A stretch of DNA of 64,000 nt from Alphaproteobacteria bacterium. GTDB taxonomy: Bacteria > Pseudomonadota > Alphaproteobacteria > Rickettsiales > SXRF01. Position 1 is the stretch's first letter, and every line of letters begins with the position of its first letter. The notes under the pieces are model-generated. The model did not search any database, was not told the origin of the DNA, and saw nothing but the letters and a program-made list of their open reading frames with translations. Made by a program: the position numbers and the translations under genes. The DNA lies in the NCBI GenBank assembly GCA_025362975.1, contig JANYES010000021.1:62001-126000 (forward strand), in the 5' to 3' direction. This document shows positions 1 through 64,000 of the stretch, in pieces.

Positions 1-1
1 C

Positions 2-127
2 TCCATCGCTCCGTTACGCCCATCAGAGGACGCCTTCATCATCGACAGCTCCACCCATGACGCGGATGCGGTTTTCGACCTCGTCCGTCAAGTAATTCTC
101 CGCAAATATCCAGCGCTTGCAGCCTGA
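2..127 (+). CDS. cmk: Cytidylate kinase, C-terminal end (partial)
   Basis: An open frame enters from the window edge and stops at TGA 125-127, giving about 41 residues. It reads APLRPSEDAFIIDSS and then a helix ending in KYPALAA. The PL.P..DA..IDSS pattern matches the C-terminal part of (d)CMP kinase, which phosphorylates CMP and dCMP in the cytoplasm. Position supports the call: cmk commonly lies just upstream of rpsA in proteobacteria. Only the tail is visible, so the catalytic residues cannot be checked. Confidence 0.75.
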   Translation, partial: SIAPLRPSEDAFIIDSSTHDADAVFDLVRQVILRKYPALAA

Positions 128-141
128 TTTTCATTGACTTA

Positions 142-1206
142 ATGAATTATCAGCCTATTCCCGCTATAATGGCTGGAAATCATGGGGCTATGATGAAAAC
201 CACGTACGCGCAGGCCATTCCTCAAGTCACGTTGTTAAACGATAAGCTCGAAGCCGTCACAGTCGACCCCAGCGTAAAACTCTCAGACAAGTGGCGCTGG
301 GCGGAATCCTCCATCCGCAAATACCTCGACGAAGTGCACGCCATGCAACTCAAGCCGAGGCTGATCAAGAATTTCATCGGCGACAAAGGCGAAATCATTA
401 TCGCGCAAGGTGCGAATCCCAATAAATTCTATGAATATGCCAGTTGGGATTATCGCGAAGACAAAACTGGCGTCACCACCCTCGGCTTCGCCTGCCGTTA
501 TCGCGCCAAGGACGAGCGCGACCCGCATTCCACCGTCGTGCTGATGGCCGGTCCCTACGTGGATTATGACAAGCAACCCTTCCCCAAACCCGGCGATAAA
601 TACTTCGCTGGCGGCAACGTGCTGGTGCACGAACTCGGGCATTCCGGCGATTTCAAGGATAGCATCGTGCACTCTGGCCGCCATATTCCTTCCGGCAGGC
701 ATTCGGAAAGCGAGCTTTTCCGCCTTTGCGCCAAGGTCGATCGGTTGGCCAACCCCACGTCTTCCTTCGATGATTTCGTCCGCAAGGGGCTTGCCCCCTC
801 TTACGATACCGAAGCCAAGAAAATGCATGAGGCCATCGCCATCGCCGCTGAGAACTATTATGCCAATAACCAGCGCCGCCTGCCGCAGCTTTACGACGAT
901 TACATGAGCTATATTTTCACCACCGACATGCGCCTGAAAGCTGATGGCGATAAGCGGGTGCGCACCTTTCTCGATTTCGAATTCACCCGCCCTAATCTCA
1001 AAGCCATCTTCGGCGACGAACTGACCCCTATCGTCAAATCATGGCTGCAAGGCATGGACCCGGACGCCAGTCGGCAAGCCGAGGCGCAACTCCTGCCACA
1101 CAAGGACGCGATCGTTAAAAAACTGTCCGATTACATGATCAATGCCCCTAAGAAAGCGCAGGACGAGGCCAACCTCATTGACACTATGTTCAAGCGCTCA
1201 CGCTAA
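142..1206 (+). CDS. Hypothetical protein with HExxH motif (putative zincin)
   Basis: I do not recognise the family. The frame encodes up to 354 residues. Its clearest feature is NVLVHELGHSGDF around residues 159-171, an HExxH zinc-protease signature (H163, E164, H167), with further histidines just downstream at about 177-181 that could supply a third ligand. No signal peptide or membrane helix is evident. The start is uncertain: ATGs at 142, 169, 181, 190 and 193 are all in frame, and the stretch before residue 18 looks non-conserved, so a start at 190 or 193 is plausible. It sits between cmk and rpsA, which are often adjacent, so it may be a later insertion. Peptidase activity is inferred from the motif only. 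Confidence 0.6.
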   Translation: MNYQPIPAIMAGNHGAMMKTTYAQAIPQVTLLNDKLEAVTVDPSVKLSDKWRWAESSIRKYLDEVHAMQLKPRLIKNFIGDKGEIIIAQGANPNKFYEYASWDYREDKTGVTTLGFACRYRAKDERDPHSTVVLMAGPYVDYDKQPFPKPGDKYFAGGNVLVHELGHSGDFKDSIVHSGRHIPSGRHSESELFRLCAKVDRLANPTSSFDDFVRKGLAPSYDTEAKKMHEAIAIAAENYYANNQRRLPQLYDDYMSYIFTTDMRLKADGDKRVRTFLDFEFTRPNLKAIFGDELTPIVKSWLQGMDPDASRQAEAQLLPHKDAIVKKLSDYMINAPKKAQDEANLIDTMFKRSR

Positions 1207-1434
1207 TCTTTTGAATTACAATATCATGACCAAAAACCGGCCTATTCGGCGCAAAACGTTGCGCTTATGGGGCCGTCCAAGTAAAATCCTCTTGATTTTC
1301 CCCCATTTCCCGCTACAAATGTGCCCCTATTTAACTATAGCCCGGAATCTCAACAGCGCCGATTCCTGAGAAATTTTATCATGTGTTTAACCCATGAAAT
1401 GCAGGCGCTGGCGTTTCGCAATAATAAAAGTCCC

Positions 1435-1464
1435 GCCGCATTTGCGGCTTCCCGGCTAAGCCGG
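1435..1464 (+). promoter_or_regulatory. Two hairpins in the rpsA leader
   Basis: Two compact inverted repeats lie just upstream of the rpsA start: GCCGCA-TT-TGCGGC at 1435-1448 and CCGGC-TAA-GCCGG at 1452-1464. They are followed by an A/G-rich ribosome-binding stretch (GAAAGAAG, about 1469-1476) and ATG at 1487. In other proteobacteria ribosomal protein S1 represses its own translation by binding a structured leader. The pairing is seen directly; the regulatory role is inferred. Confidence 0.4.
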
Positions 1465-1486
1465 ACGGACGTATGAAAGAAGTTTT

Positions 1487-3214
1487 ATGGCTCAAACAGC
1501 ACAGGCATTTAACATGGAAGTAGAAGATTTCGGCGCGTTATTTGAAGAATCGATCAAAGATTCTGGCAAAACCGAAGGCGCGGTTATCACCGGTATCGTC
1601 GTCGCCGTCGAAAAAGACGTTGTCATCGTTGACGTCGGCATGAAGTCGGAAGGCCGCGTGCCGCTCCGCGAATTCATGGTGAATGGCGTACAGGTAGAAC
1701 TGCGCGCTGGCGACGAAGTCGAAGTCTACCTCGAAAAAATCGAAAACAAGCACGGCGAAGCCGTTCTCAGCCGCGAAAAAGCGCTGCGCGAAGAAGCGTG
1801 GATCAAGCTGGAAAAAGCGTGCGCCGCTCAGCAGCGCGTCGAAGGTGTTATCTTCGGCCGCGTCAAAGGTGGTTTCACCGTGGACATTCAGGGAGCGGTT
1901 GCGTTCCTTCCGGGTTCACAGGTTGACATTCGCCCCATCCGCGACGTCACCCCGCTGATGCACATCACCCAGCCGTTCCAGATTCTGAAAATGGACCGCA
2001 AGCGTGGCAATATCGTTGTTTCCCGCCGCGCCGTTCTCGAAGAATCGCGCGTCGAACAGCGCAATGAGCTGCTCAGCAAAATCACTGAAGGCCAGGTGCT
2101 CGAAGGCATGGTCAAGAACATCACCGATTACGGTGCGTTCATCGACATGGGCGGTATCGACGGTCTTCTCCACGTTACCGATATCTCATGGCGCCGTATC
2201 AGCCATCCGTCGGAAGTGCTTTCGCTTGGCCAGACCGTTAAAGTCATGGTCACGAAGTTCGACCAGGCCACCAAGCGCGTCAGCCTCGGCATGAAGCAGC
2301 TTGAAACCAACCCGTGGCAGGGCGCAGACGTGAAATACCCCGTCGGCACCAAGCTCTCGGGCAAAATCACCAACATCACCGACTACGGCGCGTTCGTCGA
2401 ACTCGAGCCGGGCATCGAAGGCCTTGTGCACGTGTCCGAAATCTCGTGGATCAAAAAGAACGTTCACCCGTCGAAACTGGTTTCCGTTTCACAGGAAGTC
2501 AACGTTGTGGTTCTCGACATCGACGCTTCCAAGCACCGCATCAGCCTCGGCATGAAGCAGTGCGAAGAAAACCCGTGGGCGATCTACGCTGCTAAGGTTC
2601 ACGTCGGCGACCTTATCGAAGGCGAAATCCGCAACATCACCGATTTCGGTCTGTTCGTTGGCCTCGAAGGCGACATTGACGGTCTCATCCATCATTCGGA
2701 TCTCAGCTGGTCTGAATCCGGTGACGTAGCCATCAAGAACTATAAAAAAGGCGAACGCATCAAAGCGAAAATCCTTGCCATCGACATCGAAAAAGAGCGC
2801 ATCAGCCTCGGCGTGAAGCAGCTTGAAAACGATCCGTTCGAAGACGAGTTCAACGGCATTGACAAGAATGCCACGATCACCTGCACCGTGGTAACCGTAG
2901 CTGACGACGGCATCACCGTTAAAGTAACCGACAACATCACCAGCTTCATCAAGAAGTCGGAACTGGCTCGCGAGCGCCAGGAACAGCACGCTGACCGCTT
3001 CGCCGTCGGCGACCGCATCGACGCGCGCGTCGTTACGGTTGACAAAGCGACCCGCAAAGTCACCGTGTCGATCAAAGCGCTTGAAGCTGAAGAGCACAAG
3101 AAAGCCATCGCGGAATACGGCTCGACCGATTCCGGTGCTTCGCTTGGCGACATTCTCGGCGCAGCCCTCAACGAAGCTGCCGCTGAAGACAAAGCTGGCA
3201 AGAAAAAGAAGTAA
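1487..3214 (+). CDS. rpsA: 30S ribosomal protein S1
   Basis: Encodes 575 residues, close to the usual 557-570 for alphaproteobacterial S1. S1 binds mRNA on the small ribosomal subunit and helps initiate translation. Six S1-type OB-fold repeats are visible. The central ones carry near-identical blocks such as ITDYGAFIDMGGIDGLLHVTD (around residues 211-231), ITDYGAFVELEPGIEGLVHVS (around 298) and ITDFGLFVGLEGDIDGLIH (around 385), each followed by a RISLGMKQ-type end. The C-terminus is Lys-rich. The start follows a GAAAGAAG sequence and a structured leader. A strong terminator follows the stop directly, so the gene probably ends its own transcript. Confidence 0.97.
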   Translation: MAQTAQAFNMEVEDFGALFEESIKDSGKTEGAVITGIVVAVEKDVVIVDVGMKSEGRVPLREFMVNGVQVELRAGDEVEVYLEKIENKHGEAVLSREKALREEAWIKLEKACAAQQRVEGVIFGRVKGGFTVDIQGAVAFLPGSQVDIRPIRDVTPLMHITQPFQILKMDRKRGNIVVSRRAVLEESRVEQRNELLSKITEGQVLEGMVKNITDYGAFIDMGGIDGLLHVTDISWRRISHPSEVLSLGQTVKVMVTKFDQATKRVSLGMKQLETNPWQGADVKYPVGTKLSGKITNITDYGAFVELEPGIEGLVHVSEISWIKKNVHPSKLVSVSQEVNVVVLDIDASKHRISLGMKQCEENPWAIYAAKVHVGDLIEGEIRNITDFGLFVGLEGDIDGLIHHSDLSWSESGDVAIKNYKKGERIKAKILAIDIEKERISLGVKQLENDPFEDEFNGIDKNATITCTVVTVADDGITVKVTDNITSFIKKSELARERQEQHADRFAVGDRIDARVVTVDKATRKVTVSIKALEAEEHKKAIAEYGSTDSGASLGDILGAALNEAAAEDKAGKKKK

Positions 3215-3226
3215 TCTACACTTCGT

Positions 3227-3267
3227 AAAAATGGGTGGCAGGATTTATTTCCTGCCACCCATTTTTT
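3227..3267. terminator. Rho-independent terminator shared by convergent rpsA and the gene at 3277
   Basis: A near-perfect inverted repeat AAAATGGGTGGCAGGA / TCCTGCCACCCATTTT with a 6-base loop, ending in a T-run on the + strand and preceded by an A-run, so it can work in both directions. It lies 12 bases after the rpsA stop and 10 bases before the end of the minus-strand gene. Confidence 0.9.
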
Positions 3268-3276
3268 GTCGCTGGA

Positions 3277-4310
3277 TTAAAGCTGGCGCGCAGCCGCGTG
3301 GTATTTTTTAACCGGCGGGTTGATGCCTTCTTTGGTCATGCTTTCAAAAGACGCCCTGAAAACAGTTTTGGCGATCTCCGGAATATCCATCCTGTCGATA
3401 ATTTCCATATATTCTTTTTTCACTTCCGCGATGCCGTCTTTGATTTCCGGCGGCAAACTAAAAAGCTGGATTTGACTCCTCGAGCGCAGGTTTTTCTCGT
3501 AAACGGCGGTGAACTGCTCTTTCAGCTTCCCCGGCTCCTGCGTCAGTCCGACTTTTTTATCGACCGCCGCAAGCACCGCGTTGCCTGATGGGCGGTTGAA
3601 ATGAATTTCTTCATGCAGATCGCGCATCACATCGAACACATCATCATAAAGCTGTGTAATCCGCCCAAGGTCGGCAGATACTGGATAGTTTCTTTCCAGA
3701 TCGGCGTAATTTTCAATTTTATCTGCGCCAGCGTGCCGCGCCGGGTTCAAGATCATCGAAAATGTGTAGTAGATGAACTGCGTCATCTTGATATGCCCGT
3801 CGCGCATTTTATCGCGATATTCATGCTCGCCGGTTTCCTGAAAGCGCTTGGCGTCATGCGCTTCATCCCACATAAGCTGTGTGATGATATTCAGGTGCAT
3901 GGTCACTTGAGCGTGCGTCGCCACGCCCAGTGTTTCCAGCTTGTAAAAATTATCGATATCCTTCTGCGACAAAAAATTACCCGCAAATACCGATAGCTTA
4001 TCATCGCGCAATTCTGGCCTCGGCCCATAGGAAAGAATTTTTTCCGGCTCCATCGAATCATACCTGTCATCCACGCGCACGAATGAAAAAAAATATCCTT
4101 AATCGCGCCCAGCTGGTGCGACGTGCGGCCCGCGGACAAAAGCCTGCGCACTTGCCCGAACGTTGTGAGGTCGCTTTCCCTGTGGCCAACGAGAAACGTC
4201 GTAAGGCCGAGCCAAATGCCCAAAGCATTCGTTTTGGTGGTGTTCTGCCCCGTCAGGAGATGGGTGAGTAGATTTTCTATGCGTTTATAAGGTGCGGGCT
4301 TCTTGTTCAT
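3277..4310 (-). pseudogene. Hypothetical gene interrupted by a frameshift at an 8-base A/T run
   Basis: Two minus-strand frames join into one plausible protein. The N-terminal part starts at ATG 4310 (MNKKPAPYKRIENLL, then about 60 residues). It loses the frame at a homopolymer of eight A (4086-4093, T8 on the coding strand). The second frame continues from about 4085 to the stop at 3277 (RVDDRYDSMEPEKIL and on, about 265 residues). One extra base in the T-run would restore a single protein of about 340 residues. I do not recognise the family; the C-terminal part is helical and soluble looking, with no signal peptide or membrane helix. The frame break may be a true mutation, a slippage-prone phase-variable tract, or a sequencing error. 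Confidence 0.6.
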
Positions 4311-4328
4311 AAGGCATATCACGTTTAC

Positions 4329-4346
4329 ATATACTTTAACGTATAT
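4329..4346. promoter_or_regulatory. Inverted repeat ATATAC-N6-GTATAT in a divergent intergenic region
   Basis: ATATAC (4329-4334) and GTATAT (4341-4346) are perfect inverted arms 6 bases apart, lying between the minus-strand gene start (4310) and sppA. The position, just upstream of the minus-strand start, and the symmetry fit an operator. No regulator can be assigned. Confidence 0.35.
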
Positions 4347-4397
4347 TAGCATTTGTCTTATTAAGCTTCCGTGAAGAAGGCTGCCGGGAGTAATCTA

Positions 4398-4426
4398 TTG
4401 ACTTAGCATATAGTTTACCGTAGATA
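4398..4426 (+). promoter_or_regulatory. Candidate sigma-70 promoter for sppA
   Basis: TTGACT (4398-4403), a 17-base spacer, then TAGATA (4421-4426), 40 bases before the sppA ATG. The -35 box differs by one base from TTGACA and the spacing is ideal; the -10 box is weaker. No clear Shine-Dalgarno sequence precedes the sppA ATG. Confidence 0.4.
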
Positions 4427-4465
4427 TGGACAACTTTTGGCTCAACTTCTGTTATCGTATCCTCA

Positions 4466-5383
4466 ATGGCCCTCAACGCAGACACCCTCCTCGACCGGCT
4501 ATACCTCAAAAGCCAGATCGCCAAATGGCGCATCACCGCGATTATCCTCGCCGTTCTTGTGCTCATCGTCGGCGCAGAGCGCTATAATCACCACTCGCCC
4601 ATCGCGCAGGAATTCGTCGCGCGTATGAACATCAACGGCATCATCACCGACGACCAGAAACTCTACAAACTCATCGACGATGTAGGCGAGAATTCCAAAG
4701 CGAAAGCCGTGATTATCTGGATCGATTCGCCCGGCGGCAGCGCCGTTGCCGGTGAAGAAACCTTCCTTCGCATCCGCGAACTCTCCAAGAAAAAACCCGT
4801 CGTCGTCGTCATGCGTTCGCTCGCGGCCTCCGCCGGTTACATGATCGGCATCGCTGGTGACTACGTACTCGCGCGCGAAGGCACCATCACCGGTTCCATC
4901 GGCGTCATCATCGAAACCGCTGAAGTCACCGAACTGGCAGAGAAAATCGGCATCAAACCCATTATTATTAAGTCCTCACCCCTCAAAGGCTCCCCCTCGC
5001 CCTTCGAAAAATCCTCCCCCGAAGCAGAACGAGCTATACATGATGTTATTAACGACTTTTACAGCCGTTTCGTCGATATGGTGGTCGACAGACGCCAGTT
5101 ACCGCGCGAAAAGGTGGTCCAACTGGCCGACGGGCGGGTTTATAGCGGAAAAAGTGCTTTCCAAAACAAATTGATAGATGGCATAGGGGGCGAATCTGAA
5201 GCCCTGGCATGGCTCACAGCCAAGAAAAACATCAAGCAAGGCATTGAAGTTAAAGATATTTCCACCAAAGATGAGGAAGGGCTCTTCGGGAGCATGAGCA
5301 ATACCTTAGTGGGAAAATTTTTACAAAATAGCAGCGTAATGCTTGACGGCATGACTGCAATCTGGCATCCTTCTATACATTAA
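4466..5383 (+). CDS. sppA: Signal peptide peptidase SppA, short form (S49)
   Basis: Encodes 305 residues, the single-domain length (E. coli-type SppA is about twice as long). SppA is a membrane-anchored serine protease that degrades cleaved signal peptides. One N-terminal membrane helix is visible at about residues 22-37. The S49 core follows: IDSPGGS around 87-92, the nucleophile block RSLAASAGYMIG (Ser122), ITGSIGVI around 141-148, and the general-base lysine in IIKSSPLKGSP (Lys174). It precedes ihfB by about 40 bases in the same direction, a common alphaproteobacterial arrangement (rpsA-sppA-ihfB). Confidence 0.95.
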   Translation: MALNADTLLDRLYLKSQIAKWRITAIILAVLVLIVGAERYNHHSPIAQEFVARMNINGIITDDQKLYKLIDDVGENSKAKAVIIWIDSPGGSAVAGEETFLRIRELSKKKPVVVVMRSLAASAGYMIGIAGDYVLAREGTITGSIGVIIETAEVTELAEKIGIKPIIIKSSPLKGSPSPFEKSSPEAERAIHDVINDFYSRFVDMVVDRRQLPREKVVQLADGRVYSGKSAFQNKLIDGIGGESEALAWLTAKKNIKQGIEVKDISTKDEEGLFGSMSNTLVGKFLQNSSVMLDGMTAIWHPSIH

Positions 5384-5422
5384 CCTTCTAAGTTATAGCG
5401 ATATTTCTAAGGAACACACCTC

Positions 5423-5734
5423 ATGACCAAATCAGAACTCGTTTTACGTCTCTCAAAAAAATACCCACATTTATATCAGCGCGACATCGAAACGCTGGTG
5501 AACACAATCTTTGACGATATCTCCGAGACCCTGATTGAAGGCGGCCGCGTTGAGCTTCGCGGGTTCGGCGCTTTCTCCATCCGCAAGCGCGAAGCGCGCA
5601 AAGCGCGTAACCCTAAGAACGGTCAGGAAGTTCGCATCGGCGAACGTTTCGCGATTTACTTCCGCACCGGTAAAGAGCTGCGTGAGCGCATCAACAAACC
5701 ACCCGTGATGACCACGCACACCAGCCACGCCTGA
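5423..5734 (+). CDS. ihfB: Integration host factor subunit beta
   Basis: A 103-residue HU/IHF-family DNA-bending protein. The signature VELRGFGAFSIRKREARKARN (residues 44-64) is the beta-arm region that inserts into the minor groove, and NPKNGQEV is typical of the arm tip. The order sppA-ihfB-lapA and the sequence itself favour the beta subunit over HU or IHF-alpha. The RBS is GGA in TAAGGAACACACCTC just before the ATG. It acts with IhfA (not in this window) in recombination, replication and transcription. Confidence 0.93.
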   Translation: MTKSELVLRLSKKYPHLYQRDIETLVNTIFDDISETLIEGGRVELRGFGAFSIRKREARKARNPKNGQEVRIGERFAIYFRTGKELRERINKPPVMTTHTSHA

Positions 5735-5747
5735 TTGAGTCGTTGGG

Positions 5748-6089
5748 GTGCGCACACCGTTTCGTCGCAAGCTCCGGTTTTTCCTGCTGACTCTGCTTAG
5801 TATCGCATTCCTGTGTTTTGCAGTGCTGAACCGTCAGTTTGTGCATATCAGCTTGTTTCCCCTGCCTTATTCCGCTGACATGCCGCAATTTATTTTTGCG
5901 GTCATTTGTTTTGCGCTCGGCGTGCTCGTCGGCGGCGGATTTTCCGGCATGAAAGTTTCGCGCATCAGCCGCTTACTGAAAAAAGAACACAAGAACGTCA
6001 TGGCGCTGCAAAACGAAATCGGCGGCCTAAAAAACGAAAGCTGGCAATACGACAAAGCCTCGCTGCCTGCCGCCCTTGCGCCAGATTAA
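5748..6089 (+). CDS. lapA: LapA/DUF1049 family membrane protein
   Basis: 113 residues. Two hydrophobic helices (about 9-27 and 46-66) are followed by a basic, coiled-coil-like tail (SRLLKKEHKNVMALQNEIGGL). This is the layout of LapA/YciS (DUF1049), an inner-membrane adaptor that in E. coli works with LapB in controlling lipopolysaccharide synthesis. No lapB is seen next to it. The start is GTG at 5748, 13 bases after the ihfB stop. It sits between ihfB and trpF as in many alphaproteobacteria. Confidence 0.75.
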   Translation: MRTPFRRKLRFFLLTLLSIAFLCFAVLNRQFVHISLFPLPYSADMPQFIFAVICFALGVLVGGGFSGMKVSRISRLLKKEHKNVMALQNEIGGLKNESWQYDKASLPAALAPD

Positions 6090-6110
6090 TAAAGCCCCAT
6101 ATATACGTCC

Positions 6111-6755
6111 ATGACGATCTCCATCAAAATATGCGGCCTTAAAGACAAAACCGGTATCGAAAGCGTTATCCGTGAAGGCGCTAACTACGCAGGTTTTATT
6201 TATTTTCCCGCCTCGCGCCGCCACATCACGCTGGAAGCAGCCGCTGATTTGAAACTCCTCCTGCCATCCGATATCAAATCCGTTTCTGTCCTCGTCGACC
6301 CCGACGATGCCTTCCTGGCGCGCGTCGTCCACACCATCGGCCCCGATTACATTCAGTTCCACGGCGCCGAAACGCCGCAGCGTCTGCGCGATATCCGCAA
6401 GCAATTCCCTTCGTTTAAAGTGATCAAAGCCATCAGCATCGCCAGCGACGCCGATCTCGAGCGCTCGCTCGATTTCGCCAACTGCGCCGATATCCTGCTT
6501 TTTGACGCCAAAGCCCCGCTTCCGGGCATGCTCCCCGGCGGCAACGGCCTCTCCTTCGACTGGAGTCTGCTCAAAGGCCGCTACTTCCCATTCCCGTGGA
6601 TGCTGTCAGGCGGATTGAACGCAATCAACGTCGCCGAAGCCATTCGCGTGACGGATGCAAAAATGATTGATGTCTCCTCTGGCGTTGAGAGCTCTCTCGG
6701 TGTAAAAGAACCGGCATTAATCCAGCAATTTGTGAGCGCTGTCCGTCATGCCTAA
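6111..6755 (+). CDS. trpF: Phosphoribosylanthranilate isomerase
   Basis: 214 residues, normal for TrpF, which catalyses the Amadori rearrangement of phosphoribosylanthranilate to CdRP in tryptophan synthesis. Recognisable blocks are [10 protein letters not shown] at the start (catalytic Cys in KICGL), GADY-type substrate region [40 protein letters not shown] (with the catalytic Asp), the glycine-rich WMLSGGLN and [14 protein letters not shown] near the C-terminus. The last 8 bases overlap trpB, which indicates translational coupling. Confidence 0.96.
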
Positions 6756-7962
6756 CCACACTAAAGCCAACCTCGCCGGACCGGACGAATCCGGCCATTT
6801 CGGTATCTACGGTGGACGCTACGTCGCCGAAACGCTGATGCCGCTTATCTTGCAAGTGGAGCAAGCCTACAATACGGCAAAGAACGATCCTGAATTCCAG
6901 CGCGAACTCGATTATTACTTCAAACATTACATCGGCCGCCCCAGCCCGCTGTATTTTGCCCCCCGCCTCACCGAACGTTGTGGCGGCGCAAAAATTTACT
7001 TTAAACGCGACGAACTCAACCACACCGGTGCGCATAAAATCAACAACTGCATAGGGCAAGGCCTGCTCGCCAAACGTCTCGGCAAAAAACGTATCATAGC
7101 CGAAACGGGCGCGGGCCAGCATGGCGTTGCCACCGCCACGGTCTGCGCGCTGTTCGACATGCAATGCGTCATCTACATGGGCGCGAAAGACATTGAACGC
7201 CAAGCCCCCAACGTCTTCCGCATGAAACTTTTAGGCGCCGAAGTCATCCCCGTTGAGTCTGGTTCCAAAACCCTCAAAGACGCCATGAACGAAGCACTGC
7301 GCGACTGGGTCACCAATGTCTACGACACGTTCTACCTCATCGGCACCGCCGCCGGTCCACACCCATACCCCGCGATGGTGCGCGATTTCCAATCCATCAT
7401 CGGCCACGAAACCCGCGAGCAGATGCATGAAGCCGAAGGCCGCCTGCCCGACACGCTCGTCGCCTCCATCGGCGGCGGCTCCAACGCCATCGGCTTATTC
7501 TACCCTTTCATCGCCGAACCAAGCGTCAAAATGATCGGCGTCGAAGCTGCCGGTCACGGCCTGGATTCCGGCGCGCACGCCGCCTCTATCGCCCGCGGCC
7601 AACCCGGCGTGCTCCACGGCAGCCGCACCTACCTGCTGCAAGACGAAGACGGCCAGATCCAAGACGCCCACTCCATCTCCGCTGGCCTCGACTATCCCGG
7701 CATCGGCCCCGAGCACGCATGGCTGCACGACACCGGCCGCGTCGACTACGTCTCCATCACCGACACGGAGGCGTTGGAAGCCTTCCAGCTCGTCTCCAAG
7801 CTCGAAGGCATCATCCCCGCCCTCGAGCCCTCCCACGCCCTCGCACATGTGTTTAAAATTGCGCCTGCGCTGCCGAAGGACCACCTCCTCGTCGTCAACC
7901 TTTGCGGCCGCGGCGACAAGGACATTTTCACCGTCGCCAAAGCCCTCGGAGTCAACCTATGA
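6748..7962 (+). CDS. trpB: Tryptophan synthase beta chain
   Basis: 404 residues, the standard length. TrpB joins indole and serine to make tryptophan, using PLP. The Schiff-base lysine lies in [11 protein letters not shown]; the PLP phosphate loop is GGGSNAIG; the [10 protein letters not shown] loop and the C-terminal NLCGRGDKD are also canonical. The start overlaps trpF by 8 bases. The stop overlaps the ATG of a small membrane-protein gene (ATGA, 7959-7962), not trpA. TrpA and TrpB form a channelled complex, and their genes are normally adjacent. Confidence 0.98.
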
Positions 7963-8135
7963 TTCCCACCCTGCAAACTACCGGTGCCAGACTCGCGCGT
8001 TCGCTTTACAATTACGGCCATTCCGGCCCGCCGATCAGCAACCAGAGCATTTTCATCACGATGGGGCTTCTCATCGGTATTTCCGTCGGTTGTTTCCTAG
8101 TCGTCCTCAACTTCCTGAATAACGGCGGCCAGTAA
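7959..8135 (+). CDS. Small single-span membrane protein inside the trp operon
   Basis: 58 residues starting at ATG 7959, overlapping the trpB stop as ATGA. It has a polar, basic N-terminal stretch ([16 protein letters not shown]), then one membrane helix (about residues 32-52: [21 protein letters not shown]) and a short tail ending NNGGQ. Its stop shares a base with the start of the next small gene. I do not recognise a family. The tight coupling on both sides argues that it is translated. Confidence 0.65.
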
Positions 8136-8323
8136 TGTCCTTCGACCCCCTCGCCGAATTCGCCCGCGCCACCACCCATGTCGAGCAATCGCTGCACGAA
8201 TACGTCCATCTGCACACGCTCAACCACGAGCTGGCAATGGTCATCGTCGCCGCCTTCATCGGCGCAGCCCTCGGCCTTGCAATGGCTATTTTCCACCATC
8301 TGAAATCTCTGGCTCGCTCATGA
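8135..8323 (+). CDS. Second small single-span membrane protein inside the trp operon
   Basis: 62 residues. The start overlaps the preceding stop (TAATG) and the stop overlaps the trpA start (ATGA at 8320). The N-terminal half is amphipathic and His/Glu-rich (HVEQSLHEYVHLHTLNHEL); the second half is one membrane helix (AMVIVAAFIGAALGLAMAIF) with a basic end (HHLKSLARS). No family recognised. Together with the preceding gene it separates trpB from trpA, and the pair could form a small membrane complex. Confidence 0.65.
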   Translation: MSFDPLAEFARATTHVEQSLHEYVHLHTLNHELAMVIVAAFIGAALGLAMAIFHHLKSLARS

Positions 8324-9123
8324 CCACCCGCATCGAAACCGCCTTCGCCCGCTTAAAAACCGAAAACCGCGCCGCGCTCATCCCCTTCATCATGGGCGGC
8401 GACCCCAGCCTCGATACCACCGCCAAACTCCTCGCCGCATTACCCGCCGCCGGTGCCGACCTCATCGAAATCGGCATGCCGTTTTCCGACCCTATGGCCG
8501 ACGGCCCCGTCATCCAGCTCGCTGGCTGGCGCGCGCTAGACGCCGGTGCCAATGTCATAAAAATCATCGCCCTCGTCGCCGATTTCCGCAAGACCAACAC
8601 CGAAACCCCAATAATCCTGATGGGCTATTTCAACCCCGTTTACCGCTACGGCTGCGAAGCCTTCTGCAACGACGCCGTCAAAGCCGGTGTCGACGGCATC
8701 ATCCTCGTCGACCTCCCCCCGGAAGAAGAGCAGGAAATGCGCCCCTTCCTCGATTCCAGCGGCTTGAAACTCATTCGCCTCATCGCCCCCACCAGCGGCG
8801 ACGACCGCTTGGAACTTCTCTCCAAATCCGCCACTGGCTTCATCTACTATATCTCCATCACTGGCATCACCGGCGCTAAAACCGCGGATACCGGCTCGCT
8901 TTCCACCAAAGTCGCGCATTTGCGCCAGTTCAGCAAACTTCCGGTAGCCGTAGGTTTCGGCATTAAAACTGCGCAAGCAGTCGCCGACGTCGCCCCCATC
9001 GCCGACGCCATCGTCGTAGGTTCCGCACTAGTCGATGTGATCGCCAGGGAAAAAGACGCCGCAAGCGCCGTTAAAGCCGCGAGCGCCTTTGTTACGCAGC
9101 TGGCAGCAGGTCTGAGACGCTAA
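8320..9123 (+). CDS. trpA: Tryptophan synthase alpha chain
   Basis: 267 residues, standard. TrpA cleaves indole-3-glycerol phosphate to indole, which is passed to TrpB. The catalytic glutamate and aspartate lie in DLIEIGMPFSDPMADGP, and LMGYFNPVYRYG, LVDLPPEE, LIRLIAPTSGDDR and VAVGFGIKTAQ are family blocks. The start overlaps the upstream small membrane-protein gene by 4 bases. The 3' end overlaps the convergent glutamine-synthetase-like gene by 32 bases. Confidence 0.97.
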   Translation: MTTRIETAFARLKTENRAALIPFIMGGDPSLDTTAKLLAALPAAGADLIEIGMPFSDPMADGPVIQLAGWRALDAGANVIKIIALVADFRKTNTETPIILMGYFNPVYRYGCEAFCNDAVKAGVDGIILVDLPPEEEQEMRPFLDSSGLKLIRLIAPTSGDDRLELLSKSATGFIYYISITGITGAKTADTGSLSTKVAHLRQFSKLPVAVGFGIKTAQAVADVAPIADAIVVGSALVDVIAREKDAASAVKAASAFVTQLAAGLRR

Positions 9124-9949
9124 AATAATCTTTGAATAACGGTGAGGTTTTCAACAGCGCCTGCGCTTCCTCGCGTGTCGCCAGAATCGGCGGCAGCTTA
9201 TACATCGGCAGCGTCGCGTCACCAAAAATCTGCGGACCGGGATCGCACTGATTGTGCAACCCGTAATGCATCGCTGCCAGCACTACCGCCATCACCTTCG
9301 CCACATCCGCATCCGCCCCCGCCACGCGGTGCTCGATGCGTTTGTTATTATGCTCCGTATCCGGCAGGCGAATCGCCGTCGTTCGATTATTCGCGCCCCA
9401 ACTCACGGTTTTCGGCGCATTCGTCTTTGATAAAAACCGCGCATACGAGTTCGTCATCGGCGCAAACACCGCCATGCATGGGTTCATCCACGCAAGCAGG
9501 CCGCCAATGCTGAACTGCAATTGCGGGCTCATTACGTCATTATCCTTGAAAAAAATATTCTTGCCCGCCGCATTCATCAAATGCACATGGATGTGCAACC
9601 CACTGCCCGGCTGGTCCGCATAGGGCTTCGCTGAAAAATCCGCCACCATCCGGTGCGAGGCTGCCACATGAGTAATGATTTCCTGCGCGTGCGCCGTATC
9701 TGCCGCCGTCTTCAACGCATCGGCAGGGCGCAGCGACAGCTCGAATTGCTCGTGCCCGTCTTCCTTAACCGTATTGTAAATTGCAATCGCTTTCGCTTCG
9801 CTGGCCTCGCGCACATCCTGCCAGAACGCGTCCATCGACGCATGGGCATCCGCGCCGGTGAGGTAAAACTCAATTTCCGACGCGGTTACCGGTCTCAGTT
9901 GAAAATCATCCGAAAGCTTTTTGAGCTGCCGTGCAATCAGCTCACTCAT
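9092..9949 (-). CDS. Short glutamine synthetase family protein (catalytic domain only)
   Basis: 285 residues from ATG 9949, which overlaps the trxA stop (TAATG), so it is probably cotranscribed downstream of trxA. It carries the GS catalytic-barrel motifs: ASEIEFYL (E-x-E metal ligands), GHEQFELSL, GSGLHIHVHL, NSYARFL, WGANNRTTAIRLP and RIEHRVAGADA. Normal GS and gamma-glutamylpolyamine synthetases have about 440 residues with an N-terminal beta-grasp domain. That domain is missing here. In GS the active site forms between the N-domain of one subunit and the barrel of the next, so classical GS activity is doubtful. A gamma-glutamyl ligase on another substrate, or a remnant gene, are alternatives. 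Confidence 0.8.
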   Translation of the reverse strand: MSELIARQLKKLSDDFQLRPVTASEIEFYLTGADAHASMDAFWQDVREASEAKAIAIYNTVKEDGHEQFELSLRPADALKTAADTAHAQEIITHVAASHRMVADFSAKPYADQPGSGLHIHVHLMNAAGKNIFFKDNDVMSPQLQFSIGGLLAWMNPCMAVFAPMTNSYARFLSKTNAPKTVSWGANNRTTAIRLPDTEHNNKRIEHRVAGADADVAKVMAVVLAAMHYGLHNQCDPGPQIFGDATLPMYKLPPILATREEAQALLKTSPLFKDYFSVSDLLPAA

Positions 9950-10272
9950 TACGCCGCGAGGACGCCGTCGATCCACTCAACGAGTTTGCTTTTCGGTAAG
10001 CTACCAACCTTCGTCGAAACGGCCTGGCCGTTTTTGAAGATAATAAGGGTCGGGATGCCGCGGACGCCGTATTTCTGCGGGGTGCCCGGGTTTTTATCGA
10101 TGTTCACCTTAGCGATGGTGATTTTACCCTGGCGCTCATTGGCGATTTCATCGAGCACCGGCGAAATCTGGCGGCACGGGCCACACCATTCCGCCCAGAA
10201 ATCCACGAGGAACGTACCCTGAGCTTTAAGCACTTTTTCTTCAAATTCGCTGTCGTCGATATGTAAGGTCAT
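9949..10272 (-). CDS. trxA: Thioredoxin
   Basis: 107 residues with the canonical active site WAEWCGPC (residues about 26-33), the cis-proline region [11 protein letters not shown] and a C-terminal amphipathic helix. It reduces protein disulfides in the cytoplasm. It lies downstream of addA on the same strand, as in many alphaproteobacteria, and its stop overlaps the start of the GS-like gene. Confidence 0.97.
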
Positions 10273-10301
10273 AAACTCCTCGTGTTTTAGCTGTTACACT
10301 A

Positions 10302-13300
10302 CTATATGTAGGCACTTAACAATGTTTCGTCAAGGAGTGAAATCGTGGCGTCGGACGTCCATAAAAGCGCGCATTTCACAATTTTTTGCGGGTAAATACG
10401 CTCCAGTAACAGCTTATAAAGCGCCATCTGCTTCATATAGCCGGAAGGAATATCAACGGTCGATTTAGGCGGTATCCGGTTGCTCTTATAGTCGATAATC
10501 CACACTGCCTCGTCCGATATATAGAGCCGATCAATCTGCCCGGCCACCGCCACAACTTCGCCCTTCAGCGGAACCTTCCCCGCCACAGGCACTTCGGTGA
10601 GCGCCTCCTTGGAAAACAGGAAACCATATTCCGGGCTATCGATGACCCGCACCGCTTCCGCGCAGGCTTCACTAATCACCTCAGGCGATACCCCATGCCG
10701 GTATTTATGCGACACCGCCGCAATCACCTGTTCGCGTTGCTGAATCGTTGCATCCGGCAAATATTGCAACAAATGGTGAATCAATTTCCCGCGCAAAAAT
10801 ACATTAGGATACTGGCTACTTACCGGCGACACCGCCGCCGGTTCATCCAGCATCAGCCGCGACGGCGTCAGCGGATGCGATGGCACCGGCTCAACGGGTG
10901 TTGCCGCGCGTAAAAACCCAAAATCCGCCACCACCGGCTTTTCAACCAGCGAAACTGTCCGCCCTTTCTGCCCATGCGGCACATCACCCACGCGCAGCCC
11001 CTGTCCGAATTCGGCCTCAAACGTCGCCGCAATCGGCGCCAGCCCGCCGCGCACAAGGTGATACCACGATTCTTCTGACAGCGCGTTGCGCCCGCTCGCC
11101 CCGCAGATATATAAGCGGTCCTCCGCCCGCGTCAGCGCCACATACAGCAACCGGCGATACTCCGCCAGCCGCAGTAGTTTCTGCTTTTCTTTCAGCTCTG
11201 CCGATGCCGAATCCAGCCGCTTAGAAGATGGCCAGAGCGGCAAAGCGCCTGCGCTTGCCTCATACCATAGGAGGGTATCCTTCGCCTGCGGCACATCCAC
11301 CGTATCCGGCAGGATAACAATCGGTGCCTGTAACCCCTTCGAGCCATGCACCGTCATAATCCGCACGCAATCGCGCGCCTGTTCCATATCGCGTTTGATT
11401 TCGCTGTCGCTCGAAAGCAACCAATGCAAAAACCCCTGCAACGACGGCGTGTGCGAGCGCTCATACAACAGTGCCTGTCCCAAAAACTCATCAATCGCCT
11501 CATGGTACTCATCCCCCATGCGCGCGATAATATGCTTTCGCCCCTGCAATGTTTCCAGCAAATAGGAATACAGCTCATAAGGTGCCGTAAAATCCGCCCG
11601 CGCGCGCATGGCGCTCAGCAACGCATACGCTTCGACGCACGGCTTATCTGCCGATTCGCGCAACCGCTCCCACAGCGTCTTTTTCCCCCGGTCCCACGCG
11701 AGCAAAAACAGCGCCTGTTCATCCACCACAAATAATGGGCTTTTCAGTACCGACGCCAGCGTCAAATCATCCTCCGGCAACAATAAACACTGCCCCAGCG
11801 CAATCAAATCCTGCACCGCCAGATTCTCCCCAAGCGCCATGCGGTCGTGCCCCGCCACCGCGATATTATTGCGCTTCAACGCCCGCACCAGCGCATCAAC
11901 AAGCCCCGTGCGCTTACGCACCAGAATCATGATATCGCCCTCGGTGCAAAGCTTCGCATCTTTCCATTTGCGAATCGTAGTCGCAATTTCGCGGGCAAGG
12001 CGCGTGCGCGACGACACAATCGTCTCGCCGCTTTCTTCAATCGGCGGCACCAATGGCCAGACTTCAACCATCCCCGCATGGGTTTTTGTCGGAATATGCT
12101 CCAGCGTACCGTCTCCGAACATCAGCCCGTTCCGCGCCGCATCCTGCGCAAACACGCTATCCACTGCCGTCAGGATTTCCACCGTCGAGCGGAACGAATG
12201 CAGCAGCTGAATCTTATGCAACGTCTTGGCCGCATCGCGTATTCGCGCCGAAAACACTTTTTCCTTATGCCCAAGCGCTGCCGGGTCCGCGCCTTGAAAG
12301 CTATAAATCGACTGTTTTTCATCGCCGACCACAAACAGCGCCCGGTCGTTTTCCTTAGCGCCATGGCCGTCAAAAAACTCCTGTGTCAGCGCTTCAATAA
12401 TATCCCACTGCTCCGGCGCGGTATCCTGCGCCTCATCCACCAGCATATGGTCAATCCCGCCATCGAGCTTATAGAGCACCCACGGCGCGATTCCCGGCTT
12501 CATCAACAATGTGCGCGCGGTCAGGATCAAATCATCGTAATCCATCAGCGCATGGTTGCTTTTCATCTTGTCATACAGCGCCAGCAATGCCTCGGCGATG
12601 TGCAATATATGCGTCGAGCGCTGCGCTGTTTCAATGGCGTTGCAGCGCTGCACAAATTCAAACATGCGATGCTGCTCTTCTTGCAGCGCATCAATATGTC
12701 CCTGTTCGGTTAGTGCTTTTTTCGTAAACAGCGTCTTGCGTTTGCTACCGTCGCCGGTGATGTGCACCTTGCGATAATTTTCCAGCGCCAGTGCGTTAGC
12801 GCACCCTTTCTCCAGAAATGCCGCTAACCCCTGCCCGGTATTCTGGTCGGATTTCCCATCGCTACTAAGCAAGCGCGCGCAAACTGCCCGCAATTGCATA
12901 ATCTGGCCTTCCGTGTAGATAAACATCTCCACCGCAAGGCTAGAAGGGGTACTCCCCACGGGTACCTTAAGCAGCTTCCACAATTCCGACTCCGCCTGCT
13001 TCAGCGCCTCAAAAGGCGCGAACAGCGCGCGGATGCGGCGCTTGTTACGGATAATCTCCGCCAGCAATTCCTGAAACGACGATTCGCTGAGCGCATGCGC
13101 CACCGCGTTTAAACTCTCGCGCAGTTTCGGGTCGTCGCTCTGGGCTTTGGCGAACAGGCGCAGGCGCGCCTCTTGTAGCATTTCCTGCTCGCTGCGTGAA
13201 TCCATCAGTGAAAAATGCGGACTGATTTCCGCTTCCACCGGAAACTGGCGCAATAACGACTGACAGAAGCTATGAATCGTCTGGATGCGCAATCCCTGCG

Positions 13301-13646
13301 GCGCTTCCAGCACACGCGCAAACAGGCTGCGGGCGAAAATGAGCTGCTGGCTGCTCACCGGTTTGCTGGTCAGTTGCGAAATCTGCTTTTGCAATTCCTC
13401 GTCTGAGGCCATCACCCATGCGCCTAATTTATGCTGGATTCGATTGGCCATTTCGCTGGCGGCGGCGTGGGTATAGGTCAGGCAAAGTACCCGGGAGGGG
13501 TTAACGCCATGCAGCAAAAGCGCCAGTACACGGTTGGTGAGCAAGCTGGTTTTCCCCGCGCCCGCATTGGCCGAAACAAACACCGATGCCGTAGGGTCAA
13601 AAGCATGCTCGGCGTTATAAGTGCTTGTATTATATTGATTTTGCAT
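10302..13646 (-). CDS. addA: Double-strand break repair helicase/nuclease AddA
   Basis: About 1114 residues from ATG 13646 (an in-frame ATG at 13691 would add 15). It is a UvrD/RecB-family helicase. Walker A is VSANAGAGKTSLLTNRVLALL near the start. The other helicase motifs include VLCLTYTHAAASEMANRI, HMLVDEAQDTAPEQWDIIEAL, FVVGDEKQSIYSFQGADP, MTVHGSKGLQAPIVILPD and LLYVALTRAEDRLYICG. The C-terminal RecB-type nuclease shows GQIDRLYISDEAVWIIDYKSN. It works with AddB to resect DNA ends for RecA. AddB is 0.5 kb away on the same strand, but an opposite-strand gene lies between them. Confidence 0.96.
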   Translation of the reverse strand: MQNQYNTSTYNAEHAFDPTASVFVSANAGAGKTSLLTNRVLALLLHGVNPSRVLCLTYTHAAASEMANRIQHKLGAWVMASDEELQKQISQLTSKPVSSQQLIFARSLFARVLEAPQGLRIQTIHSFCQSLLRQFPVEAEISPHFSLMDSRSEQEMLQEARLRLFAKAQSDDPKLRESLNAVAHALSESSFQELLAEIIRNKRRIRALFAPFEALKQAESELWKLLKVPVGSTPSSLAVEMFIYTEGQIMQLRAVCARLLSSDGKSDQNTGQGLAAFLEKGCANALALENYRKVHITGDGSKRKTLFTKKALTEQGHIDALQEEQHRMFEFVQRCNAIETAQRSTHILHIAEALLALYDKMKSNHALMDYDDLILTARTLLMKPGIAPWVLYKLDGGIDHMLVDEAQDTAPEQWDIIEALTQEFFDGHGAKENDRALFVVGDEKQSIYSFQGADPAALGHKEKVFSARIRDAAKTLHKIQLLHSFRSTVEILTAVDSVFAQDAARNGLMFGDGTLEHIPTKTHAGMVEVWPLVPPIEESGETIVSSRTRLAREIATTIRKWKDAKLCTEGDIMILVRKRTGLVDALVRALKRNNIAVAGHDRMALGENLAVQDLIALGQCLLLPEDDLTLASVLKSPLFVVDEQALFLLAWDRGKKTLWERLRESADKPCVEAYALLSAMRARADFTAPYELYSYLLETLQGRKHIIARMGDEYHEAIDEFLGQALLYERSHTPSLQGFLHWLLSSDSEIKRDMEQARDCVRIMTVHGSKGLQAPIVILPDTVDVPQAKDTLLWYEASAGALPLWPSSKRLDSASAELKEKQKLLRLAEYRRLLYVALTRAEDRLYICGASGRNALSEESWYHLVRGGLAPIAATFEAEFGQGLRVGDVPHGQKGRTVSLVEKPVVADFGFLRAATPVEPVPSHPLTPSRLMLDEPAAVSPVSSQYPNVFLRGKLIHHLLQYLPDATIQQREQVIAAVSHKYRHGVSPEVISEACAEAVRVIDSPEYGFLFSKEALTEVPVAGKVPLKGEVVAVAGQIDRLYISDEAVWIIDYKSNRIPPKSTVDIPSGYMKQMALYKLLLERIYPQKIVKCALLWTSDATISLLDETLLSAYI

Positions 13647-13716
13647 GTTACTTATTTTAGCGTTTGTCACAAAATTTTCATTAATTTTCAAGGATTATTA
13701 GGTTATACTGTCAGGT

Positions 13717-14145
13717 ATGGAAAAACGTACTGAAATTTTTACCGACAGCAAGGCACCGAACGTCGTGTTCATGCCGGGCATTTTTAATGAGACCATGCAG
13801 TTGCTGAGCGACGCGCACAAATATTTCTTCCTGTTCGGCGACGACGATCAGAAGCGCATCTCTCCAGACCTTAAAACGCTGTATTCCTGTGAGATGTCGC
13901 GTATCACGCTTCGCCTGTCGTCCATCATGGCGTGGATTATGGTGCAACGCGCCGTGTTTTCCCGCAAGATCGAACCAACCGAAGCCGCTGACCGCTACGG
14001 GCTGGATTTTAAAGATGTCTGCCTCGTCGACAACCGCATGCTGCACGGCGTGCTGCCCAGCTACGTCTGCTACCTGCTCGACCGTTCGCTGGAATTGTAC
14101 GAGCGCGTTTATCGCCTTGACGGGCAAATCAAGCCAGTTCACTAA
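13717..14145 (+). CDS. rcdA: RcdA-like DUF1465 protein (CtrA degradation adaptor homologue)
   Basis: 142 residues. The block LLSDAHKYFFLFG followed by EMSRITLRLSSIMAWIMVQRAV and IEPTEAADRYGL matches the DUF1465 family, to which Caulobacter RcdA belongs. RcdA is an adaptor in the ClpXP hierarchy that helps destroy the cell-cycle master regulator CtrA. The protein is somewhat shorter than Caulobacter RcdA, mainly at the C-terminus. It lies on the + strand between the minus-strand addB and addA and overlaps the addB end by 4 bases. DivK and PleD homologues elsewhere in the window make a CtrA-type network likely. Confidence 0.75.
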   Translation: MEKRTEIFTDSKAPNVVFMPGIFNETMQLLSDAHKYFFLFGDDDQKRISPDLKTLYSCEMSRITLRLSSIMAWIMVQRAVFSRKIEPTEAADRYGLDFKDVCLVDNRMLHGVLPSYVCYLLDRSLELYERVYRLDGQIKPVH

Positions 14146-17072
14146 ACATCCCCCCATTCAGCGCGCCGCGTTAAATGCGCGTAGTCGTTATATTGCTCGC
14201 TTTTCGCGCTGGTTGTTGTAGGCGGTGCATAGGCCGTGGCGGGGTTGTCAAACAGGCGAATAAGTTGTTCCAAACGCCCCCGCGCCATTTCGATATGTGC
14301 GATTTCCACTTCCTGCGTTTTGGCGGCTTCGCTTCGGCCCGATAGTTTCCAGTATTCGAGTTTGCTCACCGGCATCGGGCCTGCCAGCGGCGGTTCCAGT
14401 GTACCGTGGGCGACGATGAGCGCTTCGTTCAAAATCTGGTTTTTGCGGCCTTCTTCGATGTCTTTGGCGCTTGGCGCCGCGCCGGTTTTATAATCGGCGA
14501 TGACGAGCGTGCCGTCTTTTAGTTGCTCGATACGGTCGATTTTGGTGGTCAGCGTGAAGCCTTTTCCATCGACCTCAAAGTCCCACTGGCCCTTGATTTC
14601 CGCTAGAACCTTGGCGATACTGACGCGCCGCGAGCTTTCTGTTTCCGCGAGCCACACCGCCATCGCTTCAAATCGCGGCCACCAGAGGCTGGTTACGGCG
14701 GGATAAACCAGCATCGGCTCGAACGCCTCACGGCCGAAACGCAGCAATTCTTCATAAGTATTTTCCGGTAGTTCTGTGGAATATTTAAGCGTGAATTGCT
14801 CCAGCGCTTCATGTACGAGATTGCCGAAATCGGCGGCATCCGGGTCCTGGTCAAGCTCCGGCAGGCTGCGCAGTTTCAGGATATGGCGGGCATATACGCG
14901 GTACGGGTCGGCAATCCATTCGTCAATGGCGGTGACCTTGAGTTTGCGCGGTCGCGCGGCAAGCGGCGGCACCGGATGCGGGCGCGTAATGGCGGGCAGC
15001 GGATCGGCATGGGCGAGTTTGCGCTTGCCCTGCTCATACCATGCGCTGGCGTTCATGGATGCATAGAGCGCCGCATCTTGCCCCTTAACCAGCGTTTCAA
15101 GCCGCACCAGCCAGCGCGAGGGCACCGTCGGCGTGCCGTCAACTTTCTGCGAGCGCGACAGCAGCACATCGCCGCCGTTGCACAGCAGGTAAATATCATG
15201 CGCACTCTGGCCCACGGTGCGCGCGGCGGATGGCAGACCGAATTTCTCGCGCATCGGGCGGCTCATCCACGGGTCGATGGAAGGCGGTGTCGGCCATGTG
15301 CCTTCATTGAGGCCGCCGAGGATGACGTGGTCGAATTGCTGCAAACGCGATTCCATCGGGCTTAATATATGCAGGCGCGGATGCAGCCCGAAGCGCGGGT
15401 AATAGGTTTTTCCGGATAGCAGCACGCCCAGCAGCGCGGGATACGACACCGGGTCGATCTCGCTTAGGAGGTCCGCATGCTCGCGGATATCAGCGAGGAA
15501 TTCGACCATCGCGTTGCCGTCATCGCCGTTCCAGAGGCGCTGTGCGCCTTGGGTTTCGTCTGTGGTGGCAAGAAATTCGGAGCAAGCGATATGCGCGTCG
15601 ATCATCTGGCGGAAAGAAATTTTGCGCATGGCGAAGCATTCGAAAAGCGGCCGCAGATTGTTCTCCAACGCGCCCAGCAATTCCTTAAGACTGCCGTGGA
15701 ACGTGGCATCACACAAAGGTTTCAGCCCCGGTTCGCGGCGAAGCCCGCGCAGTAAATCGGTTTCGAGCAGCCGCGACAGCGCCCGGCACTGCGCGGTATC
15801 AAGCCCGGCAGCGGTCAGCGGATGGCGCAGGAGTGCCAGCAATTCAACCGGAGCGGCTTGCGCCGCCACCATATCGATCAGCAATTTCATGAACGACGCG
15901 GCAGGCGTCGCCGCCAGCGGATGCCCGGCCGAATCGTCGATTTCAACACCGAAACTCAGCATCTGCGCCGCTACCATGCGCGCCAGCGTGCGGTCGGGCG
16001 TCACCAGCGCTGCGGTTTCACCGGGCGTTTCCAGTGTATGGCGCAGCGCGATGGCAATCATGCGCGCTTCGTCGTGCAACGTGTCGGCGGTGAGTAATTT
16101 GATATGGCTCAGGCCCTCCGCCAGCGGCAGTTTTTCGCGCGACCAGCCGGACGTGGCCTCAGGAGATTGCAAAATAGCGCGCAGGGCAATAATGCGCGAA
16201 GACGCCGGTTCCACCTCACCCAGCGCATGAACACCGGCCCGCGTGGCCCCCATACTTTCAAGCAACTGCTTCATCCCAAATTGCGGATGGGTTTCGTTCA
16301 ACCCCTGCCATTCGCTTTCGCTCATATCAATATCCAACCCCGGCAGCACCACCCTACCCTGCGGCGATGCGGCGATGGCGCTCAAAAGCGCTGCGGTAGC
16401 GGGTGTCGAGCCGGTCGACCCGGCGGCGATGACGGGCATGTCGGGTGCCTGTTTCGTCCATGCTTTGGCGGTCGCGAGCAGGATGCGGTTGCGGTGGTCC
16501 ACGGGGTCGAGCACGCCTTCGCTTTCAAGAATTTTCGGCCATGCTTGCGAAATAATATCCAGAAACGCCAGTGTCTGCTGCCAGTGCACGGCCAGATCTT
16601 CGGGCACGAGCTTGTCCAAATGCTCGAAACTGATGCCGTACCGATTTGCATCGTCAACCAGCGTGGCCAGCTGGCGGGCGAGGCTCGTAGCTTGCTCAAT
16701 ATTGAACACCCGGCCAAAAAATGCCTCCGACTGGCGTTTTTTAAAATCCATGACCAGCTGGGTCAGCAAAAACTCCCGGCGTGTATCGGCGATGACCGGC
16801 GGCAGGTCGGCATTAACGTTTTCGTAAGGAATAGCCAGCATTTCCTCAATATCGCCCAGCGGTTGGATGCGCGGCAACAGCATCGGCTTGCCGCCCGAAA
16901 TCGTCAGGAACGCCTCACGCAGTGATCGACACGCCCGGCGGCTGGGAAGCAGGATGAGCGCGCGCGGCAGCGTGGCGGGGTCTGTGCCGCAAGTTTGCAA
17001 CACCCACGACGCCAAATGCTCAATAAAGGGCTTATCGGCTGGAATTGTATGCAGGTTAAGCCCAAAATTCAT
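14142..17072 (-). CDS. addB: Double-strand break repair protein AddB
   Basis: 976 residues. The N-terminus has an inactivated helicase-like ATP site (ALILLPSRRACRSLREAFL), as expected for alphaproteobacterial AddB. The C-terminal RecB-family nuclease shows KLKVTAIDEWIADPYRVYAR, FGNLVHEALEQF and DGTLVIADYKTGAAPSAKDIE with the catalytic D..K pair. Family blocks such as HILSPMESRLQQFDHVILGG and LNEGTWP are also visible. It partners AddA in DNA end processing. It is transcribed toward addA, but the rcdA homologue sits between the two in the opposite direction. Confidence 0.94.
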   Translation of the reverse strand: MNFGLNLHTIPADKPFIEHLASWVLQTCGTDPATLPRALILLPSRRACRSLREAFLTISGGKPMLLPRIQPLGDIEEMLAIPYENVNADLPPVIADTRREFLLTQLVMDFKKRQSEAFFGRVFNIEQATSLARQLATLVDDANRYGISFEHLDKLVPEDLAVHWQQTLAFLDIISQAWPKILESEGVLDPVDHRNRILLATAKAWTKQAPDMPVIAAGSTGSTPATAALLSAIAASPQGRVVLPGLDIDMSESEWQGLNETHPQFGMKQLLESMGATRAGVHALGEVEPASSRIIALRAILQSPEATSGWSREKLPLAEGLSHIKLLTADTLHDEARMIAIALRHTLETPGETAALVTPDRTLARMVAAQMLSFGVEIDDSAGHPLAATPAASFMKLLIDMVAAQAAPVELLALLRHPLTAAGLDTAQCRALSRLLETDLLRGLRREPGLKPLCDATFHGSLKELLGALENNLRPLFECFAMRKISFRQMIDAHIACSEFLATTDETQGAQRLWNGDDGNAMVEFLADIREHADLLSEIDPVSYPALLGVLLSGKTYYPRFGLHPRLHILSPMESRLQQFDHVILGGLNEGTWPTPPSIDPWMSRPMREKFGLPSAARTVGQSAHDIYLLCNGGDVLLSRSQKVDGTPTVPSRWLVRLETLVKGQDAALYASMNASAWYEQGKRKLAHADPLPAITRPHPVPPLAARPRKLKVTAIDEWIADPYRVYARHILKLRSLPELDQDPDAADFGNLVHEALEQFTLKYSTELPENTYEELLRFGREAFEPMLVYPAVTSLWWPRFEAMAVWLAETESSRRVSIAKVLAEIKGQWDFEVDGKGFTLTTKIDRIEQLKDGTLVIADYKTGAAPSAKDIEEGRKNQILNEALIVAHGTLEPPLAGPMPVSKLEYWKLSGRSEAAKTQEVEIAHIEMARGRLEQLIRLFDNPATAYAPPTTTSAKSEQYNDYAHLTRRAEWGDV

Positions 17073-17179
17073 AATATACTGGGATTCATGATATTTTAAT
17101 TTCTGGAATAGTATAAATGATGTGTGCCCAAAGCGCTTGAAAAGCCTTAAGGCAGACTTATATATCGTCTAGAGGAAAA

Positions 17180-18850
17180 ATGCCAACACCGACTGAGACA
17201 CTGCAACAGCATTTACGCACCGAGTTGGAGACAATCTGGGCTGCGCATCTGGCTGTCGGCCTCAACGGTTTCATGGCGCTTTACACGAACCCCGAACAGG
17301 TACCTTTCCGCGCCAAGGAAGCGGGCCTGAATTTCTGGTTCGGCCCGAACGACATCGAAACCGCCGTCAATCATGTGCTCACACATTATAGGGAAGGCTT
17401 GCTGCCGAATTCACCGCTGCTGCTCAACCCCATTGTGCACGAAGTACTGCCGGACGGGCGCTACATGCCGGTCGGTTCCGGCATCATCTGGTGTACGTCG
17501 TGGTGTCTGGGCATCGATTCGCTCCGTGATGAATCCACCGACCGCCTGTGGGAAAAAGGCGTCCTCGCCAGCCCCTTCTGCCGCGGCGACAACGAGCGCG
17601 CCGGTCTTAAAATAGTAGGTATCTGCGACGAGGCCCAGCCCGTGCTTGAAGACGGTAAAAGCATCGCCGGCAACAAGGAACTCTACGATTTAGCCAACAT
17701 TACTTCCGACCAGTATTACCAGTTTTACCTGCTCTCGGGCATGTCATACCTTGCCAATAACGGCATGTTCATGCATCCCGACATGGCCAGCCTTTTCCCC
17801 AAAGGCGCGCTCAAAGATAAGGAATCCGAAGAAAAAATCGTGCGCGAAAGCGCGGTTAACGTGCAAAACGTCATCGACGCCGCCTTCTGCTGGAATTCCT
17901 ACGATCGCTACCATTCGCTGTACAAAAAATTCGGCACCGACCCCGGCGACGTGGAAACGAATTTGCGTTTCTTCAACCTCGTCGCCCGCGACGTGCAGCT
18001 TTTCGACGCCACCGGCCCGATGCGCAAAGACGCCGACGCCATGTTTGAATTCATCGTCCCGGGCCTCATCCCGCGCGGCGCGATCACGCTTCTAGGCGCC
18101 ACCGGCGGCACGGGTAAATCCTCGCTGGCCCACCAGCTCAGCGTCCTCGCCTCCATCGATTACGACCTCGGCGAAGAAGCCCCCCGCTGGCTCGGCCAGC
18201 GCTTAGCCATCGAAAAATGCAAAGGCATCTGCATCTATTTTTCCGGTGAAGATGGCCCGCCGATCATCAACGCCCGCGCCAACATCTTCGACCCGGACGG
18301 TCGCGCCAAGCGCCTGATGTTCCAGCGCACCGATTTCGGCGAAGGCGTCACCTTCTCGCAGCACATGAAGCGCCTGCATAAAATCCCCAACGTTCCCATC
18401 ATGGTCATCGATCCGGCCCGTAAATACCTGACCGGCGACGAGGACGACGCGGGCGTGGTCTCCGAATTCTTCGAGGCCATCGAGGAATTCGCCATCACCA
18501 AGCATTGCGCCGTAGTGGTCGTGCATCACCTGAAAAAAGGTGCCAACCCCAAATCCGCCCCCGAAGTGCTCGACATGCTGCGCGGCTCGCAGGTCTTCAT
18601 CGATCGCCCCCGCGTCGTCATCGGCATGTTCCGCGATGGCCCGTACACCATCGCTGGCCTCGCCAAAAACAACATCCCGCCGAATATGGGCATGGTCACC
18701 GAAGAGCGCGTCTTCGCCCGTGACCCGAAGAAGCTAGGCCTGCTCTGGCTTCCCGGTCAGGAGGGCGTGCGCAACCCTAACCTTACCGAAGAACAGTTGC
18801 AGGAATTGGCCACGATGGCCCAGCTCGAAGGCCGTGTCGGCGGTTCATAA
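17180..18850 (+). CDS. RepA-like AAA ATPase with a large unknown N-terminal domain
   Basis: 556 residues with a good RBS (AGAGGAAAA before ATG 17180). The C-terminal half is a RecA-fold ATPase of the AAA_25/RepA type: Walker A in LLGATGGTGKSSLAHQLSVLA (about residues 309-328), Walker B in PIMVIDPARKYLTG, and AVVVVHHLKKGAN, the region where related hexameric helicases such as plasmid RepA and some phage helicases carry a sensor histidine. The first ~300 residues, with several Cys and Trp residues (for example SGIIWCTSWCLG), match nothing I know. No replication-initiator, plasmid or phage gene is adjacent. It could be a helicase-like or recombination ATPase; the substrate is unknown. Confidence 0.7.
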   Translation: MPTPTETLQQHLRTELETIWAAHLAVGLNGFMALYTNPEQVPFRAKEAGLNFWFGPNDIETAVNHVLTHYREGLLPNSPLLLNPIVHEVLPDGRYMPVGSGIIWCTSWCLGIDSLRDESTDRLWEKGVLASPFCRGDNERAGLKIVGICDEAQPVLEDGKSIAGNKELYDLANITSDQYYQFYLLSGMSYLANNGMFMHPDMASLFPKGALKDKESEEKIVRESAVNVQNVIDAAFCWNSYDRYHSLYKKFGTDPGDVETNLRFFNLVARDVQLFDATGPMRKDADAMFEFIVPGLIPRGAITLLGATGGTGKSSLAHQLSVLASIDYDLGEEAPRWLGQRLAIEKCKGICIYFSGEDGPPIINARANIFDPDGRAKRLMFQRTDFGEGVTFSQHMKRLHKIPNVPIMVIDPARKYLTGDEDDAGVVSEFFEAIEEFAITKHCAVVVVHHLKKGANPKSAPEVLDMLRGSQVFIDRPRVVIGMFRDGPYTIAGLAKNNIPPNMGMVTEERVFARDPKKLGLLWLPGQEGVRNPNLTEEQLQELATMAQLEGRVGGS

Positions 18851-18863
18851 GTGTCGAGATGGA

Positions 18864-18895
18864 GCTAAATAATTAATTTTCATTAATAATTTAGC
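18864..18895. terminator. AT-rich stem-loop after the RepA-like gene
   Basis: GCTAAATAATTAAT (18864-18877) and ATTAATAATTTAGC (18882-18895) are nearly perfect inverted arms with a 4-base loop, 13 bases after the stop at 18850. There is no T-run, so it may act as a processing or mRNA-end structure and not a classical terminator. Confidence 0.5.
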
Positions 18896-19280
18896 CGATT
18901 ACCGTTCCGGCTACGGAAGCATATAAGTAACCCATTAGGATAAAAGCCGATTTACCCAACCCCCGCTTACCCTATGGTAACAAAAATATACGTTTTTCAA
19001 CGGCTTTAACCACTATTTCCCTTGACTGACACATTCCCAACATGTAAAAAAGACGTGAGTTTAGTAATTACTCTTCGCATTCATTCACCGCCTCCCAGCA
19101 ATGGTCGGCGGCTGCATCGAAAGATGCAGGAAGCAACTTCCTTCAAGGCTGTTTCTTTCCTGACGTGTGGCCAAGAGTTTCCGGCCACGAGGTATTCCTC
19201 CGTAGCCATTAAGTACGAAGCTCTAAAGTCACCCAGGCCTGCTAAAAGGCACGGTATATATAAAACGTAAGGAGATTACT
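18896..19280 (+). promoter_or_regulatory. Long structured leader of the cold-shock gene
   Basis: The 385 bases before csp hold no convincing gene. Three clear hairpins are visible: CTGCATC-GAAA-GATGCAG (19112-19129, a GNRA-type loop), GGAAG-CAA-CTTCC (19129-19141) and GTGGCC-N10-GGCCAC (19167-19188). A possible promoter is TTGACT at 19022-19027 with a weak AT-rich -10 (around 19045). The RBS AAGGAG (19269-19274) precedes ATG 19281. A long folded 5' leader is typical of cspA-type mRNAs, where it acts as a temperature-responsive switch. That role is inferred here. Confidence 0.5.
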
Positions 19281-19490
19281 ATGGCTACTGGTGTTGTTAA
19301 ATGGTTCAATCCAACCAAAGGTTTCGGTTTCATTCAGCCTGATCAGGGCGGTTCTGACGTGTTCGTGCATATCAGCGCATTGGAACGTGCCGGTCTTTCG
19401 ACCCTCAACGAAGGTCAAAAAGTCAGCTACGAACTTGCCACCAACAAAGGCAAGACCTCGGCTGCGAACCTTAAGCTGATTGCCGCATAA
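19281..19490 (+). CDS. cspA: Cold-shock protein, CspA family
   Basis: 69 residues, one cold-shock domain. The RNA-binding motifs RNP1 (KGFGFIQPD) and RNP2 (DVFVHISA) are intact, and the start [10 protein letters not shown] is canonical. It melts RNA secondary structure as a cytoplasmic chaperone. The strong RBS AAGGAG is 6 bases upstream of the ATG. It is followed by a hairpin with a T-run and then by a DEAD-box helicase, another typical cold-response gene. Which csp paralogue it is cannot be told. Confidence 0.95.
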
Positions 19491-19504
19491 GCTGTAACGA
19501 GTGA

Positions 19505-19555
19505 GCGGGTGGCGGTGCAGCGGGGCTTGTCCTTGTAAAATTCCACCCGCTTTTT
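19505..19555 (+). terminator. Terminator after csp
   Basis: GCGGGTGG (19505-19512) pairs with CCACCCGC (19543-19550) and is followed directly by TTTTT. The loop is long (30 bases). It lies 15 bases after the csp stop. Confidence 0.65.
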
Positions 19556-19986
19556 CCGACGGTTCAGCCCCCGGAATGTTTACATTCCGTAATTTGGTTC
19601 CGTCAATCCGTCCTCAATCCTTGCGTATTGGGCTTTAGTGCTTGTGTTACGCGGTGTTTTGTGGCCGGGCTCGCCAGAGAATCATTCCACCGAAGATTTT
19701 CAAGGCAACATGGTGCATTCTGTTTACAGAGTATGGCCATGTCCTGAGCCTGCAATGATTCTGCCAACACAATGAATAGGCAGCACAATCGAAGCCGGCT
19801 ATATGCCGCTGGTATTTTGTCAGATGTCTGACTGAGTACGCAGGGGAACGCATTAATGCGCCCTCCCTTGTCGCTGTTTCAGCTAAAGCGTAATCGTCGA
19901 GCCATAGTGTTATGGCCCGATACCAACGGTATTACCATGTGGGCAAAAGCCCGCAGGAACACCGTTGCAAAAACAAGGAAAAAAAG
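19556..19986 (+). promoter_or_regulatory. 431-base structured leader of the DEAD-box helicase
   Basis: No convincing gene is visible here. Hairpins include CGGAATG-TTTA-CATTCCG (19572-19589) and, just before the start codon, a nested structure: CAACGGT (19924-19930) pairs with ACCGTTG (19961-19967) around an inner GGGC-AAAA-GCCC (19941-19952). The RBS AAGGAA (about 19975-19980) comes directly after it. Long structured leaders are common for cold-induced helicase mRNAs; an independent small RNA is also possible. Confidence 0.45.
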
Positions 19987-21303
19987 ATGACTTCTTTCGA
20001 TCAATTCAACCTTCCCCCAGCACTTAACGCCAATCTCCTGGCGATGGGCTACACCACCCCAACCCCAATTCAGAAACAGGCGATTCCGCTTGGTCTTTCC
20101 GGCAGCGACATTCTGGGTTCCGCCCAGACTGGCACCGGCAAAACTGCCGCCTTCTCCATCCCGATGATCACCCGCATCATGTCGTCCCCCCGCGGTTCAG
20201 CCCTCGTGCTGACCCCGACGCGCGAACTTGCCACGCAGGTGATGGCCGTCGTCAACCAGTTGCTCGGTAAACGCAGCTTTATCCCGACCGTGCTTCTCAT
20301 CGGTGGTGATTCGATGTCCAAGCAGATTGCGCAGCTGCGCATGCGTCCGCGTATCATCGTGGGCACCCCGGGCCGTATCAACGACCATCTGGAACGCGGC
20401 AACCTCATCCTGCACGATACCAGCTTCCTCGTGCTCGATGAAACCGACCGTATGCTCGACATGGGCTTCGGCATCCAGATCGACAAGATCATTAAGTTCC
20501 TGCCGAAAGAACGCCAGACCCTGATGTTCTCGGCCACCATCCCGCCGGAAATCGCTAAAATGTCGGCGAAATACCTCAAATCGCCGGAACGTATTGCCGT
20601 CGGTTCGACCACCGAAGTAAAAACCTCGATCCAGATCGACGTTATTCAGGTGTCCGAAGCAGGCAAATACGAAGAGCTGATGACCCAGCTTCAAAAGCGC
20701 GAAAACGGTTCGATCATCATGTTCGTGAAAACGAAACGTGGCGCCGACCGTATGTCTGAACGCCTCAACAAGCAGGGCTTCAAAGCCGATACGTTGCACG
20801 GCGATCTGCATCAGCGCAAGCGTGAGAAAGTCATTCAGGCGTTCCGCGACATGAAGTTCCGCATCCTGGTTGCAACCGACATCGCCGCGCGCGGTCTTGA
20901 CATCTCGCATATCGAGCACGTGATCAACTATGACCTGCCGCAGGTTCCGGAAGATTACATCCACCGTTTGGGCCGCACCGGCCGTAACGGCGCGGAAGGT
21001 GCCGCTGTCAACCTGATTTCGCCGGAAGATGGCCTGAAATGGCGCGACATCCATAAGCTGATCTACCCCGGCCAGCCTGCACCGGCCATCCCGCACGGCG
21101 CTTCGCCGCAACGCGGTGGCGGCGGTTACAAAGGCAGCAAGCCAAACGGCGGCGGCTACAAGGGTAAATCCTTCGGCAAAGGCGATGGCAGCAGCAACTT
21201 TAAACCCGCGCGCGAAGGCGCTGCTCCGGGTGGCAAGCCAGCTGGCCGCAATCGCTTCAAGCGTTTCAGCGGTCCAAAGAAAGCCACTAGCCAAGCCGCT
21301 TAA
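19987..21303 (+). CDS. DEAD-box ATP-dependent RNA helicase (DETD variant)
   Basis: 438 residues from ATG 19987, chosen because it follows AAGGAAAAAAAG and begins MTSFDQFNLPPALNANLLAM, the Q-motif region. An upstream in-frame start at 19912 would add 25 poorly coding residues. Motifs: I AQTGTGKT, Ia TPTRELA, Ib TPGR, II DETD (not DEAD), III SAT, V ATDIAARGLD, VI HRLGRTGRNG. The C-terminal ~80 residues are Gly/Lys/Arg-rich (GGGYKGSKPNGGGYKG), typical of RNA-binding tails of RhlE-type helicases. It probably remodels ribosomal or mRNA structures in the cold, given the adjacent csp. Assignment to RhlE is tentative. Confidence 0.93.
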   Translation: MTSFDQFNLPPALNANLLAMGYTTPTPIQKQAIPLGLSGSDILGSAQTGTGKTAAFSIPMITRIMSSPRGSALVLTPTRELATQVMAVVNQLLGKRSFIPTVLLIGGDSMSKQIAQLRMRPRIIVGTPGRINDHLERGNLILHDTSFLVLDETDRMLDMGFGIQIDKIIKFLPKERQTLMFSATIPPEIAKMSAKYLKSPERIAVGSTTEVKTSIQIDVIQVSEAGKYEELMTQLQKRENGSIIMFVKTKRGADRMSERLNKQGFKADTLHGDLHQRKREKVIQAFRDMKFRILVATDIAARGLDISHIEHVINYDLPQVPEDYIHRLGRTGRNGAEGAAVNLISPEDGLKWRDIHKLIYPGQPAPAIPHGASPQRGGGGYKGSKPNGGGYKGKSFGKGDGSSNFKPAREGAAPGGKPAGRNRFKRFSGPKKATSQAA

Positions 21304-21323
21304 CAAACCACGCTAGACGAACC

Positions 21324-21356
21324 AAAGGCAGGATGTGCATCGCATGTCCTGCCTTT
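21324..21356. terminator. Hairpin after the helicase gene
   Basis: AAAGGCAGGA / TCCTGCCTTT arms surround a short loop that itself contains TGCATCGCAT. It lies 20 bases after the helicase stop. The T-run is poor. The sequence CCTTTGACGTTT occurs twice just downstream (around 21352 and 21367). Confidence 0.6.
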
Positions 21357-21392
21357 GACGTTTTGGCCTTTGACGTTTCAAAATTTTGATAC

Positions 21393-21430
21393 AAAAAGCT
21401 CCCTGTTGCTTAACACAAAGGGAGTTTTTT
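21393..21430. terminator. Second terminator-like hairpin with T-run
   Basis: AAAAAGCTCCCT (21393-21404) pairs with AGGGAGTTTTTT (21419-21430) with one mismatch, and ends in six T. It may terminate the helicase transcript in tandem with the first hairpin, or serve the opposite strand, because it is A-rich on the left arm. Confidence 0.65.
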
Positions 21431-21658
21431 GTGGGCGAAGTGTTTGCATTACCGCCGCAGCATGATCCGTACCGAACCGATCAACGTCACGTCGACGATG
21501 CCAAACCGGGCGAGCATGTTGAGGATTGTATCGTTTAAGAACCATCCGAGCACCCAGCAGGTGATCCAGCCCGATGTAGAGGCAGAAGAACAGGACAGAA
21601 GACCGCAAGGGCATGTTTATTGCATAGTTTTTAAGGCAACCCAGAAAAGGAGACGCCC
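21431..21658. other. Intergenic stretch without a supported gene
   Basis: With the two hairpins this completes a 355-base gap after the helicase. On the minus strand one frame from ATG 21614 reads like a membrane segment (SSVLFFCLYIGLDHLLGA), and another frame ending at TAA 21449-21451 reads LGWFLNDTILNMLARFGI. They could be two pieces of a frameshifted small membrane protein. The support is too weak to call a gene. Confidence 0.3.
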
Positions 21659-22419
21659 ATGACTTACATGCCCAGCTTCCTCGCCGCCCTCGCCAGCAGT
21701 GGCAGTGCAAGCGCCCGCTCTTCCGCCAGGAACGTGCAGGACGAGTTCAACGCCGGCAATGCCGGCCAGATCGAAGCGGCATCTTTTGCCAGCCTGCTCG
21801 GCAAAACCGGCATCAGCAATGTCAGCGCCTTCAAACCTGCCGCCGACCTCAACGACAATGCCACCCCGCTGGACACCTAACTCTCCAAATTCTGCGCCTT
21901 CAATATTGCTTATGATGAGAGTGTAGGGTTGTCGGCGCCGCAGGGGGTGAATAGTGGGGATATGGGGGTGGCGGCGGTTGGGGGGCTAAGGAGTTTACGG
22001 GGTTATTTGATGAGACTTTGAAGCAGCAGAGGTTGAATTCGGGGAACGATTATACGCTGACGACGAATACTATGGGCGAGTTGCGTATCAGCGGCTCGGG
22101 GAATGATGCGGCGATCAATAGTTTCCTCAAGGACAAGCCGGGTATTGCGCAATCTTATGCGCGGCTGGCCCTGGGGGCGGAGTTTGACCAGATGGGCAAA
22201 GATGCGCAAATTACCGATAAAGCCTATGCGGCGGCTTACGCGACTGGGAATGACGAGTTCATCACTCAGGTGGTCAACAATATTATCGCCTCGCAAATTC
22301 ATTCGACCTCCACGTCGGTACATAACGGCGAAATCACTATGCTGTTTGACGGCAAAACAAGTGCAGCGCGCATGGCGTGGCTCAAGGAGATATTCAACGA
22401 CAAAGCCGCACTCGGCTAA
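21659..22419 (+). pseudogene. Decayed hypothetical gene with an internal stop and a frameshift
   Basis: An RBS (AAGGAGACGCCC) leads into ATG 21659 and a 73-residue frame (MTYMPSFLAALASSGSASAR...) that ends at TAA 21878-21880. Coding-like sequence continues in the same frame directly after the stop (LSKFCAFNIAYDESVGLSAP and on). It then shifts by one base at a run of six G (21980-21985) into AKEFTGLFDETLKQQRLNSG and runs to the stop at 22419. Repaired, the protein would have about 250 residues. I do not recognise it. The first ~240 bases are C-rich and the rest is G-rich, so the two halves may have different histories. Confidence 0.5.
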
Positions 22420-22553
22420 CCACACCAACAAAAAAATCGCCGTATTGAAAGACGCACTTCATTAACGCTTTGTGGCGCGTTGGCGTGTAGTACTCTTGTG
22501 TTTCATCAACAGGGGTGCACGATGCTGTCAGGCTTAGGGAATCGCGCGCCAAC

Positions 22554-22589
22554 AAAAACCCCGCCCATGTGACTGGCCGGGGTTTTTTT
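22554..22589. terminator. Bidirectional terminator
   Basis: AAAAACCCCG (22554-22563) pairs with CGGGG and the following T-run (22579-22589), with GCC/GGC extending the stem. A-run on one side and T-run on the other make it usable from both strands. It lies between the decayed gene and the end of the convergent DUF465 gene. Confidence 0.85.
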
Positions 22590-22611
22590 ACCCTAAGATG
22601 GAGAGGTAACT

Positions 22612-22809
22612 TTACGAGGAGGTGTTGTAGAGCTTGTCATCCTGCAGGATCAGATAGCGCTGCATCTCTTCCTTAAACATGAGGTTTTGCTTTTTCAGGT
22701 CGGTGATAACCTTGAAGTTCGGCATCGGGCGGGCGGATTCTTCCGCGATCCTCTGCTTAATGAAGGCACGTTTCTCAGCGAGTGAATCAATATGGGCTTG
22801 GATAGACAT
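22612..22809 (-). CDS. DUF465 / YdcH family protein
   Basis: 65 residues from ATG 22809, chosen because AAAGGA lies 9 bases upstream and because MSIQAHIDSLAEKRAFIKQRIAEE starts the conserved domain. An upstream start would add 35 unlikely residues. DUF465 (YdcH) proteins are small helical hairpins of unknown function, common in alphaproteobacteria. The basic DLKKQNLMFKEEMQRYL segment near the end is typical. Confidence 0.8.
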   Translation of the reverse strand: MSIQAHIDSLAEKRAFIKQRIAEESARPMPNFKVITDLKKQNLMFKEEMQRYLILQDDKLYNTSS

Positions 22810-23037
22810 ACAACAACCAATCCTTTCATTAAATCTGAACTGAACTTTCGCTCGGCCCTGTGTTAGAATGCCGGACGAGCTTCTATTATAAAAACCGATT
22901 GACTTCCTGTTCAATACTTATATGTGTCAATGTTTTTTTATTTTCAAAAAACTATTTTGGCATTGACAGCCTGAACGTCAAAATACGGTAACCATATTAG
23001 TCCGCTTGCATCTGAACCACTGAAAAAGAGGCCTCCC

Positions 23038-23544
23038 ATGTTTCCTACCAAAAACGATATCCCTTCGGCAAAACGCAAGAAGTTGACTACCATCCTCAAC
23101 CAGCTGCTGGCCGATTCCATCGACCTTAAGTCCCAAACCAAACAAGCGCACTGGAATGTTAAAGGCGAAGACTTCATCGCCCTGCATTTGTTGTTTGACA
23201 CCATTGCAACCGAAGCTGATGTGGTAGTTGACACGATTGCCGAACGCGTGGTCCAGCTCGGCGAAATAGCACTCGGCACGGCGCGCGTCGCAGCTAAGCA
23301 ATCGCGCCTTAAAGAATATCCGTTAACGATTATCGAACAGCATAAACACGTGGATGCGCTGTCCACGGCGATTGCCACCTTTAACTCTTATGCCCGCAAA
23401 GCCATTGATGAATCGGACGAACTTGGCGATAAGATTACCGCTGATATCCTAACCGGCATCGTCCGTGGACTGGATAAACAGCTATGGTTCGTGGAGGCCC
23501 ATTTGACTGGATTTGCAAGCACTTCGCAGAAAAAGGCGATCTAA
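23038..23544 (+). CDS. dps: Dps, DNA-protecting ferritin-like protein
   Basis: 168 residues. Dps forms a 12-subunit shell that oxidises and stores iron and protects DNA in stress. The inter-subunit ferroxidase ligands are visible: KQAHWNVKGEDF (His) and HLLFDTIATEADVVVD (Asp and Glu). The N-terminus is Lys-rich (KRKKLTT), which can support DNA binding. RBS GAGGCC precedes the ATG. It stands alone, with a hairpin after it. Confidence 0.96.
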   Translation: MFPTKNDIPSAKRKKLTTILNQLLADSIDLKSQTKQAHWNVKGEDFIALHLLFDTIATEADVVVDTIAERVVQLGEIALGTARVAAKQSRLKEYPLTIIEQHKHVDALSTAIATFNSYARKAIDESDELGDKITADILTGIVRGLDKQLWFVEAHLTGFASTSQKKAI

Positions 23545-23576
23545 AGCCTTCACTGCCGGTTTAACGCCTATGTGTC

Positions 23577-23602
23577 GGGGCTGGCTTCATTTGGCCAGCC
23601 CC
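23577..23602 (+). terminator. Hairpin after dps
   Basis: GGGGCTGGC (23577-23585) pairs perfectly with GCCAGCCCC (23594-23602), loop of 8. It is followed by GTTGCTTTTGG, a weak T-rich tail, 33 bases after the dps stop. Confidence 0.7.
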
Positions 23603-23739
23603 GTTGCTTTTGGTACTAAAATGTTACTATTCGGTACAATTACTGGCTGTTTACCAAGATTTGCGTTTGCCAAGCGGGCCAGATTAATTTATGTTAACAC
23701 CAAGTCACTGCAACTATGTAGTTAAACAGAGCAATTACA

Positions 23740-24684
23740 ATGGGTTTGTTTACCAGTCGGCAGAAGAAAACTGCCGACCATATCGTCAGCCAGCTTGGCA
23801 AGCGCGGCGTTTACATCGAAGACAAACCGGACGAGCAGAAAATCGTGTTCCTGTTCGTCGGAGTGGAAAACGATAAGGCCAAGGACGACCTGATTTACCA
23901 CATCCGCAAGCTGAACGAAGAAGGCTACCGCACGCGCATCGACGACAAGAATACCGAAATCGGCAACGGCATGGTGGTATATGAGGTGACGCTCAACAAG
24001 GAAGTCTACGAAGCGGTGCAGGAAGAAATCCGCAAAACGGGCAAAACCCTGTCCTCGAAACCGAAGAAAGCCGTGGCGGTGAGCAGTTTCTTCCAGTTCA
24101 AGCGCCAAAATTTAGAAGGCATCAATTTCGACCTCGGCACCGACGGGATGCTGATGATCACCGTTCCAAATAACGCTACACTCACTCCTGAAGAACGCTC
24201 CTACATCAGCGGGCTTGGCGTGCCTAAACCGCTTGAGCGCGGCACGCGCATCACCATTACCGATACCGGCCGCAATCGCAACCTCATCAACGCGCTCAAA
24301 CAGCTCGACATGTACATCGTGGAAAAACAGCCGGAAGAAGGCGCCGAAGAGAAAAAAATCATTCCAAAATGGGTAAGTGAAGTGAAAGCCATGAAAGCTA
24401 CGGCCCCCGACGCCATCGAGGTTGTCACCGTTGTGCGCCCGATGAAGCAACCGGTCGTGCGGCTTGTCGTTCATGAAAGTATTGCTGAGGATGTGACGGG
24501 GACGCTGGGGGTGGCGAATATTCGGTATAACGCCTCGGGGCTGGATGCGGAAACGCAGGCGAGGCTGAAAGCGCCAAAACAGGACAACGCACAGTGGCGC
24601 CAGATCACCATCCTCGACCAGAAGGCCGCAGAAGCGGCTACCCAGTTCTTCGGTACCGGCGGCAGCCGAGGGAAAACGCCCTAA
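23740..24684 (+). CDS. Hypothetical soluble protein upstream of cheY
   Basis: 314 residues with no signal peptide or membrane helix. I do not recognise the family. It begins MGLFTSRQKKTADHIVSQLG and contains mixed alpha/beta sequence such as QKIVFLFVGVENDKAKDDLIYHIRKL and GDMLMITVPN-like strands. It lies about 100 bases upstream of cheY in the same direction, with a CtrA-type site in the gap, so a link with motility or chemotaxis is possible. The bases around 24480-24560 switch briefly to G-rich codons (for example ACGGGGACGCTGGGGGTG), unlike the rest of the gene. Confidence 0.75.
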   Translation: MGLFTSRQKKTADHIVSQLGKRGVYIEDKPDEQKIVFLFVGVENDKAKDDLIYHIRKLNEEGYRTRIDDKNTEIGNGMVVYEVTLNKEVYEAVQEEIRKTGKTLSSKPKKAVAVSSFFQFKRQNLEGINFDLGTDGMLMITVPNNATLTPEERSYISGLGVPKPLERGTRITITDTGRNRNLINALKQLDMYIVEKQPEEGAEEKKIIPKWVSEVKAMKATAPDAIEVVTVVRPMKQPVVRLVVHESIAEDVTGTLGVANIRYNASGLDAETQARLKAPKQDNAQWRQITILDQKAAEAATQFFGTGGSRGKTP

Positions 24685-24719
24685 TAAACTATATTTTAAC
24701 CGTTAATGGTCGTTTTGCC

Positions 24720-24734
24720 TTAACCTTCCCTTAA
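24720..24734 (+). promoter_or_regulatory. Candidate CtrA box before cheY
   Basis: TTAA-CCTTCCC-TTAA matches the CtrA site TTAA-N7-TTAA. It is 59 bases upstream of the cheY start. CtrA controls flagellar and chemotaxis genes in many alphaproteobacteria. Another TTAA pair lies at about 24706-24716 with wrong spacing. Confidence 0.5.
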
Positions 24735-24792
24735 AACATATCAGCTAGATTGATGGGTGACGTCTCACTTTTTTCATTCTGGGTAATTTCAT

Positions 24793-25179
24793 ATGGCCGT
24801 CGATAAAGCAATGCACATCCTCGTGGTGGATGACTACAACACCATGCGCCGCATCGTGCGCAATCTGCTCAAGCAACTTGGCTTCGACAATGTTGACGAA
24901 GCCGCCGACGGCGAAGAAGCATTCAAAAAACTAAACGAAAAAGTGTTCAACCTCGTCATTTCCGACTGGAACATGGAACCGATGACCGGCATGGAACTGC
25001 TGAAAAAAGTGCGCGCGGACGCCAAACTCAAAAACCTGCCCTTCATCATGGTAACGGCGGAAAGCAAGCCGGAAAACGTGATCGCGGCAAAACAGGCCGG
25101 TGTGAGCAATTACATCGTGAAACCGTTCAACGCGGAAACACTGAAGATGAAAATGTCGAGCGTCATCGGCGAATTCTAA
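24793..25179 (+). CDS. cheY: Chemotaxis response regulator CheY
   Basis: 128 residues, one receiver domain. The acidic pair is in ILVVDDYNTMRRIVRNLL, the phosphorylated Asp is in LVISDWNMEPMTGMELL, and the conserved Thr and Lys are in MVTAES and YIVKPF. DWNMP-type sequence after the Asp is characteristic of CheY proper, which carries the chemotaxis signal to the flagellar switch. A cheZ-like gene follows 35 bases later, so this is a cheY-cheZ pair. No other che or flagellar genes are in the window. Confidence 0.93.
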   Translation: MAVDKAMHILVVDDYNTMRRIVRNLLKQLGFDNVDEAADGEEAFKKLNEKVFNLVISDWNMEPMTGMELLKKVRADAKLKNLPFIMVTAESKPENVIAAKQAGVSNYIVKPFNAETLKMKMSSVIGEF

Positions 25180-25214
25180 TCTTATCAATTTAGAAGAACG
25201 AAGGACGGCTTATT

Positions 25215-25892
25215 ATGACCGACATGCAAGCAAAACTAGGGCGCACGCTGCTTAAATGCCTTGTAGATATGCGCACGCAAAAGGGCGAAATTTCGCTTGA
25301 AGACGTGGGGGCGATCTTTGTCAGCATGGCTTCCAGCCTCAACCCCAACGTGTCGGAAGCCGACCAGTTCATGCATGAGGAAATCCGCCGCCTTGCCACT
25401 TATATCGCTGATGCAAAGAAAGAAATCTTCTCCATTTCACAGAACGATAAATCAGAGAAAGTCATCACCGACGCTTCGCAGCACCTCGACGAAGTGATCA
25501 AAGCTACCGAAGAAGCCAGCAACCAGATCATGGATGCGGCGGACATTATTCAAAGCAATGTCGGCGGGGTTGGTGGGGACAAAGAAACCAAGATTATGGA
25601 AGCGACGAACCAGATTTACGCGGCGTGTAATTTTCAGGATATTACGGGGCAGCGCATCAATAAGGTAATTAAGCTGCTTGCTAATATCGAAGAGCGGATT
25701 GCAAAGCTGAACGCGCTGTTCGGGCAGACGGAACAAGCGAATGCGGCGACGATTGAGAAGAACGCCAATGTGCTGGATATCAAGCTGCCGCTGGATGATA
25801 AGGATTTGCTGAATGGGCCGCAGCTTGCGGGCCAAGCGGCGACGCAGGATGAGATCGACAAGCTCTTTGCGAGCCTTGGCGGTAAGGCTTAG
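25215..25892 (+). CDS. cheZ: CheZ-like protein phosphatase
   Basis: 225 residues, mostly helical. The diagnostic motif is CNFQDITGQRINKVIKLL (about residues 138-155). In CheZ this DxTGQ region provides the Gln and Asp that dephosphorylate CheY-P. The C-terminus ends QDEIDKLFASLGG, resembling the CheY-binding tail of CheZ. It is directly downstream of cheY. Codon use changes inside the gene: C-rich until about 25550, G-rich afterwards. Confidence 0.85.
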   Translation: MTDMQAKLGRTLLKCLVDMRTQKGEISLEDVGAIFVSMASSLNPNVSEADQFMHEEIRRLATYIADAKKEIFSISQNDKSEKVITDASQHLDEVIKATEEASNQIMDAADIIQSNVGGVGGDKETKIMEATNQIYAACNFQDITGQRINKVIKLLANIEERIAKLNALFGQTEQANAATIEKNANVLDIKLPLDDKDLLNGPQLAGQAATQDEIDKLFASLGGKA

Positions 25893-25956
25893 GCCGAATT
25901 TCACTGGAAATTATGTGCGTTGTGGCGTCCTGTGTCATGGGATGGATTTTTCGCGC

Positions 25957-26006
25957 GGGGAGACGGACCCCGTCATGCGACGGGATGATAGGCTGCCGTA
26001 GGGATG
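25957..26006 (+). repeat. R2 repeat, copy 1
   Basis: A roughly 50-base sequence starting GGGGAGACGGACC, then TCATGCGACGGG, TGA and CTG. It is closely matched, in the same orientation, at 29704-29753. Both copies follow the 3' end of a plus-strand gene. Confidence 0.7.
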
Positions 26007-26035
26007 GCAAGCTGTAGTGATGCTCCATAATAGCC

Positions 26036-26144
26036 GCCATACCCGCGAAGGCGGGTATCCAATGCGGAGGCGCGTCTGCGCCGGGAGAAGCTCTGGCCCT
26101 CGCTGCCGCGATGTGGATTGGATTCCGCCTTCGCGGGGATGACG
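26036..26144 (+). repeat. R1 palindromic element, copy 1
   Basis: Outer arms CATACCCGCGAAGGCGGG (from 26038) and CCGCCTTCGCGGGGATGACG (to 26144) pair across about 108 bases. The interior AATGCGGAGGCGCGTCTGCG (26061-26080) recurs, inverted, in the copy at 32316-32422. No coding capacity. It has the size and form of a small non-autonomous palindromic element. Confidence 0.8.
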
Positions 26145-26409
26145 AATCTTTGTTTACGTTGTTTTATCTTATTTTCTCATATCGAAATCCGCATTCGTGA
26201 AAATAAAAAAGTGGGCGCGCCCATGCAATATTTTTTGTCGTTATGAGAGCTTTCGTGAGGTGCGTGCCGGATAAAGACTCTCGCCCACGGGTTCCCTGGT
26301 ACAGTTCCGCCGTGTTTTTGTATCCGACCCCGCTTGGTGCAATCATCCAAACGTGTCGCCGATGCTTTCATGCCGCCCTTGGGTGTTTGCAACCGTTGGG
26401 TAGTCTGGG

Positions 26410-26423
26410 TGTTAGCGCTAACA
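26410..26423. promoter_or_regulatory. Perfect 14-base palindrome TGTTAGCGCTAACA
   Basis: TGTTAGCGCTAACA has the central CG and symmetric form of LacI/GalR-family operators. It lies about 170 bases upstream of the start of the large exported protein at 26591. No LacI-type regulator is in the window. Confidence 0.5.
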
Positions 26424-26590
26424 GGCTTATTTATGCATGGAAAAAAATGGTCCGGAAGCGGGTTTTTGACGAATAGTTTTTCCTTCCGTTCAGTTTCAGA
26501 ATAAATTATGGTAATTCAAGTCGATGTATGATTGGTATCATACTTGCTCAGAAGCCTTTGGGGAAGCCACCCCAGGTAACAGGTAACCAT

Positions 26591-29500
26591 GTGATACTGC
26601 AGAGAAAAATAGTCCGTATTTTGCTGATTGCGCTAATGACCGCCGCGCTTGCGCCGGGGTTGCCTGCGCGCGCGCAAATCGGCTCGGTCATGGTGCCGAC
26701 GGTGACGGGCAGCGTGATTCGTAATAACGCGCGCATCACGTTCGAGTGGCCGCAGACGGTGAAATTCAACGCGGAAGCTTCGGGGAAAAAACTGACCATC
26801 ACATTCGACCGGAATGTGAAACCGGATTTCGGGGCGCTGCTGTCGTCGATGTATCCGTTCATCACGAGCGTGAAGCAGAAACGCGGCGGGCAGATCATCG
26901 TGTTTACAATGGATAAGAAATATAAAATCCGCACATTCGTGAGCGATAATATCAGCGGGATCGATTTGCTGAATATCGACCCGAGCAAACGACGCGGGGT
27001 GGCGACCGCCAACGCCTATTCGGGGCTGATGCCGGCGGCGGGCGACGCGAGCGCACCGGCCGAGGCAACCAATGCATCCGAGCCGGCCACATCGGGCGAT
27101 AGCGCGGCCATTTCAGCGACGGCGGGGGACAGGCTCAGCGAATCGGTGCCTTCCACCAGCGTGAAGGTGGGGCTTTCGGCGGCGGACGATACGGCCACGC
27201 TGCGCCTGCCGTTTACCGAACGCATGGGGATTGCGGCGTTTGTACGCAATAACTACCTCTGGGTGGTGCTGAGCAAGCCGATGACGATTGAACTTGATGA
27301 TTTCAAGAACATGCCGAAAACGGTGATCGGCAAGCCTGAGGTGATGCCGGGGAAAAAGAACGTGCTGCGCATTCCGCTGGTAGATGACACGGTCAAGCCT
27401 TCGGTAGCGAAGGAAGAGAATAGTTTTGAATGGGTGGTGCTGCTGACGTCATCGGCCAAGACGCTCGCCAATCCGCTGAAGGTGGACATCAACACCGACC
27501 CGCCTGCCCCGCCGCATGTGTTTATTTCTTCGCTGGAGATGGGCGACGCGGTGGCGGTGAAGGACCCGGTGGTGGGCGATGATCTAGTGATCATGCCGCT
27601 GTTTAAGCCGGGCGAAGCGATTCCGTTTACGCGCGATTTCGTGGAATTTACGCTGCCGGAAACGGCGCAGGGGATTATGGTGGCGAAGAAAGCAGACGCG
27701 GTGTCAGTGCAGCCGCTGCGCAACGGGCTTCGCATTTCGCTGCCGCAGGGGGCGACACTGACGCCGGGGCTGCCGGAAGTAGAAAAAAGCACGAAATTAC
27801 AGGCATTGCAGAATGTGGCGACGTTATATCCGTATAAGGAATGGAAGCCGGATGAGACGCCGTCGCGCCGCACACAGCTTAATAAGCTTTTCCAGCAATC
27901 CGTGGACGCTTCCAGCCCGCAGGATGCGAATGAACACCGCCTACGCATTGCGCAGATTTATTTGAGCGACGGGCTGGCGGCGGAATCGCTGTCGCTGCTG
28001 GATAACATCAACCGCACGAGCCCGATTTTTTACCGCAGCAACAAGCTGGCGGCGCTGCATGGGGCAGCGAATTTCCTAATGTCGCGATTCCCGGATGCCG
28101 GGCGCGATTTCGCGGCGGCGGAGCTGAACGGCAATAAGGAAATGGATTACTGGCGCAACATGATGGCCGATATCAACGGGAAGCTCGGCCAGTATAGCTA
28201 TCTCGACATGAACGACGATTACATCAGCAAATACCCGCCCGCGTTCCGCCAGAAATTGGCGGTGGTGGCGGCCGACAGGGCGGTGGAAACGAAGGATTAT
28301 AACAACGCGATCAAAATTTTCGATTCGCTGAAACCGGCTAAAGACCCGCATGATCTAATCGCCAGCGAGGAGGATAAAGAAGGCAAGGAAAAGAAAAAAC
28401 CAAAAGAAAAAGAGGCCAAGGAGGTGGCCAAGGACAAACCGGCGGAAGACGATTTGATGGGGCCGATCAATCCGTATGTGAACTTCCTGCTTGCTAAAAT
28501 TTTGGTGGATACGGGGCAGTTGCAAGAAGGCCTGGGCAGCTGGAACGAGCTGGCGGAGGATTACGCGCACCCATTCGTGCAGGCGCGGGCGGAGTTTTCA
28601 CGCATTGTATGGCAGCTCAATCACGCATCGCTGACCAAGCAGCAGGCTATCGACCGGCTGGAACGTTTACGCATCGTTTGGCATGGGGATGGGCTGGAGC
28701 TGAAAATCCTCGCGCTGCTGGGTGATTTATATTTTGATGGAAAAGATTATGTAAACGCCATGCGCGTGTGGGACGACGGGGTAAACTCTTTCCCCGATAC
28801 GACGTCGGCGCTGGAAATGCAGCACAGGATGGAAGAAACCTTCGTGCTGATGTTCGGCGATTCGTCCACGGAAAATTTGTCGAACATGGATGCACTGGCG
28901 CTTTATTACCAGTATCGCTCGTATGCGCCGCCCGGCGCCGTGGGGCGGGACATGATCGGGCATCTGGCGGACAGGCTAATTGCGATGGATTTGCTGGACC
29001 AGGCGGCGAGCCTGCTGGAACACCAGATACGCTTTGAAGCGGAAAAAGTTCAGCGAAGCCAGCTCGGCGCGAAAATCGCCACCATCCATCTGCTCAACCA
29101 TCAGCCGAAAAAAGGCCTGCTGGTGCTTCAGGATTCAGTGTACGGAGAAAACCCGGCGCAGCTGCGCCAGTTGCGTAATCGCTTAGCGGCGCAGGCGCTG
29201 TACGAACAGGGCGAAAACGACCGCGCGTGGCTGATTCTCGGGCAGGACGATACAGCGGATTCGGACCGGATTCGCTTGAATATTTATTGGGAACGCAAAG
29301 ATTACAAGCAGGTGATAAACATCGTCGAAGCCATGCTGAAATCGCGCAAAGATATCAACGCGCCGATCAATCTTGAGGAAAGCGAGTATATTTTGAAACT
29401 GGGGCTGGCGTATATTTTTGAAAATAACGCAGCGCAATTGCAGTATCTACATGATTATTTCGCGCCGCTGATGGCGACGAATCCGAACAAGGCGGTCTTT

Positions 29501-29659
29501 GAATTCGTGACCGCGAGCGATGTGGCGCCGAATCCGAATAACTTCGACGAAGTGCTGAAAAGCCTATCGCTAACGCAGTCATTCCTGAACAATTATCGGG
29601 CGAGGATTCAGGCGTCGGGGCTGGATGCGGTGGTGCCGCCATTGCCGAAGAAACCATAG
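26591..29659 (+). CDS. Large exported repeat-rich protein of unknown function
   Basis: About 1022 residues from GTG 26591, chosen because it gives a clean signal peptide (LQRKIVRILLIALMTAALAPG followed by ARA-QIG). An upstream start at 26528 would bury it. After the signal peptide comes a beta-rich domain (VRNNARITFEWPQTVKFNAE-type, about residues 20-130) that resembles AMIN-like or secretin-associated periplasmic domains. A Ser/Ala/Thr linker, a second beta domain, a Lys/Glu-rich stretch (KEGKEKKKPKEKEAKE, around residue 615) and a long helical C-terminal half follow. The helical half (for example LDQAASLLEHQI, AKILVDTGQLQEGLGSWNEL) looks like degenerate TPR units. It lies downstream of cheY-cheZ. 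Periplasmic location is likely; function unknown. Confidence 0.75.
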   Translation: MILQRKIVRILLIALMTAALAPGLPARAQIGSVMVPTVTGSVIRNNARITFEWPQTVKFNAEASGKKLTITFDRNVKPDFGALLSSMYPFITSVKQKRGGQIIVFTMDKKYKIRTFVSDNISGIDLLNIDPSKRRGVATANAYSGLMPAAGDASAPAEATNASEPATSGDSAAISATAGDRLSESVPSTSVKVGLSAADDTATLRLPFTERMGIAAFVRNNYLWVVLSKPMTIELDDFKNMPKTVIGKPEVMPGKKNVLRIPLVDDTVKPSVAKEENSFEWVVLLTSSAKTLANPLKVDINTDPPAPPHVFISSLEMGDAVAVKDPVVGDDLVIMPLFKPGEAIPFTRDFVEFTLPETAQGIMVAKKADAVSVQPLRNGLRISLPQGATLTPGLPEVEKSTKLQALQNVATLYPYKEWKPDETPSRRTQLNKLFQQSVDASSPQDANEHRLRIAQIYLSDGLAAESLSLLDNINRTSPIFYRSNKLAALHGAANFLMSRFPDAGRDFAAAELNGNKEMDYWRNMMADINGKLGQYSYLDMNDDYISKYPPAFRQKLAVVAADRAVETKDYNNAIKIFDSLKPAKDPHDLIASEEDKEGKEKKKPKEKEAKEVAKDKPAEDDLMGPINPYVNFLLAKILVDTGQLQEGLGSWNELAEDYAHPFVQARAEFSRIVWQLNHASLTKQQAIDRLERLRIVWHGDGLELKILALLGDLYFDGKDYVNAMRVWDDGVNSFPDTTSALEMQHRMEETFVLMFGDSSTENLSNMDALALYYQYRSYAPPGAVGRDMIGHLADRLIAMDLLDQAASLLEHQIRFEAEKVQRSQLGAKIATIHLLNHQPKKGLLVLQDSVYGENPAQLRQLRNRLAAQALYEQGENDRAWLILGQDDTADSDRIRLNIYWERKDYKQVINIVEAMLKSRKDINAPINLEESEYILKLGLAYIFENNAAQLQYLHDYFAPLMATNPNKAVFEFVTASDVAPNPNNFDEVLKSLSLTQSFLNNYRARIQASGLDAVVPPLPKKP

Positions 29660-29703
29660 TTTAAGCAGCGTTTGCGTTGCCAGCCTGTTATCTGGGATTG
29701 TAC

Positions 29704-29753
29704 GGGGAGACGGACCTTATCATGCGACGGGGTGACAGCCTGTGGGTAGGATG
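29704..29753 (+). repeat. R2 repeat, copy 2
   Basis: GGGGAGACGGACC, TCATGCGACGGG and TGACAGCCTG match the copy at 25957-26006 in the same orientation, with a few substitutions. It lies 44 bases after the stop of the large exported protein, so the two copies flank that gene as direct repeats. Confidence 0.7.
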
Positions 29754-29817
29754 TGTTGCAGTTGTTGCCCCGCTGAATAGCAGGGTCCGGGGTTGTGTGG
29801 ATAGGTCAACGTGTGTG

Positions 29818-31026
29818 TTAAGCGATGCCTTTGCCGCCGTCGGGTTTTACCATGCCACCTTTTAGGTCGGCGGGGAGTTCAACAGTCGGGGCTGGGGTTT
29901 GGGTGGCCCAGTCGAGGTTGACGCCGGAGAGGTCGGGCATTGCGGCAGAGGCGAGTTGGGTGCCGGTTTCAAGCGCAGGCAGGGCGGCGTTTTTGCGCAG
30001 CAGGTCCAGCTTTTTGATGCGGTCCTGAAACTGTTTGGTTGCCATTGGGGTGAAGCGGCGTTCTTTAGGGTCACGGTCGATGTCTTTGGCGATTTCTTCT
30101 TCGACTTTTTTGATGGTGATGTCGAGGAATTTGCCAAGTTCTTCCTTTTCCTTCTGCTCGCCTTTAGTGAGTTCGGCCATTTTACCGAGCGTTTCGATGC
30201 GGGCAACGCCAGCTTCGACGGTGCGCAGCATGGGGTTCGGAAGTTTTTTGAAGGCGGTGGCGGTGTATAGCAGCGTGTTCAGCTCTGTGGGTTTGAACTG
30301 TTTGTCGGCGGGTTTGGCTTTCTTGTCCTTCTCGGCCATAATGCGCAGGTCTTCGAGCGCTTTTTCGATGTCTTCATATTTGGCTTGCTGTTCCTTGAGC
30401 GTGGCGATTTTTTCGCGACCGGGGGCTTGGGTTTTTTCTTCGGCGGCGGCTTTGGTGAATTCGGCCATCTGGTCATTGATGCGCTGGATGTCGCTGGCGG
30501 GCACGGGCCCTTTGATCGATAACATCTGGTGCGATTTGGGCGGGATGATGACGAGGACGTCCATCTCATGCTCAGCTGTCAGGATAGGTTTTTCGTTGTC
30601 ATTGCCGTCGGGGAGCACGAGGCGCGCGCCTTTGAGCTGGCCGATATCGACGGTTTTGCCGGGGGTCAGGTGCAGCATCATCAGGGCGCTGCCGGGCTCG
30701 ATGTCTTCGATCTTGGTGCCGCCGGTTTTGATGGTGAAGCTGGTTTTGCCTTTAGGGAGCTTGTCGGCCGGGGGCGCGATGCGCATGCCAGCGATTTCGC
30801 TGCGGTCGGTGGTGAGGTCGTCGCCGTCAGGCTTGCGGCTGATGAGCACGGCACGGCCTAACACGGCGTAAAGGTATTTGGTGGATTTGTTGGTCTGGAC
30901 GCCATCCGGCTTATTAGGGATGGTGCCGAAGTTTTTAAACTCGGCGGCGGTGAGCGGTGGATTGCTGGCATCGGCAATGCCGCCGGTTGCGGGGAGAGCG
31001 AAACGTTTTTTATCTTCATCGGCCAT
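29818..31026 (-). CDS. Hypothetical protein, 402 residues
   Basis: Start at ATG 31026, which has AGG 9 bases upstream; an ATG 9 bases earlier leaves no room for an RBS. No family recognised and no signal peptide or membrane helix. The N-terminal ~190 residues look beta-rich (KTSFTIKTGGTKIEDIEPGS, MDVLVIIPPKSHQMLSIKG). The middle and C-terminal parts are charged and helical, probably coiled coil (EKIATLKEQQAKYEDIEKAL). The tail is Pro/Ala-rich. It lies just downstream of the nlpD-like gene in the same direction, about 140 bases away. Confidence 0.7.
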   Translation of the reverse strand: MADEDKKRFALPATGGIADASNPPLTAAEFKNFGTIPNKPDGVQTNKSTKYLYAVLGRAVLISRKPDGDDLTTDRSEIAGMRIAPPADKLPKGKTSFTIKTGGTKIEDIEPGSALMMLHLTPGKTVDIGQLKGARLVLPDGNDNEKPILTAEHEMDVLVIIPPKSHQMLSIKGPVPASDIQRINDQMAEFTKAAAEEKTQAPGREKIATLKEQQAKYEDIEKALEDLRIMAEKDKKAKPADKQFKPTELNTLLYTATAFKKLPNPMLRTVEAGVARIETLGKMAELTKGEQKEKEELGKFLDITIKKVEEEIAKDIDRDPKERRFTPMATKQFQDRIKKLDLLRKNAALPALETGTQLASAAMPDLSGVNLDWATQTPAPTVELPADLKGGMVKPDGGKGIA

Positions 31027-31170
31027 ACTAACCATCCTGTATCAGGGTTATACCCTCCTATTATTGACCAAAACCTGCTTAAGAAGTGTTAAAGTTTTGC
31101 GACAATATGGACTGACGCGTCTCGTTATGAAGCGCCAGATAACAGAGATAAATAAAGCAATTATGGCGGG

Positions 31171-32187
31171 TTAGTCGCGCGAAGCGACGTCGCGCTTGAT
31201 GGTTGTTAGCGGGTCCACGGGATCTTTTCCGTCGCGCACGGCGAAGTGCAACTGCGGGGATTTGACGTTACCGGTGGTGCCGACATAGCCGATGATGTCG
31301 CCTTGTTTGACGTGCTCGTATTTATCGACGGTATAGCGATTCAGATGGGCGTAGGTGGTAGTTTTAGTGCCGGGATGCTTGATGATGACCATGTTGCCAT
31401 AGCCTTGCAATTCGTTGCCGACATAGATGATTTCGCCGTCGCCAGCGGCCCAGACGGGCTCGCCTTCGGCAGACGCGATGTTGACGCCGTCATTGATTTT
31501 GCCTTTGCCCTTGGGGCCGAAATCGGACAGGATTTTCTTGCTGTTAACGGGCCACATCATGCCCGAAGCGCCGGTTTCGGCTTTGGCGATTTTATGGGTG
31601 AGCGCGACTTCCTTGGTGGCGACGGGTTCGTCGCTGCTGTCGACGATGGAATCAAGCTTGGCGGTCTGGGTGGTTTTGACGTCGGAGACCATTGCTATGG
31701 AGTTGGCTTTACCTTTGGGGCTTAAGTGGAACGACTCGTCGAGGGCATTGGAAGCGGCGGTGGATTCATGGGGTTTGTGGGTCCACGGGTTGATGCTGTT
31801 GGTGGCAACGGGGGTGGATTTCACTTCGACACTGGAGGTGTCCTTGGCAGCGGGTTTGAAGGGCTCACCGGAGCTGCGGGGGGAGTTCCAGACGCTTTTC
31901 TTAGGCGGGGTGGCAGCGCTGCTGGAGCCGTTGGCGGCGGGGGCGCTTAGATCGCTTACGCCGATGGAGGAATAGGCGGCAGAGGACTGGGTTTGCATGG
32001 GCACGGGCGCGGAGCCAGCGGCGGGTTGGAAGCTAGAATAGGAGCTCGGGGCTGCGGCGTACGTGCCGCCGGATTTATTATAGCTGTTGCTGCCGCGCAA
32101 ATCGATGGGGGCGGAAGCCTGCGTGCAGGCCACGGTGGTGGCGAGCAGGGTTGCTAAGGTCGTTAGGCGGATGAAGTTGCGCAACAT
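31171..32187 (-). CDS. nlpD: NlpD-like protein with degenerate LytM (M23) domain
   Basis: 338 residues from ATG 32187, supported by GAGGA 8 bases upstream. The N-terminus is an export signal with a possible lipobox (LLATTVAC). A long Ser/Thr/Ala-rich linker follows, then a C-terminal LytM fold (DFGPKGKGKINDGVNIASAEG, GYGNMVIIKHPGTKTTTYAHL, QGDIIGYVGTTG). The zinc ligands are lost: the usual HxGxD reads NDGVN, and HLH reads QLH. It is therefore likely a non-catalytic activator of cell-wall amidases, as known for E. coli NlpD and EnvC. Position after pcm matches the surE-pcm-nlpD order. Confidence 0.8.
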   Translation of the reverse strand: MLRNFIRLTTLATLLATTVACTQASAPIDLRGSNSYNKSGGTYAAAPSSYSSFQPAAGSAPVPMQTQSSAAYSSIGVSDLSAPAANGSSSAATPPKKSVWNSPRSSGEPFKPAAKDTSSVEVKSTPVATNSINPWTHKPHESTAASNALDESFHLSPKGKANSIAMVSDVKTTQTAKLDSIVDSSDEPVATKEVALTHKIAKAETGASGMMWPVNSKKILSDFGPKGKGKINDGVNIASAEGEPVWAAGDGEIIYVGNELQGYGNMVIIKHPGTKTTTYAHLNRYTVDKYEHVKQGDIIGYVGTTGNVKSPQLHFAVRDGKDPVDPLTTIKRDVASRD

Positions 32188-32315
32188 GGCAGATATCCTC
32201 ACGTTCAGTGGTACATATCTCTAGCATAGCGCGGAAAGCCTAAGGAAGGGTAAACAGGATGAGGAAAAGTGCGGTGTGTGGCGCGGTTACGACACATGGG
32301 GGCTTTATATTTTGC

Positions 32316-32422
32316 CGTCATACCCGCGAAGGCAAGCATCCAGTAAAGCCGCTTGGCGGCGAATAGAACTCTTCCCGCGCAGACGCGCTCCGCATTGGAT
32401 ACTTGCCTTCGCGGGTATGACG
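32316..32422 (-). repeat. R1 palindromic element, copy 2
   Basis: Outer arms CGTCATACCCGCGAAGGCAA (from 32316) and TTGCCTTCGCGGGTATGACG (to 32422) are perfectly complementary. Its reverse complement aligns with the copy at 26036-26144, including the interior AATGCGGAGCGCGTCTGCG. It sits between pcm and nlpD, right after the pcm stop. A 13-base direct repeat ATGACGTGGAGAG occurs at its end (32418) and again at about 32439. Confidence 0.85.
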
Positions 32423-32451
32423 TGGAGAGGGTGGAGGGATGACGTGGAGAG

Positions 32452-33132
32452 TTAGTCCTGCACCAGCGGGACGAAGCGGACGTTCATCAGATGCTGCGTG
32501 GAGATGGTGCCGTTTTCGGCTTTTTGCACGCGCAGGAGGATCTGGTCGGCGACGCTGTTGCCAACGGGGATGACCATGATGCCGCCGGGGGAGAGCTGGT
32601 CCAGCAAAACGGCGGGGATTTCACCGGCGGCGGCGGTGACGATGATGCGGTCGAACAGGCCGACTTCTTTCCAGCCTTTGGAGCCGTCGCCGCGCTTGGT
32701 GACGATGTTGGTGAGGTTGAGGTGGCGGAAGCGTTCTTCGGCCATGTCGAGCAGGTCGCGGTGGCGTTCGATGGTGTAGACGCGGCGGGCGAGTTTGGAG
32801 AGGATGGCGGTCTGGTAGCCGGAGCCGGTGCCGATTTCGAGGACGCGCATGCGGGTTTCAAGCTCCAAAGCCCATGTCATCCAGGCGACGACGGTGGGTT
32901 GGGAAATGGTCTGGCCCGAGGGGATGGGCAAAGCGGTGTCGTCGTAGGCGTGTTCCATGAAGGCGTCTTCGACGAAGAGGTCGCGGGGGATGTTTTCCAT
33001 TGCGGATAAGACATCCATGTCGGTAATGCCGGCAGTGCGCAGCTTCATGAGCATGCGTATGCGGTCGGAAACGTTGTCTTTTTGCGGTGGAACAACGTTG
33101 TGTTTTTGCGGTATTTGCTGATACTGGGGCAT
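32452..33132 (-). CDS. pcm: Protein-L-isoaspartate O-methyltransferase
   Basis: 226 residues. Pcm methylates abnormal isoaspartyl residues in aged proteins, using S-adenosylmethionine. The SAM loop is RVLEIGTGSGYQTAILSKL (around residues 98-116). Family blocks PSGQTISQPTVVAWM, GDGSKGW and IIVTAAAGEIPAVLLDQLSPGG are present. Gene order surE-pcm-nlpD supports the call, although a plus-strand gene now separates it from surE. Confidence 0.95.
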   Translation of the reverse strand: MPQYQQIPQKHNVVPPQKDNVSDRIRMLMKLRTAGITDMDVLSAMENIPRDLFVEDAFMEHAYDDTALPIPSGQTISQPTVVAWMTWALELETRMRVLEIGTGSGYQTAILSKLARRVYTIERHRDLLDMAEERFRHLNLTNIVTKRGDGSKGWKEVGLFDRIIVTAAAGEIPAVLLDQLSPGGIMVIPVGNSVADQILLRVQKAENGTISTQHLMNVRFVPLVQD

Positions 33133-33190
33133 GGTCTCGCAGATTTAGTGGTTGTTGTTATAACTTGCCACTAGTGATAGCGCGAAAGAC

Positions 33191-33206
33191 TTAAAAAAGA
33201 CTTAAC
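33191..33206 (+). promoter_or_regulatory. Candidate CtrA box between pcm and a divergent gene
   Basis: TTAA-AAAAGAC-TTAAC matches the full CtrA consensus TTAA-N7-TTAAC. It is 62 bases before the plus-strand gene at 33268 and 59 bases before the minus-strand pcm start, so it could act on either. Confidence 0.5.
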
Positions 33207-33267
33207 CGGATGACGATGTCACACAACATTAACTTTGCGCCTAACTGTGAACAGGTTATGATGCTGC

Positions 33268-33894
33268 ATGGAACAAAAGCCTGAACCTAAACCGATTGGA
33301 TTACCCGAAATCGCGATTGGCGCGGTGGCGGGCGCGGCGCCGCTGGTAGCGGGGATTTCCGCGATGGCGGGATCTTCGGAAGTGGGCTCGCTGCGACAGA
33401 AAATTATCGACCGTATCGCTGAGAAAAGCAAAGGGCTGGCGGAAGCGTCGTTTGCGGAATTTGCTAAGCTTAAGCCAACTTCGCATAGTGGTGGCGCTAA
33501 GGAAGCGGAAATCTGGAATCAGCAGGCGAAAGCGTATTTTGAGAAATCCACGGCTTATAAAACGCTGCTGGAAACTGAGCATAAGGCGGTTATAGAGGAA
33601 TATTCGGCGGCGTTGCAGAAACTCGGAAAACCTGTGAAAGCCGATGCGATCATTCAGTTGATGGAATCGGATAACGCGGCGGCGAGCGAGGGATTTCTGG
33701 CGCGGACGCACAGAGTATACAGCATGCTTTCAGGCGCGCAGAAAATTGGGATTGGTGCGGTGGCGGTGGGTGTCGGCGTGGTGGCGGCGGTGACGTTTAA
33801 TAAATTTCGAAACCGCGACCATGAAACGTTCGGTGAGAAAATCCAGCGCGAACGTAATGATATGAAAACGCCGTTTAACGGCCTTCTTCCATAA
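33268..33894 (+). CDS. Hypothetical membrane protein inserted between pcm and surE
   Basis: 208 residues, family not recognised. A short hydrophobic stretch lies at about residues 11-30 (IAIGAVAGAAPLVAGISAMA) and a stronger membrane helix at about 160-176 (GIGAVAVGVGVVAAVTF), followed by a basic tail (KFRNRDHETFGEKIQRERND). The region between is helical and charged. It runs opposite to pcm and surE and overlaps the surE end by 20 bases. A CtrA-type box precedes it. Confidence 0.65.
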   Translation: MEQKPEPKPIGLPEIAIGAVAGAAPLVAGISAMAGSSEVGSLRQKIIDRIAEKSKGLAEASFAEFAKLKPTSHSGGAKEAEIWNQQAKAYFEKSTAYKTLLETEHKAVIEEYSAALQKLGKPVKADAIIQLMESDNAAASEGFLARTHRVYSMLSGAQKIGIGAVAVGVGVVAAVTFNKFRNRDHETFGEKIQRERNDMKTPFNGLLP

Positions 33895-34648
33895 TTGTGG
33901 TGAGCGCTTCGAGCGTTTTGTAGTCCGTCAAATCCATGTTGATGGGCGTGATGGTGATGTAATCCCGATGTAGCATATCGACGTCGACGCCGGGTTTGTT
34001 CGGAGAGTGATCGCGCTCGCCGCCAATCCAGAAATACGGCCTTCCCTTTAAGTCGACGCGGCCCAGCAGATTGACGCCTACTTTGCGTTTGCCTTGCGCG
34101 CAGACGCGCACGCCTTTAACCCGGTCCGGCGGGCAGTTGGGGAAATTCAGGTTGATGAAAGAGGATGCGGGCCAGCCTTGTTTTACCAGCTTGCGGATGA
34201 GGTCGGGGGCGTATTTTTCGGGGGTTTCCCAGTGGGGGTCGGTGGTGTCGGTGGTGAGTAAGCTGAGGGCGATGGCGGGCACGCCCAGGATATTAGCTTC
34301 CATTGCGGCGGCCACGGTGCCGGAATAGGTGATGTCGTCGGCGGCGTTGGAACCGCGGTTGATGCCGGAGAGCATGAGGGATACGGGCTTTTCCGTTACC
34401 GGAATGACGTGTTTGAGGGCGAGGAGCACGCAGTCGGTGGGGGTGCCAGTGACGGCGAAATGGCGCTCGTCTTCCTTGCGAAGGCGCACAGGCTCATGCA
34501 GCGAGAGCGAATGACTGGCGCCGCTTTGCTCTGTTTCGGGGGCGACGACCCAGATGTCGTCAGACATGGCGAGCGCGATGCGCTTTAGGGAGCTGAGGCC
34601 TTCGGCGTCGATGCCGTCGTCGTTGGAAAGCAGAATTCTGTCGGTCAT
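33875..34648 (-). CDS. surE: 5'-nucleotidase / survival protein SurE
   Basis: 257 residues. SurE dephosphorylates nucleoside monophosphates and can degrade short polyphosphates; it is metal dependent. The metal site is at the N-terminus (ILLSNDDGIDAEG, with the DD pair). SGINRGSNAADDITYSGTVAAAM and LNLNFPNCP-type sequence (FINLNFPNCPP) are further family blocks. Its 3' end overlaps the convergent unknown gene by 20 bases. Confidence 0.96.
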   Translation of the reverse strand: MTDRILLSNDDGIDAEGLSSLKRIALAMSDDIWVVAPETEQSGASHSLSLHEPVRLRKEDERHFAVTGTPTDCVLLALKHVIPVTEKPVSLMLSGINRGSNAADDITYSGTVAAAMEANILGVPAIALSLLTTDTTDPHWETPEKYAPDLIRKLVKQGWPASSFINLNFPNCPPDRVKGVRVCAQGKRKVGVNLLGRVDLKGRPYFWIGGERDHSPNKPGVDVDMLHRDYITITPINMDLTDYKTLEALTTIMEEGR

Positions 34649-34715
34649 TTTTCTTATTTATCAGTATCAGCCGGCAACGCAATGTTTTTTAATTTTTTGA
34701 CGTTATACTCAAAGC

Positions 34716-36035
34716 ATGACGCTGGAAACATTGGATAATGCCTGCAAGGATGCGCTGCCTGTCTGCGAACGGGTGATCGACAGGCTTGGCTTTGAAATGA
34801 CGGTGGGCGGGGAAATAGAATGGTATGCGCTGCTGCCGGATGCGGGCGCAAAGCTGACGCAGCGGCAGGCGGCGGATGAAATCGTCAAGATCGCCGAGCG
34901 GAAGCCGGGGTTGTTTCATCAGAATTCGGTGTTGCCGCCTGAGCCGATTTTGATGAAGCGTCTTATCGAAAAATTGGGGAAGAAAAATCCCAATGCTAAG
35001 GATGCGGCTATGGCGTGGACGCAGGAAATTACGCACCAGCACATTGCGTATAAGCAGCCGCTGATGATTTATACAGATTTGCTGTCGATGCGGGTGATCG
35101 AGCGGATGGAACTGGAAGGGATTGCGCTGAACCGCGCGCATTACGAAACCGGGGGATTCAATTCCGCGGTGACGCTGGTGGCGCCGGATCATCATACCTA
35201 TGCGGCGACGGGTAAGCAGATGGAGATTTCGCTTGCGCACACGACCCCGGCGAAGCTGGCGCACGCGATGGAACGGGTGCATACGATTATTGCGGAAGAA
35301 AGCGCGGCGATTGGGCTGATTGCGGATTTCAGAAGGGTGCCGCCTTACCTGTTGCGGGAGTCGGAGTCGGTACTGCCAACAAATTCTCAGCATATTCATT
35401 TCGGACTCGTAATAAAAAATGACGGTACGAATGCATTTACGCAGCATGGCGATTCGAACGCGCTGTCGGAGGCGTGCAGCAAGAGCACGCTGCGGGTGCT
35501 GTCGGAGGGTGGGCAGTTGCTGGCGAATCCGACGGATAATGATTTCAGGCGCATGAAAATGGCGGAGTTTTCCACGACGATCGCACATAAGATTGAAAAC
35601 GGGTATGGCGATAAATCGCGCGCGCTGATGGAGCTTCATTACTCTGACAAGGGCGTGGAACATAAGGAATTGCGGATTGCGGGCGGGAATACGCCAGCTT
35701 CGGCGGCGATTCTGATTGCGGCACTTGGGGTGGCGGATGGCTTGTTGAGCAGTATCGGTAAGGGTGCGCCGGTGGCGCGACGTGGGTTATTTTCGAGGGC
35801 GCAGGAACAGCCTTCGCTGGAGCAGAAGCTGGAGGCGATTAGTGATGAAGACCGCAGGCTGATTGCGCGGCAATGCGCGACGCGGGTGGATTTGCCTGAG
35901 ATGCGCGGCAGCCCCACGGATTATAGCGTGGCGGAGGCGAAGAAACGGCTGGTCCCCTCCTCTATTATTGCGCATTACACGCCGGAGGTGTTTAGGCAGT
36001 TGCAGCAACTTGAGGGATTGGGGTTGGCGGTTTAG
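34716..36035 (+). CDS. Divergent glutamine-synthetase-fold protein
   Basis: 439 residues. Scattered motifs line up with the glutamine synthetase catalytic barrel: GGEIEWYALL (E-x-E pair), GKQMEISLAHTTPAKLAHAM followed by IIAEESAAIGLIADF (compare GPGQ.E and GL.A.F), QHIHFGLVIKNDG (compare GSG.H.H), and KELRIAGGNTPASAAILIAAL (compare R.E.R.AG....). The GSG loop and the NRxxAVR motif are not recognisable. The chain starts directly before the E-x-E strand, so the N-terminal beta-grasp domain of GS is absent. A ligase forming a gamma-glutamyl or similar amide bond is plausible; substrate unknown. It is a plus-strand gene between surE and serS. Confidence 0.6.
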   Translation: MTLETLDNACKDALPVCERVIDRLGFEMTVGGEIEWYALLPDAGAKLTQRQAADEIVKIAERKPGLFHQNSVLPPEPILMKRLIEKLGKKNPNAKDAAMAWTQEITHQHIAYKQPLMIYTDLLSMRVIERMELEGIALNRAHYETGGFNSAVTLVAPDHHTYAATGKQMEISLAHTTPAKLAHAMERVHTIIAEESAAIGLIADFRRVPPYLLRESESVLPTNSQHIHFGLVIKNDGTNAFTQHGDSNALSEACSKSTLRVLSEGGQLLANPTDNDFRRMKMAEFSTTIAHKIENGYGDKSRALMELHYSDKGVEHKELRIAGGNTPASAAILIAALGVADGLLSSIGKGAPVARRGLFSRAQEQPSLEQKLEAISDEDRRLIARQCATRVDLPEMRGSPTDYSVAEAKKRLVPSSIIAHYTPEVFRQLQQLEGLGLAV

Positions 36036-36062
36036 GCTTGCGGGTAAGCTGACACAACTACG

Positions 36063-37460
36063 TTAACCGATTTTTTCTATGCCGCCCATGTAAGGTTTCA
36101 GCGCGTCGGGGATGCGGATGGAGCCGTCTTCGTTCTGGTAGTTTTCCAAGATGGCGACCATGGTGCGGCCGATGGCGACGCCTGAGCCGTTGAGGGTGTG
36201 GACAAACTGGGTTTCCTTCGCTGCTTTTCCTTTGAAGCGGGCTTTCATGCGGCGGGCCTGGAAATCGCCGCAGTTGGAGCAGCTGGAGATTTCGCGGAAG
36301 GCATCCTGACCGGGCATCCAGACTTCGAGGTCGTAGGTTTTTTTGGAGCAGAAGCCCATGTCGCCGGTGCATAGCAGCATGACGCGGTAGTGCAGGCCGA
36401 GGCGTTTCAGGATTTCTTCGGCAGCGCCGGTCATGCGCTCGTGTTCTTCGTCGGATTTGTCGGGGTGGACGATGCTGACGAGTTCGACTTTGGAGAACTG
36501 GTGCTGGCGGATCATGCCGCGCGTGTCTTTACCGGAGGCACCCGCTTCGGAGCGGAAGCATGGGGTGTAGGCGGTCAGGCGGTGTGGGAGGGTTTCTTCG
36601 TCGATGATGGTGTCGTTGACGAGGTTGGTCAGGGGCACTTCGGCGGTTGGGATGAGCCAGAAGCGCGATCCTTCAATTGCTTTATCTTCAATTTTTTTAA
36701 ATATCTCATCATTACGAGCTTCTTCAGGAGAAAATCCAAGCTCCACCTGAGCTTTTAACATCCGTGAAAAATAATCATTGTAAGATGTATTAATTGTAGA
36801 AAACAAATCATCTTTAAATTTAGGGAGCTGGCCGGTGCCGTAGGCGGCGTTGTCACGCACAAGAAATGGGGGGACGTATTCGACGTAGCCAAATTGCGTG
36901 GTGTGGATGTCGAGCATGAAGCTGGCCAACGCACGTTCCATGCGGGCGAGTGCACCTTTTAGGACGACGAAACGGGCGCCGGAAAGTTTGGCCGCGCCGT
37001 CGAAATCCATGAGACCGAGCTTTTCGCCGAGATTGTCGTGGAGGGCGGGTTTGAAGGCGAATGTTGGCTTAGTGCCGACGACGCGGACTTCTTTATTGCC
37101 GTGTTCGTCCTTGCCTTCGGGGATATCGTCGCCGGGCAGGTTGGGGATGTTGTCGAGCAGCGATTGCAGCGCGGCTTCGATTTTGGCGAGATTTTCTTCG
37201 AATTCCTTGGCGGAGTTGGCGGAGATGCTTTGCTTGAGCATGAGCTCATCGAAGAGTGCGGTGTCGCCCTTGCCTTTGGCCATGCCGATTTCTTTGGCCA
37301 TTTTGTTTTTTTCGCTCTGCCAGTTCTGGATCTTGGTGAGTAGTTTGCGTTTTTCCTCGTCGAGTTTCAGAAGATTTGCGGACATCGGCGCGAGGCCGCG
37401 GCGGGCTAAACCGGCGTCGAAGGCTTCGGGGGATTGGCGGATGAATTTAATGTCATGCAT
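36063..37460 (-). CDS. serS: Seryl-tRNA synthetase, with an in-frame insertion
   Basis: 465 residues from ATG 37460, which begins [20 protein letters not shown] and overlaps the tatC stop by 8 bases. SerRS charges tRNA-Ser. The N-terminal coiled-coil arm (residues about 30-100) and class II motifs are intact: [41 protein letters not shown] (motif 2) and [16 protein letters not shown] (motif 3). The usual length is about 425. The extra residues lie between [11 protein letters not shown] and WLIPTAEVP, in a strikingly AT-rich stretch (36671-36820). Confidence 0.96.
36671..36820 (-). other. AT-rich in-frame insertion inside serS
   Basis: I count 43 G/C in these 150 bases (about 29%), while the flanking serS sequence is near 60%. 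On the coding strand it reads from KFKDDLF through [35 protein letters not shown] to EG, joining ordinary SerRS sequence on both sides. About 40 of these residues have no counterpart in typical SerRS. The frame is kept. It resembles coding-gene insertions such as the Rickettsia palindromic elements in effect, but no clear internal palindrome was found. Confidence 0.65.
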
Positions 37461-38214
37461 CTTCGGGGACTTTCCTTTTTTCCAGGTAACGGCAGAACAG
37501 AATCGACATTTCATACAGCAGGTATAGCGGGACGGAAAGTGCTATCTGGCTGAAGATATCGGGCGGGGTGATGAAGGCGGCGACAACGACGATGCCGACG
37601 ATTGCATAGCGCCGTCCCCGGCGGAGGTTGTCGATGGTGATGATGCCAGCTTTGACCAGAAGGACTAGGACCACTGGAAGCTGGAAGGAGAGGCCAAAGG
37701 CCATGATCAGGTGGGTTACGATAGCAAGGTAATCCCCTACCCTTGCTTCGAGCTGGATGGGCAGGCCGCCGGGGGTGCCGGAAGTTTCGAAGCTCAGGAA
37801 GAATTTCCATGCGGCTGGAAAGATGAAATAATACGCGAAGGCGGCGCCGCTGAGGAACAGGACCGGGGCGGCGACGAGGTATGGGATGAGCGCGCGGCGC
37901 TCTTGCTTGTAGAGGCCGGGGGCCATGAACAGGTAAAACTGCGAGGCGATGACCGGGAATGAGATGAGAAAACCCGCGAACATGGCGAGTTTCAGGTAGG
38001 TGACGAAAGCCTCGGTGAGGCCGGTGTAGATCAGATGGCGATGCTCAGGGTTTGGGAAGGCTTCTGCGAGCGGGCGAACGAGGAATTCATAGATCGGACC
38101 GGCGATGAAGTAGCACAGGCTGGTGGCGATGGCATAGGTAACGATGCAGATGATGAGACGTTTTTTCAACTCGATGAGATGGTCGAGAAGCGGCTGTTGT
38201 TTGAGGTCGGTCAT
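37453..38214 (-). CDS. tatC: Sec-independent protein translocase TatC
   Basis: 253 residues with six predicted membrane helices. TatC is the receptor for twin-arginine signal peptides. The N-terminal [20 protein letters not shown] and the internal [21 protein letters not shown]-type cytoplasmic loop (with ALYKQER-like [12 protein letters not shown]) are canonical. It overlaps tatB by 4 bases and serS by 8 bases, so tatA-tatB-tatC-serS form one operon. At least one Tat substrate is encoded nearby (56569-57660). Confidence 0.96.
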
Positions 38215-38522
38215 GGGAGTTCCGGCTTTTTTTCCGGTTCGGGGTCTTTTTTGGCGACGCTGGTGGGCATCATGTAGGCTTCGTACATCTTGCCGTCGTC
38301 GCCTTTGATCATGGTGATTTCCTGCAAGTCTTTGGCGACGTCGTTGAGGCCGGATTCTTTGGTGATTTCTTCCATGAGTTCGCGCATTTCGCGGGTCAGG
38401 CCGCGTATGGTACGCATGGCTTTACCGACGGCGCGGATGACGACGGGAAGCTCATCCGGGCCGATGAAGAGCACGGCGACGACGACGACGATGGCAATTT
38501 CGGCGAAGGAAAAATCAAACAT
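38211..38522 (-). CDS. tatB: Sec-independent protein translocase TatB
   Basis: 103 residues: a short N-terminal membrane helix (FSFAEIAIVVVVAVLFIGPDELP, with the F-G-P hinge), an amphipathic helix (VVIRAVGKAMRTIRGLTREM) and a charged tail. This is the TatB layout; the Glu at residue 8 is a conserved TatB feature. It overlaps tatC by 4 bases (ATGA) and follows tatA by 17 bases. Confidence 0.93.
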   Translation of the reverse strand: MFDFSFAEIAIVVVVAVLFIGPDELPVVIRAVGKAMRTIRGLTREMRELMEEITKESGLNDVAKDLQEITMIKGDDGKMYEAYMMPTSVAKKDPEPEKKPELP

Positions 38523-38539
38523 GGCGTGCGCCGGTCGGG

Positions 38540-38731
38540 CTAGACCTTGTCTTTGTGATCGACGGTTTTGGGCGGGATGATGGTGACGCCCTCTTCTTCG
38601 TTCTTCAGGCCATCGCGCAGGTTGCGGATGCCTTTGCCGACATCACCCATGACTTTAGGCAGTTTACCGGCACCGAAAATGACGAACACGACGATCAGGA
38701 TGAGCAGCATGTGCCAGAAACTGAGTCCCAT
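38540..38731 (-). CDS. tatA: Sec-independent protein translocase TatA
   Basis: 63 residues from ATG 38731, chosen because AAGGAG lies 8 bases upstream and because MGLSFWHMLLILIVVFVIFG is the canonical start. The hinge FGAGKLP and the amphipathic helix VMGDVGKGIRNLRDGL follow. TatA polymerises to form the transport passage. It is the first gene of the tatABC-serS operon. Confidence 0.95.
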   Translation of the reverse strand: MGLSFWHMLLILIVVFVIFGAGKLPKVMGDVGKGIRNLRDGLKNEEEGVTIIPPKTVDHKDKV

Positions 38732-38797
38732 TACCAATTCTCCTTATAGAATGAATAGGTTGCAGACATAGCATACGGGTGGCGGTTAGCCAAGCGA

Positions 38798-39460
38798 TTA
38801 GTGGCCGTTTCCGGTGATGTAAAGAATGCTGGCGAGTAGCCAGTAGACAGGCTTGCCGATGAGCTCGACGACGTTATGGCCCATGAGTTGGGCGACGAGC
38901 AAAATGGCGAAAACAAGCAAGATGCCGCGCTTTTCGAGTTTGCCGAACCAGCGCTGGGGCGTGCCGCGCAGGAAAGAATACAGCACCCTGCCCCCGTCTA
39001 GTGGCAGGACTGGTAGCATGTTGAAGACGGCCAGACCGCAGTTGAGCGCAAGGGAGCGGTAGAGGTTGAGGAAGAGCCACGGGGCTTGTTCGGGGGTGAT
39101 GAAATATTCGATGTGCAGCAGCAAGCCGGTGATGAAGGCGATGATGATGTTCATGCCGGGTCCGGCGATGGCGACCATACGCATGCCCATGCGCGGGGGC
39201 TCTAAGCGGATGAAGTCTACGGGAACGGGTTTGGCGTATCCGAAAAGTAGCGGGGAACCGGCGAAAATCAGTAGTGCGGGGATGACGGCGCTACCGAAGA
39301 TGTCGATGTGTTTGAGCGGGTTTAAGGTGATGCGACCGAGGATGCGGGCGGTCTGGTCGCCGTATTTTTCAGCCATCCAGCCATGTGCCACTTCGTGCAG
39401 GATAACGGCCAGCATGACGGGGATGACCCACGCCGCGGCGTCAATTAATGAGTCCAGCAT
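38798..39460 (-). CDS. Site-2-protease family (M50) membrane metalloprotease
   Basis: 220 residues, about six membrane helices. The zinc motif is LHEVAHGWMAEKYG (HExxH, residues about 22-26) and the third ligand lies in FNMLPVLPLDGGRVLYSF (the LDG motif). This is the compact YwhC-like M50 type without a PDZ or CBS domain. It overlaps the nagZ end by 20 bases. In many alphaproteobacteria scpA-scpB occupy this position between nagZ and tatA; neither is seen here. Substrate unknown. Confidence 0.9.
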   Translation of the reverse strand: MLDSLIDAAAWVIPVMLAVILHEVAHGWMAEKYGDQTARILGRITLNPLKHIDIFGSAVIPALLIFAGSPLLFGYAKPVPVDFIRLEPPRMGMRMVAIAGPGMNIIIAFITGLLLHIEYFITPEQAPWLFLNLYRSLALNCGLAVFNMLPVLPLDGGRVLYSFLRGTPQRWFGKLEKRGILLVFAILLVAQLMGHNVVELIGKPVYWLLASILYITGNGH

Positions 39461-40499
39461 GGATATGGCCGATGTCGTAGGCGTCTTCGTTGTCTGACAA
39501 GAGTTGGACTAGGGTTTCCCGGGCTTCGACGGGGTCGAAGTTTTTTGGGGTTTTGACGGCGTTCATGGCGCGGGTGGCGCGCTCGAGCGACAGTCCTTCG
39601 AGGGCGGTGACGCCACGGGCAAGCTGTTGTTTTTGGGCGAGGGTTGAATTGCAGTAGAGTGCGATGTCGCAACCGGCGGCGAGGGTTTGTTTGGCACGGT
39701 CTTCCAAGGGCATGTGGGCGAGCGATTTCATGTCCAGGGCATCGGAGACTAGGAGATTGTTGAAATTCAGTTCATTGCGGATGAGGTCGATGGCGGTTTT
39801 TGAGAGGGTGGCCATGTTTTTGTCGTCGATGGCAGTGTACAGAACGTGAGCGGTCATGGCCATCGGGAGGTTGGCGAGCATGCGGAAGGGTACGAAATCC
39901 GTGGCGCGCAGCATTTCCAGGGATTCGGTGACGACGGGAACTTCGTCGTGGCTGTCGGCGGTGGCGCGACCGTGTCCGGGGATGTGTTTCAGGATGGGGA
40001 CGATGCCGCCGTCCATGAGGCCTGCGGCCATGGCGCGGCCTAGGTAGACTACCTGTTCGGCTTCGGTGCCGAAGGCGCGGTCGCCGATGATGTCGTGGGC
40101 GCCGCGGACAGGCAGGTCGGCGAGCGGGGCGCAGTTGACGGTGATACCGAGGGAATAGAGGTCATGGGCGATCAGGCGGGCGTTGATGTGCACGGCGCGA
40201 TGGGCTTTTTCTTTGTCCTTTTTGGCCATTTTGGCGAAGGTGCCGGCGGGGGGATATTTGTACCAGTGGGGCGGTTTGAGGCGGGCAACGCGCCCGCCTT
40301 CCTGATCAATCAGGATAGGCAGGCGGTTGCGCCCTGACAGGTCTTTCAATTCACCGACGAGTCGTTTTACAGTTTCGGGGTCCGGGCAATGACGGGCGAA
40401 GAGGATATAGCCGAAGGGGTTTACGTCCTTGAAGAAGGCTTTTTCATCGGCGGTCAGCGTAGTACCGGCGGTGTCGTAAATCGCAGCGGAAAGATTCAT
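39441..40499 (-). CDS. nagZ: Beta-N-acetylhexosaminidase NagZ
   Basis: 352 residues, glycoside hydrolase family 3. NagZ removes GlcNAc from anhydromuropeptides in cytoplasmic cell-wall recycling. DQEGGRVARLKPPHW, ILKHIPGHGRATADSHDEVP (with the catalytic His of the KH.PGHG...DSH loop) and LLVSDALDMKSLAH (nucleophile Asp) are all present. The start overlaps the stop of the SPOR gene (TAATG). Confidence 0.95.
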   Translation of the reverse strand: MNLSAAIYDTAGTTLTADEKAFFKDVNPFGYILFARHCPDPETVKRLVGELKDLSGRNRLPILIDQEGGRVARLKPPHWYKYPPAGTFAKMAKKDKEKAHRAVHINARLIAHDLYSLGITVNCAPLADLPVRGAHDIIGDRAFGTEAEQVVYLGRAMAAGLMDGGIVPILKHIPGHGRATADSHDEVPVVTESLEMLRATDFVPFRMLANLPMAMTAHVLYTAIDDKNMATLSKTAIDLIRNELNFNNLLVSDALDMKSLAHMPLEDRAKQTLAAGCDIALYCNSTLAQKQQLARGVTALEGLSLERATRAMNAVKTPKNFDPVEARETLVQLLSDNEDAYDIGHIHAGLIN

Positions 40500-41548
40500 T
40501 AGTTACCTGTCGGCAGAATGCAGGCCTGCCCTTTGCTGCTTAAAGCATGGCAGAGTGTTCTGGCGTCCGACGCGGAAGCAAGGCCGGACACGCGCAGGCG
40601 ATAATAGACACCCTTGGAGCCTAAATCAGCTTTAACAATCATGGGTTTCTTGTCGGAAAGCTCTTTTTGCTTTAAGTGCATTTTGACCCATTGCTCTTCG
40701 GCTTCGGCTTGGGAACGATAAGCGCCGAGCTGAACTGCGAAGGCACCGCCGCTGGCGGAAACGTGAGTTTCGGAGGGTTTTTTGTCGGTTTTAGGCTTCT
40801 TTGGGGCTTTTTCAGTGACTTTTTCCGGTTTAGGAGCTGGTTTTGGCTCTACTTTAGGGGATTCTTTGACTGGAAGGTCGCCGGATGCCTCGTCGCTGCT
40901 GGTGGACATGATGGCGGTGACGGTTTTTTGGGGGGTGAAGGGCTTGTCGACGGCTTTAATGGGCAGTTCCAGCTTCTGGCCGTCTTTAGATTTTTTCGGG
41001 GCGACGTAGGTGGCAGTCTGTTCTTCGTCGGCGGGGACTTGGGCGGCGATTACTTGATGGCCGCCAGCTTCAGTCTTCTCGCCGTCGAATGTGGCTTTCG
41101 AGTCGGTGACGGTGATTTTTCCGTCCGGTTTTTTCGGGGTTTCTTTGCCGATTACCTGCTCTTTGCCTTGTTTCGGCAGCGCTTTGTTCACCCATGTAGT
41201 GGTTTCGGAGGAATCAGCTTCTTTGGGCATAGGCTCTTCAGGCGTTGGCAGGACGCGCTCGACCTTGGCTGGCTGTTTGTTGCTGGCGAAGGTTTCGAAG
41301 ACGGTTTTATCCTGATTCGGGAACTGCATGCCGCCCGGATCGGCGGGTTTTTCTTTGATGGGGGTCTTGTCGGCTTCGACGACAACGAGGTCTTCCTCTT
41401 TAACCGACTGGATGCCCGCGTGATAGGCGTAGTACGACAGCGCGACAAAGCCGCCCACGACACCAAGCACCACCACCAGCGGCGCCCAGCGGGTGATACC
41501 GCTATTGGAAACAATAATCAGATCGGTCGAATCTGATTTGTCATTCAT
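40499..41548 (-). CDS. SPOR-domain membrane protein
   Basis: 349 residues. One membrane helix near the N-terminus (about residues 19-40), a long Lys/Pro/Glu-rich linker, and a C-terminal SPOR domain of about 75 residues (GAFAVQLGAYRSQAEAEEQW ... KGVYYRLRVSGLASASDART). SPOR domains bind denuded glycan strands at the division septum. Position between argS and nagZ is the standard one for this protein in alphaproteobacteria. Confidence 0.9.
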   Translation of the reverse strand: MNDKSDSTDLIIVSNSGITRWAPLVVVLGVVGGFVALSYYAYHAGIQSVKEEDLVVVEADKTPIKEKPADPGGMQFPNQDKTVFETFASNKQPAKVERVLPTPEEPMPKEADSSETTTWVNKALPKQGKEQVIGKETPKKPDGKITVTDSKATFDGEKTEAGGHQVIAAQVPADEEQTATYVAPKKSKDGQKLELPIKAVDKPFTPQKTVTAIMSTSSDEASGDLPVKESPKVEPKPAPKPEKVTEKAPKKPKTDKKPSETHVSASGGAFAVQLGAYRSQAEAEEQWVKMHLKQKELSDKKPMIVKADLGSKGVYYRLRVSGLASASDARTLCHALSSKGQACILPTGN

Positions 41549-41573
41549 GCACTTATGCCCTTTTCCTTATTCA

Positions 41574-43328
41574 TTAACGCAACTCGTCTACCGGCTCGAC
41601 GCCAAGGACCCGAAGGCCCGAAGCAAGCACCGTGGCGACGGCGCGCACCAGCGTTATGCGGGCTGCGGTCAACTCTATATCAGATTTTACAATAAAACGT
41701 AGCCCTAAATCGTCATTGCCGAGGGTCCAGAAACCGTGGAACGCCGCGGCGAGGTCATGCAAATAAAATGCCACGCGGTGCGGCTCAAGGCCGATGGCGG
41801 CGGATTCGACGAGGCGCGGCCAGTTGCACATAAGGCGGATGAGCGCGAGTTCTTCAGGGTGTGTGAGACGCGACAGCATGTGCGGTGACGGGGTTTCGGC
41901 GAGTGCTACGGCGTCGGGCAGTTCCGTTGCGGCATTACGGATTATGGATTGGATGCGGGCATGGGCGTATTGCACGTAGAAGACGGGATTGTCCTTGGAT
42001 TGTTCGGTAACTTTCTGGAAGTCGAAGTCTAGGGGTACGTCATTTTTGCGGGTGAGCATGATGAAGCGGAAAACCTCCTTGCCAACTTCATCTAACACTT
42101 CACGAACGGTCACGAACGTCCCTGCCCGCTTGGACATTTTCAGAGGCTCACCGCCGCGCATGAACTTCACGAGCTGGCAGAGTTTGACTTCGCAGGTGAC
42201 TTTGCCGTCGGAGAGCGCTTTGACGGCGGCCTGGATGCGTTTCACATAACCGCCGTGGTCGGCGCCGAAAACGTCGATCAGCTTGGTGAAGCCGCGCTTG
42301 CACTTGTCAAAATGGTAGGCAACGTCGGGGGCGAAATAGGTCCAGCTGCCGTCGGATTTTTTGACAGCGCGGTCCTGATCGTCACCAAAATCGGTGGATT
42401 TGAAGAGGGTTTGTTCGCGGGGTTCGTAGTCTTCCGGGGCTTTGCCTTTGGGGGCTTCCAGCGTGCCTTTGTAGATAAGGCCCTTCTCCTCAAGGAGAGT
42501 AAGTGCGTCTTCTACCTTTCCTGAGTCAGCCAACTGACGTTCGGAGGTGAAGACGTTGTGATGAATGCCCAGCGCCGCCAAATCATCTTTAATCATCAGC
42601 ATCATAGCTTTCAGCGTGGTGTCACGAACGATGGGGAGCCATTGCTCGCGGGGCATGGACAGGAGCTTATCCCCATGTTCGGCTTTGAGTTTCTGGCCGA
42701 CTGGCATGAGATAGTCGCCGGGGTAGAGGCCTTCGGGGATTTCGGTGATAGTTTCGCCTAAGGCCTCGCGGTAGCGCAGGTGGGCGGATTCGGCGAGCTT
42801 GTCGACCTGGCCGCCGGCGTCGTTGATGTAGTATTCGCGGGTGACATTGTAGCCAGCTTTGATGAGAAGCGTGGCGAGGGCATCGCCGTAGACCGCGCCG
42901 CGGCCGTGGCCTACGTGCATGGGGCCGGTTGGGTTGGCGGAGACGAATTCGATGTTGATATTCTGGCCGTTGCCAAGGACGGAATTGCCGTAATCGGCGC
43001 CGCTCTCTATGATGTCCAGGAGCGATTCCTGCCAGATGCTGGGGGCGAGGGTTAGATTGATGAAGCCGGGACCGGCGACGTCGACCTGCACGATGCCTGC
43101 CATATTCTTTAGGCGTTCGGCGAGCTTACCGGCGAGTTCCTTCGGATTAGCGGCCATCTGGGCGGCCAGCACCATTGCGGCGTTAGTGGCAATGTCGCCG
43201 TGGGAAGTTTCACGCGGGGGCGTTGCTTCAATCTTGTTGGCGATGACATGCTCAGGCAGTACGCCTTCGGACTTCATGCCCGATACGATAAGATGCAGTT
43301 CCCGCTCTATTTTCCTGAATATATTCAT
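41574..43328 (-). CDS. argS: Arginyl-tRNA synthetase
   Basis: 584 residues, class I. The HIGH-type motif is [20 protein letters not shown], and a KMSKS-type motif is present as [11 protein letters not shown]. The C-terminal DALR domain ([11 protein letters not shown] ... [17 protein letters not shown]) forms the anticodon-binding end. It begins the argS-SPOR-nagZ-M50 run, with short gaps or overlaps. Confidence 0.97.
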
Positions 43329-43738
43329 TAAACTTCATATTCTTGAATAGTTTTATAAGCGTGCTACTTTATGGCCAACGGGCAAAAATGCAATCTTTTA
43401 ATGGGGAATTATTATACCAATTAAACTTTCGCCTGAGAAATGACCCAATACCGCGAAATGATCGCGCAAGACGCCATGATGCAGTCAACGTTTACAAAAG
43501 GTCGTTTAAGTCACAAGCTTTACGGGCTTTTGGCATTTTTAAGGATTGTTAGCGGCGCTTTGGCGGGTATTATCCGCGCTTGCCTTGCTTGATTCCATGA
43601 TGGGAAGTGAAGAATGTTACCGCCATCGACGTGCCCGATGAAATGTCGGCATGGGCGGTGGTGGGCCTCAAAGCTAATCAATCGCCAGACTTAGAAGACC
43701 GTATGTGGAAACACAGAGTTCTTTTTTGTTTCAGGGAG
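43329..43738. other. 410-base intergenic region, no gene recognised
   Basis: This lies between the argS start and the dgt stop, both on the minus strand, so it should hold the argS promoter. It is AT-richer than its surroundings near argS. A GTG-initiated plus-strand frame at 43607 (MKNVTAIDVPDEMSAWAVVG) runs on antisense to dgt and is not convincing. No tRNA or known RNA motif was found. Confidence 0.5.
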
Positions 43739-44989
43739 CTATTTACCCAGCCAGCTTCGGGCCTGGACGTCGAAGATGCGGCGGTGTTCATCGAGCGCAA
43801 AGCGGTCGGTCATGCCGGCGATGAAATCGGCTACGACCATGGCGGTGACGTTGCCTTTCGGCGAGGTGGCGAGTTTCCGCCAGTGGGTCAGCAGGCATTG
43901 CGGTTCGTTGAGGAAGAAGGTGAAGAGCTCGCGCACGACGCGCTTGGCTTTGGAGGCCATGCGGTTGACTTTGTAATGGCGGTACATGTTTTCCATCAGG
44001 AAGTGTTTGAGCTTCGCGTTGGTGTCGACCATCGTGGAGGAGAAGGCTACGAGCGGCTTTCCGAGTTTGCGGATGTCGTCGGGGCGCTCGATGTGGTCGT
44101 TGTTGATGTTTTGCATGGTCTGCATGATGAGGTCGGTGACCATGCGGTTGATCAATCGGCGAATGGCTTCGTGAATCAGGCGGTGATCGTCGATGCCGGG
44201 ATAGCGGGAGCGCACTTCGCGGAAGATTTTGCCAACCATTTCAACTTCATCGAGCTGGTCGATGGTGAAGAGACCTGCGCGCAGGCCGTCGTCGATATCG
44301 TGGTTGTTATAGGCGATATCGTCGCAGAGTGAGGCTACCTGCGCTTCGCCGCCCGGGAAGGTGTCGATCAAGAGATCGTGCTTGGCGTTGTATTCGGTGA
44401 TGGCGCGCGGGAGCGACTGGGGCTGCACGCGGTTGAGCATTTTGCTGATGATGGAGGACGGGGTCGGTTTGATCAGCGGGCCGTTGTGTTTGGCGATGCC
44501 CTCCAGCGTTTCCCATGTGAGGTTCAGGCCGTCGAATTCGGCGTAGCGCTGCTCCAGGCTGGTGATAATGCGCAGGGTGTGGGCGTTGTGGTCGAAGCCG
44601 CCGAAGGGTTCCATACATTCGGCCAGCGCGTCTTCGCCGGAATGGCCGAAAGGGGTGTGGCCGAGGTCGTGGGCGAGTGCGAGGGTTTCTGCGAGGTCTT
44701 CGTGCATGCCGAGCGTGCGGCAGACGGAACGGGCGAGCTGGGAGACTTCGAGCGAGTGCGTCAGGCGGGTGCGGTAGTGGTCGCCTTCGTGGTTGACGAA
44801 GACTTGCGTCTTATATTCCAGACGGCGGAAGGCCGTGGAGTGTATGATGCGGTCGCGGTCGCGCTGGAAGGCGGTGCGAGTGTTGCTTTCTTCCTCACGA
44901 TAGAGTCGCCCACGGCTTTCCATCGGGTTGCAGGCATAGCTGGCAAGACCCTTAGAAAGTTCGTTATTTTTGTCCATAAGTGATGTCAT
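43739..44989 (-). CDS. dgt: dGTPase-like HD-domain triphosphohydrolase
   Basis: 416 residues from ATG 44989 (an upstream in-frame start would give 449, with an unlikely N-terminus). It hydrolyses dNTPs to nucleoside and triphosphate. The HD metal site is built from RTRLTHSLEVSQLAR and LAHDLGHTPFGHSGEDAL; ESNTRTAFQRDRDRIIHSTAFRRL is the family N-terminal block. It is divergent from the plus-strand genes that include erpA, which matches the usual erpA/dgt-argS order. Confidence 0.93.
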   Translation of the reverse strand: MTSLMDKNNELSKGLASYACNPMESRGRLYREEESNTRTAFQRDRDRIIHSTAFRRLEYKTQVFVNHEGDHYRTRLTHSLEVSQLARSVCRTLGMHEDLAETLALAHDLGHTPFGHSGEDALAECMEPFGGFDHNAHTLRIITSLEQRYAEFDGLNLTWETLEGIAKHNGPLIKPTPSSIISKMLNRVQPQSLPRAITEYNAKHDLLIDTFPGGEAQVASLCDDIAYNNHDIDDGLRAGLFTIDQLDEVEMVGKIFREVRSRYPGIDDHRLIHEAIRRLINRMVTDLIMQTMQNINNDHIERPDDIRKLGKPLVAFSSTMVDTNAKLKHFLMENMYRHYKVNRMASKAKRVVRELFTFFLNEPQCLLTHWRKLATSPKGNVTAMVVADFIAGMTDRFALDEHRRIFDVQARSWLGK

Positions 44990-45123
44990 AGGACAGAACC
45001 AATAACGCTTTGGCGCGAATAAGGCAATAGGCATAATGCTTATTTGACTGATGGAGTATTTTCTGAGAACAGTATGATTTATAAGCAAAACATAACAGAT
45101 ACTCGCCGAAAGGGTTCCTTGAG

Positions 45124-46398
45124 TTGATCGGTAGCGAACAGGGTTGGCGGGAAAAACGACGCCGGGAATTGATTGTTTTTACAGGCACGCTGCTGGTGGG
45201 GCTGGTGCTGCGGGCGCAATACCTCGATTTCTCATCGTGGGACACGAATCTTTACTTCATTCCGTGGCTCAATGTGATTCGCCATGACGGGATTTTGCTG
45301 GCTTTCAGGGGCATACCCGCAGGAACGCCCAATTCGCCGTTTTATTGCTATGTGCTGGGCCTTTTTAATCTGGTTTTTCCTGACCTCAACGCGCTTTACC
45401 TGATTAAATGCATTACCTTCTGCGGCGAAATCGTCGCGGCGCGGTTTGCTTACCTGATCGTGGCCATGCATTACCGCGACAGGCCGGATTCGATGGCGCC
45501 GTGTTACGCGGCGGCGGGGTTGCTGCTGTGCCCGTCGGTGATTGCCAACGGCTCTATTACGGGACAATGCGATATATGGACGACGATGTTTTTACTGGGG
45601 GCGATTTACGCCATCATGCGCCGCAAAAGCGCGACGGCGATGCTATATGGCGGGCTGGCTTATGCTTATAAGGGGCAGGCGATTTTTCTGGTGCCATATG
45701 TGGGGTCGTTGCTGTTGCGGAGGGATTTGAAGTGGAAGACGATTTGGATCGTGCCAGCGGTTTATCTGGCGGTGTGCATGCCGGCGTGGCTGGAGGGACG
45801 GCCGATGCGGGAGCTGCTGACCAGCTACTGGTATCTGTGGGATATGCTGCTTAGCTTTAATATCGCCAATCCCTATATGTTTATTCATATGCAGCCGTTT
45901 GCTTATTCGCCGGATTTGCCGGTATATATAAGGACTGGGGAAATCATTGCGGCGGTGATTACAGGACAGATAATGCTGATGAATTACCGGCGATGGAAGG
46001 GCGAGTTGACGCCGTTTGCTAGCGTGCTGATGGCGCTGCTGTTTGCGTGCGTGATGCCTTATATTATGCCGTTGATGCATGAGCGGTATTTCTTCCTCGC
46101 GGATATTTTATCGCTGCTGCTGGCGTGCATGCGGCCGCGATGGTTTATCCTGCCGGTGCTGTTTCAGGCGGCGTCGCTTACGGAATTAGCCAATGCGCCT
46201 GGCATGTTGCCACCATTGCCGGGGCTGGCGGGGTGGGTGCAACAATTGGGGTTGTTTACGGCATTTGGGTTGAATACGCTGGCGATTGGGATGGTGCTGT
46301 GGCTATGTTACCGGCATATCTGGAATAAGGGAATCAAGGAGCTGCGAGGCGCAAAAGGCCAGAATGCCCCTTGCGAAACGCCGGATTATACCCCATAA
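45124..46398 (+). CDS. GT-C-type polytopic membrane glycosyltransferase, paralogue 1
   Basis: Up to 424 residues with about ten membrane helices. The start is uncertain (TTG at 45124, no strong RBS). Key conserved blocks are SSWDTNLYFIPWL near the N-terminus (acidic residues in the first outer loop, as in GT-C enzymes), SVIANGSITGQCDIWTTMF and PLMHERYFFLADI. The GQ.D and MH.RYFF.AD patterns resemble Gpi18-type mannosyltransferases (COG5542). These use polyprenyl-phosphate sugars on the outer face of the membrane. A close paralogue lies at 46774-47943 with erpA between them. Confidence 0.75.
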   Translation: MIGSEQGWREKRRRELIVFTGTLLVGLVLRAQYLDFSSWDTNLYFIPWLNVIRHDGILLAFRGIPAGTPNSPFYCYVLGLFNLVFPDLNALYLIKCITFCGEIVAARFAYLIVAMHYRDRPDSMAPCYAAAGLLLCPSVIANGSITGQCDIWTTMFLLGAIYAIMRRKSATAMLYGGLAYAYKGQAIFLVPYVGSLLLRRDLKWKTIWIVPAVYLAVCMPAWLEGRPMRELLTSYWYLWDMLLSFNIANPYMFIHMQPFAYSPDLPVYIRTGEIIAAVITGQIMLMNYRRWKGELTPFASVLMALLFACVMPYIMPLMHERYFFLADILSLLLACMRPRWFILPVLFQAASLTELANAPGMLPPLPGLAGWVQQLGLFTAFGLNTLAIGMVLWLCYRHIWNKGIKELRGAKGQNAPCETPDYTP

Positions 46399-46406
46399 TT
46401 TAGCCT

Positions 46407-46784
46407 ATGCAGACTCACGAACATACCCACGCCCCCTCCTCTTCCACTGTGGCTTTCAGCTTTACGGAAGACGCGTGCGCGCGTATCGGCGAGTTGAAGA
46501 AGCAGGAAGACAATGCGGCGATTCGTTTCCGCATTTCGGTGAAGGGCGGCGGTTGTTCGGGGTTTCAGTATGAATTCAGCCTCGACCCGGAAGAGCCGAT
46601 TGAAGGCGACACGATCATCGAACGCGATGGCAACGAGGTGATTATCGACGATATTTCGCTGGGGCTGCTGGGCGGCGCGGTGCTGGATTACACGGAAGAT
46701 TTGTCGCATGCCGGTTTTGAAATTAAAAACCCGAACGCCACCGCGAGCTGCGGTTGCGGAAATTCCTTCTCTGTTGCCCTCTAA
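46407..46784 (+). CDS. erpA: A-type iron-sulfur carrier (ErpA/IscA family)
   Basis: 125 residues. The three cluster-binding cysteines are visible in GGCSGFQYEFSLD and at the C-terminus in SCGCGNSF (C-x-C). VIIDDISLGLLGGAVLDYTE is the family core. It delivers Fe-S clusters to target enzymes. It starts 9 bases after paralogue 1 and its end overlaps paralogue 2. Being opposite dgt-argS and before xthA supports erpA over iscA. Confidence 0.92.
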   Translation: MQTHEHTHAPSSSTVAFSFTEDACARIGELKKQEDNAAIRFRISVKGGGCSGFQYEFSLDPEEPIEGDTIIERDGNEVIIDDISLGLLGGAVLDYTEDLSHAGFEIKNPNATASCGCGNSFSVAL

Positions 46785-47943
46785 TTCTTGGCGATATGCG
46801 CCGTATGCGCTGGTTGTGCTGGTGCTTGCCGTTTGGTTGCGCGCGCAGCGCTTCGAGTTTGAATCCAGCGATTACCATTATATTTTGACCACCTGGATAG
46901 AGGCGATCCGTGAGCGCGGGCTTTTGCATGTGTATGGCACGAGCTTTAGCAATTATACGCCGTTTTATCCGTATATGCTGGGGTTGTTCGACGCGGCGTT
47001 TGCGGGGCTGAATGGGCTGGTTGTGGTTAAATGCGTGAGTTTTATCGGCGAGGCGTTTGCGCTGTTTTGGGTGTGGCGGATTATGGCACTGGGCTCGCGG
47101 GCGGGGATTGCGGTGGCGGCGGTGTTGCTGTGCCCTTCGATGGTGACGAACGGGGCGATTACCGGGCAGTGCGATGCGTGGTTGCTGGGGTTTGTGCTGG
47201 TGGGGGTTTATTACTGGCTGAAGGGCCAGGGCGACGCGGTGTTGCTAATGCTGGGGCTGGCATTTGCGTTTAAGCCGCAGGCGGTGTTTTTTTCGCCACT
47301 TTTGCTGTTGTTGATAAAACGTGGGGAAGTGAAGTGGCAGCAGCTTTGGCTGGTTCCGGCGGCGTATTTCATTGTGTGCGTGCCAGCGTGGCTGGAGGGG
47401 CGCAGCGCGCTGGATTTGTTTTATATTTATCCGTCACAGACGAAGATGGGGCTGGTGAGTTATTTTGCAGCAAACCCATATATGTTTTTAAATCGGTACA
47501 TGCCGGATGAGGTCAAAGTGATCGGCGCGGTGCTTGCGGCGCTGGTAGGGATTGGCTTGAGCGTGTGGTGTGTAAAAAGCTGGAAAACGGCGCTGGATGT
47601 GGAATGCGCGTTGGTGACGGTATTGTTGTTTGCGAGCGTGATGCCGTTTGTTTTGCCGCTGATGCATGACCGCTATTTTTTCATGGCGGATGTGGTGGCG
47701 GTGATGCTGGCGTGTTTGAAAGTGCGGTGGATTTTGGTTGCGGTGTTGTTGCAGGGGTCGTCGTTTATAGCGTCGCCGCCGCAGCAGATGCCGCGGTTTG
47801 AAGGGGTGATTGGGTTTGTGCAGGCGCTCGGAATGAACATGGCGATTGGGATGAATGTGGCGGCGATCGGGTTTACGCTGTGGTGGTGCGGGCGTGAATT
47901 CGCCTTGCGCGGGCGTGAAATTCCCTTATCAATTGACGCATGA
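46774..47943 (+). CDS. GT-C-type polytopic membrane glycosyltransferase, paralogue 2
   Basis: About 389 residues if it starts at TTG 46774, the first reasonable start near the erpA stop. A start at 46708 would overlap erpA by 77 bases. It shares the same order of motifs as paralogue 1: SDYHYILTTWIEAI, SMVTNGAITGQCDAWLLGF, PAWLEGRSALDL, AANPYMFLNRY and PLMHDRYFFMADV. The likely role is transfer of a sugar from a polyprenyl-phosphate donor. Its stop overlaps the xthA start (ATGA). Confidence 0.75.
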   Translation: MPSNSWRYAPYALVVLVLAVWLRAQRFEFESSDYHYILTTWIEAIRERGLLHVYGTSFSNYTPFYPYMLGLFDAAFAGLNGLVVVKCVSFIGEAFALFWVWRIMALGSRAGIAVAAVLLCPSMVTNGAITGQCDAWLLGFVLVGVYYWLKGQGDAVLLMLGLAFAFKPQAVFFSPLLLLLIKRGEVKWQQLWLVPAAYFIVCVPAWLEGRSALDLFYIYPSQTKMGLVSYFAANPYMFLNRYMPDEVKVIGAVLAALVGIGLSVWCVKSWKTALDVECALVTVLLFASVMPFVLPLMHDRYFFMADVVAVMLACLKVRWILVAVLLQGSSFIASPPQQMPRFEGVIGFVQALGMNMAIGMNVAAIGFTLWWCGREFALRGREIPLSIDA

Positions 47944-48740
47944 AAATCGCTACATGGAATGTGAACTCGGCGAAGGTGCGGCTGCCACACCTGTTGGAAT
48001 GGCTCAAACGCGACGCGCCGAAGATTGTGTTGCTGCAGGAAATCAAATGCGTCGATGAGGCGTTTCCGGCGATAGAAATTGGTGACCTTGGATATAATGT
48101 AGTCACCCACGGGCAAAAAACGTATAACGGCGTGGCGATTTTATCGCGCTATCCGCTGGACGATGTGAGACGCGGGGTGCCGGGGAATGAAGACGATCCG
48201 CAGGCGCGCTATATTGAGGCGGTGGCGAGCCTGCCGCCAAATATATCCAAAACGGGGGCGGTTCGCGTTGCTTCGGTGTATGTGCCGAACGGTTCGACGG
48301 CGGACGATCCGGATAAATTCCCTTACAAGTTGCGGTTTCTGGAGCGGTTCACGGTACATATGAAAACGTTGCTGTCGTATGATGAAATGCTGGCGGTGGG
48401 CGGGGATTATAATATCGCACCGGCGGATAAGGACGTGTTTAGCCCGAAAGCGTGGGAAGGCAGCGTGCTGACGCATGACGAGGTGCGGCGCGCTTTCCGG
48501 CGGTTGCAGAATCTGGGATTGCTAGATGCGTTCAGGCTAGTGCATCCGGAACTGGAGATTTTTTCGTGGTGGGATTATCGTGCGGGCGCGTTTGATCGCA
48601 ACGAGGGGCTTCGCATTGACCATGTGCTGCTGTCGCCACAGGCGGCGGACAAGCTGACGGCGGCGTTTATCGAAACCTCTCTGCGGGCGAAGGAAAGGGC
48701 GTCGGACCACACACCGGTGATTGTGGAACTTGCGGTTTAG
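47940..48740 (+). CDS. xthA: Exodeoxyribonuclease III
   Basis: 266 residues of the Mg-dependent AP endonuclease/exonuclease III family. KIATWNVNSAKVRLPHLLEWL, VLLQEIKC (catalytic Glu), VGGDYNIAPADKDV, WWDYRAGAFDRNEGLRIDHVLLS and the final SDHTPVIVEL (catalytic His) are all present. It acts in base-excision repair. The start overlaps the upstream membrane-protein gene by 4 bases; the end overlaps the convergent S66 peptidase gene by 4 bases. Confidence 0.96.
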   Translation: MKIATWNVNSAKVRLPHLLEWLKRDAPKIVLLQEIKCVDEAFPAIEIGDLGYNVVTHGQKTYNGVAILSRYPLDDVRRGVPGNEDDPQARYIEAVASLPPNISKTGAVRVASVYVPNGSTADDPDKFPYKLRFLERFTVHMKTLLSYDEMLAVGGDYNIAPADKDVFSPKAWEGSVLTHDEVRRAFRRLQNLGLLDAFRLVHPELEIFSWWDYRAGAFDRNEGLRIDHVLLSPQAADKLTAAFIETSLRAKERASDHTPVIVELAV

Positions 48741-50530
48741 CGGCCCTGCTCGGGGCCTGTTTTGGCGGCAGCGCCGGGTTGGGCGGGTGCGATCTGGCCT
48801 AGTTTTGCCGCGTCTTTGATGACAGGTGCAAGGCCGTTTTCGGAGAGTTTTGGCATTGTCATAACAAACTGGGCGGCGAGTTCGAGCATGCTTTGGGGGG
48901 CTTCTGGTGCATTTTCCTTCGCTTTGGCTTTTTCCGGGACCTGCATGGGGGCAGTGAATTTGTCCGGGAGGTCCTTGCCATCTGTCTGGGCGATATTGAT
49001 TTGCACACCGGGGAGATTGCGTTTGGCGAAGTCTCGCAAATATTCTTTCACGCCATCGGTGACGGGGCCGTCGAAGGAGATGGTGATGGATTTGGCGTCT
49101 TTGAGTTTGTCGAGCGAGGGGACGAGCACGAAGTCGACGGGGTTGACGGTTTCCTTGGTTTTTTGCCTGCGTTCTTTGTCGTATTTGAAATGCAGGACGA
49201 CGTCTTTGCCTTTGGTATCGAGCTGCTGGACTTTCTGGACGGAAGTTTCGAGGAGCTGACCCGTGGTGATGGTGGTACCGGTGATTTGCAGCAGGCCGGT
49301 GGGCGCGGTTCCTTGAATGGCTACGAGTGTTTTGGGTTTTATTTCGCCGGTTTTTTCGGACGGCGACGGCACCTGCGTGTCGGTGGAAGGCACGGAGCGT
49401 GAGGGGCGTGCGTCTAGGTCGGTTTGCGTGCTGGCGCGATCGAGCGTGAGGACGCCTTTTTCAATGACGGTTTTAGTGTAGAGCGGGATGGGGCGGATTT
49501 CGGCTTTGCCGACGGGGTGGCCGACCGGGACGCCCATGAAGACGGGCATGGTGGCGGGCATTCCGGATTTTTCGAGTGCGCCACGTAGTTCGTCCTGAAT
49601 CTCTTTACTGGCGACGGGGGTAACGGTGTCTTTTCCTGTATTGGCATAGTAGCCGCTCAGCACAATGGCGCTGTAGCGTTTCAGGTCGCCGGATTTTTCC
49701 ATTAGGGCCAGTGTGGTTTGCAGCTGGATGGCCGATTTTCCTTCGAGGAAGAGGACAGGTTTTTCGACAGCGGCATGGATAGCCTGGTCGGGGCCGTGGC
49801 CGACGAAGCGGGAGGTATATAAGGGTTCATCGCACCCGCCGACCATGACGCCTTCGATTTTAGGAGCGTTAGTGGCGGCTGGGTTGAGGGCGGTGAGTGT
49901 GATGGTGGGTTCTTGAGGTTTGCCTTCCATGAGGAAAGAGCGTAGTGCTTCGATGTTGCGTTCACCGGAGCGGATGCGGCCTTTTTCGCGTTTCCAGAAC
50001 ACGACCTGGGATTCTTCGGCTTCGGTGATGAATTCTTTTGTGACCTTCTTTCCGCCGACGTCCAGGATAAAGTTTTCGTTGATGCTCAGGTACGCGAGGG
50101 ATGGGCCCTGCACGGGCGAGACGGCGCCAATTTCGCCGAGATATTGATGTAGGAATGTGGTGTCGCTATACCCTATAAGGGGTATGCCGCGATTGGGGGC
50201 TTTGGTGAGGATGCCGAGTTCTTTGGCCTCTCGGCGTTTTAGTTCAGCCACGACGGCGGCGGCGCCCTCCCCGCCTTCGAGCGAATGGATGGCTTTGATG
50301 CCGGGGGTATGCAGCGCATCGATGATCTGCTGGGCGCGTTCTTCGGGAGTGCCGGCCCAGTTCTGGTAGGGTTTGGTGACGTTCGGGGACGCGATTGCTT
50401 CTAGGCCCATTTTAGCGTAGGTTTCTTTGGCGACTTGGATTTCAACCGGGCCTACGGGCGTCGAGGGCGCGATAAGGAATACCTTGTCGCCTTTTTTCAG
50501 CGGCTGCCATGCGGGTTTGGTGTCGGCCAT
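48737..50530 (-). CDS. S66 (LD-carboxypeptidase/MccF-like) peptidase with a long C-terminal extension
   Basis: 597 residues. The first ~340 form an S66 peptidase: LKKGDKVFLIAPSTPVGP at the start, IPLIGYSDTTFLHQYLGEIG with the nucleophile Ser in GYSD, GVMVGGCDEPLY with the acidic residue, and FMGVPVGHPVGKAEIRPIPLY with the catalytic His. S66 enzymes cleave tetrapeptide stems in wall recycling (LdcA) or inactivate peptide-nucleotide antibiotics (MccF). The remaining ~250 residues match nothing I know and include a beta-rich part and a Pro/Ala-rich tail. There is no signal peptide, so it acts in the cytoplasm. Confidence 0.85.
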   Translation of the reverse strand: MADTKPAWQPLKKGDKVFLIAPSTPVGPVEIQVAKETYAKMGLEAIASPNVTKPYQNWAGTPEERAQQIIDALHTPGIKAIHSLEGGEGAAAVVAELKRREAKELGILTKAPNRGIPLIGYSDTTFLHQYLGEIGAVSPVQGPSLAYLSINENFILDVGGKKVTKEFITEAEESQVVFWKREKGRIRSGERNIEALRSFLMEGKPQEPTITLTALNPAATNAPKIEGVMVGGCDEPLYTSRFVGHGPDQAIHAAVEKPVLFLEGKSAIQLQTTLALMEKSGDLKRYSAIVLSGYYANTGKDTVTPVASKEIQDELRGALEKSGMPATMPVFMGVPVGHPVGKAEIRPIPLYTKTVIEKGVLTLDRASTQTDLDARPSRSVPSTDTQVPSPSEKTGEIKPKTLVAIQGTAPTGLLQITGTTITTGQLLETSVQKVQQLDTKGKDVVLHFKYDKERRQKTKETVNPVDFVLVPSLDKLKDAKSITISFDGPVTDGVKEYLRDFAKRNLPGVQINIAQTDGKDLPDKFTAPMQVPEKAKAKENAPEAPQSMLELAAQFVMTMPKLSENGLAPVIKDAAKLGQIAPAQPGAAAKTGPEQGR

Positions 50531-50581
50531 AGGTATGATTATACCACAGAATTATGGCGGTTTTATTAAGGCGGCAAGAAC

Positions 50582-50872
50582 TTAGAATATATCGTTTTTT
50601 GGGGTGGGAGTAATGGGGCTCGGTGTGTCGGTTTCGTGACCTTCAATGATGGCTTCGACGACTTCGCTTGTGAGGAGCTGAGCATCTTCGGGGGAATAGC
50701 CCATTGATTCTAGCTTGGCGAAGATCTGGTCGATGACGATGCTGCCCGGTTTAGTATCTGGAATGATGAGCGGATTTTTAGGTTCGAGTTTTACGAATTC
50801 GCGCGCGAGTGCCGAGATTTCGGATTTGGCTTTTTTGATATTTTCTGCGGAAAAGAGGATGAGCTTAGTCAT
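50582..50872 (-). CDS. Small hypothetical protein downstream of pleD
   Basis: 96 residues, beginning 2 bases after the pleD stop and so probably translated from the divK-pleD mRNA. No family recognised. It is helical and soluble (ENIKKAKSEISALAREFVKL, IDQIFAKLESMGYSPEDAQLL), with a Pro/Thr-rich tail (TPSPITPTPKND). A small partner of the signalling pair is possible but not shown. Confidence 0.65.
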   Translation of the reverse strand: MTKLILFSAENIKKAKSEISALAREFVKLEPKNPLIIPDTKPGSIVIDQIFAKLESMGYSPEDAQLLTSEVVEAIIEGHETDTPSPITPTPKNDIF

Positions 50873-50874
50873 GA

Positions 50875-52266
50875 CTACCAGCCTTTTGCTGCCATCGCTG
50901 CGCCGACGCGCACCTGGTTTCTGCCGTTATTCTTAGCTTCATACAACGCTTCGTCGGCGCGTTTGAGCAGGCTTTCGGCGCTGTCGCCATCGGGGTGCAG
51001 GGAGGCAACGCCGATGCTTACGGTTTTGTTGATAGCGTCGCCGTTATTGTTGATTTTAAACGGGGTTGCTTCGACGATTTCGCGCATGCGCTGCGCTGCG
51101 GCAAGGGCCGATTGCGGGTTGGTTTCCGGCATGAGGATGACGAATTCTTCGCCGCCGAAACGCGAGGCAAGTTCCGCCGAACGCGATTCTTGGATGATGA
51201 TGTTGGAGAGTTGCTGGAGAATCAGATCGCCGACATCGTGGCCGTAGGTGTCGTTGACGGATTTGAAATGGTCCATATCTAGCATCATGAGGGCCAAGTG
51301 CTTGCCATTTTTGAGCGACTGCTTGACCATGTTACCTAAGTGGGTGTTGAGATAATGGCGGTTATAGAGGCCTGTAAGGGCGTCGGTGATCGCCATTGAA
51401 ATGCTTTTCTGGTAGGTGGATTTCAAGGCTTCTTGATAGCGCTTGCGGCGCACCTGCGAGCGGACGCGGGCCATCATCTCATTTTTGTCGACGGGGACGA
51501 TGAGATAGTCGTTGATGCCCATTTCCAAGGCTTTGTACATCACGCGGGTGTCGTCCTCGTCGACGAGGACGAGCAGTGGAGTGTTGCGGATTTCTTCCTG
51601 CGATTTGAGCTGGGATGCGAGGCGCAAGCCGTCGGCATCGCTAAGCAACGTGCTGATGAGCACTACGTCGTAGTCGCCTTCGCTGGCTTTTGCGACGGCT
51701 TTATCGGATTCCTGCACCCATTCGGCTTTGAAATTTTCATTGAGCGCGGCAATGATTTGTTTACCCTGCACGACGTCGTCGTCAACCAAAAGGACTTTTG
51801 CGCCGTTGACGTTCGAGATGAAGGCGGTGTCGATTTCGGAGGCGATGCCCATTTCATGGCTAGTTTTATCGCGGAGGCGGACTTCGTCGAGGAGTTGCTT
51901 GATGCGGATGAGCGATTTGACGCGGGCGAACAGTGCCATGTCGTTGATGGGTTTGGTCAGGAAATCGTCGGCGCCGACTTCGAGGCCTTTGAGGCGGTCG
52001 GCTTTTTCGGAAAGTGCTGTGACCATGACGACAGGAATGTGGGAAACTTCCGGGTCCTGCTTGAGTTTGGTGCAGACTTCGAAACCGTCCATGCCGGGCA
52101 TCATGATGTCGAGCAGGATGAGGTCTGGCTTGTGTTCTTTGACTTGCTTCAGGGCTTCAAAGCCGTCTTTGGCGGTGATGACGTCGTAATACTCGTTGGC
52201 GAGTTTCGCTTCTAAAAGTTTGACGTTAGCGGGGACGTCGTCGACGACGAGGATCTGAGCGGTCAT
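50875..52266 (-). CDS. pleD: Diguanylate cyclase response regulator PleD
   Basis: 463 residues: receiver 1 (about 3-120), receiver 2 (about 155-275) and a C-terminal GGDEF domain. Receiver 1 is intact (VVDDVPANVKLLEAKL, LILLDIMMPGMDGFEVC). Receiver 2 lacks the phospho-Asp (VVLISTLLSDADG). The active site is SRFGGEEFVILMPET. The usual inhibitory I-site RxxD reads RSAE. In Caulobacter, PleD makes c-di-GMP at the pole during the swarmer-to-stalked transition. It is in an operon with divK, the standard arrangement. Confidence 0.94.
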   Translation of the reverse strand: MTAQILVVDDVPANVKLLEAKLANEYYDVITAKDGFEALKQVKEHKPDLILLDIMMPGMDGFEVCTKLKQDPEVSHIPVVMVTALSEKADRLKGLEVGADDFLTKPINDMALFARVKSLIRIKQLLDEVRLRDKTSHEMGIASEIDTAFISNVNGAKVLLVDDDVVQGKQIIAALNENFKAEWVQESDKAVAKASEGDYDVVLISTLLSDADGLRLASQLKSQEEIRNTPLLVLVDEDDTRVMYKALEMGINDYLIVPVDKNEMMARVRSQVRRKRYQEALKSTYQKSISMAITDALTGLYNRHYLNTHLGNMVKQSLKNGKHLALMMLDMDHFKSVNDTYGHDVGDLILQQLSNIIIQESRSAELASRFGGEEFVILMPETNPQSALAAAQRMREIVEATPFKINNNGDAINKTVSIGVASLHPDGDSAESLLKRADEALYEAKNNGRNQVRVGAAMAAKGW

Positions 52267-52268
52267 AG

Positions 52269-52649
52269 TTAGACTACCTCTTCTTCACCGAGGAAACGAC
52301 GGACGGTGTTTAAAAACGGAACGATGGAAATCGGCTTGGAAATATAGGCCTGACAACCGGCGGAAAGGATTTTCTCTTCGTCGTCTTTCATCGCAAACGC
52401 GGTGACGGCAATGATGGGGATTTCGCAGATGATATCTTCCGATTTCAAACGGCGCGTGACGTCGAGGCCGGAGATCTCGGGGAGCTGGATGTCCATGAGG
52501 ATAAGGTCCGGACGTTCGCTGCGGGTGAGCGCGATGGCCTCAAGGCCTTCTTTCGTTTCGATAGTTTCATAACCATGCGCAGTCAGAAGATCGCGGAACA
52601 ACTTAAGGTTCAGGTCATTATCTTCGACTATAAGAATGCGCTTCTTCAT
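52269..52649 (-). CDS. divK: Single-domain response regulator DivK
   Basis: 126 residues, one receiver domain: [34 protein letters not shown] with the phospho-Asp, [16 protein letters not shown] and [10 protein letters not shown]. Adjacency to pleD (2-base gap) identifies it as DivK, which controls the CckA-CtrA phosphorelay through DivL. The 187 bases upstream contain TTAA pairs (around 52740-52755) with an 8-base gap, a near miss for a CtrA box. Confidence 0.93.
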
Positions 52650-52836
52650 TCGGTTCCAAGAAAAGTAATATTTCGTTCCTTCACGAATAAGCCATAAGAC
52701 TTAAAAAATGCTGAACAAATGTATAATAATTACGAATTCTTAAAATTACGTTTAAGCCATTGAATCAAATGGGTGCGCGACCACTCGTACAGCTAAAAGC
52801 CGCAGGAAACCTCACATGGCTGGTCAAAGATTTTAG

Positions 52837-53550
52837 TTAAGGGGTTGGTTTGGTTGGCTTTTTTCGTTTAGCGGGTTTTTTAACTGGCTCTACCGCTTTC
52901 TTCTCTTTATCTGCATCTGGCTCAACTGGCTTGTCGGAAAGCTTCATTTTATCCGGTGGCAGGCGGAATTCACAGGCAACGGCGGTGATGTCGTAGACCG
53001 GATGTTCTAAACCGGAGAGGCCGGGGCTGGAGGAGAACATCCAGCCAAGGAAAATGCGATGTGATTCTTCGCCGTTATGAACTTCGCGGATTTCTAAGAG
53101 GATGGCGTTTTCCGGGCGGTCTTCAGGGGCAGAGTTCCAGCAGCGGCGCGGAATGATCTCGAGGCTGCCGAAATGCAGCGTGCCGCCGATAGGACCTTCG
53201 AGCTTGGAGATGTGGCCGGTCACCTTATTAAGCCCCTGCAACACGGCGGTGTTGGAGATTTGCGGGTTTTCTTCCTCGGCGGATTTTTTAGCGGCAGTGA
53301 CGGCGGCGGGTTCGCTGGCCTGAGTAGCTGCAGACGCGGTGGCGGCTGCCGGTGTTACGGGTTTGGGCAGCACGATGGGGGCAACGGCCATCACGGGCGA
53401 TGGGTTGACCGGGCGTACGGGCTGGGGTGTGGGCGGCAGCACGTCGACGCCGGGATTGGCCTCGTGCTCACTGGCGGAGAACGGCACGGCGTAGGTCGGC
53501 TGCGGCAGCAGGGCTGCGAACACTAAAGCTATGATGGCGGATTGGCGCAT
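52837..53550 (-). CDS. DUF2155 domain exported protein
   Basis: 237 residues from ATG 53550, 2 bases after the mlaD stop. This start gives a signal peptide (MRQSAIIALVFAALLPQPTYA); a longer frame would add a Lys-rich leader and hide it. The DUF2155 core is clear: NTAVLQGLNKVTGHISKLEG, LHFGSLEIIPRRCW and FLGWMFSSSPGLSGLEHPVY. A Pro/Ala linker precedes it and a Lys-rich tail follows. It is a periplasmic protein of unknown function that commonly sits near NDUFA12 and mlaD in alphaproteobacteria. Confidence 0.88.
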   Translation of the reverse strand: MRQSAIIALVFAALLPQPTYAVPFSASEHEANPGVDVLPPTPQPVRPVNPSPVMAVAPIVLPKPVTPAAATASAATQASEPAAVTAAKKSAEEENPQISNTAVLQGLNKVTGHISKLEGPIGGTLHFGSLEIIPRRCWNSAPEDRPENAILLEIREVHNGEESHRIFLGWMFSSSPGLSGLEHPVYDITAVACEFRLPPDKMKLSDKPVEPDADKEKKAVEPVKKPAKRKKPTKPTP

Positions 53551-53551
53551 T

Positions 53552-54070
53552 TTACTGGATGGTAGGCGGCATGCCGGCGGATTTTTTGGACGGGGCTTTC
53601 TCTTCTTTGTCTTCGCCTTTTTTGTCGACGCCACCGCCGGAGAACATGAATTTGCCGATCAGCTCTTCAAGGTTAACTGCTGACTGGGTGAATTCCAGCT
53701 TGCCGCCGTCGGCGAGCATCTTGTCGTCGTTGCCGGGGGTGATCTGGATGTATTTTTCGCCGAGGAGGCCGGAGCTGACGATAGCGGCGGAGGAGTCCTT
53801 AGGAATCGGCGTCGCGGCGCGAATCTGCATGGAGGCAACTGCTTCGTAGGTTTGGGGGTCGAGTGTGAGGTTCGATATGACGCCGATCTTGATGCCGCCG
53901 ATGCGGACGTCGCTGCCGTTCGAGATGCCAGAGGCGTTGCCGAATTTACCGGTGATCGTGTAACCGGCTTCCACCCTTACCTGGCTACCTTCATAAGCGA
54001 AGGCGAGGAAGGCAAGAGCCACGATCAGAACGACGGCGCCCATCAGTGTTTCGAGGAGATTTTTTTTCAT
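53552..54070 (-). CDS. mlaD: MlaD family lipid-transport protein
   Basis: 172 residues. An N-terminal membrane anchor (NLLETLMGAVVLIVALAFLAF) is followed by one MCE domain (TGKFGNASGISNGSDVRIGGIKIG, SSGLLGEKYIQITPG). MlaD is the periplasmic substrate-binding subunit of the Mla phospholipid transport system. The other Mla genes (mlaEF, mlaBC) are not in the window. It is directly upstream of the DUF2155 gene. Confidence 0.92.
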   Translation of the reverse strand: MKKNLLETLMGAVVLIVALAFLAFAYEGSQVRVEAGYTITGKFGNASGISNGSDVRIGGIKIGVISNLTLDPQTYEAVASMQIRAATPIPKDSSAAIVSSGLLGEKYIQITPGNDDKMLADGGKLEFTQSAVNLEELIGKFMFSGGGVDKKGEDKEEKAPSKKSAGMPPTIQ

Positions 54071-54199
54071 AGCGGAACCTTGTGTAACCCTTTGCGTATC
54101 TTTTTACTTGTCTTATCAAGGATTCAATAGCAAAAAAGAAACCAGAGCGAAATAGAAAAGAGAACTTTGGCGACAAGGTTTTCATTAACGGACGGCAAC

Positions 54200-55057
54200 A
54201 TGCCCATACGCGCACATTTACGACTGATCCGGCCCAAGCAATGGACCAAAAACGGTTTCGTCGTCGCGCCAATTTTCTTTGCCCACCAGATGATGAATTT
54301 CTCCGCGTGGTATCATGTGCTGATCGCGGCGTTTTGTTTTCTGTGTATTTCGTGCATGGCATATATCTTTAACGATATATTCGACGTTAAGGAGGATCAG
54401 CGACATCCGGTGAAAAAGCGGCGGCCTATTGCTTCGGGGGAAATTAGCGTTTTACAGGCGGCGACGCTGGGTTGCCTGTTCGCATCCGTGTCGTTGTTTA
54501 CGCTTAGCACCCTGCCCTATCAGTGCGCGGTGATTGCGGCAATTTATGTAGGGCTGAACCTTGCGTATACGTTTTACCTGAAGCGGATTGCAATCATCGA
54601 TATCTTCATGATCTCGTTTTGCTATGTGCTGCGCGTGTTGATGGGGTGTTATGCGCTGGTGGTGACGGTGTCGCCGTGGATTATCCTGACTACGTTTATG
54701 CTGGCGTTATTCCTCGGGTTTGGGAAGCGCTACCATGAGCTGGGGTTTGAGGATTATGCAAAGTATAAACCGAATCTGCAGCAATACAGCCGGGCGCTGC
54801 TCGATAAGCTGGTGACGATTACGGGCTGTTCGGCGCTGATCGCATACGCTATTTATACTACGGAAATCGCCAGGCAGAACGGTCAGGTCGGCGTGGTGTA
54901 TACGGTGGCGTTCGTGGCGTTCGGGCTTTTTCGTTATTTGCAGACAATTTATGTTTTCAATGAAGGCGGCGAGCCGGAAAATATCGTGCTGAAAGATAAA
55001 TGGCAGCTTGCCAATTTCGTCGTGTGGCTGGCGGTTACCTTATGGCTTATGGGCTGA
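54200..55057 (+). CDS. UbiA-family transferase, decaprenyl-phosphate phosphoribosyltransferase-like
   Basis: 285 residues from ATG 54200 (GGACGG upstream); a TTG at 54167 is an alternative. It has about eight membrane helices. The N-terminal LRLIRPKQWTKNGFVVAPIF and the acidic motif YIFNDIFDVKEDQRHPVKKRRPIASG match the UbiA-superfamily enzymes that attach 5-phosphoribose to decaprenyl phosphate (mycobacterial Rv3806c type). The product is a precursor of lipid-linked pentose. A membrane protein follows with a 16-base overlap. The pair is on the + strand, wedged between mlaD and NDUFA12. Confidence 0.85.
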   Translation: MPIRAHLRLIRPKQWTKNGFVVAPIFFAHQMMNFSAWYHVLIAAFCFLCISCMAYIFNDIFDVKEDQRHPVKKRRPIASGEISVLQAATLGCLFASVSLFTLSTLPYQCAVIAAIYVGLNLAYTFYLKRIAIIDIFMISFCYVLRVLMGCYALVVTVSPWIILTTFMLALFLGFGKRYHELGFEDYAKYKPNLQQYSRALLDKLVTITGCSALIAYAIYTTEIARQNGQVGVVYTVAFVAFGLFRYLQTIYVFNEGGEPENIVLKDKWQLANFVVWLAVTLWLMG

Positions 55058-56133
55058 TAGCGAGGCTGCGCGGACTTCCCCGCGAGCACGTTTGGAAATA
55101 TTCGACGTTTGCGTTCGTATTCCTGCTTTCACTGTATATTCCGTGTTGCATGCTGGTCGGCAGCGATTTCTTCGGGATGGACGATCGCTCGCCTAAGAGC
55201 ATGATGGAAGGCACAGGAGTGCGCCCGCACGTCTATCGCCAACTCGTGCCGCTGGTGACGCGCGCGGTGGTGGCGGTAACGCCGCAGGCGATGGAGGGAG
55301 CGGTGACGGGCGGTTTGCACGATATCGTGGCGGATAACTACATTTTCCGGGCTATTGCGCATGTGCGCCACTGGCGCGGGCCGAAGCCGCCGGAACTAGG
55401 CGATGACAGGCTGTATCCGCTGCTGGTGGTGACGCTGATCAGCTATGCGGCGCTGGTGGGCTATTTCGCATGTATGTGGACATTGGCGGGGGATTTGTTC
55501 AGGTCGCTGTCGGTGCAGGTGCTGGCGGTTAGTTTTGCGGCGCTGTCCCTGCCCCCGTTCTGTGCGAAATACGGGTATATATATGATTTTCCAGTGCTGT
55601 TTTTTACGGCGTTTTTGACGTTAATGCTGGTGCGGGAGCGCTGGCGGACGTTTTGTATTGTGCTGGCGATTGCGACGCTGAATAAGGAGACGACGATTTA
55701 CCTGATCGCGGTGTATTTCCTGTACGCGCGCACGCGGCTTTCGAAGCGCGAATATCTGGTGTATGGGCTGGTGCAGACGGTGCTGTTTGCGGTGGTGAAG
55801 ATTGGGGTGAATGTGCTCTATGCTTCGCAGCGCGGGGTGATGATGGATTACGGGTTTTACAGGCATATCGATACCGGCGTGGACGGGTATAGTGTGTATA
55901 CGCTGCTGGGGTTTGCAGCTTGTGTGGGGCTATTTGGCTATCGCTGGGAGGAAAAGCCGGTGATTTTGAAACAGTGGCTGGGGTTGTTGCCTGTTGCGGT
56001 GCTGGTGTGGGTGTTGCTTGGCAACAGGAACGAATACCGGATTTTTTACGAGATGTTCCCGGCGCTGACGTTGCTATCGGCGCACACGATGGCGTGCGTC
56101 ATCAGGAAAAATCAAGGTTTCCAGGCTTCGTAG
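55042..56133 (+). CDS. Polytopic membrane protein, possibly a GT-C-type glycosyltransferase
   Basis: 363 residues from ATG 55042, overlapping the UbiA-type gene by 16 bases. About nine membrane helices. The first outer loop is acidic (GMDDRSPKSMMEGTGVRPHVYRQLVPLV), and ATLNKETTIYLIAVYF and KYGYIYDFPVLFF are further features. The layout and the coupled polyprenyl-phosphate enzyme suggest a lipid-linked sugar transferase, but no family motif is decisive. Its 3' end overlaps the convergent NDUFA12 gene by 22 bases. Confidence 0.65.
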   Translation: MAYGLIARLRGLPREHVWKYSTFAFVFLLSLYIPCCMLVGSDFFGMDDRSPKSMMEGTGVRPHVYRQLVPLVTRAVVAVTPQAMEGAVTGGLHDIVADNYIFRAIAHVRHWRGPKPPELGDDRLYPLLVVTLISYAALVGYFACMWTLAGDLFRSLSVQVLAVSFAALSLPPFCAKYGYIYDFPVLFFTAFLTLMLVRERWRTFCIVLAIATLNKETTIYLIAVYFLYARTRLSKREYLVYGLVQTVLFAVVKIGVNVLYASQRGVMMDYGFYRHIDTGVDGYSVYTLLGFAACVGLFGYRWEEKPVILKQWLGLLPVAVLVWVLLGNRNEYRIFYEMFPALTLLSAHTMACVIRKNQGFQAS

Positions 56134-56525
56134 TCCGACGTTGTCGGCGCGCGGTGGCCGCCTTTGAGCAAGTGGCCGGGGGGCATGTAGGCACCTTTGG
56201 TGCCGGTCATGTTGGGCATGTGCGGCTTTTGCCACGGGTAGCGCTTCATACGCGAATCGGGCGGGGTTTCCTGCGTGTAGTGAAGCCAGCCATGCCATTC
56301 GGCGGGGACTTTGCTGGGCTCGGCGTAATCGAGCCTGTTGGTCATCAAGACCGGAAAAACGAGCAGCTTCTGCCACAGCGGGCGCGGCATGTCTTTGTAG
56401 ATTACCCAGCGGCGGGTGCGGCCAGTTTTGGCAGGTTTTTTCTGGGTGAAATAGCGGTTGCCGAATTGGTCAGAGCCGACATGCTTGCCGGTGAAATAGG
56501 TGCTCAGGCGCGTGGTGACGGTCAT
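56112..56525 (-). CDS. NADH:ubiquinone oxidoreductase subunit NDUFA12 family
   Basis: 137 residues. VGSDQFGNRYFTQKK, RRWVIYKDMPRPLWQK and VPAEWHGWLHYTQETPP are characteristic of NDUFA12 (B17.2), an accessory complex I subunit shared by alphaproteobacteria and mitochondria. In many relatives it is followed by mlaD and DUF2155; here two plus-strand membrane-protein genes lie between. Confidence 0.93.
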   Translation of the reverse strand: MTVTTRLSTYFTGKHVGSDQFGNRYFTQKKPAKTGRTRRWVIYKDMPRPLWQKLLVFPVLMTNRLDYAEPSKVPAEWHGWLHYTQETPPDSRMKRYPWQKPHMPNMTGTKGAYMPPGHLLKGGHRAPTTSDYEAWKP

Positions 56526-56568
56526 GGTGTTTCCAATTTTTTATCGCCCATACATACAATGAGTTGCC

Positions 56569-57660
56569 TTATCTGGCAAGCCTTGTGGTTTGATTTTTTT
56601 GGCTTAAATGCTCGCTTAGCGCGCCCTTAAGCACTTCGCGCAGGCGGAAATCGGGGCCTTCGATGATGAAGCGTTCGCAGTCGTGCTCGCCGTAGCCGGG
56701 CTGGAGGGGGCGGCCATGTTTAATAAGGTCGGGGCGTTCGGGATAGGCCATATTCAGGATGTTGGCGAGGTCGTTGAACTGGAATTGCAGCTCGGTGTCG
56801 GCAGACTGGCCGATATCGTCGTGTTTGAAGCGGGTGGTGATGAGCCAGTTGTCGGCGCCGTAGCCTTTGGTGAGGGAAGATTCGATGCGCACTTGCGGCG
56901 CGATTGCAAGCTCATGAAGCGTTTCGGACAGGCTTTCGCGCAGAGCATCGTCGCGTTTCTTTTTCCAGCGGTCGTTACGCGGCAGTGTGGCGGCCTTTGT
57001 CACATCCATTATGGAGTTGTCGACATTGGCAATGGTCTCGGCGGCGTTTTCGTTCTGGAAATGGATGAAATCGGGGCGGGAACCTTCGGCCAGTGCGCGG
57101 GCGTCGTCGAGCACGCTGCTGTCGATATCAGACAGCGGCATATCGCCGAGGCTGGCTATGCGCGAGTCGCGCAGATGCTGGGGGCCGAGGGAAATATTAT
57201 GCACCATTTCGTCATAGCGCTCGCGCGGGGCAAGCAATTTCCCTAGCGATTGCGGGGATTTCCGTAAGGCGGCGTCAATGTTTTTTACTTGTTGTTTCAG
57301 CGGAGTGAGATAGCGCAGATACTCGGCTTTGAGTGCGGAAAGTTCTTCGGTGAACGCTTTGGATTCGGCTTGGGTGAGCAGGCTGGGATCCCAGTCGAGC
57401 GGGGCGAGGTATTTGTTTTGCAGGGCGTCATGCATGTCGGAAAAATGCATGTTTAAATCCATTAAATCCATGTCGTCTTTGCTTGTGACCATGAGGTCAC
57501 CGCGCTTGAGGAGCAAGGCTTTTAGGGCATTTACCTGCAGTGCGCCGGTGCTGGAAGTGGCGGCGTCGATCAGGGCGGAAACACCTTCTAGCTTAGCGGA
57601 GACCGAGCCGAGCGCGCTGGCGCCAATGGTATGGATGAAGCTGCGGCGGGTGAGTGCCAT
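56569..57660 (-). CDS. Tat-exported hypothetical protein
   Basis: 363 residues. The N-terminus MALTRRSFIHTIGASALGSV carries a twin-arginine motif (TRRSFI) with a short hydrophobic stretch, and TatABC is encoded in this window. I do not recognise the mature protein. It is mostly helical in the first half (KDDMDLMDLNMHFSDMHDAL, LKQQVKNIDAALRKSPQSL) and mixed later (RIESSLTKGYGADNWLITTRF, DTELQFQFNDLANILNM). The start overlaps the stop of a sigma region-4-like gene (TAATG), so the two are translationally coupled. Confidence 0.75.
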   Translation of the reverse strand: MALTRRSFIHTIGASALGSVSAKLEGVSALIDAATSSTGALQVNALKALLLKRGDLMVTSKDDMDLMDLNMHFSDMHDALQNKYLAPLDWDPSLLTQAESKAFTEELSALKAEYLRYLTPLKQQVKNIDAALRKSPQSLGKLLAPRERYDEMVHNISLGPQHLRDSRIASLGDMPLSDIDSSVLDDARALAEGSRPDFIHFQNENAAETIANVDNSIMDVTKAATLPRNDRWKKKRDDALRESLSETLHELAIAPQVRIESSLTKGYGADNWLITTRFKHDDIGQSADTELQFQFNDLANILNMAYPERPDLIKHGRPLQPGYGEHDCERFIIEGPDFRLREVLKGALSEHLSQKNQTTRLAR

Positions 57661-57869
57661 TAATGAGCCCTTTCAGGGTTTTGTTCACGCAGTTTTTCGC
57701 GGGTGCGCTGGAGGGATTTGACGACGCTGTTTTCGGTGATGTCGAAGCGCTGGGATAGCTCGGCGTAATCGAGGCCATCCATATAGTTAGCAAAAAAGAT
57801 TTCGCGCGGGCCGCGCTTCGGCAAATCTGCCTTGGCAGCGTCCAGCTCCTGCTTGCTGATATCGGACAT
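57660..57869 (-). CDS. Stand-alone sigma-70 region 4-like HTH protein
   Basis: 69 residues from ATG 57869, with GAGGGGG 6 bases upstream; a TTG 15 bases earlier lacks an RBS. The chain LPKRGPREIFFANYMDGLDYAELSQRFDITENSVVKSLQRTREKL is a sigma region-4 helix-turn-helix, the part that reads the -35 box. No region 2 is present, so it cannot be a complete ECF sigma factor. It could be a small transcription factor or an adaptor at the -35 element. It is coupled to the Tat-exported gene and lies just downstream of rpoD (39-base gap). Confidence 0.75.
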   Translation of the reverse strand: MSDISKQELDAAKADLPKRGPREIFFANYMDGLDYAELSQRFDITENSVVKSLQRTREKLREQNPERAH

Positions 57870-57907
57870 GGTCAACCCCCTCAACCAAACGGCCGCCCGT
57901 TTCCCGA

Positions 57908-60268
57908 TTAGTAGTCGAGGAAGCTGCGCAGCTTGCGTGAGCGGCTCGGGTGCTTGAGCTTACGCAGGGCTTTGGCTTCGATCTGACGGATACGCTCGCG
58001 GGTGACCGAGAATTGCTGGCCGACTTCTTCGAGCGTGTGATCAGTGTTCATGCCGATGCCAAAGCGCATGCGCAGCACGCGTTCCTCACGCGGGGTGAGC
58101 GACGCGAGAATGCGAGTTGTGGTTTCCCGCAGGTTGCTCTGGATCGCAGCGTCGAGCGGCAGAATGGCGTTTTTGTCTTCGATGAAATCACCAAGATGCG
58201 AATCTTCTTCGTCGCCGATCGGCGTTTCGAGGGAGACTGGCTCTTTGGCGATTTTCATGACCTTGCGCACTTTGTCCAAAGGCATGACGAGGCGCTCGGC
58301 CAGCTCTTCCGGCGTCGGCTCGCGGCCGATTTCGTGGAGCATCTGGCGCGAGGTGCGCACGATTTTGTTGATGGTTTCGATCATGTGCACCGGAATGCGG
58401 ATGGTGCGGGCCTGATCGGCGATGGAGCGGGTGATGGCCTGGCGAATCCACCACGTGGCATACGTCGAGAATTTGTAGCCGCGGCGATATTCGAATTTAT
58501 CCACGGCTTTCATCAGGCCGATATTGCCTTCCTGAATAAGATCGAGGAATTGCAGGCCGCGATTGGTGTATTTTTTAGCGATGGAGATAACGAGACGCAA
58601 GTTGGCCTCGATCATTTCCTTTTTTGCGCGGTTGGTTTCACGCTCGCCTTTTTGCACGGCCATGATCATGCGCTTGAATTCGCCGATGTCGAGGCCGACA
58701 GCTTCGGCCATTTTCGAGGTTTCGGAGCGAATTTCAGCGATTTCAACTGCGTCTTTCTGGACAAATTCCTTCCAGCCTTTTTCAGGGCGTTCGATCATGC
58801 GGTCGAGCCATGTGGGGTCGAGTTCGTTGCCGATGTATTGTTCGAGGAAGAGTTTGCGTGGGACTTTGCGGTTTTCAGCCAGGCGCAGCAGGCGGCCTTC
58901 GAGCGTCATCAGGCGGCGGTTCATGTCGTAGAGCTTGAGGATGAGGCTTTCGACGCGGTAGATGGTGAAGCGCACACCCATCATGAGTTCGACGAGTTCG
59001 CGGTGGAATTTCTGGTACTGTTTTTCGTCGTCCTTGCTGTAGCGGCCGTCACCCATTGACTTGGTGAGACGTTTTTCCTGCAGGGTGCGCATCTTTTTCG
59101 AGATTTTCGCGAACTGGTCGAGGGTTTCGAGAATCTGCGGTTTCAGGGCATTTTCCATTGCAAGCAAAGATACGGAACCGTCGTCTTCGTCGGCTTCTTC
59201 TTCGCTGCTGCCGTCGGTCTGTTCGCCTTCTTCTTCCTCTTCTTTCAGCTCTTCCTCTTCGCCTTCGTACTCGCCCTCCTCTTCATCGTCTTCGGAGGTG
59301 GCTGCTTTTTGTTCGGCTTTGGTTTTCTTTTTGGGTTTTTCTTCTTCGATTTTGGCGGGAGCCGGGGCTGCTTTAGGAGCAGGAACGGTGCGCGCAACGG
59401 CGGGGACCGGTGCGGCAGCGGCGGGAACGGCAGGCACAGCGCCTTCGGCGCCTTCGAACATACCGGCTTCGGCACCGGCGCCGTAGGTGGCGTCGAGGTC
59501 GATAATTTCGCGCAGCAGTAGCGTGCCGGCATCGAGTTCATCGCGCCATGAGAGAATTTCTTTCATCACCAGCGGCGATTCGCACAGCGCGCTGATAACA
59601 GTTTCGCGGCCCGCTTCGATGCGCTTGGCGATTTCGATTTCGCCTTCGCGGGAGAGCAGTTCCACGTTGCCCATTTCGCGTAAATACATGCGGACAGGGT
59701 CATCAGAACGGCCGATATTTTCGACCACTTCTTCGGATGGTTCGAAGCCTTCGGGGCGGTCGGCGCCGTCCTGCGGGGTTTCTTCTTCGTTGACGGTGAT
59801 GTCAACCGAAGCGAGCGCGCTGATGGCGGCGTCGATTACTTCCGGGGAGAATTCGTCGGCGGGAAGGACGGAGTTTAACTCATCGTACGTGATGTAGCCG
59901 CGGGCTTTGCCCATCGACATCAGTTTGCGGACGATGGCGAGTTGGAGTTCTTCCTTGCTCTCTTTCGATTCTTTGGTTTCTTTGACCGGAGTTTCTTTTT
60001 TAGCTGCGATTTTAGCGGATTTCTGGTCGTTTTTCATTTCGGGTTTTTTGTCCTGCTTCTTTTCCTGCTTGACGATGGCTTGTTTCTTCTCAACCACCGG
60101 GGCCTTGCCTTTGATAGGTTTTTTGATTTCTTTGGTTTTAGCGGCCGGTTTTGACTTTGCGGCTTTTACGGGTGCGGCCTTCTTTTTCGTAACTTTTTGG
60201 GCCGTTGCTTTCGGCTTGGCTTTTTGAACTTTGGATTTCGACGATTTGGAATTGGATTTAGAGGCCAT
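57908..60268 (-). CDS. rpoD: RNA polymerase primary sigma factor (RpoD), enlarged
   Basis: 786 residues; typical RpoD has 610-690. Residues 1-105 are a Lys/Ala-rich extension. Region 1.1 follows ([20 protein letters not shown]), then region 1.2 ([21 protein letters not shown]). An Ala/Pro and very acidic segment comes around residues 285-375 ([20 protein letters not shown]). Regions 2-4 are canonical: [59 protein letters not shown] and [18 protein letters not shown]. It directs housekeeping transcription. dnaG lies upstream as usual, but two genes are inserted between. A CtrA-type box is 52 bases upstream. Confidence 0.97.
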
Positions 60269-60319
60269 TGAGTATCACCCTTTATGCTAAATGCAGATAT
60301 AACACATGCCCGCCAAAAA

Positions 60320-60335
60320 TTAAACTCACGTTAAC
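60320..60335 (+). promoter_or_regulatory. Candidate CtrA box upstream of rpoD
   Basis: TTAA-ACTCACG-TTAAC matches the full CtrA consensus. It lies 52 bases before the rpoD start (minus strand) and 180 bases before the plus-strand gene at 60515. Confidence 0.5.
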
Positions 60336-60514
60336 GCTTTGGCAGAAAACAATAATTATACCCACCGATTCTGAAGGATCAGTTAAATATAGTTGAAAAT
60401 AGGGCCTTTTCATTTTTTTTCAATGGCTTTGTTGCATTAAAAGCAATCTTTACGCAACTCTAAGTTTTGTCGGATATAATCTGAATAATTTAAAAACAAT
60501 CGCCGGGGGTTTAC

Positions 60515-60928
60515 ATGGTTGCTAAAATTCACGTTTATGCCGAAAAAGTTGTAAAAAGCGCCGTCGACGGTGTTAGCACAGGTGGAAATTACTATTCGCA
60601 ACCGATCGAGCCGCAGACTTCCACAGTTTTTCGTTATGAGATTAATGATGAGCAGCGCGGCAATTCATTTAACGCCCGCGATTCATTAGGGCAGCTTGCG
60701 ATCAGCTTGTCGGCCAATTACTCGCGCGAATACGCTGGTAAATCAAACAGCGTGGAATTCACCATGTCGCCGAAAGACACAAGTCCGAAACGCAACGGCG
60801 ATCAAGTCATTACCCCTCGCGCGCTCACTCCAAAGGAAAGTGATGATTTTCTGGACAGCTTCCGCGCGGCGAATAAGGCTGCCAGCAAGGTGAAGCCGAG
60901 CGTGCCGGGTGGTGGGCGCGGCGCTTAA
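60515..60928 (+). CDS. Hypothetical protein convergent with the serralysin-like gene
   Basis: 137 residues, family not recognised, no signal peptide or membrane helix. It begins MVAKIHVYAEKVVKSAVDGV and contains polar, beta-prone sequence (QTSTVFRYEINDEQRGNSFN, LAISLSANYSREYAG), ending in a flexible Gly/Pro-rich tail. The RBS is weak (CGGGGG before the ATG). It lies between rpoD and a metalloprotease gene. A role as inhibitor or partner of that protease is a guess based only on position. Confidence 0.6.
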   Translation: MVAKIHVYAEKVVKSAVDGVSTGGNYYSQPIEPQTSTVFRYEINDEQRGNSFNARDSLGQLAISLSANYSREYAGKSNSVEFTMSPKDTSPKRNGDQVITPRALTPKESDDFLDSFRAANKAASKVKPSVPGGGRGA

Positions 60929-60943
60929 AACTGTAGTTTTTTT
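60926..60943. terminator. Weak bidirectional hairpin between convergent genes
   Basis: AAAAC-TGTA-GTTTT extended by further A and T, lying in the 32 bases between the convergent genes ending at 60928 and 60961. The stem has only one G:C pair, so it is weak. Confidence 0.3.
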
Positions 60944-60960
60944 AACTTAATCTCAGGATT

Positions 60961-62697
60961 TTATTTGCCGCGTGTAGCGTCGGTTTTGCCGGGGTCGGAA
61001 AGGCCGCCTAAGCCGTGGTCGTAAGCCGGGACGAAACCTGCGGAGAGGCTTGTATCTTTGGGTTTGGCGGTGACGGGAGTTGGTTCAGGCGGTTTGACGG
61101 TGGCTTTGGGCTCGAATTCGCCGGAGAAATGTCCGACGGCAAGGGCTGCGGCACCCCCGGCAAGCGCACCGAAGAGCAGGCCCATCAGGCTGAAGCCACC
61201 TGCAAAACCGCCGATAAGGAAGGCGCCGACACCGGCGAGGATAGTTTTGATCGGCATGTCGCCCATGCCGCTTATGATCGAGCCAGTGGGATTGGGTGTG
61301 ACGCGCGGAGCGTGGGTTGGAGTGGTTACAGGAGGACGCGAGGGGTCCGGCCTTGGCGCAGTGGCGCGTTCGGGAGGCGTGATGCCTTCGGGTTCGGCGG
61401 GAGCGCCGGGCGAGAGCATGACGCGGATTTGCGAATCGGAGACGGAACCGACAATGCGGGGTTTGAGCGATTGCGGGGTGACCCCTTGGGCGAAGAAGGA
61501 CGATACGACTTTGCCAGCGGCGTCTTTCATCAGCATTTCGGTGCCCAGCATTTTGGTGCCGCCAACGTCCTGCTCCCGATAGCGCAGCTCGACATCGCTA
61601 ATAGCGTGGTTCTGGACGTGGATTTTGTCGTTGTTGGGCTTAAAATCGGTGATGATGTTGTTCAGGCCACTTTCCTCGGTGAACCGGAATTCATTGTTGC
61701 CGCCGTTGCCGGTCAGCGTGTCATTGCCGCCGATAGGTGTGAGCACGTCGTCGCGCTTGCCGCCAACGAGATGGTTAGGCAATGCATTGCCCGTAGCAAA
61801 GACGCGTACGGTGGACTCCGGGTTGACGCGCACGTCTTTGATCTGAGTGCCGGGAGCGTAGCGGATGCCGATGTCCTTGCCATTTAAAAAGCCGTTCATC
61901 TGGTGGGCGAAATCCTGAGAATGCATATCAATGTAAAGTTCGCCGGTGGCGCTCGGATCTTTGATGTCGATTTCTACGGGTGTGTCGGAAAAGAGCGTCG
62001 TGAGCTTGCCGATATCCTGATCGGTTACATGGGCGTGGGGGCTGGCGTCTTTAGGCTTGCTGTAGAGATGCTGGAGCACGGCGACATCGTAGGGGCCGAG
62101 GCCGCGCGTGGTTAAGCGCCCGCGGCGGTAGGACATGACGGTGTTATCGTGGTTGTAAGAGGGATTATCGCCGCCCGCCGTGTCGCCGCCGCCATTGCTG
62201 CCGGGGTGGGACAGGCCCATCGCGTGGAGCGTTTCGTGCAGGACTGTGCCGTAATAATAACTGCCGGGTTTTAATTTTTCGGCGGTAATGGATTTGTCGA
62301 GGACGACTTCGCGGTGGCGGCCGTCGGGGCTGATGGCCTGCCCGTTAGCACGACCGTGGAAATCGGATTTGAAGTAGCGGATGTCAGCTTTTTCTTTTTC
62401 GTCAGGGCTGGAAACGTATTCAAATTTAACGTTGGCCACTTCTTCGATGCGGCGCATGTTCTCCTTGATGGCTTCAATCAGAGCGGGGTCGGCGCCGACG
62501 CGCTCGGTTTCGGTGCGGTGATTGTATCTGGCGTCGACATCGAGAGTCCAGGTGATGACACGGACGCCACCTCGCATTTTGCCGGGGATAACGCCTGAGG
62601 AGCCGGAGGGGCTCCAGCCTTTAAGGTCTGAGCCAAGGTCGCGGATGGCCTGATCGAGAGGCACTTGTCCGGGGTTAAGTCGGGTCGGGTCGGCCAT
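60961..62697 (-). CDS. Serralysin-like metalloprotease (M10) with RTX-like repeat and hydrophobic C-terminal region
   Basis: 578 residues. The metzincin site is VLHETLHAMGLSHPG (H154, E155, H158, G161, H164), with the Met-turn NTVMSYRRG downstream. An RTX-like stretch follows (VGGKRDDVLTPIGGNDTLTG, GNGGNNEFRF), then the ITDFKPNNDKI segment typical of serralysins. The C-terminal part differs from classical members: a Pro/Thr linker, then a Gly/Ala-rich hydrophobic region (ILAGVGAFLIGGFAGG, LFGALAGGAAALAVGH) and a polar tail. There is no N-terminal signal; serralysins leave by type I secretion, but no such transporter is nearby. It sits between dnaG and rpoD. Confidence 0.85.
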   Translation of the reverse strand: MADPTRLNPGQVPLDQAIRDLGSDLKGWSPSGSSGVIPGKMRGGVRVITWTLDVDARYNHRTETERVGADPALIEAIKENMRRIEEVANVKFEYVSSPDEKEKADIRYFKSDFHGRANGQAISPDGRHREVVLDKSITAEKLKPGSYYYGTVLHETLHAMGLSHPGSNGGGDTAGGDNPSYNHDNTVMSYRRGRLTTRGLGPYDVAVLQHLYSKPKDASPHAHVTDQDIGKLTTLFSDTPVEIDIKDPSATGELYIDMHSQDFAHQMNGFLNGKDIGIRYAPGTQIKDVRVNPESTVRVFATGNALPNHLVGGKRDDVLTPIGGNDTLTGNGGNNEFRFTEESGLNNIITDFKPNNDKIHVQNHAISDVELRYREQDVGGTKMLGTEMLMKDAAGKVVSSFFAQGVTPQSLKPRIVGSVSDSQIRVMLSPGAPAEPEGITPPERATAPRPDPSRPPVTTPTHAPRVTPNPTGSIISGMGDMPIKTILAGVGAFLIGGFAGGFSLMGLLFGALAGGAAALAVGHFSGEFEPKATVKPPEPTPVTAKPKDTSLSAGFVPAYDHGLGGLSDPGKTDATRGK

Positions 62698-62822
62698 GTG
62701 ATCGCATCGCGCCTGAATGGTTTCAATGCACTATTCTAACATGCCAGTTTAGAAAAATTATTAAGGTATTATTACGTTTTACTTACCAGTCGATTATTAA
62801 CAAGCTGAAAAGTAACGATATA

Positions 62823-64000
62823 TTATTCGGCTTCGGCGGGGGCGAAGGTACGGACAGACTTGGCCTTCTGGATCGCCTGCTGCAAATCGACCAAGCGACG
62901 GTAGTCCTCATCGCCAAGGACCTGACCAACTTTTTCTTGCAATTCCTTCAGCTCGAATTCGAGGCGTTCGACTTCGTAGACCGAGACGGTGTCGATCCAT
63001 AAACGCAGGGCTTCGCGCGCGTCGGCGACGCCTTTGCCGGGGAGGTTTTGCGGCTCAGGCAGTTCGCCGTGGAGCTGTTTGTCGAGGTAGGCGGCGAAGG
63101 CGTCCTTATCGTCGATATCGACGGCGTTAGGGGCGTCGAGCAAAGCATTGCGGACGTTATCGAGCGATTTAGAGCTGATTTCGAGGCGCGCGAGCGTGTC
63201 TTCGACGTTGCTCTTGTGCAGAAGCTCGGGGAATTTGATGGCGATGGAGAGGAGGCGCTGGACGAGAGATTCCATCGCAGTGTTGTGGTGCTGTAGCACC
63301 ATTTGCTTGACATGGATGGAGCGTTCCTGCGGCGGTTGTTTGCCGTTCTGGCCGGGTTTCTTTTCCCAGAGGAGCTTTTTAAAATACGACGCGTAGTGCG
63401 AGCGCACGGTGGGATCGGCGATTTTGTCGGTGAGCAGTTTGAGCGCGTTTTCGAGTTCGGCGCGCTTTTCGGGGAGGTCGGACTGGAACTGCGGCGACAT
63501 GGTTTCCCAGAGGATTTGCGAGAGGCGCTGCGAGGATATCAGGATTTTTTCGAAGCTGGTTTTACCGTTGCGCTGCACGTAGGTGTCTGGGTCTTCGCCT
63601 TTAGGCAGGAGGGCGAAACGTAAGGAATAGCCAGGTTTCAGCAGCGGGAGCGCCACTTCGGCGGCGCGCATCATGGCGCGCATGCCAGCGGCGTCGCCGT
63701 CGAGGCAGATGACGGGTTCTTTGGCGAGTTGCCAGAGTAAGCGCAAATGCTCGGGGGTGACGGCGGTGCCGAGCGTGGCCATCGCGTAGGTGATACCAGC
63801 TTGAGCGGTGGAGACTACGTCCATGTAACCTTCCATGACCACTGCGATATTACCGTCGCGCGAGGCGCGTTTGGCTTGGTCGAGGTTATACAGCACGTCG
63901 CCTTTTTTGAAGACGGGGGTTTCGGGAGAGTTGAGGTATTTCGGAAGCGCTTTGGTGGCGGGGGAATTGGCGAGCAGACGACCGCCGAAAGCGATGACTT
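62823..64000 (-). CDS. dnaG: DNA primase, C-terminal part (runs off the window)
   Basis: About 392 residues, open at the window edge; the N-terminal zinc finger is missing only because the sequence ends. VIAFGGRLLANSPATKALPKYLNSPETPVFKKGDVLYNLD is recognisable at 63870-63990 (quoted here as key residues FGGR, PKYLNSPET and FKKG). The TOPRIM domain follows (VVMEGYMDVVSTAQAGI, ATLGTAVTPEHLRLLW, VICLDGDAAGMRAM). The C-terminal helicase-binding domain completes the chain. DnaG makes RNA primers at the replication fork. Confidence 0.96.
   Translation of the reverse strand, partial: VIAFGGRLLANSPATKALPKYLNSPETPVFKKGDVLYNLDQAKRASRDGNIAVVMEGYMDVVSTAQAGITYAMATLGTAVTPEHLRLLWQLAKEPVICLDGDAAGMRAMMRAAEVALPLLKPGYSLRFALLPKGEDPDTYVQRNGKTSFEKILISSQRLSQILWETMSPQFQSDLPEKRAELENALKLLTDKIADPTVRSHYASYFKKLLWEKKPGQNGKQPPQERSIHVKQMVLQHHNTAMESLVQRLLSIAIKFPELLHKSNVEDTLARLEISSKSLDNVRNALLDAPNAVDIDDKDAFAAYLDKQLHGELPEPQNLPGKGVADAREALRLWIDTVSVYEVERLEFELKELQEKVGQVLGDEDYRRLVDLQQAIQKAKSVRTFAPAEAE

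Follow-up and report, generated by a model that had tools for sequence, protein, structure and literature searches.

The window, by which we mean the whole 64-kb stretch of DNA analysed, carries serS on its minus strand (36063..37460). The open reading frame and its translation, the Pfam domains PF02403 and PF00587 and the solved bacterial relatives identify the product as a seryl-tRNA synthetase (SerRS) of 465 amino acids with an insert. This length agrees with the first-pass annotation of the DNA, as does the claim made there that the frame is kept and the class II motifs remain. The frame is open, both domains are intact (Seryl_tRNA_N, PF02403, E 7.5e-22; tRNA-synt_2b, PF00587, E 2.6e-45), and, when aligned with 27 other SerRS (28 rows), the protein conforms at the invariant columns. 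The two domains, the invariant catalytic columns and the fold place it among the bacterial class II SerRS. Convergent to serS, and located between surE and serS, lies a plus-strand gene for 439 amino acids (34716-36035), which has a weak match to the glutamine-synthetase catalytic domain (PF00120, E 1.5e-9).

Within serS, the 150 nucleotides at 36671-36820 contain 43 G or C (0.287), exactly as counted in the first pass and in frame, against 0.579 for the remainder of the gene and 0.551 for the 64-kb window. Equally low values occur in only 8 of the 63,851 150-nt windows, in two separate places. The other place, 60346-60500, is intergenic and lies upstream of a gene that by eye resembles rpoD. 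By G+C and third-position G+C, the AT-rich block in serS spans 36671..36824 (minus strand) and comprises most of an insert together with the codons of the upstream LPKFKDDLF. The insert proper is delimited by the SerRS of the congener G002, which matches residues 1-224 and 266-464 of the window protein, the two matches abutting in G002; by this alignment it amounts to 42 extra residues (224-265), encoded at 36666..36791 (minus strand). The block had been described as the insertion itself; it does overlap most of it, but it also covers the LPKFKDDLF codons, which are not inserted. At third codon positions, G+C drops to 0.20 in the insert from 0.75 in its flanks, and in the block just before the insert it is 0.3 in the window versus 0.5 in G002.

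The insert is bounded by two conserved segments, which we propose act as recombination arms. The upstream flank (residues 207-220, 14 residues; 36801..36842, minus strand) is invariant in the 28 rows at G208, T209, Q211-F215 and D218-F220, and the downstream flank, WLIPTAEV (residues 268-275; 36636..36659, minus strand), at L269-T272, E274 and V275. The latter contains a TxE motif, which we take to be the serine-binding motif. The earlier view that foreign-looking DNA lies in frame in an essential enzyme is supported, with the conserved positions intact.

The site of insertion is the turn of a beta-hairpin in the catalytic domain, between LPKFxxDLF and WLIPTAEV. An AlphaFold2 model of the window SerRS (m14d68c5de88e; mean pLDDT 88.4), for which the other rows of the underlying alignment bear other inserts, puts the insert between two strands (220-223 and 266-269). 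It is predicted to form two helices, at residues 227-241 (36738..36782, minus strand; block pLDDT 83-91) and 251-261 (36678..36710, minus strand; block pLDDT 83-87). The helical hairpin anticipated in the first pass thus has a counterpart in the model, and its position would presumably be on the surface. A different insert family, modelled in the SerRS of Fulvimarina pelagi, is predicted as three short helices at lower confidence (54-84). Overall, the window SerRS matches the fold of the E. coli and Klebsiella enzymes (6r1o, 6r1m, 6h9x) with TM-scores, by target length, of 0.93-0.96. Unlike the window protein, these enzymes have no insert, and the sequence match to 6h9x breaks at that point. 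A two-helix element held between the strands of the hairpin, as modelled, would allow charging of tRNA-Ser to continue.

How old is the insert? SerRS matches were obtained from 14 of the 16 genomes searched in the family, and 11 of these 14, G002 and 10 further members, have the normal short turn. Inserts are present in three genera of the family, those of the window (G000), G005 and G007, all at the one site. From the conserved KF to the LIPTAE strand, G+C is 0.415 in G005 and 0.333 in G007, and BLASTP detects no similarity among the three inserts, though the first search had aligned G005 through the site without a break. Since G002 and the ten others have a short turn, the insert is absent from most close relatives, and the caveat in the first-pass annotation, that it could be an old domain of the lineage, does not apply. 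The broader form of this explanation, an insertion domain retained from a common ancestor, draws on a family of eight similar inserts that spans several alphaproteobacterial genera. We regard it as very improbable: close relatives lack the insert or bear an unrelated one, the composition is unlike that of the host gene, nearly identical genes bear different inserts, and for the window G002 contradicts it directly.

Other sources for the window insert were also considered. An intein was rejected on size and Pfam, the insert being 42 amino acids long and its peptide having no Pfam match. A phage origin found no support (best tblastn hit E 4), and among 205 other genomes of the order there was no credible donor, the one match (E 0.037) having stop codons inside it. 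A plasmid-borne serS is not an obvious source, in that the best 30 of 97 records are of normal length, a ranking in which insert-bearing genes would come low. Assembly artefact is ruled out, as inserts occur at the same site in independent assemblies.

We then looked at the distribution of inserts at this turn. In the order, SerRS was matched in 315 of 343 genomes, and among the matches listed G118 is the sole genome from outside the family that aligns across the site, in a search where only inserts aligning like that of the window would stand out. In G118, an AT-rich genome of the order, the SerRS loop (L047) is longer at the same place and its flanks are altered. A DNA pattern (KFx[DEG]DLF, 147-207 nt, IPT[AST]E[VIM]), tried on the window and on the loci in hand, was scanned over the whole genome collection (about 85,000 genomes) and picked out 41 stretches. 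By title, 37 of them are alphaproteobacterial, three are from Methylotenera and one from Luteimonas. The alphaproteobacterial matches include Rhizobium, Mesorhizobium, Nitratireductor, Fulvimarina, Asticcacaulis, Caulobacter, Brevundimonas, Sphingomonas, Novosphingobium and Ferrovibrio, as well as G005 and G007. Because it requires AAATTY and a fixed length range, the pattern is biased and incomplete. The frame stays open through the insert in 39 of the 41 stretches; in the other two, L084 (Brucella oryzae) and L077, it is closed in the insert, by sequencing error or because the copy is broken.

Even samples were also searched, with counts that rest on matches splitting in two and so miss short or aligned-through inserts. 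Across the class, an insert-less SerRS found a match in 377 of 385 genomes. Two or more separate matches came from 28 of them, of which eight are explained by split contigs or second copies; the remaining 20, the window's own genome among them, bear an in-frame insert at the site, so that at least 20 of the 377 do. Across the phylum, at least 18 of 135 alphaproteobacteria (own genome included; the 135 rows were counted by hand and rechecked) have an insert versus none of 248 genomes from other classes, among the matches listed (Fisher's exact test, 3e-9). G934, the lone candidate from outside the class in that sample, turned out to have a short turn and a SerRS split over two contigs. The site is therefore strongly skewed to Alphaproteobacteria. 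The three Methylotenera (L062, L079 and L086) each have a different insert at the site; this genus belongs to the Betaproteobacteria, so the phenomenon is not strictly alphaproteobacterial. In the genus g138, where SerRS was matched in 65 of 69 genomes, 60 genes could be parsed (5 of the 65 fell outside), and the turn has 20-97 residues in 37 of them, 5-11 in 23, and no length in between.

Together, after removal of duplicates, 102 distinct long turns were collected, of 20-115 residues (a few normal residues included) against the normal 5-11, with a median of 52 in the 100 that have both flanks. The parser missed 26 loci, some of them insert-bearing (L062, L106/L191, L173, L192, L203/L207). 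At E 0.001, BLASTP sorts the 102 into 80 clusters, of which 69 are singletons; the largest, with eight members, comes from Rhizobium, Fulvimarina, Mesorhizobium, Rhodoblastus, a Caulobacteraceae MAG and two further genomes. No column is invariant among 58 aligned inserts. When these 58 were compared with PHROG and Pfam, six families (best E 0.0036) and three families (best E 0.018), respectively, were hit by one member each, with about three expected by chance per library; a known phage or Pfam domain was therefore rejected.

Evidence for replacement comes from close pairs of genes. In Nitratireductor alexandrii and N. arenosus (L080/L099), the 195 downstream residues are 99.5% identical and the upstream part 96%, and the inserts are 28% identical; since the synonymous divergence (dS) of the flanks is only about 0.1, this swap is recent. 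The insert of N. arenosus (L099) resembles that of L093, titled Aurantimonadaceae (47% over 45 residues). Likewise, downstream and upstream flanks are 94.9 and 91% identical in two Mesorhizobium (inserts 11%), 95.9 and 85% in two Asticcacaulis (8%), and 96.9 and 89% in two members of g138 (11%). Homologous inserts in close genes also occur (L187/L189, L171/L180, L154/L156). The turn is thus a single, hypervariable site at which the insert is replaced between near-identical genes. The first-pass picture of an acquisition of foreign DNA is supported in part and incomplete, in that the AT-rich stretch represents a single allele at a recurrent insertion site widespread in Alphaproteobacteria. In the open-access literature, so far as its accessible text goes, no earlier account of such SerRS inserts was found, and within that literature the site appears to be undescribed.

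These results bear on the comparison, made in the first pass, with the palindromic elements of Rickettsia (RPEs), mobile sequences that jump in frame into genes. In the part of PMC10969869 available to us, RPEs are described as about 150 nt long, inserted in frame in alphaproteobacterial genes and compatible with protein function. The host, the open frame and the size (a 126-nt insert in a 150-nt AT-rich block) are all alike. However, RPEs form repeated families with a conserved peptide in many unrelated genes. The SerRS inserts occupy always the same site in one gene and share no common peptide; the region 36600-36900 has no inverted repeat, as the first pass had already noted, and only one 14-nt imperfect direct repeat. 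Moreover, the window peptide occurs once, in serS, in the 3.26-Mb genome, and a search of 367 genomes for the largest insert family detected it in one, inside SerRS itself. The comparison therefore fails, and a mobile element of this type is barely credible as the origin.

The composition of the inserts is AT-rich and foreign-looking well beyond the window. Among the 97 insert-bearing genes having both flanks, on which the composition statistics are based, third-position G+C averages 0.534 in inserts versus 0.801 in flanks; it is lower in the insert in 91 of the 97 (in 62 of 66 once the pattern-selected loci are removed) and not lower in six. In 69 of 102 inserts, G+C is below that of every equally long stretch of the same gene. 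Insert-bearing genes are AT-richer in the block just before the insert as well: its difference from the flank is -0.27, versus -0.13 in insert-less genes, pattern-selected loci excluded.

If inserts were exchanged through their flanks, divergence should fall away from the insert. In the Mesorhizobium pair L097/L100, differences per 30 nt run 7, 14, 12 and then 3, 1, 4 moving upstream from the insert, and 7, 7, 7 and then 3, 2, 1 moving downstream, which we read as a clear trace of an imported tract extending about 90 nt past the insert. Of the 12 close pairs chosen for this comparison, it is the one clear case; L080/L099 shows no tract past the insert edge and the other ten are mixed. Between the window and G002, upstream differences are 10, 10, 12 and then 1, 5, 4; because they rise again farther out, the pattern is only suggestive of a tract. 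In three pairs of homologous inserts (L171/L180, L118/L204 and L122/L165), the synonymous difference is clearly larger in the insert than in the flanks; elsewhere it is not, and in L154/L156 it is lower. The excess in the three pairs is as expected for cassettes older than their present hosts.

Are the inserts under constraint? Of 13 chosen pairs of genes, five with homologous inserts yielded a dN/dS value for the insert, one of 0.05 and the others of 0.20-0.33. The downstream flank gave 0.03-0.15, and the inserts are higher in all five pairs. Constraint is therefore present but weaker than in the flank, and it may reflect folding only. This bears on two alternatives. In the first, the turn is a permissive surface position, where fragments of foreign or local DNA that happen to arrive in frame are tolerated, drift and are lost. 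The relaxed constraint relative to the downstream flank is in line with it, as is the lack of Pfam or PHROG matches clearly above chance. The dN/dS values themselves, which homologous inserts keep low in all five pairs, argue the other way; so do the gap in g138 turn lengths, which leap from 5-11 to 20 and more, and the strong skew to one class, which such tolerance does not predict. In the second alternative, inserts bind partners specific to the lineage, for regulation or for assembly of a complex, with no conflict involved. Constraint within insert families would fit, and SerRS is known, from the portion of PMC10817482 consulted, to have binding partners, which in plants and archaea contact the catalytic domain. 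Yet a useful binding site should persist within a genus, and congeners replace the insert wholesale; we consider this reading unlikely.

The neighbouring genes SurE and TatC, taken from the class-sample and g138 loci, served as controls. SurE gives a single match in each of 46 loci, its length differing by -4 to +3 residues, and TatC in each of 38 loci, differing by -2 to +10 residues, some of these genes being cut off at the ends of their loci. That the neighbours are free of such inserts is a further point against mere tolerance. Within the SerRS of g138 itself, the largest internal length range after that of the insert site is 31, at the C-terminal end, followed by one of 12. HisRS was intended as another control. 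However, in 20 aligned genes of g138 (L223-L242), it has a length-variable segment before RGLDY, with rough boundaries and lengths, the start motif having been placed too early in some rows. Third-position G+C in this segment is below that of the rest in 17 of 20 genes (mean difference -0.107, versus about -0.27 for SerRS inserts), and the segment is less than 40% identical in 16 of 27 close g138 pairs; in L233/L240, the flanks are 93 and 89% identical and the segment 29%. A second synthetase, HisRS, thus has a replaced segment in this genus. Since it varies similarly, SerRS is not alone in showing the pattern; this weakens the case for an antagonist specific to SerRS and also counts in favour of chance tolerance. 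On account of this result, we lowered slightly our estimate for an antagonist and raised marginally that for tolerance, which is still on the improbable side.

In light of the above, we think it likely that the catalytic domain of SerRS has a hypervariable cassette site, of which the AT-rich block of serS is one allele. Mostly unrelated, often AT-rich and foreign-looking stretches occupy the one hairpin turn, which with them has 20-115 residues in all. They come, go and replace one another, most probably through homologous recombination across the conserved flanks, a route that is clear in the pair L097/L100. Gene transfer agents are common in Alphaproteobacteria and would be a natural candidate vehicle for the cassettes. 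The turnover may be driven by selection to alter or shield the surface near the active site, and the putative antagonist would be one that binds synthetases, whether a phage protein, an antibiotic or a toxin. Conflict with such an antagonist is a possible driver, which we put forward tentatively. The open-access literature, in the portion available, names no protein antagonist; that on albomycin, an antibiotic linked to SerRS, likewise yields, in what is accessible, nothing about the insert site. Extending the reading to both enzymes, one might speculate, with slightly more reserve, that Alphaproteobacteria keep recombination-fed variable sites in essential synthetases, in SerRS widely and in HisRS in at least one genus, where mostly unrelated cassettes are swapped beside the active site to escape docking antagonists, a form of immunity by target variation.

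The usual view of synthetases as conserved housekeeping proteins is broken by a site at which near-identical SerRS genes bear unrelated segments of about 50 residues. SerRS and HisRS are among the synthetases used in concatenated phylogenies, as stated in the section of PMC3568101 consulted. The site hints at an agent of selection on synthetases that may so far have gone unnoticed, and SerRS would merit mining as a target of antibacterial proteins or compounds. In addition, about 100 natural insertions are supplied for synthetase engineering.

Several known systems resemble the site in part. The closest in position is insertion II of the cytosolic SerRS of humans and higher eukaryotes. In the human enzyme, it comprises G254-N261 and, according to the text of PMC10817482 seen by us, lies close to the active site and contributes negligibly to aminoacylation. 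It lies in the same hairpin turn of the catalytic domain; with the human SerRS chains, the sequence match after the insert starts at residue 264-265, just behind insertion II. Insertion II, however, has 8 residues and is said to be a specific feature of the higher eukaryotes as a whole, whereas in Alphaproteobacteria the long turn runs to 20-115 residues, congeners replace it, and most examples are AT-rich.

The penA gene of Neisseria has mosaic alleles that arose by homologous recombination. There, too, a foreign segment enters an essential enzyme through conserved flanks, and divergence drops away from the import; the penA exchanges, however, involve homologous segments, whereas the segments swapped in SerRS are mostly unrelated in sequence. 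The targets of diversity-generating retroelements show point variation at adenines, unlike the SerRS inserts, which differ wholesale and not by point changes. Finally, in the g138 pair L122/L165, the first approximately 10 residues of the inserts are alike and the remainder diverge, as if the cassettes were mosaic.
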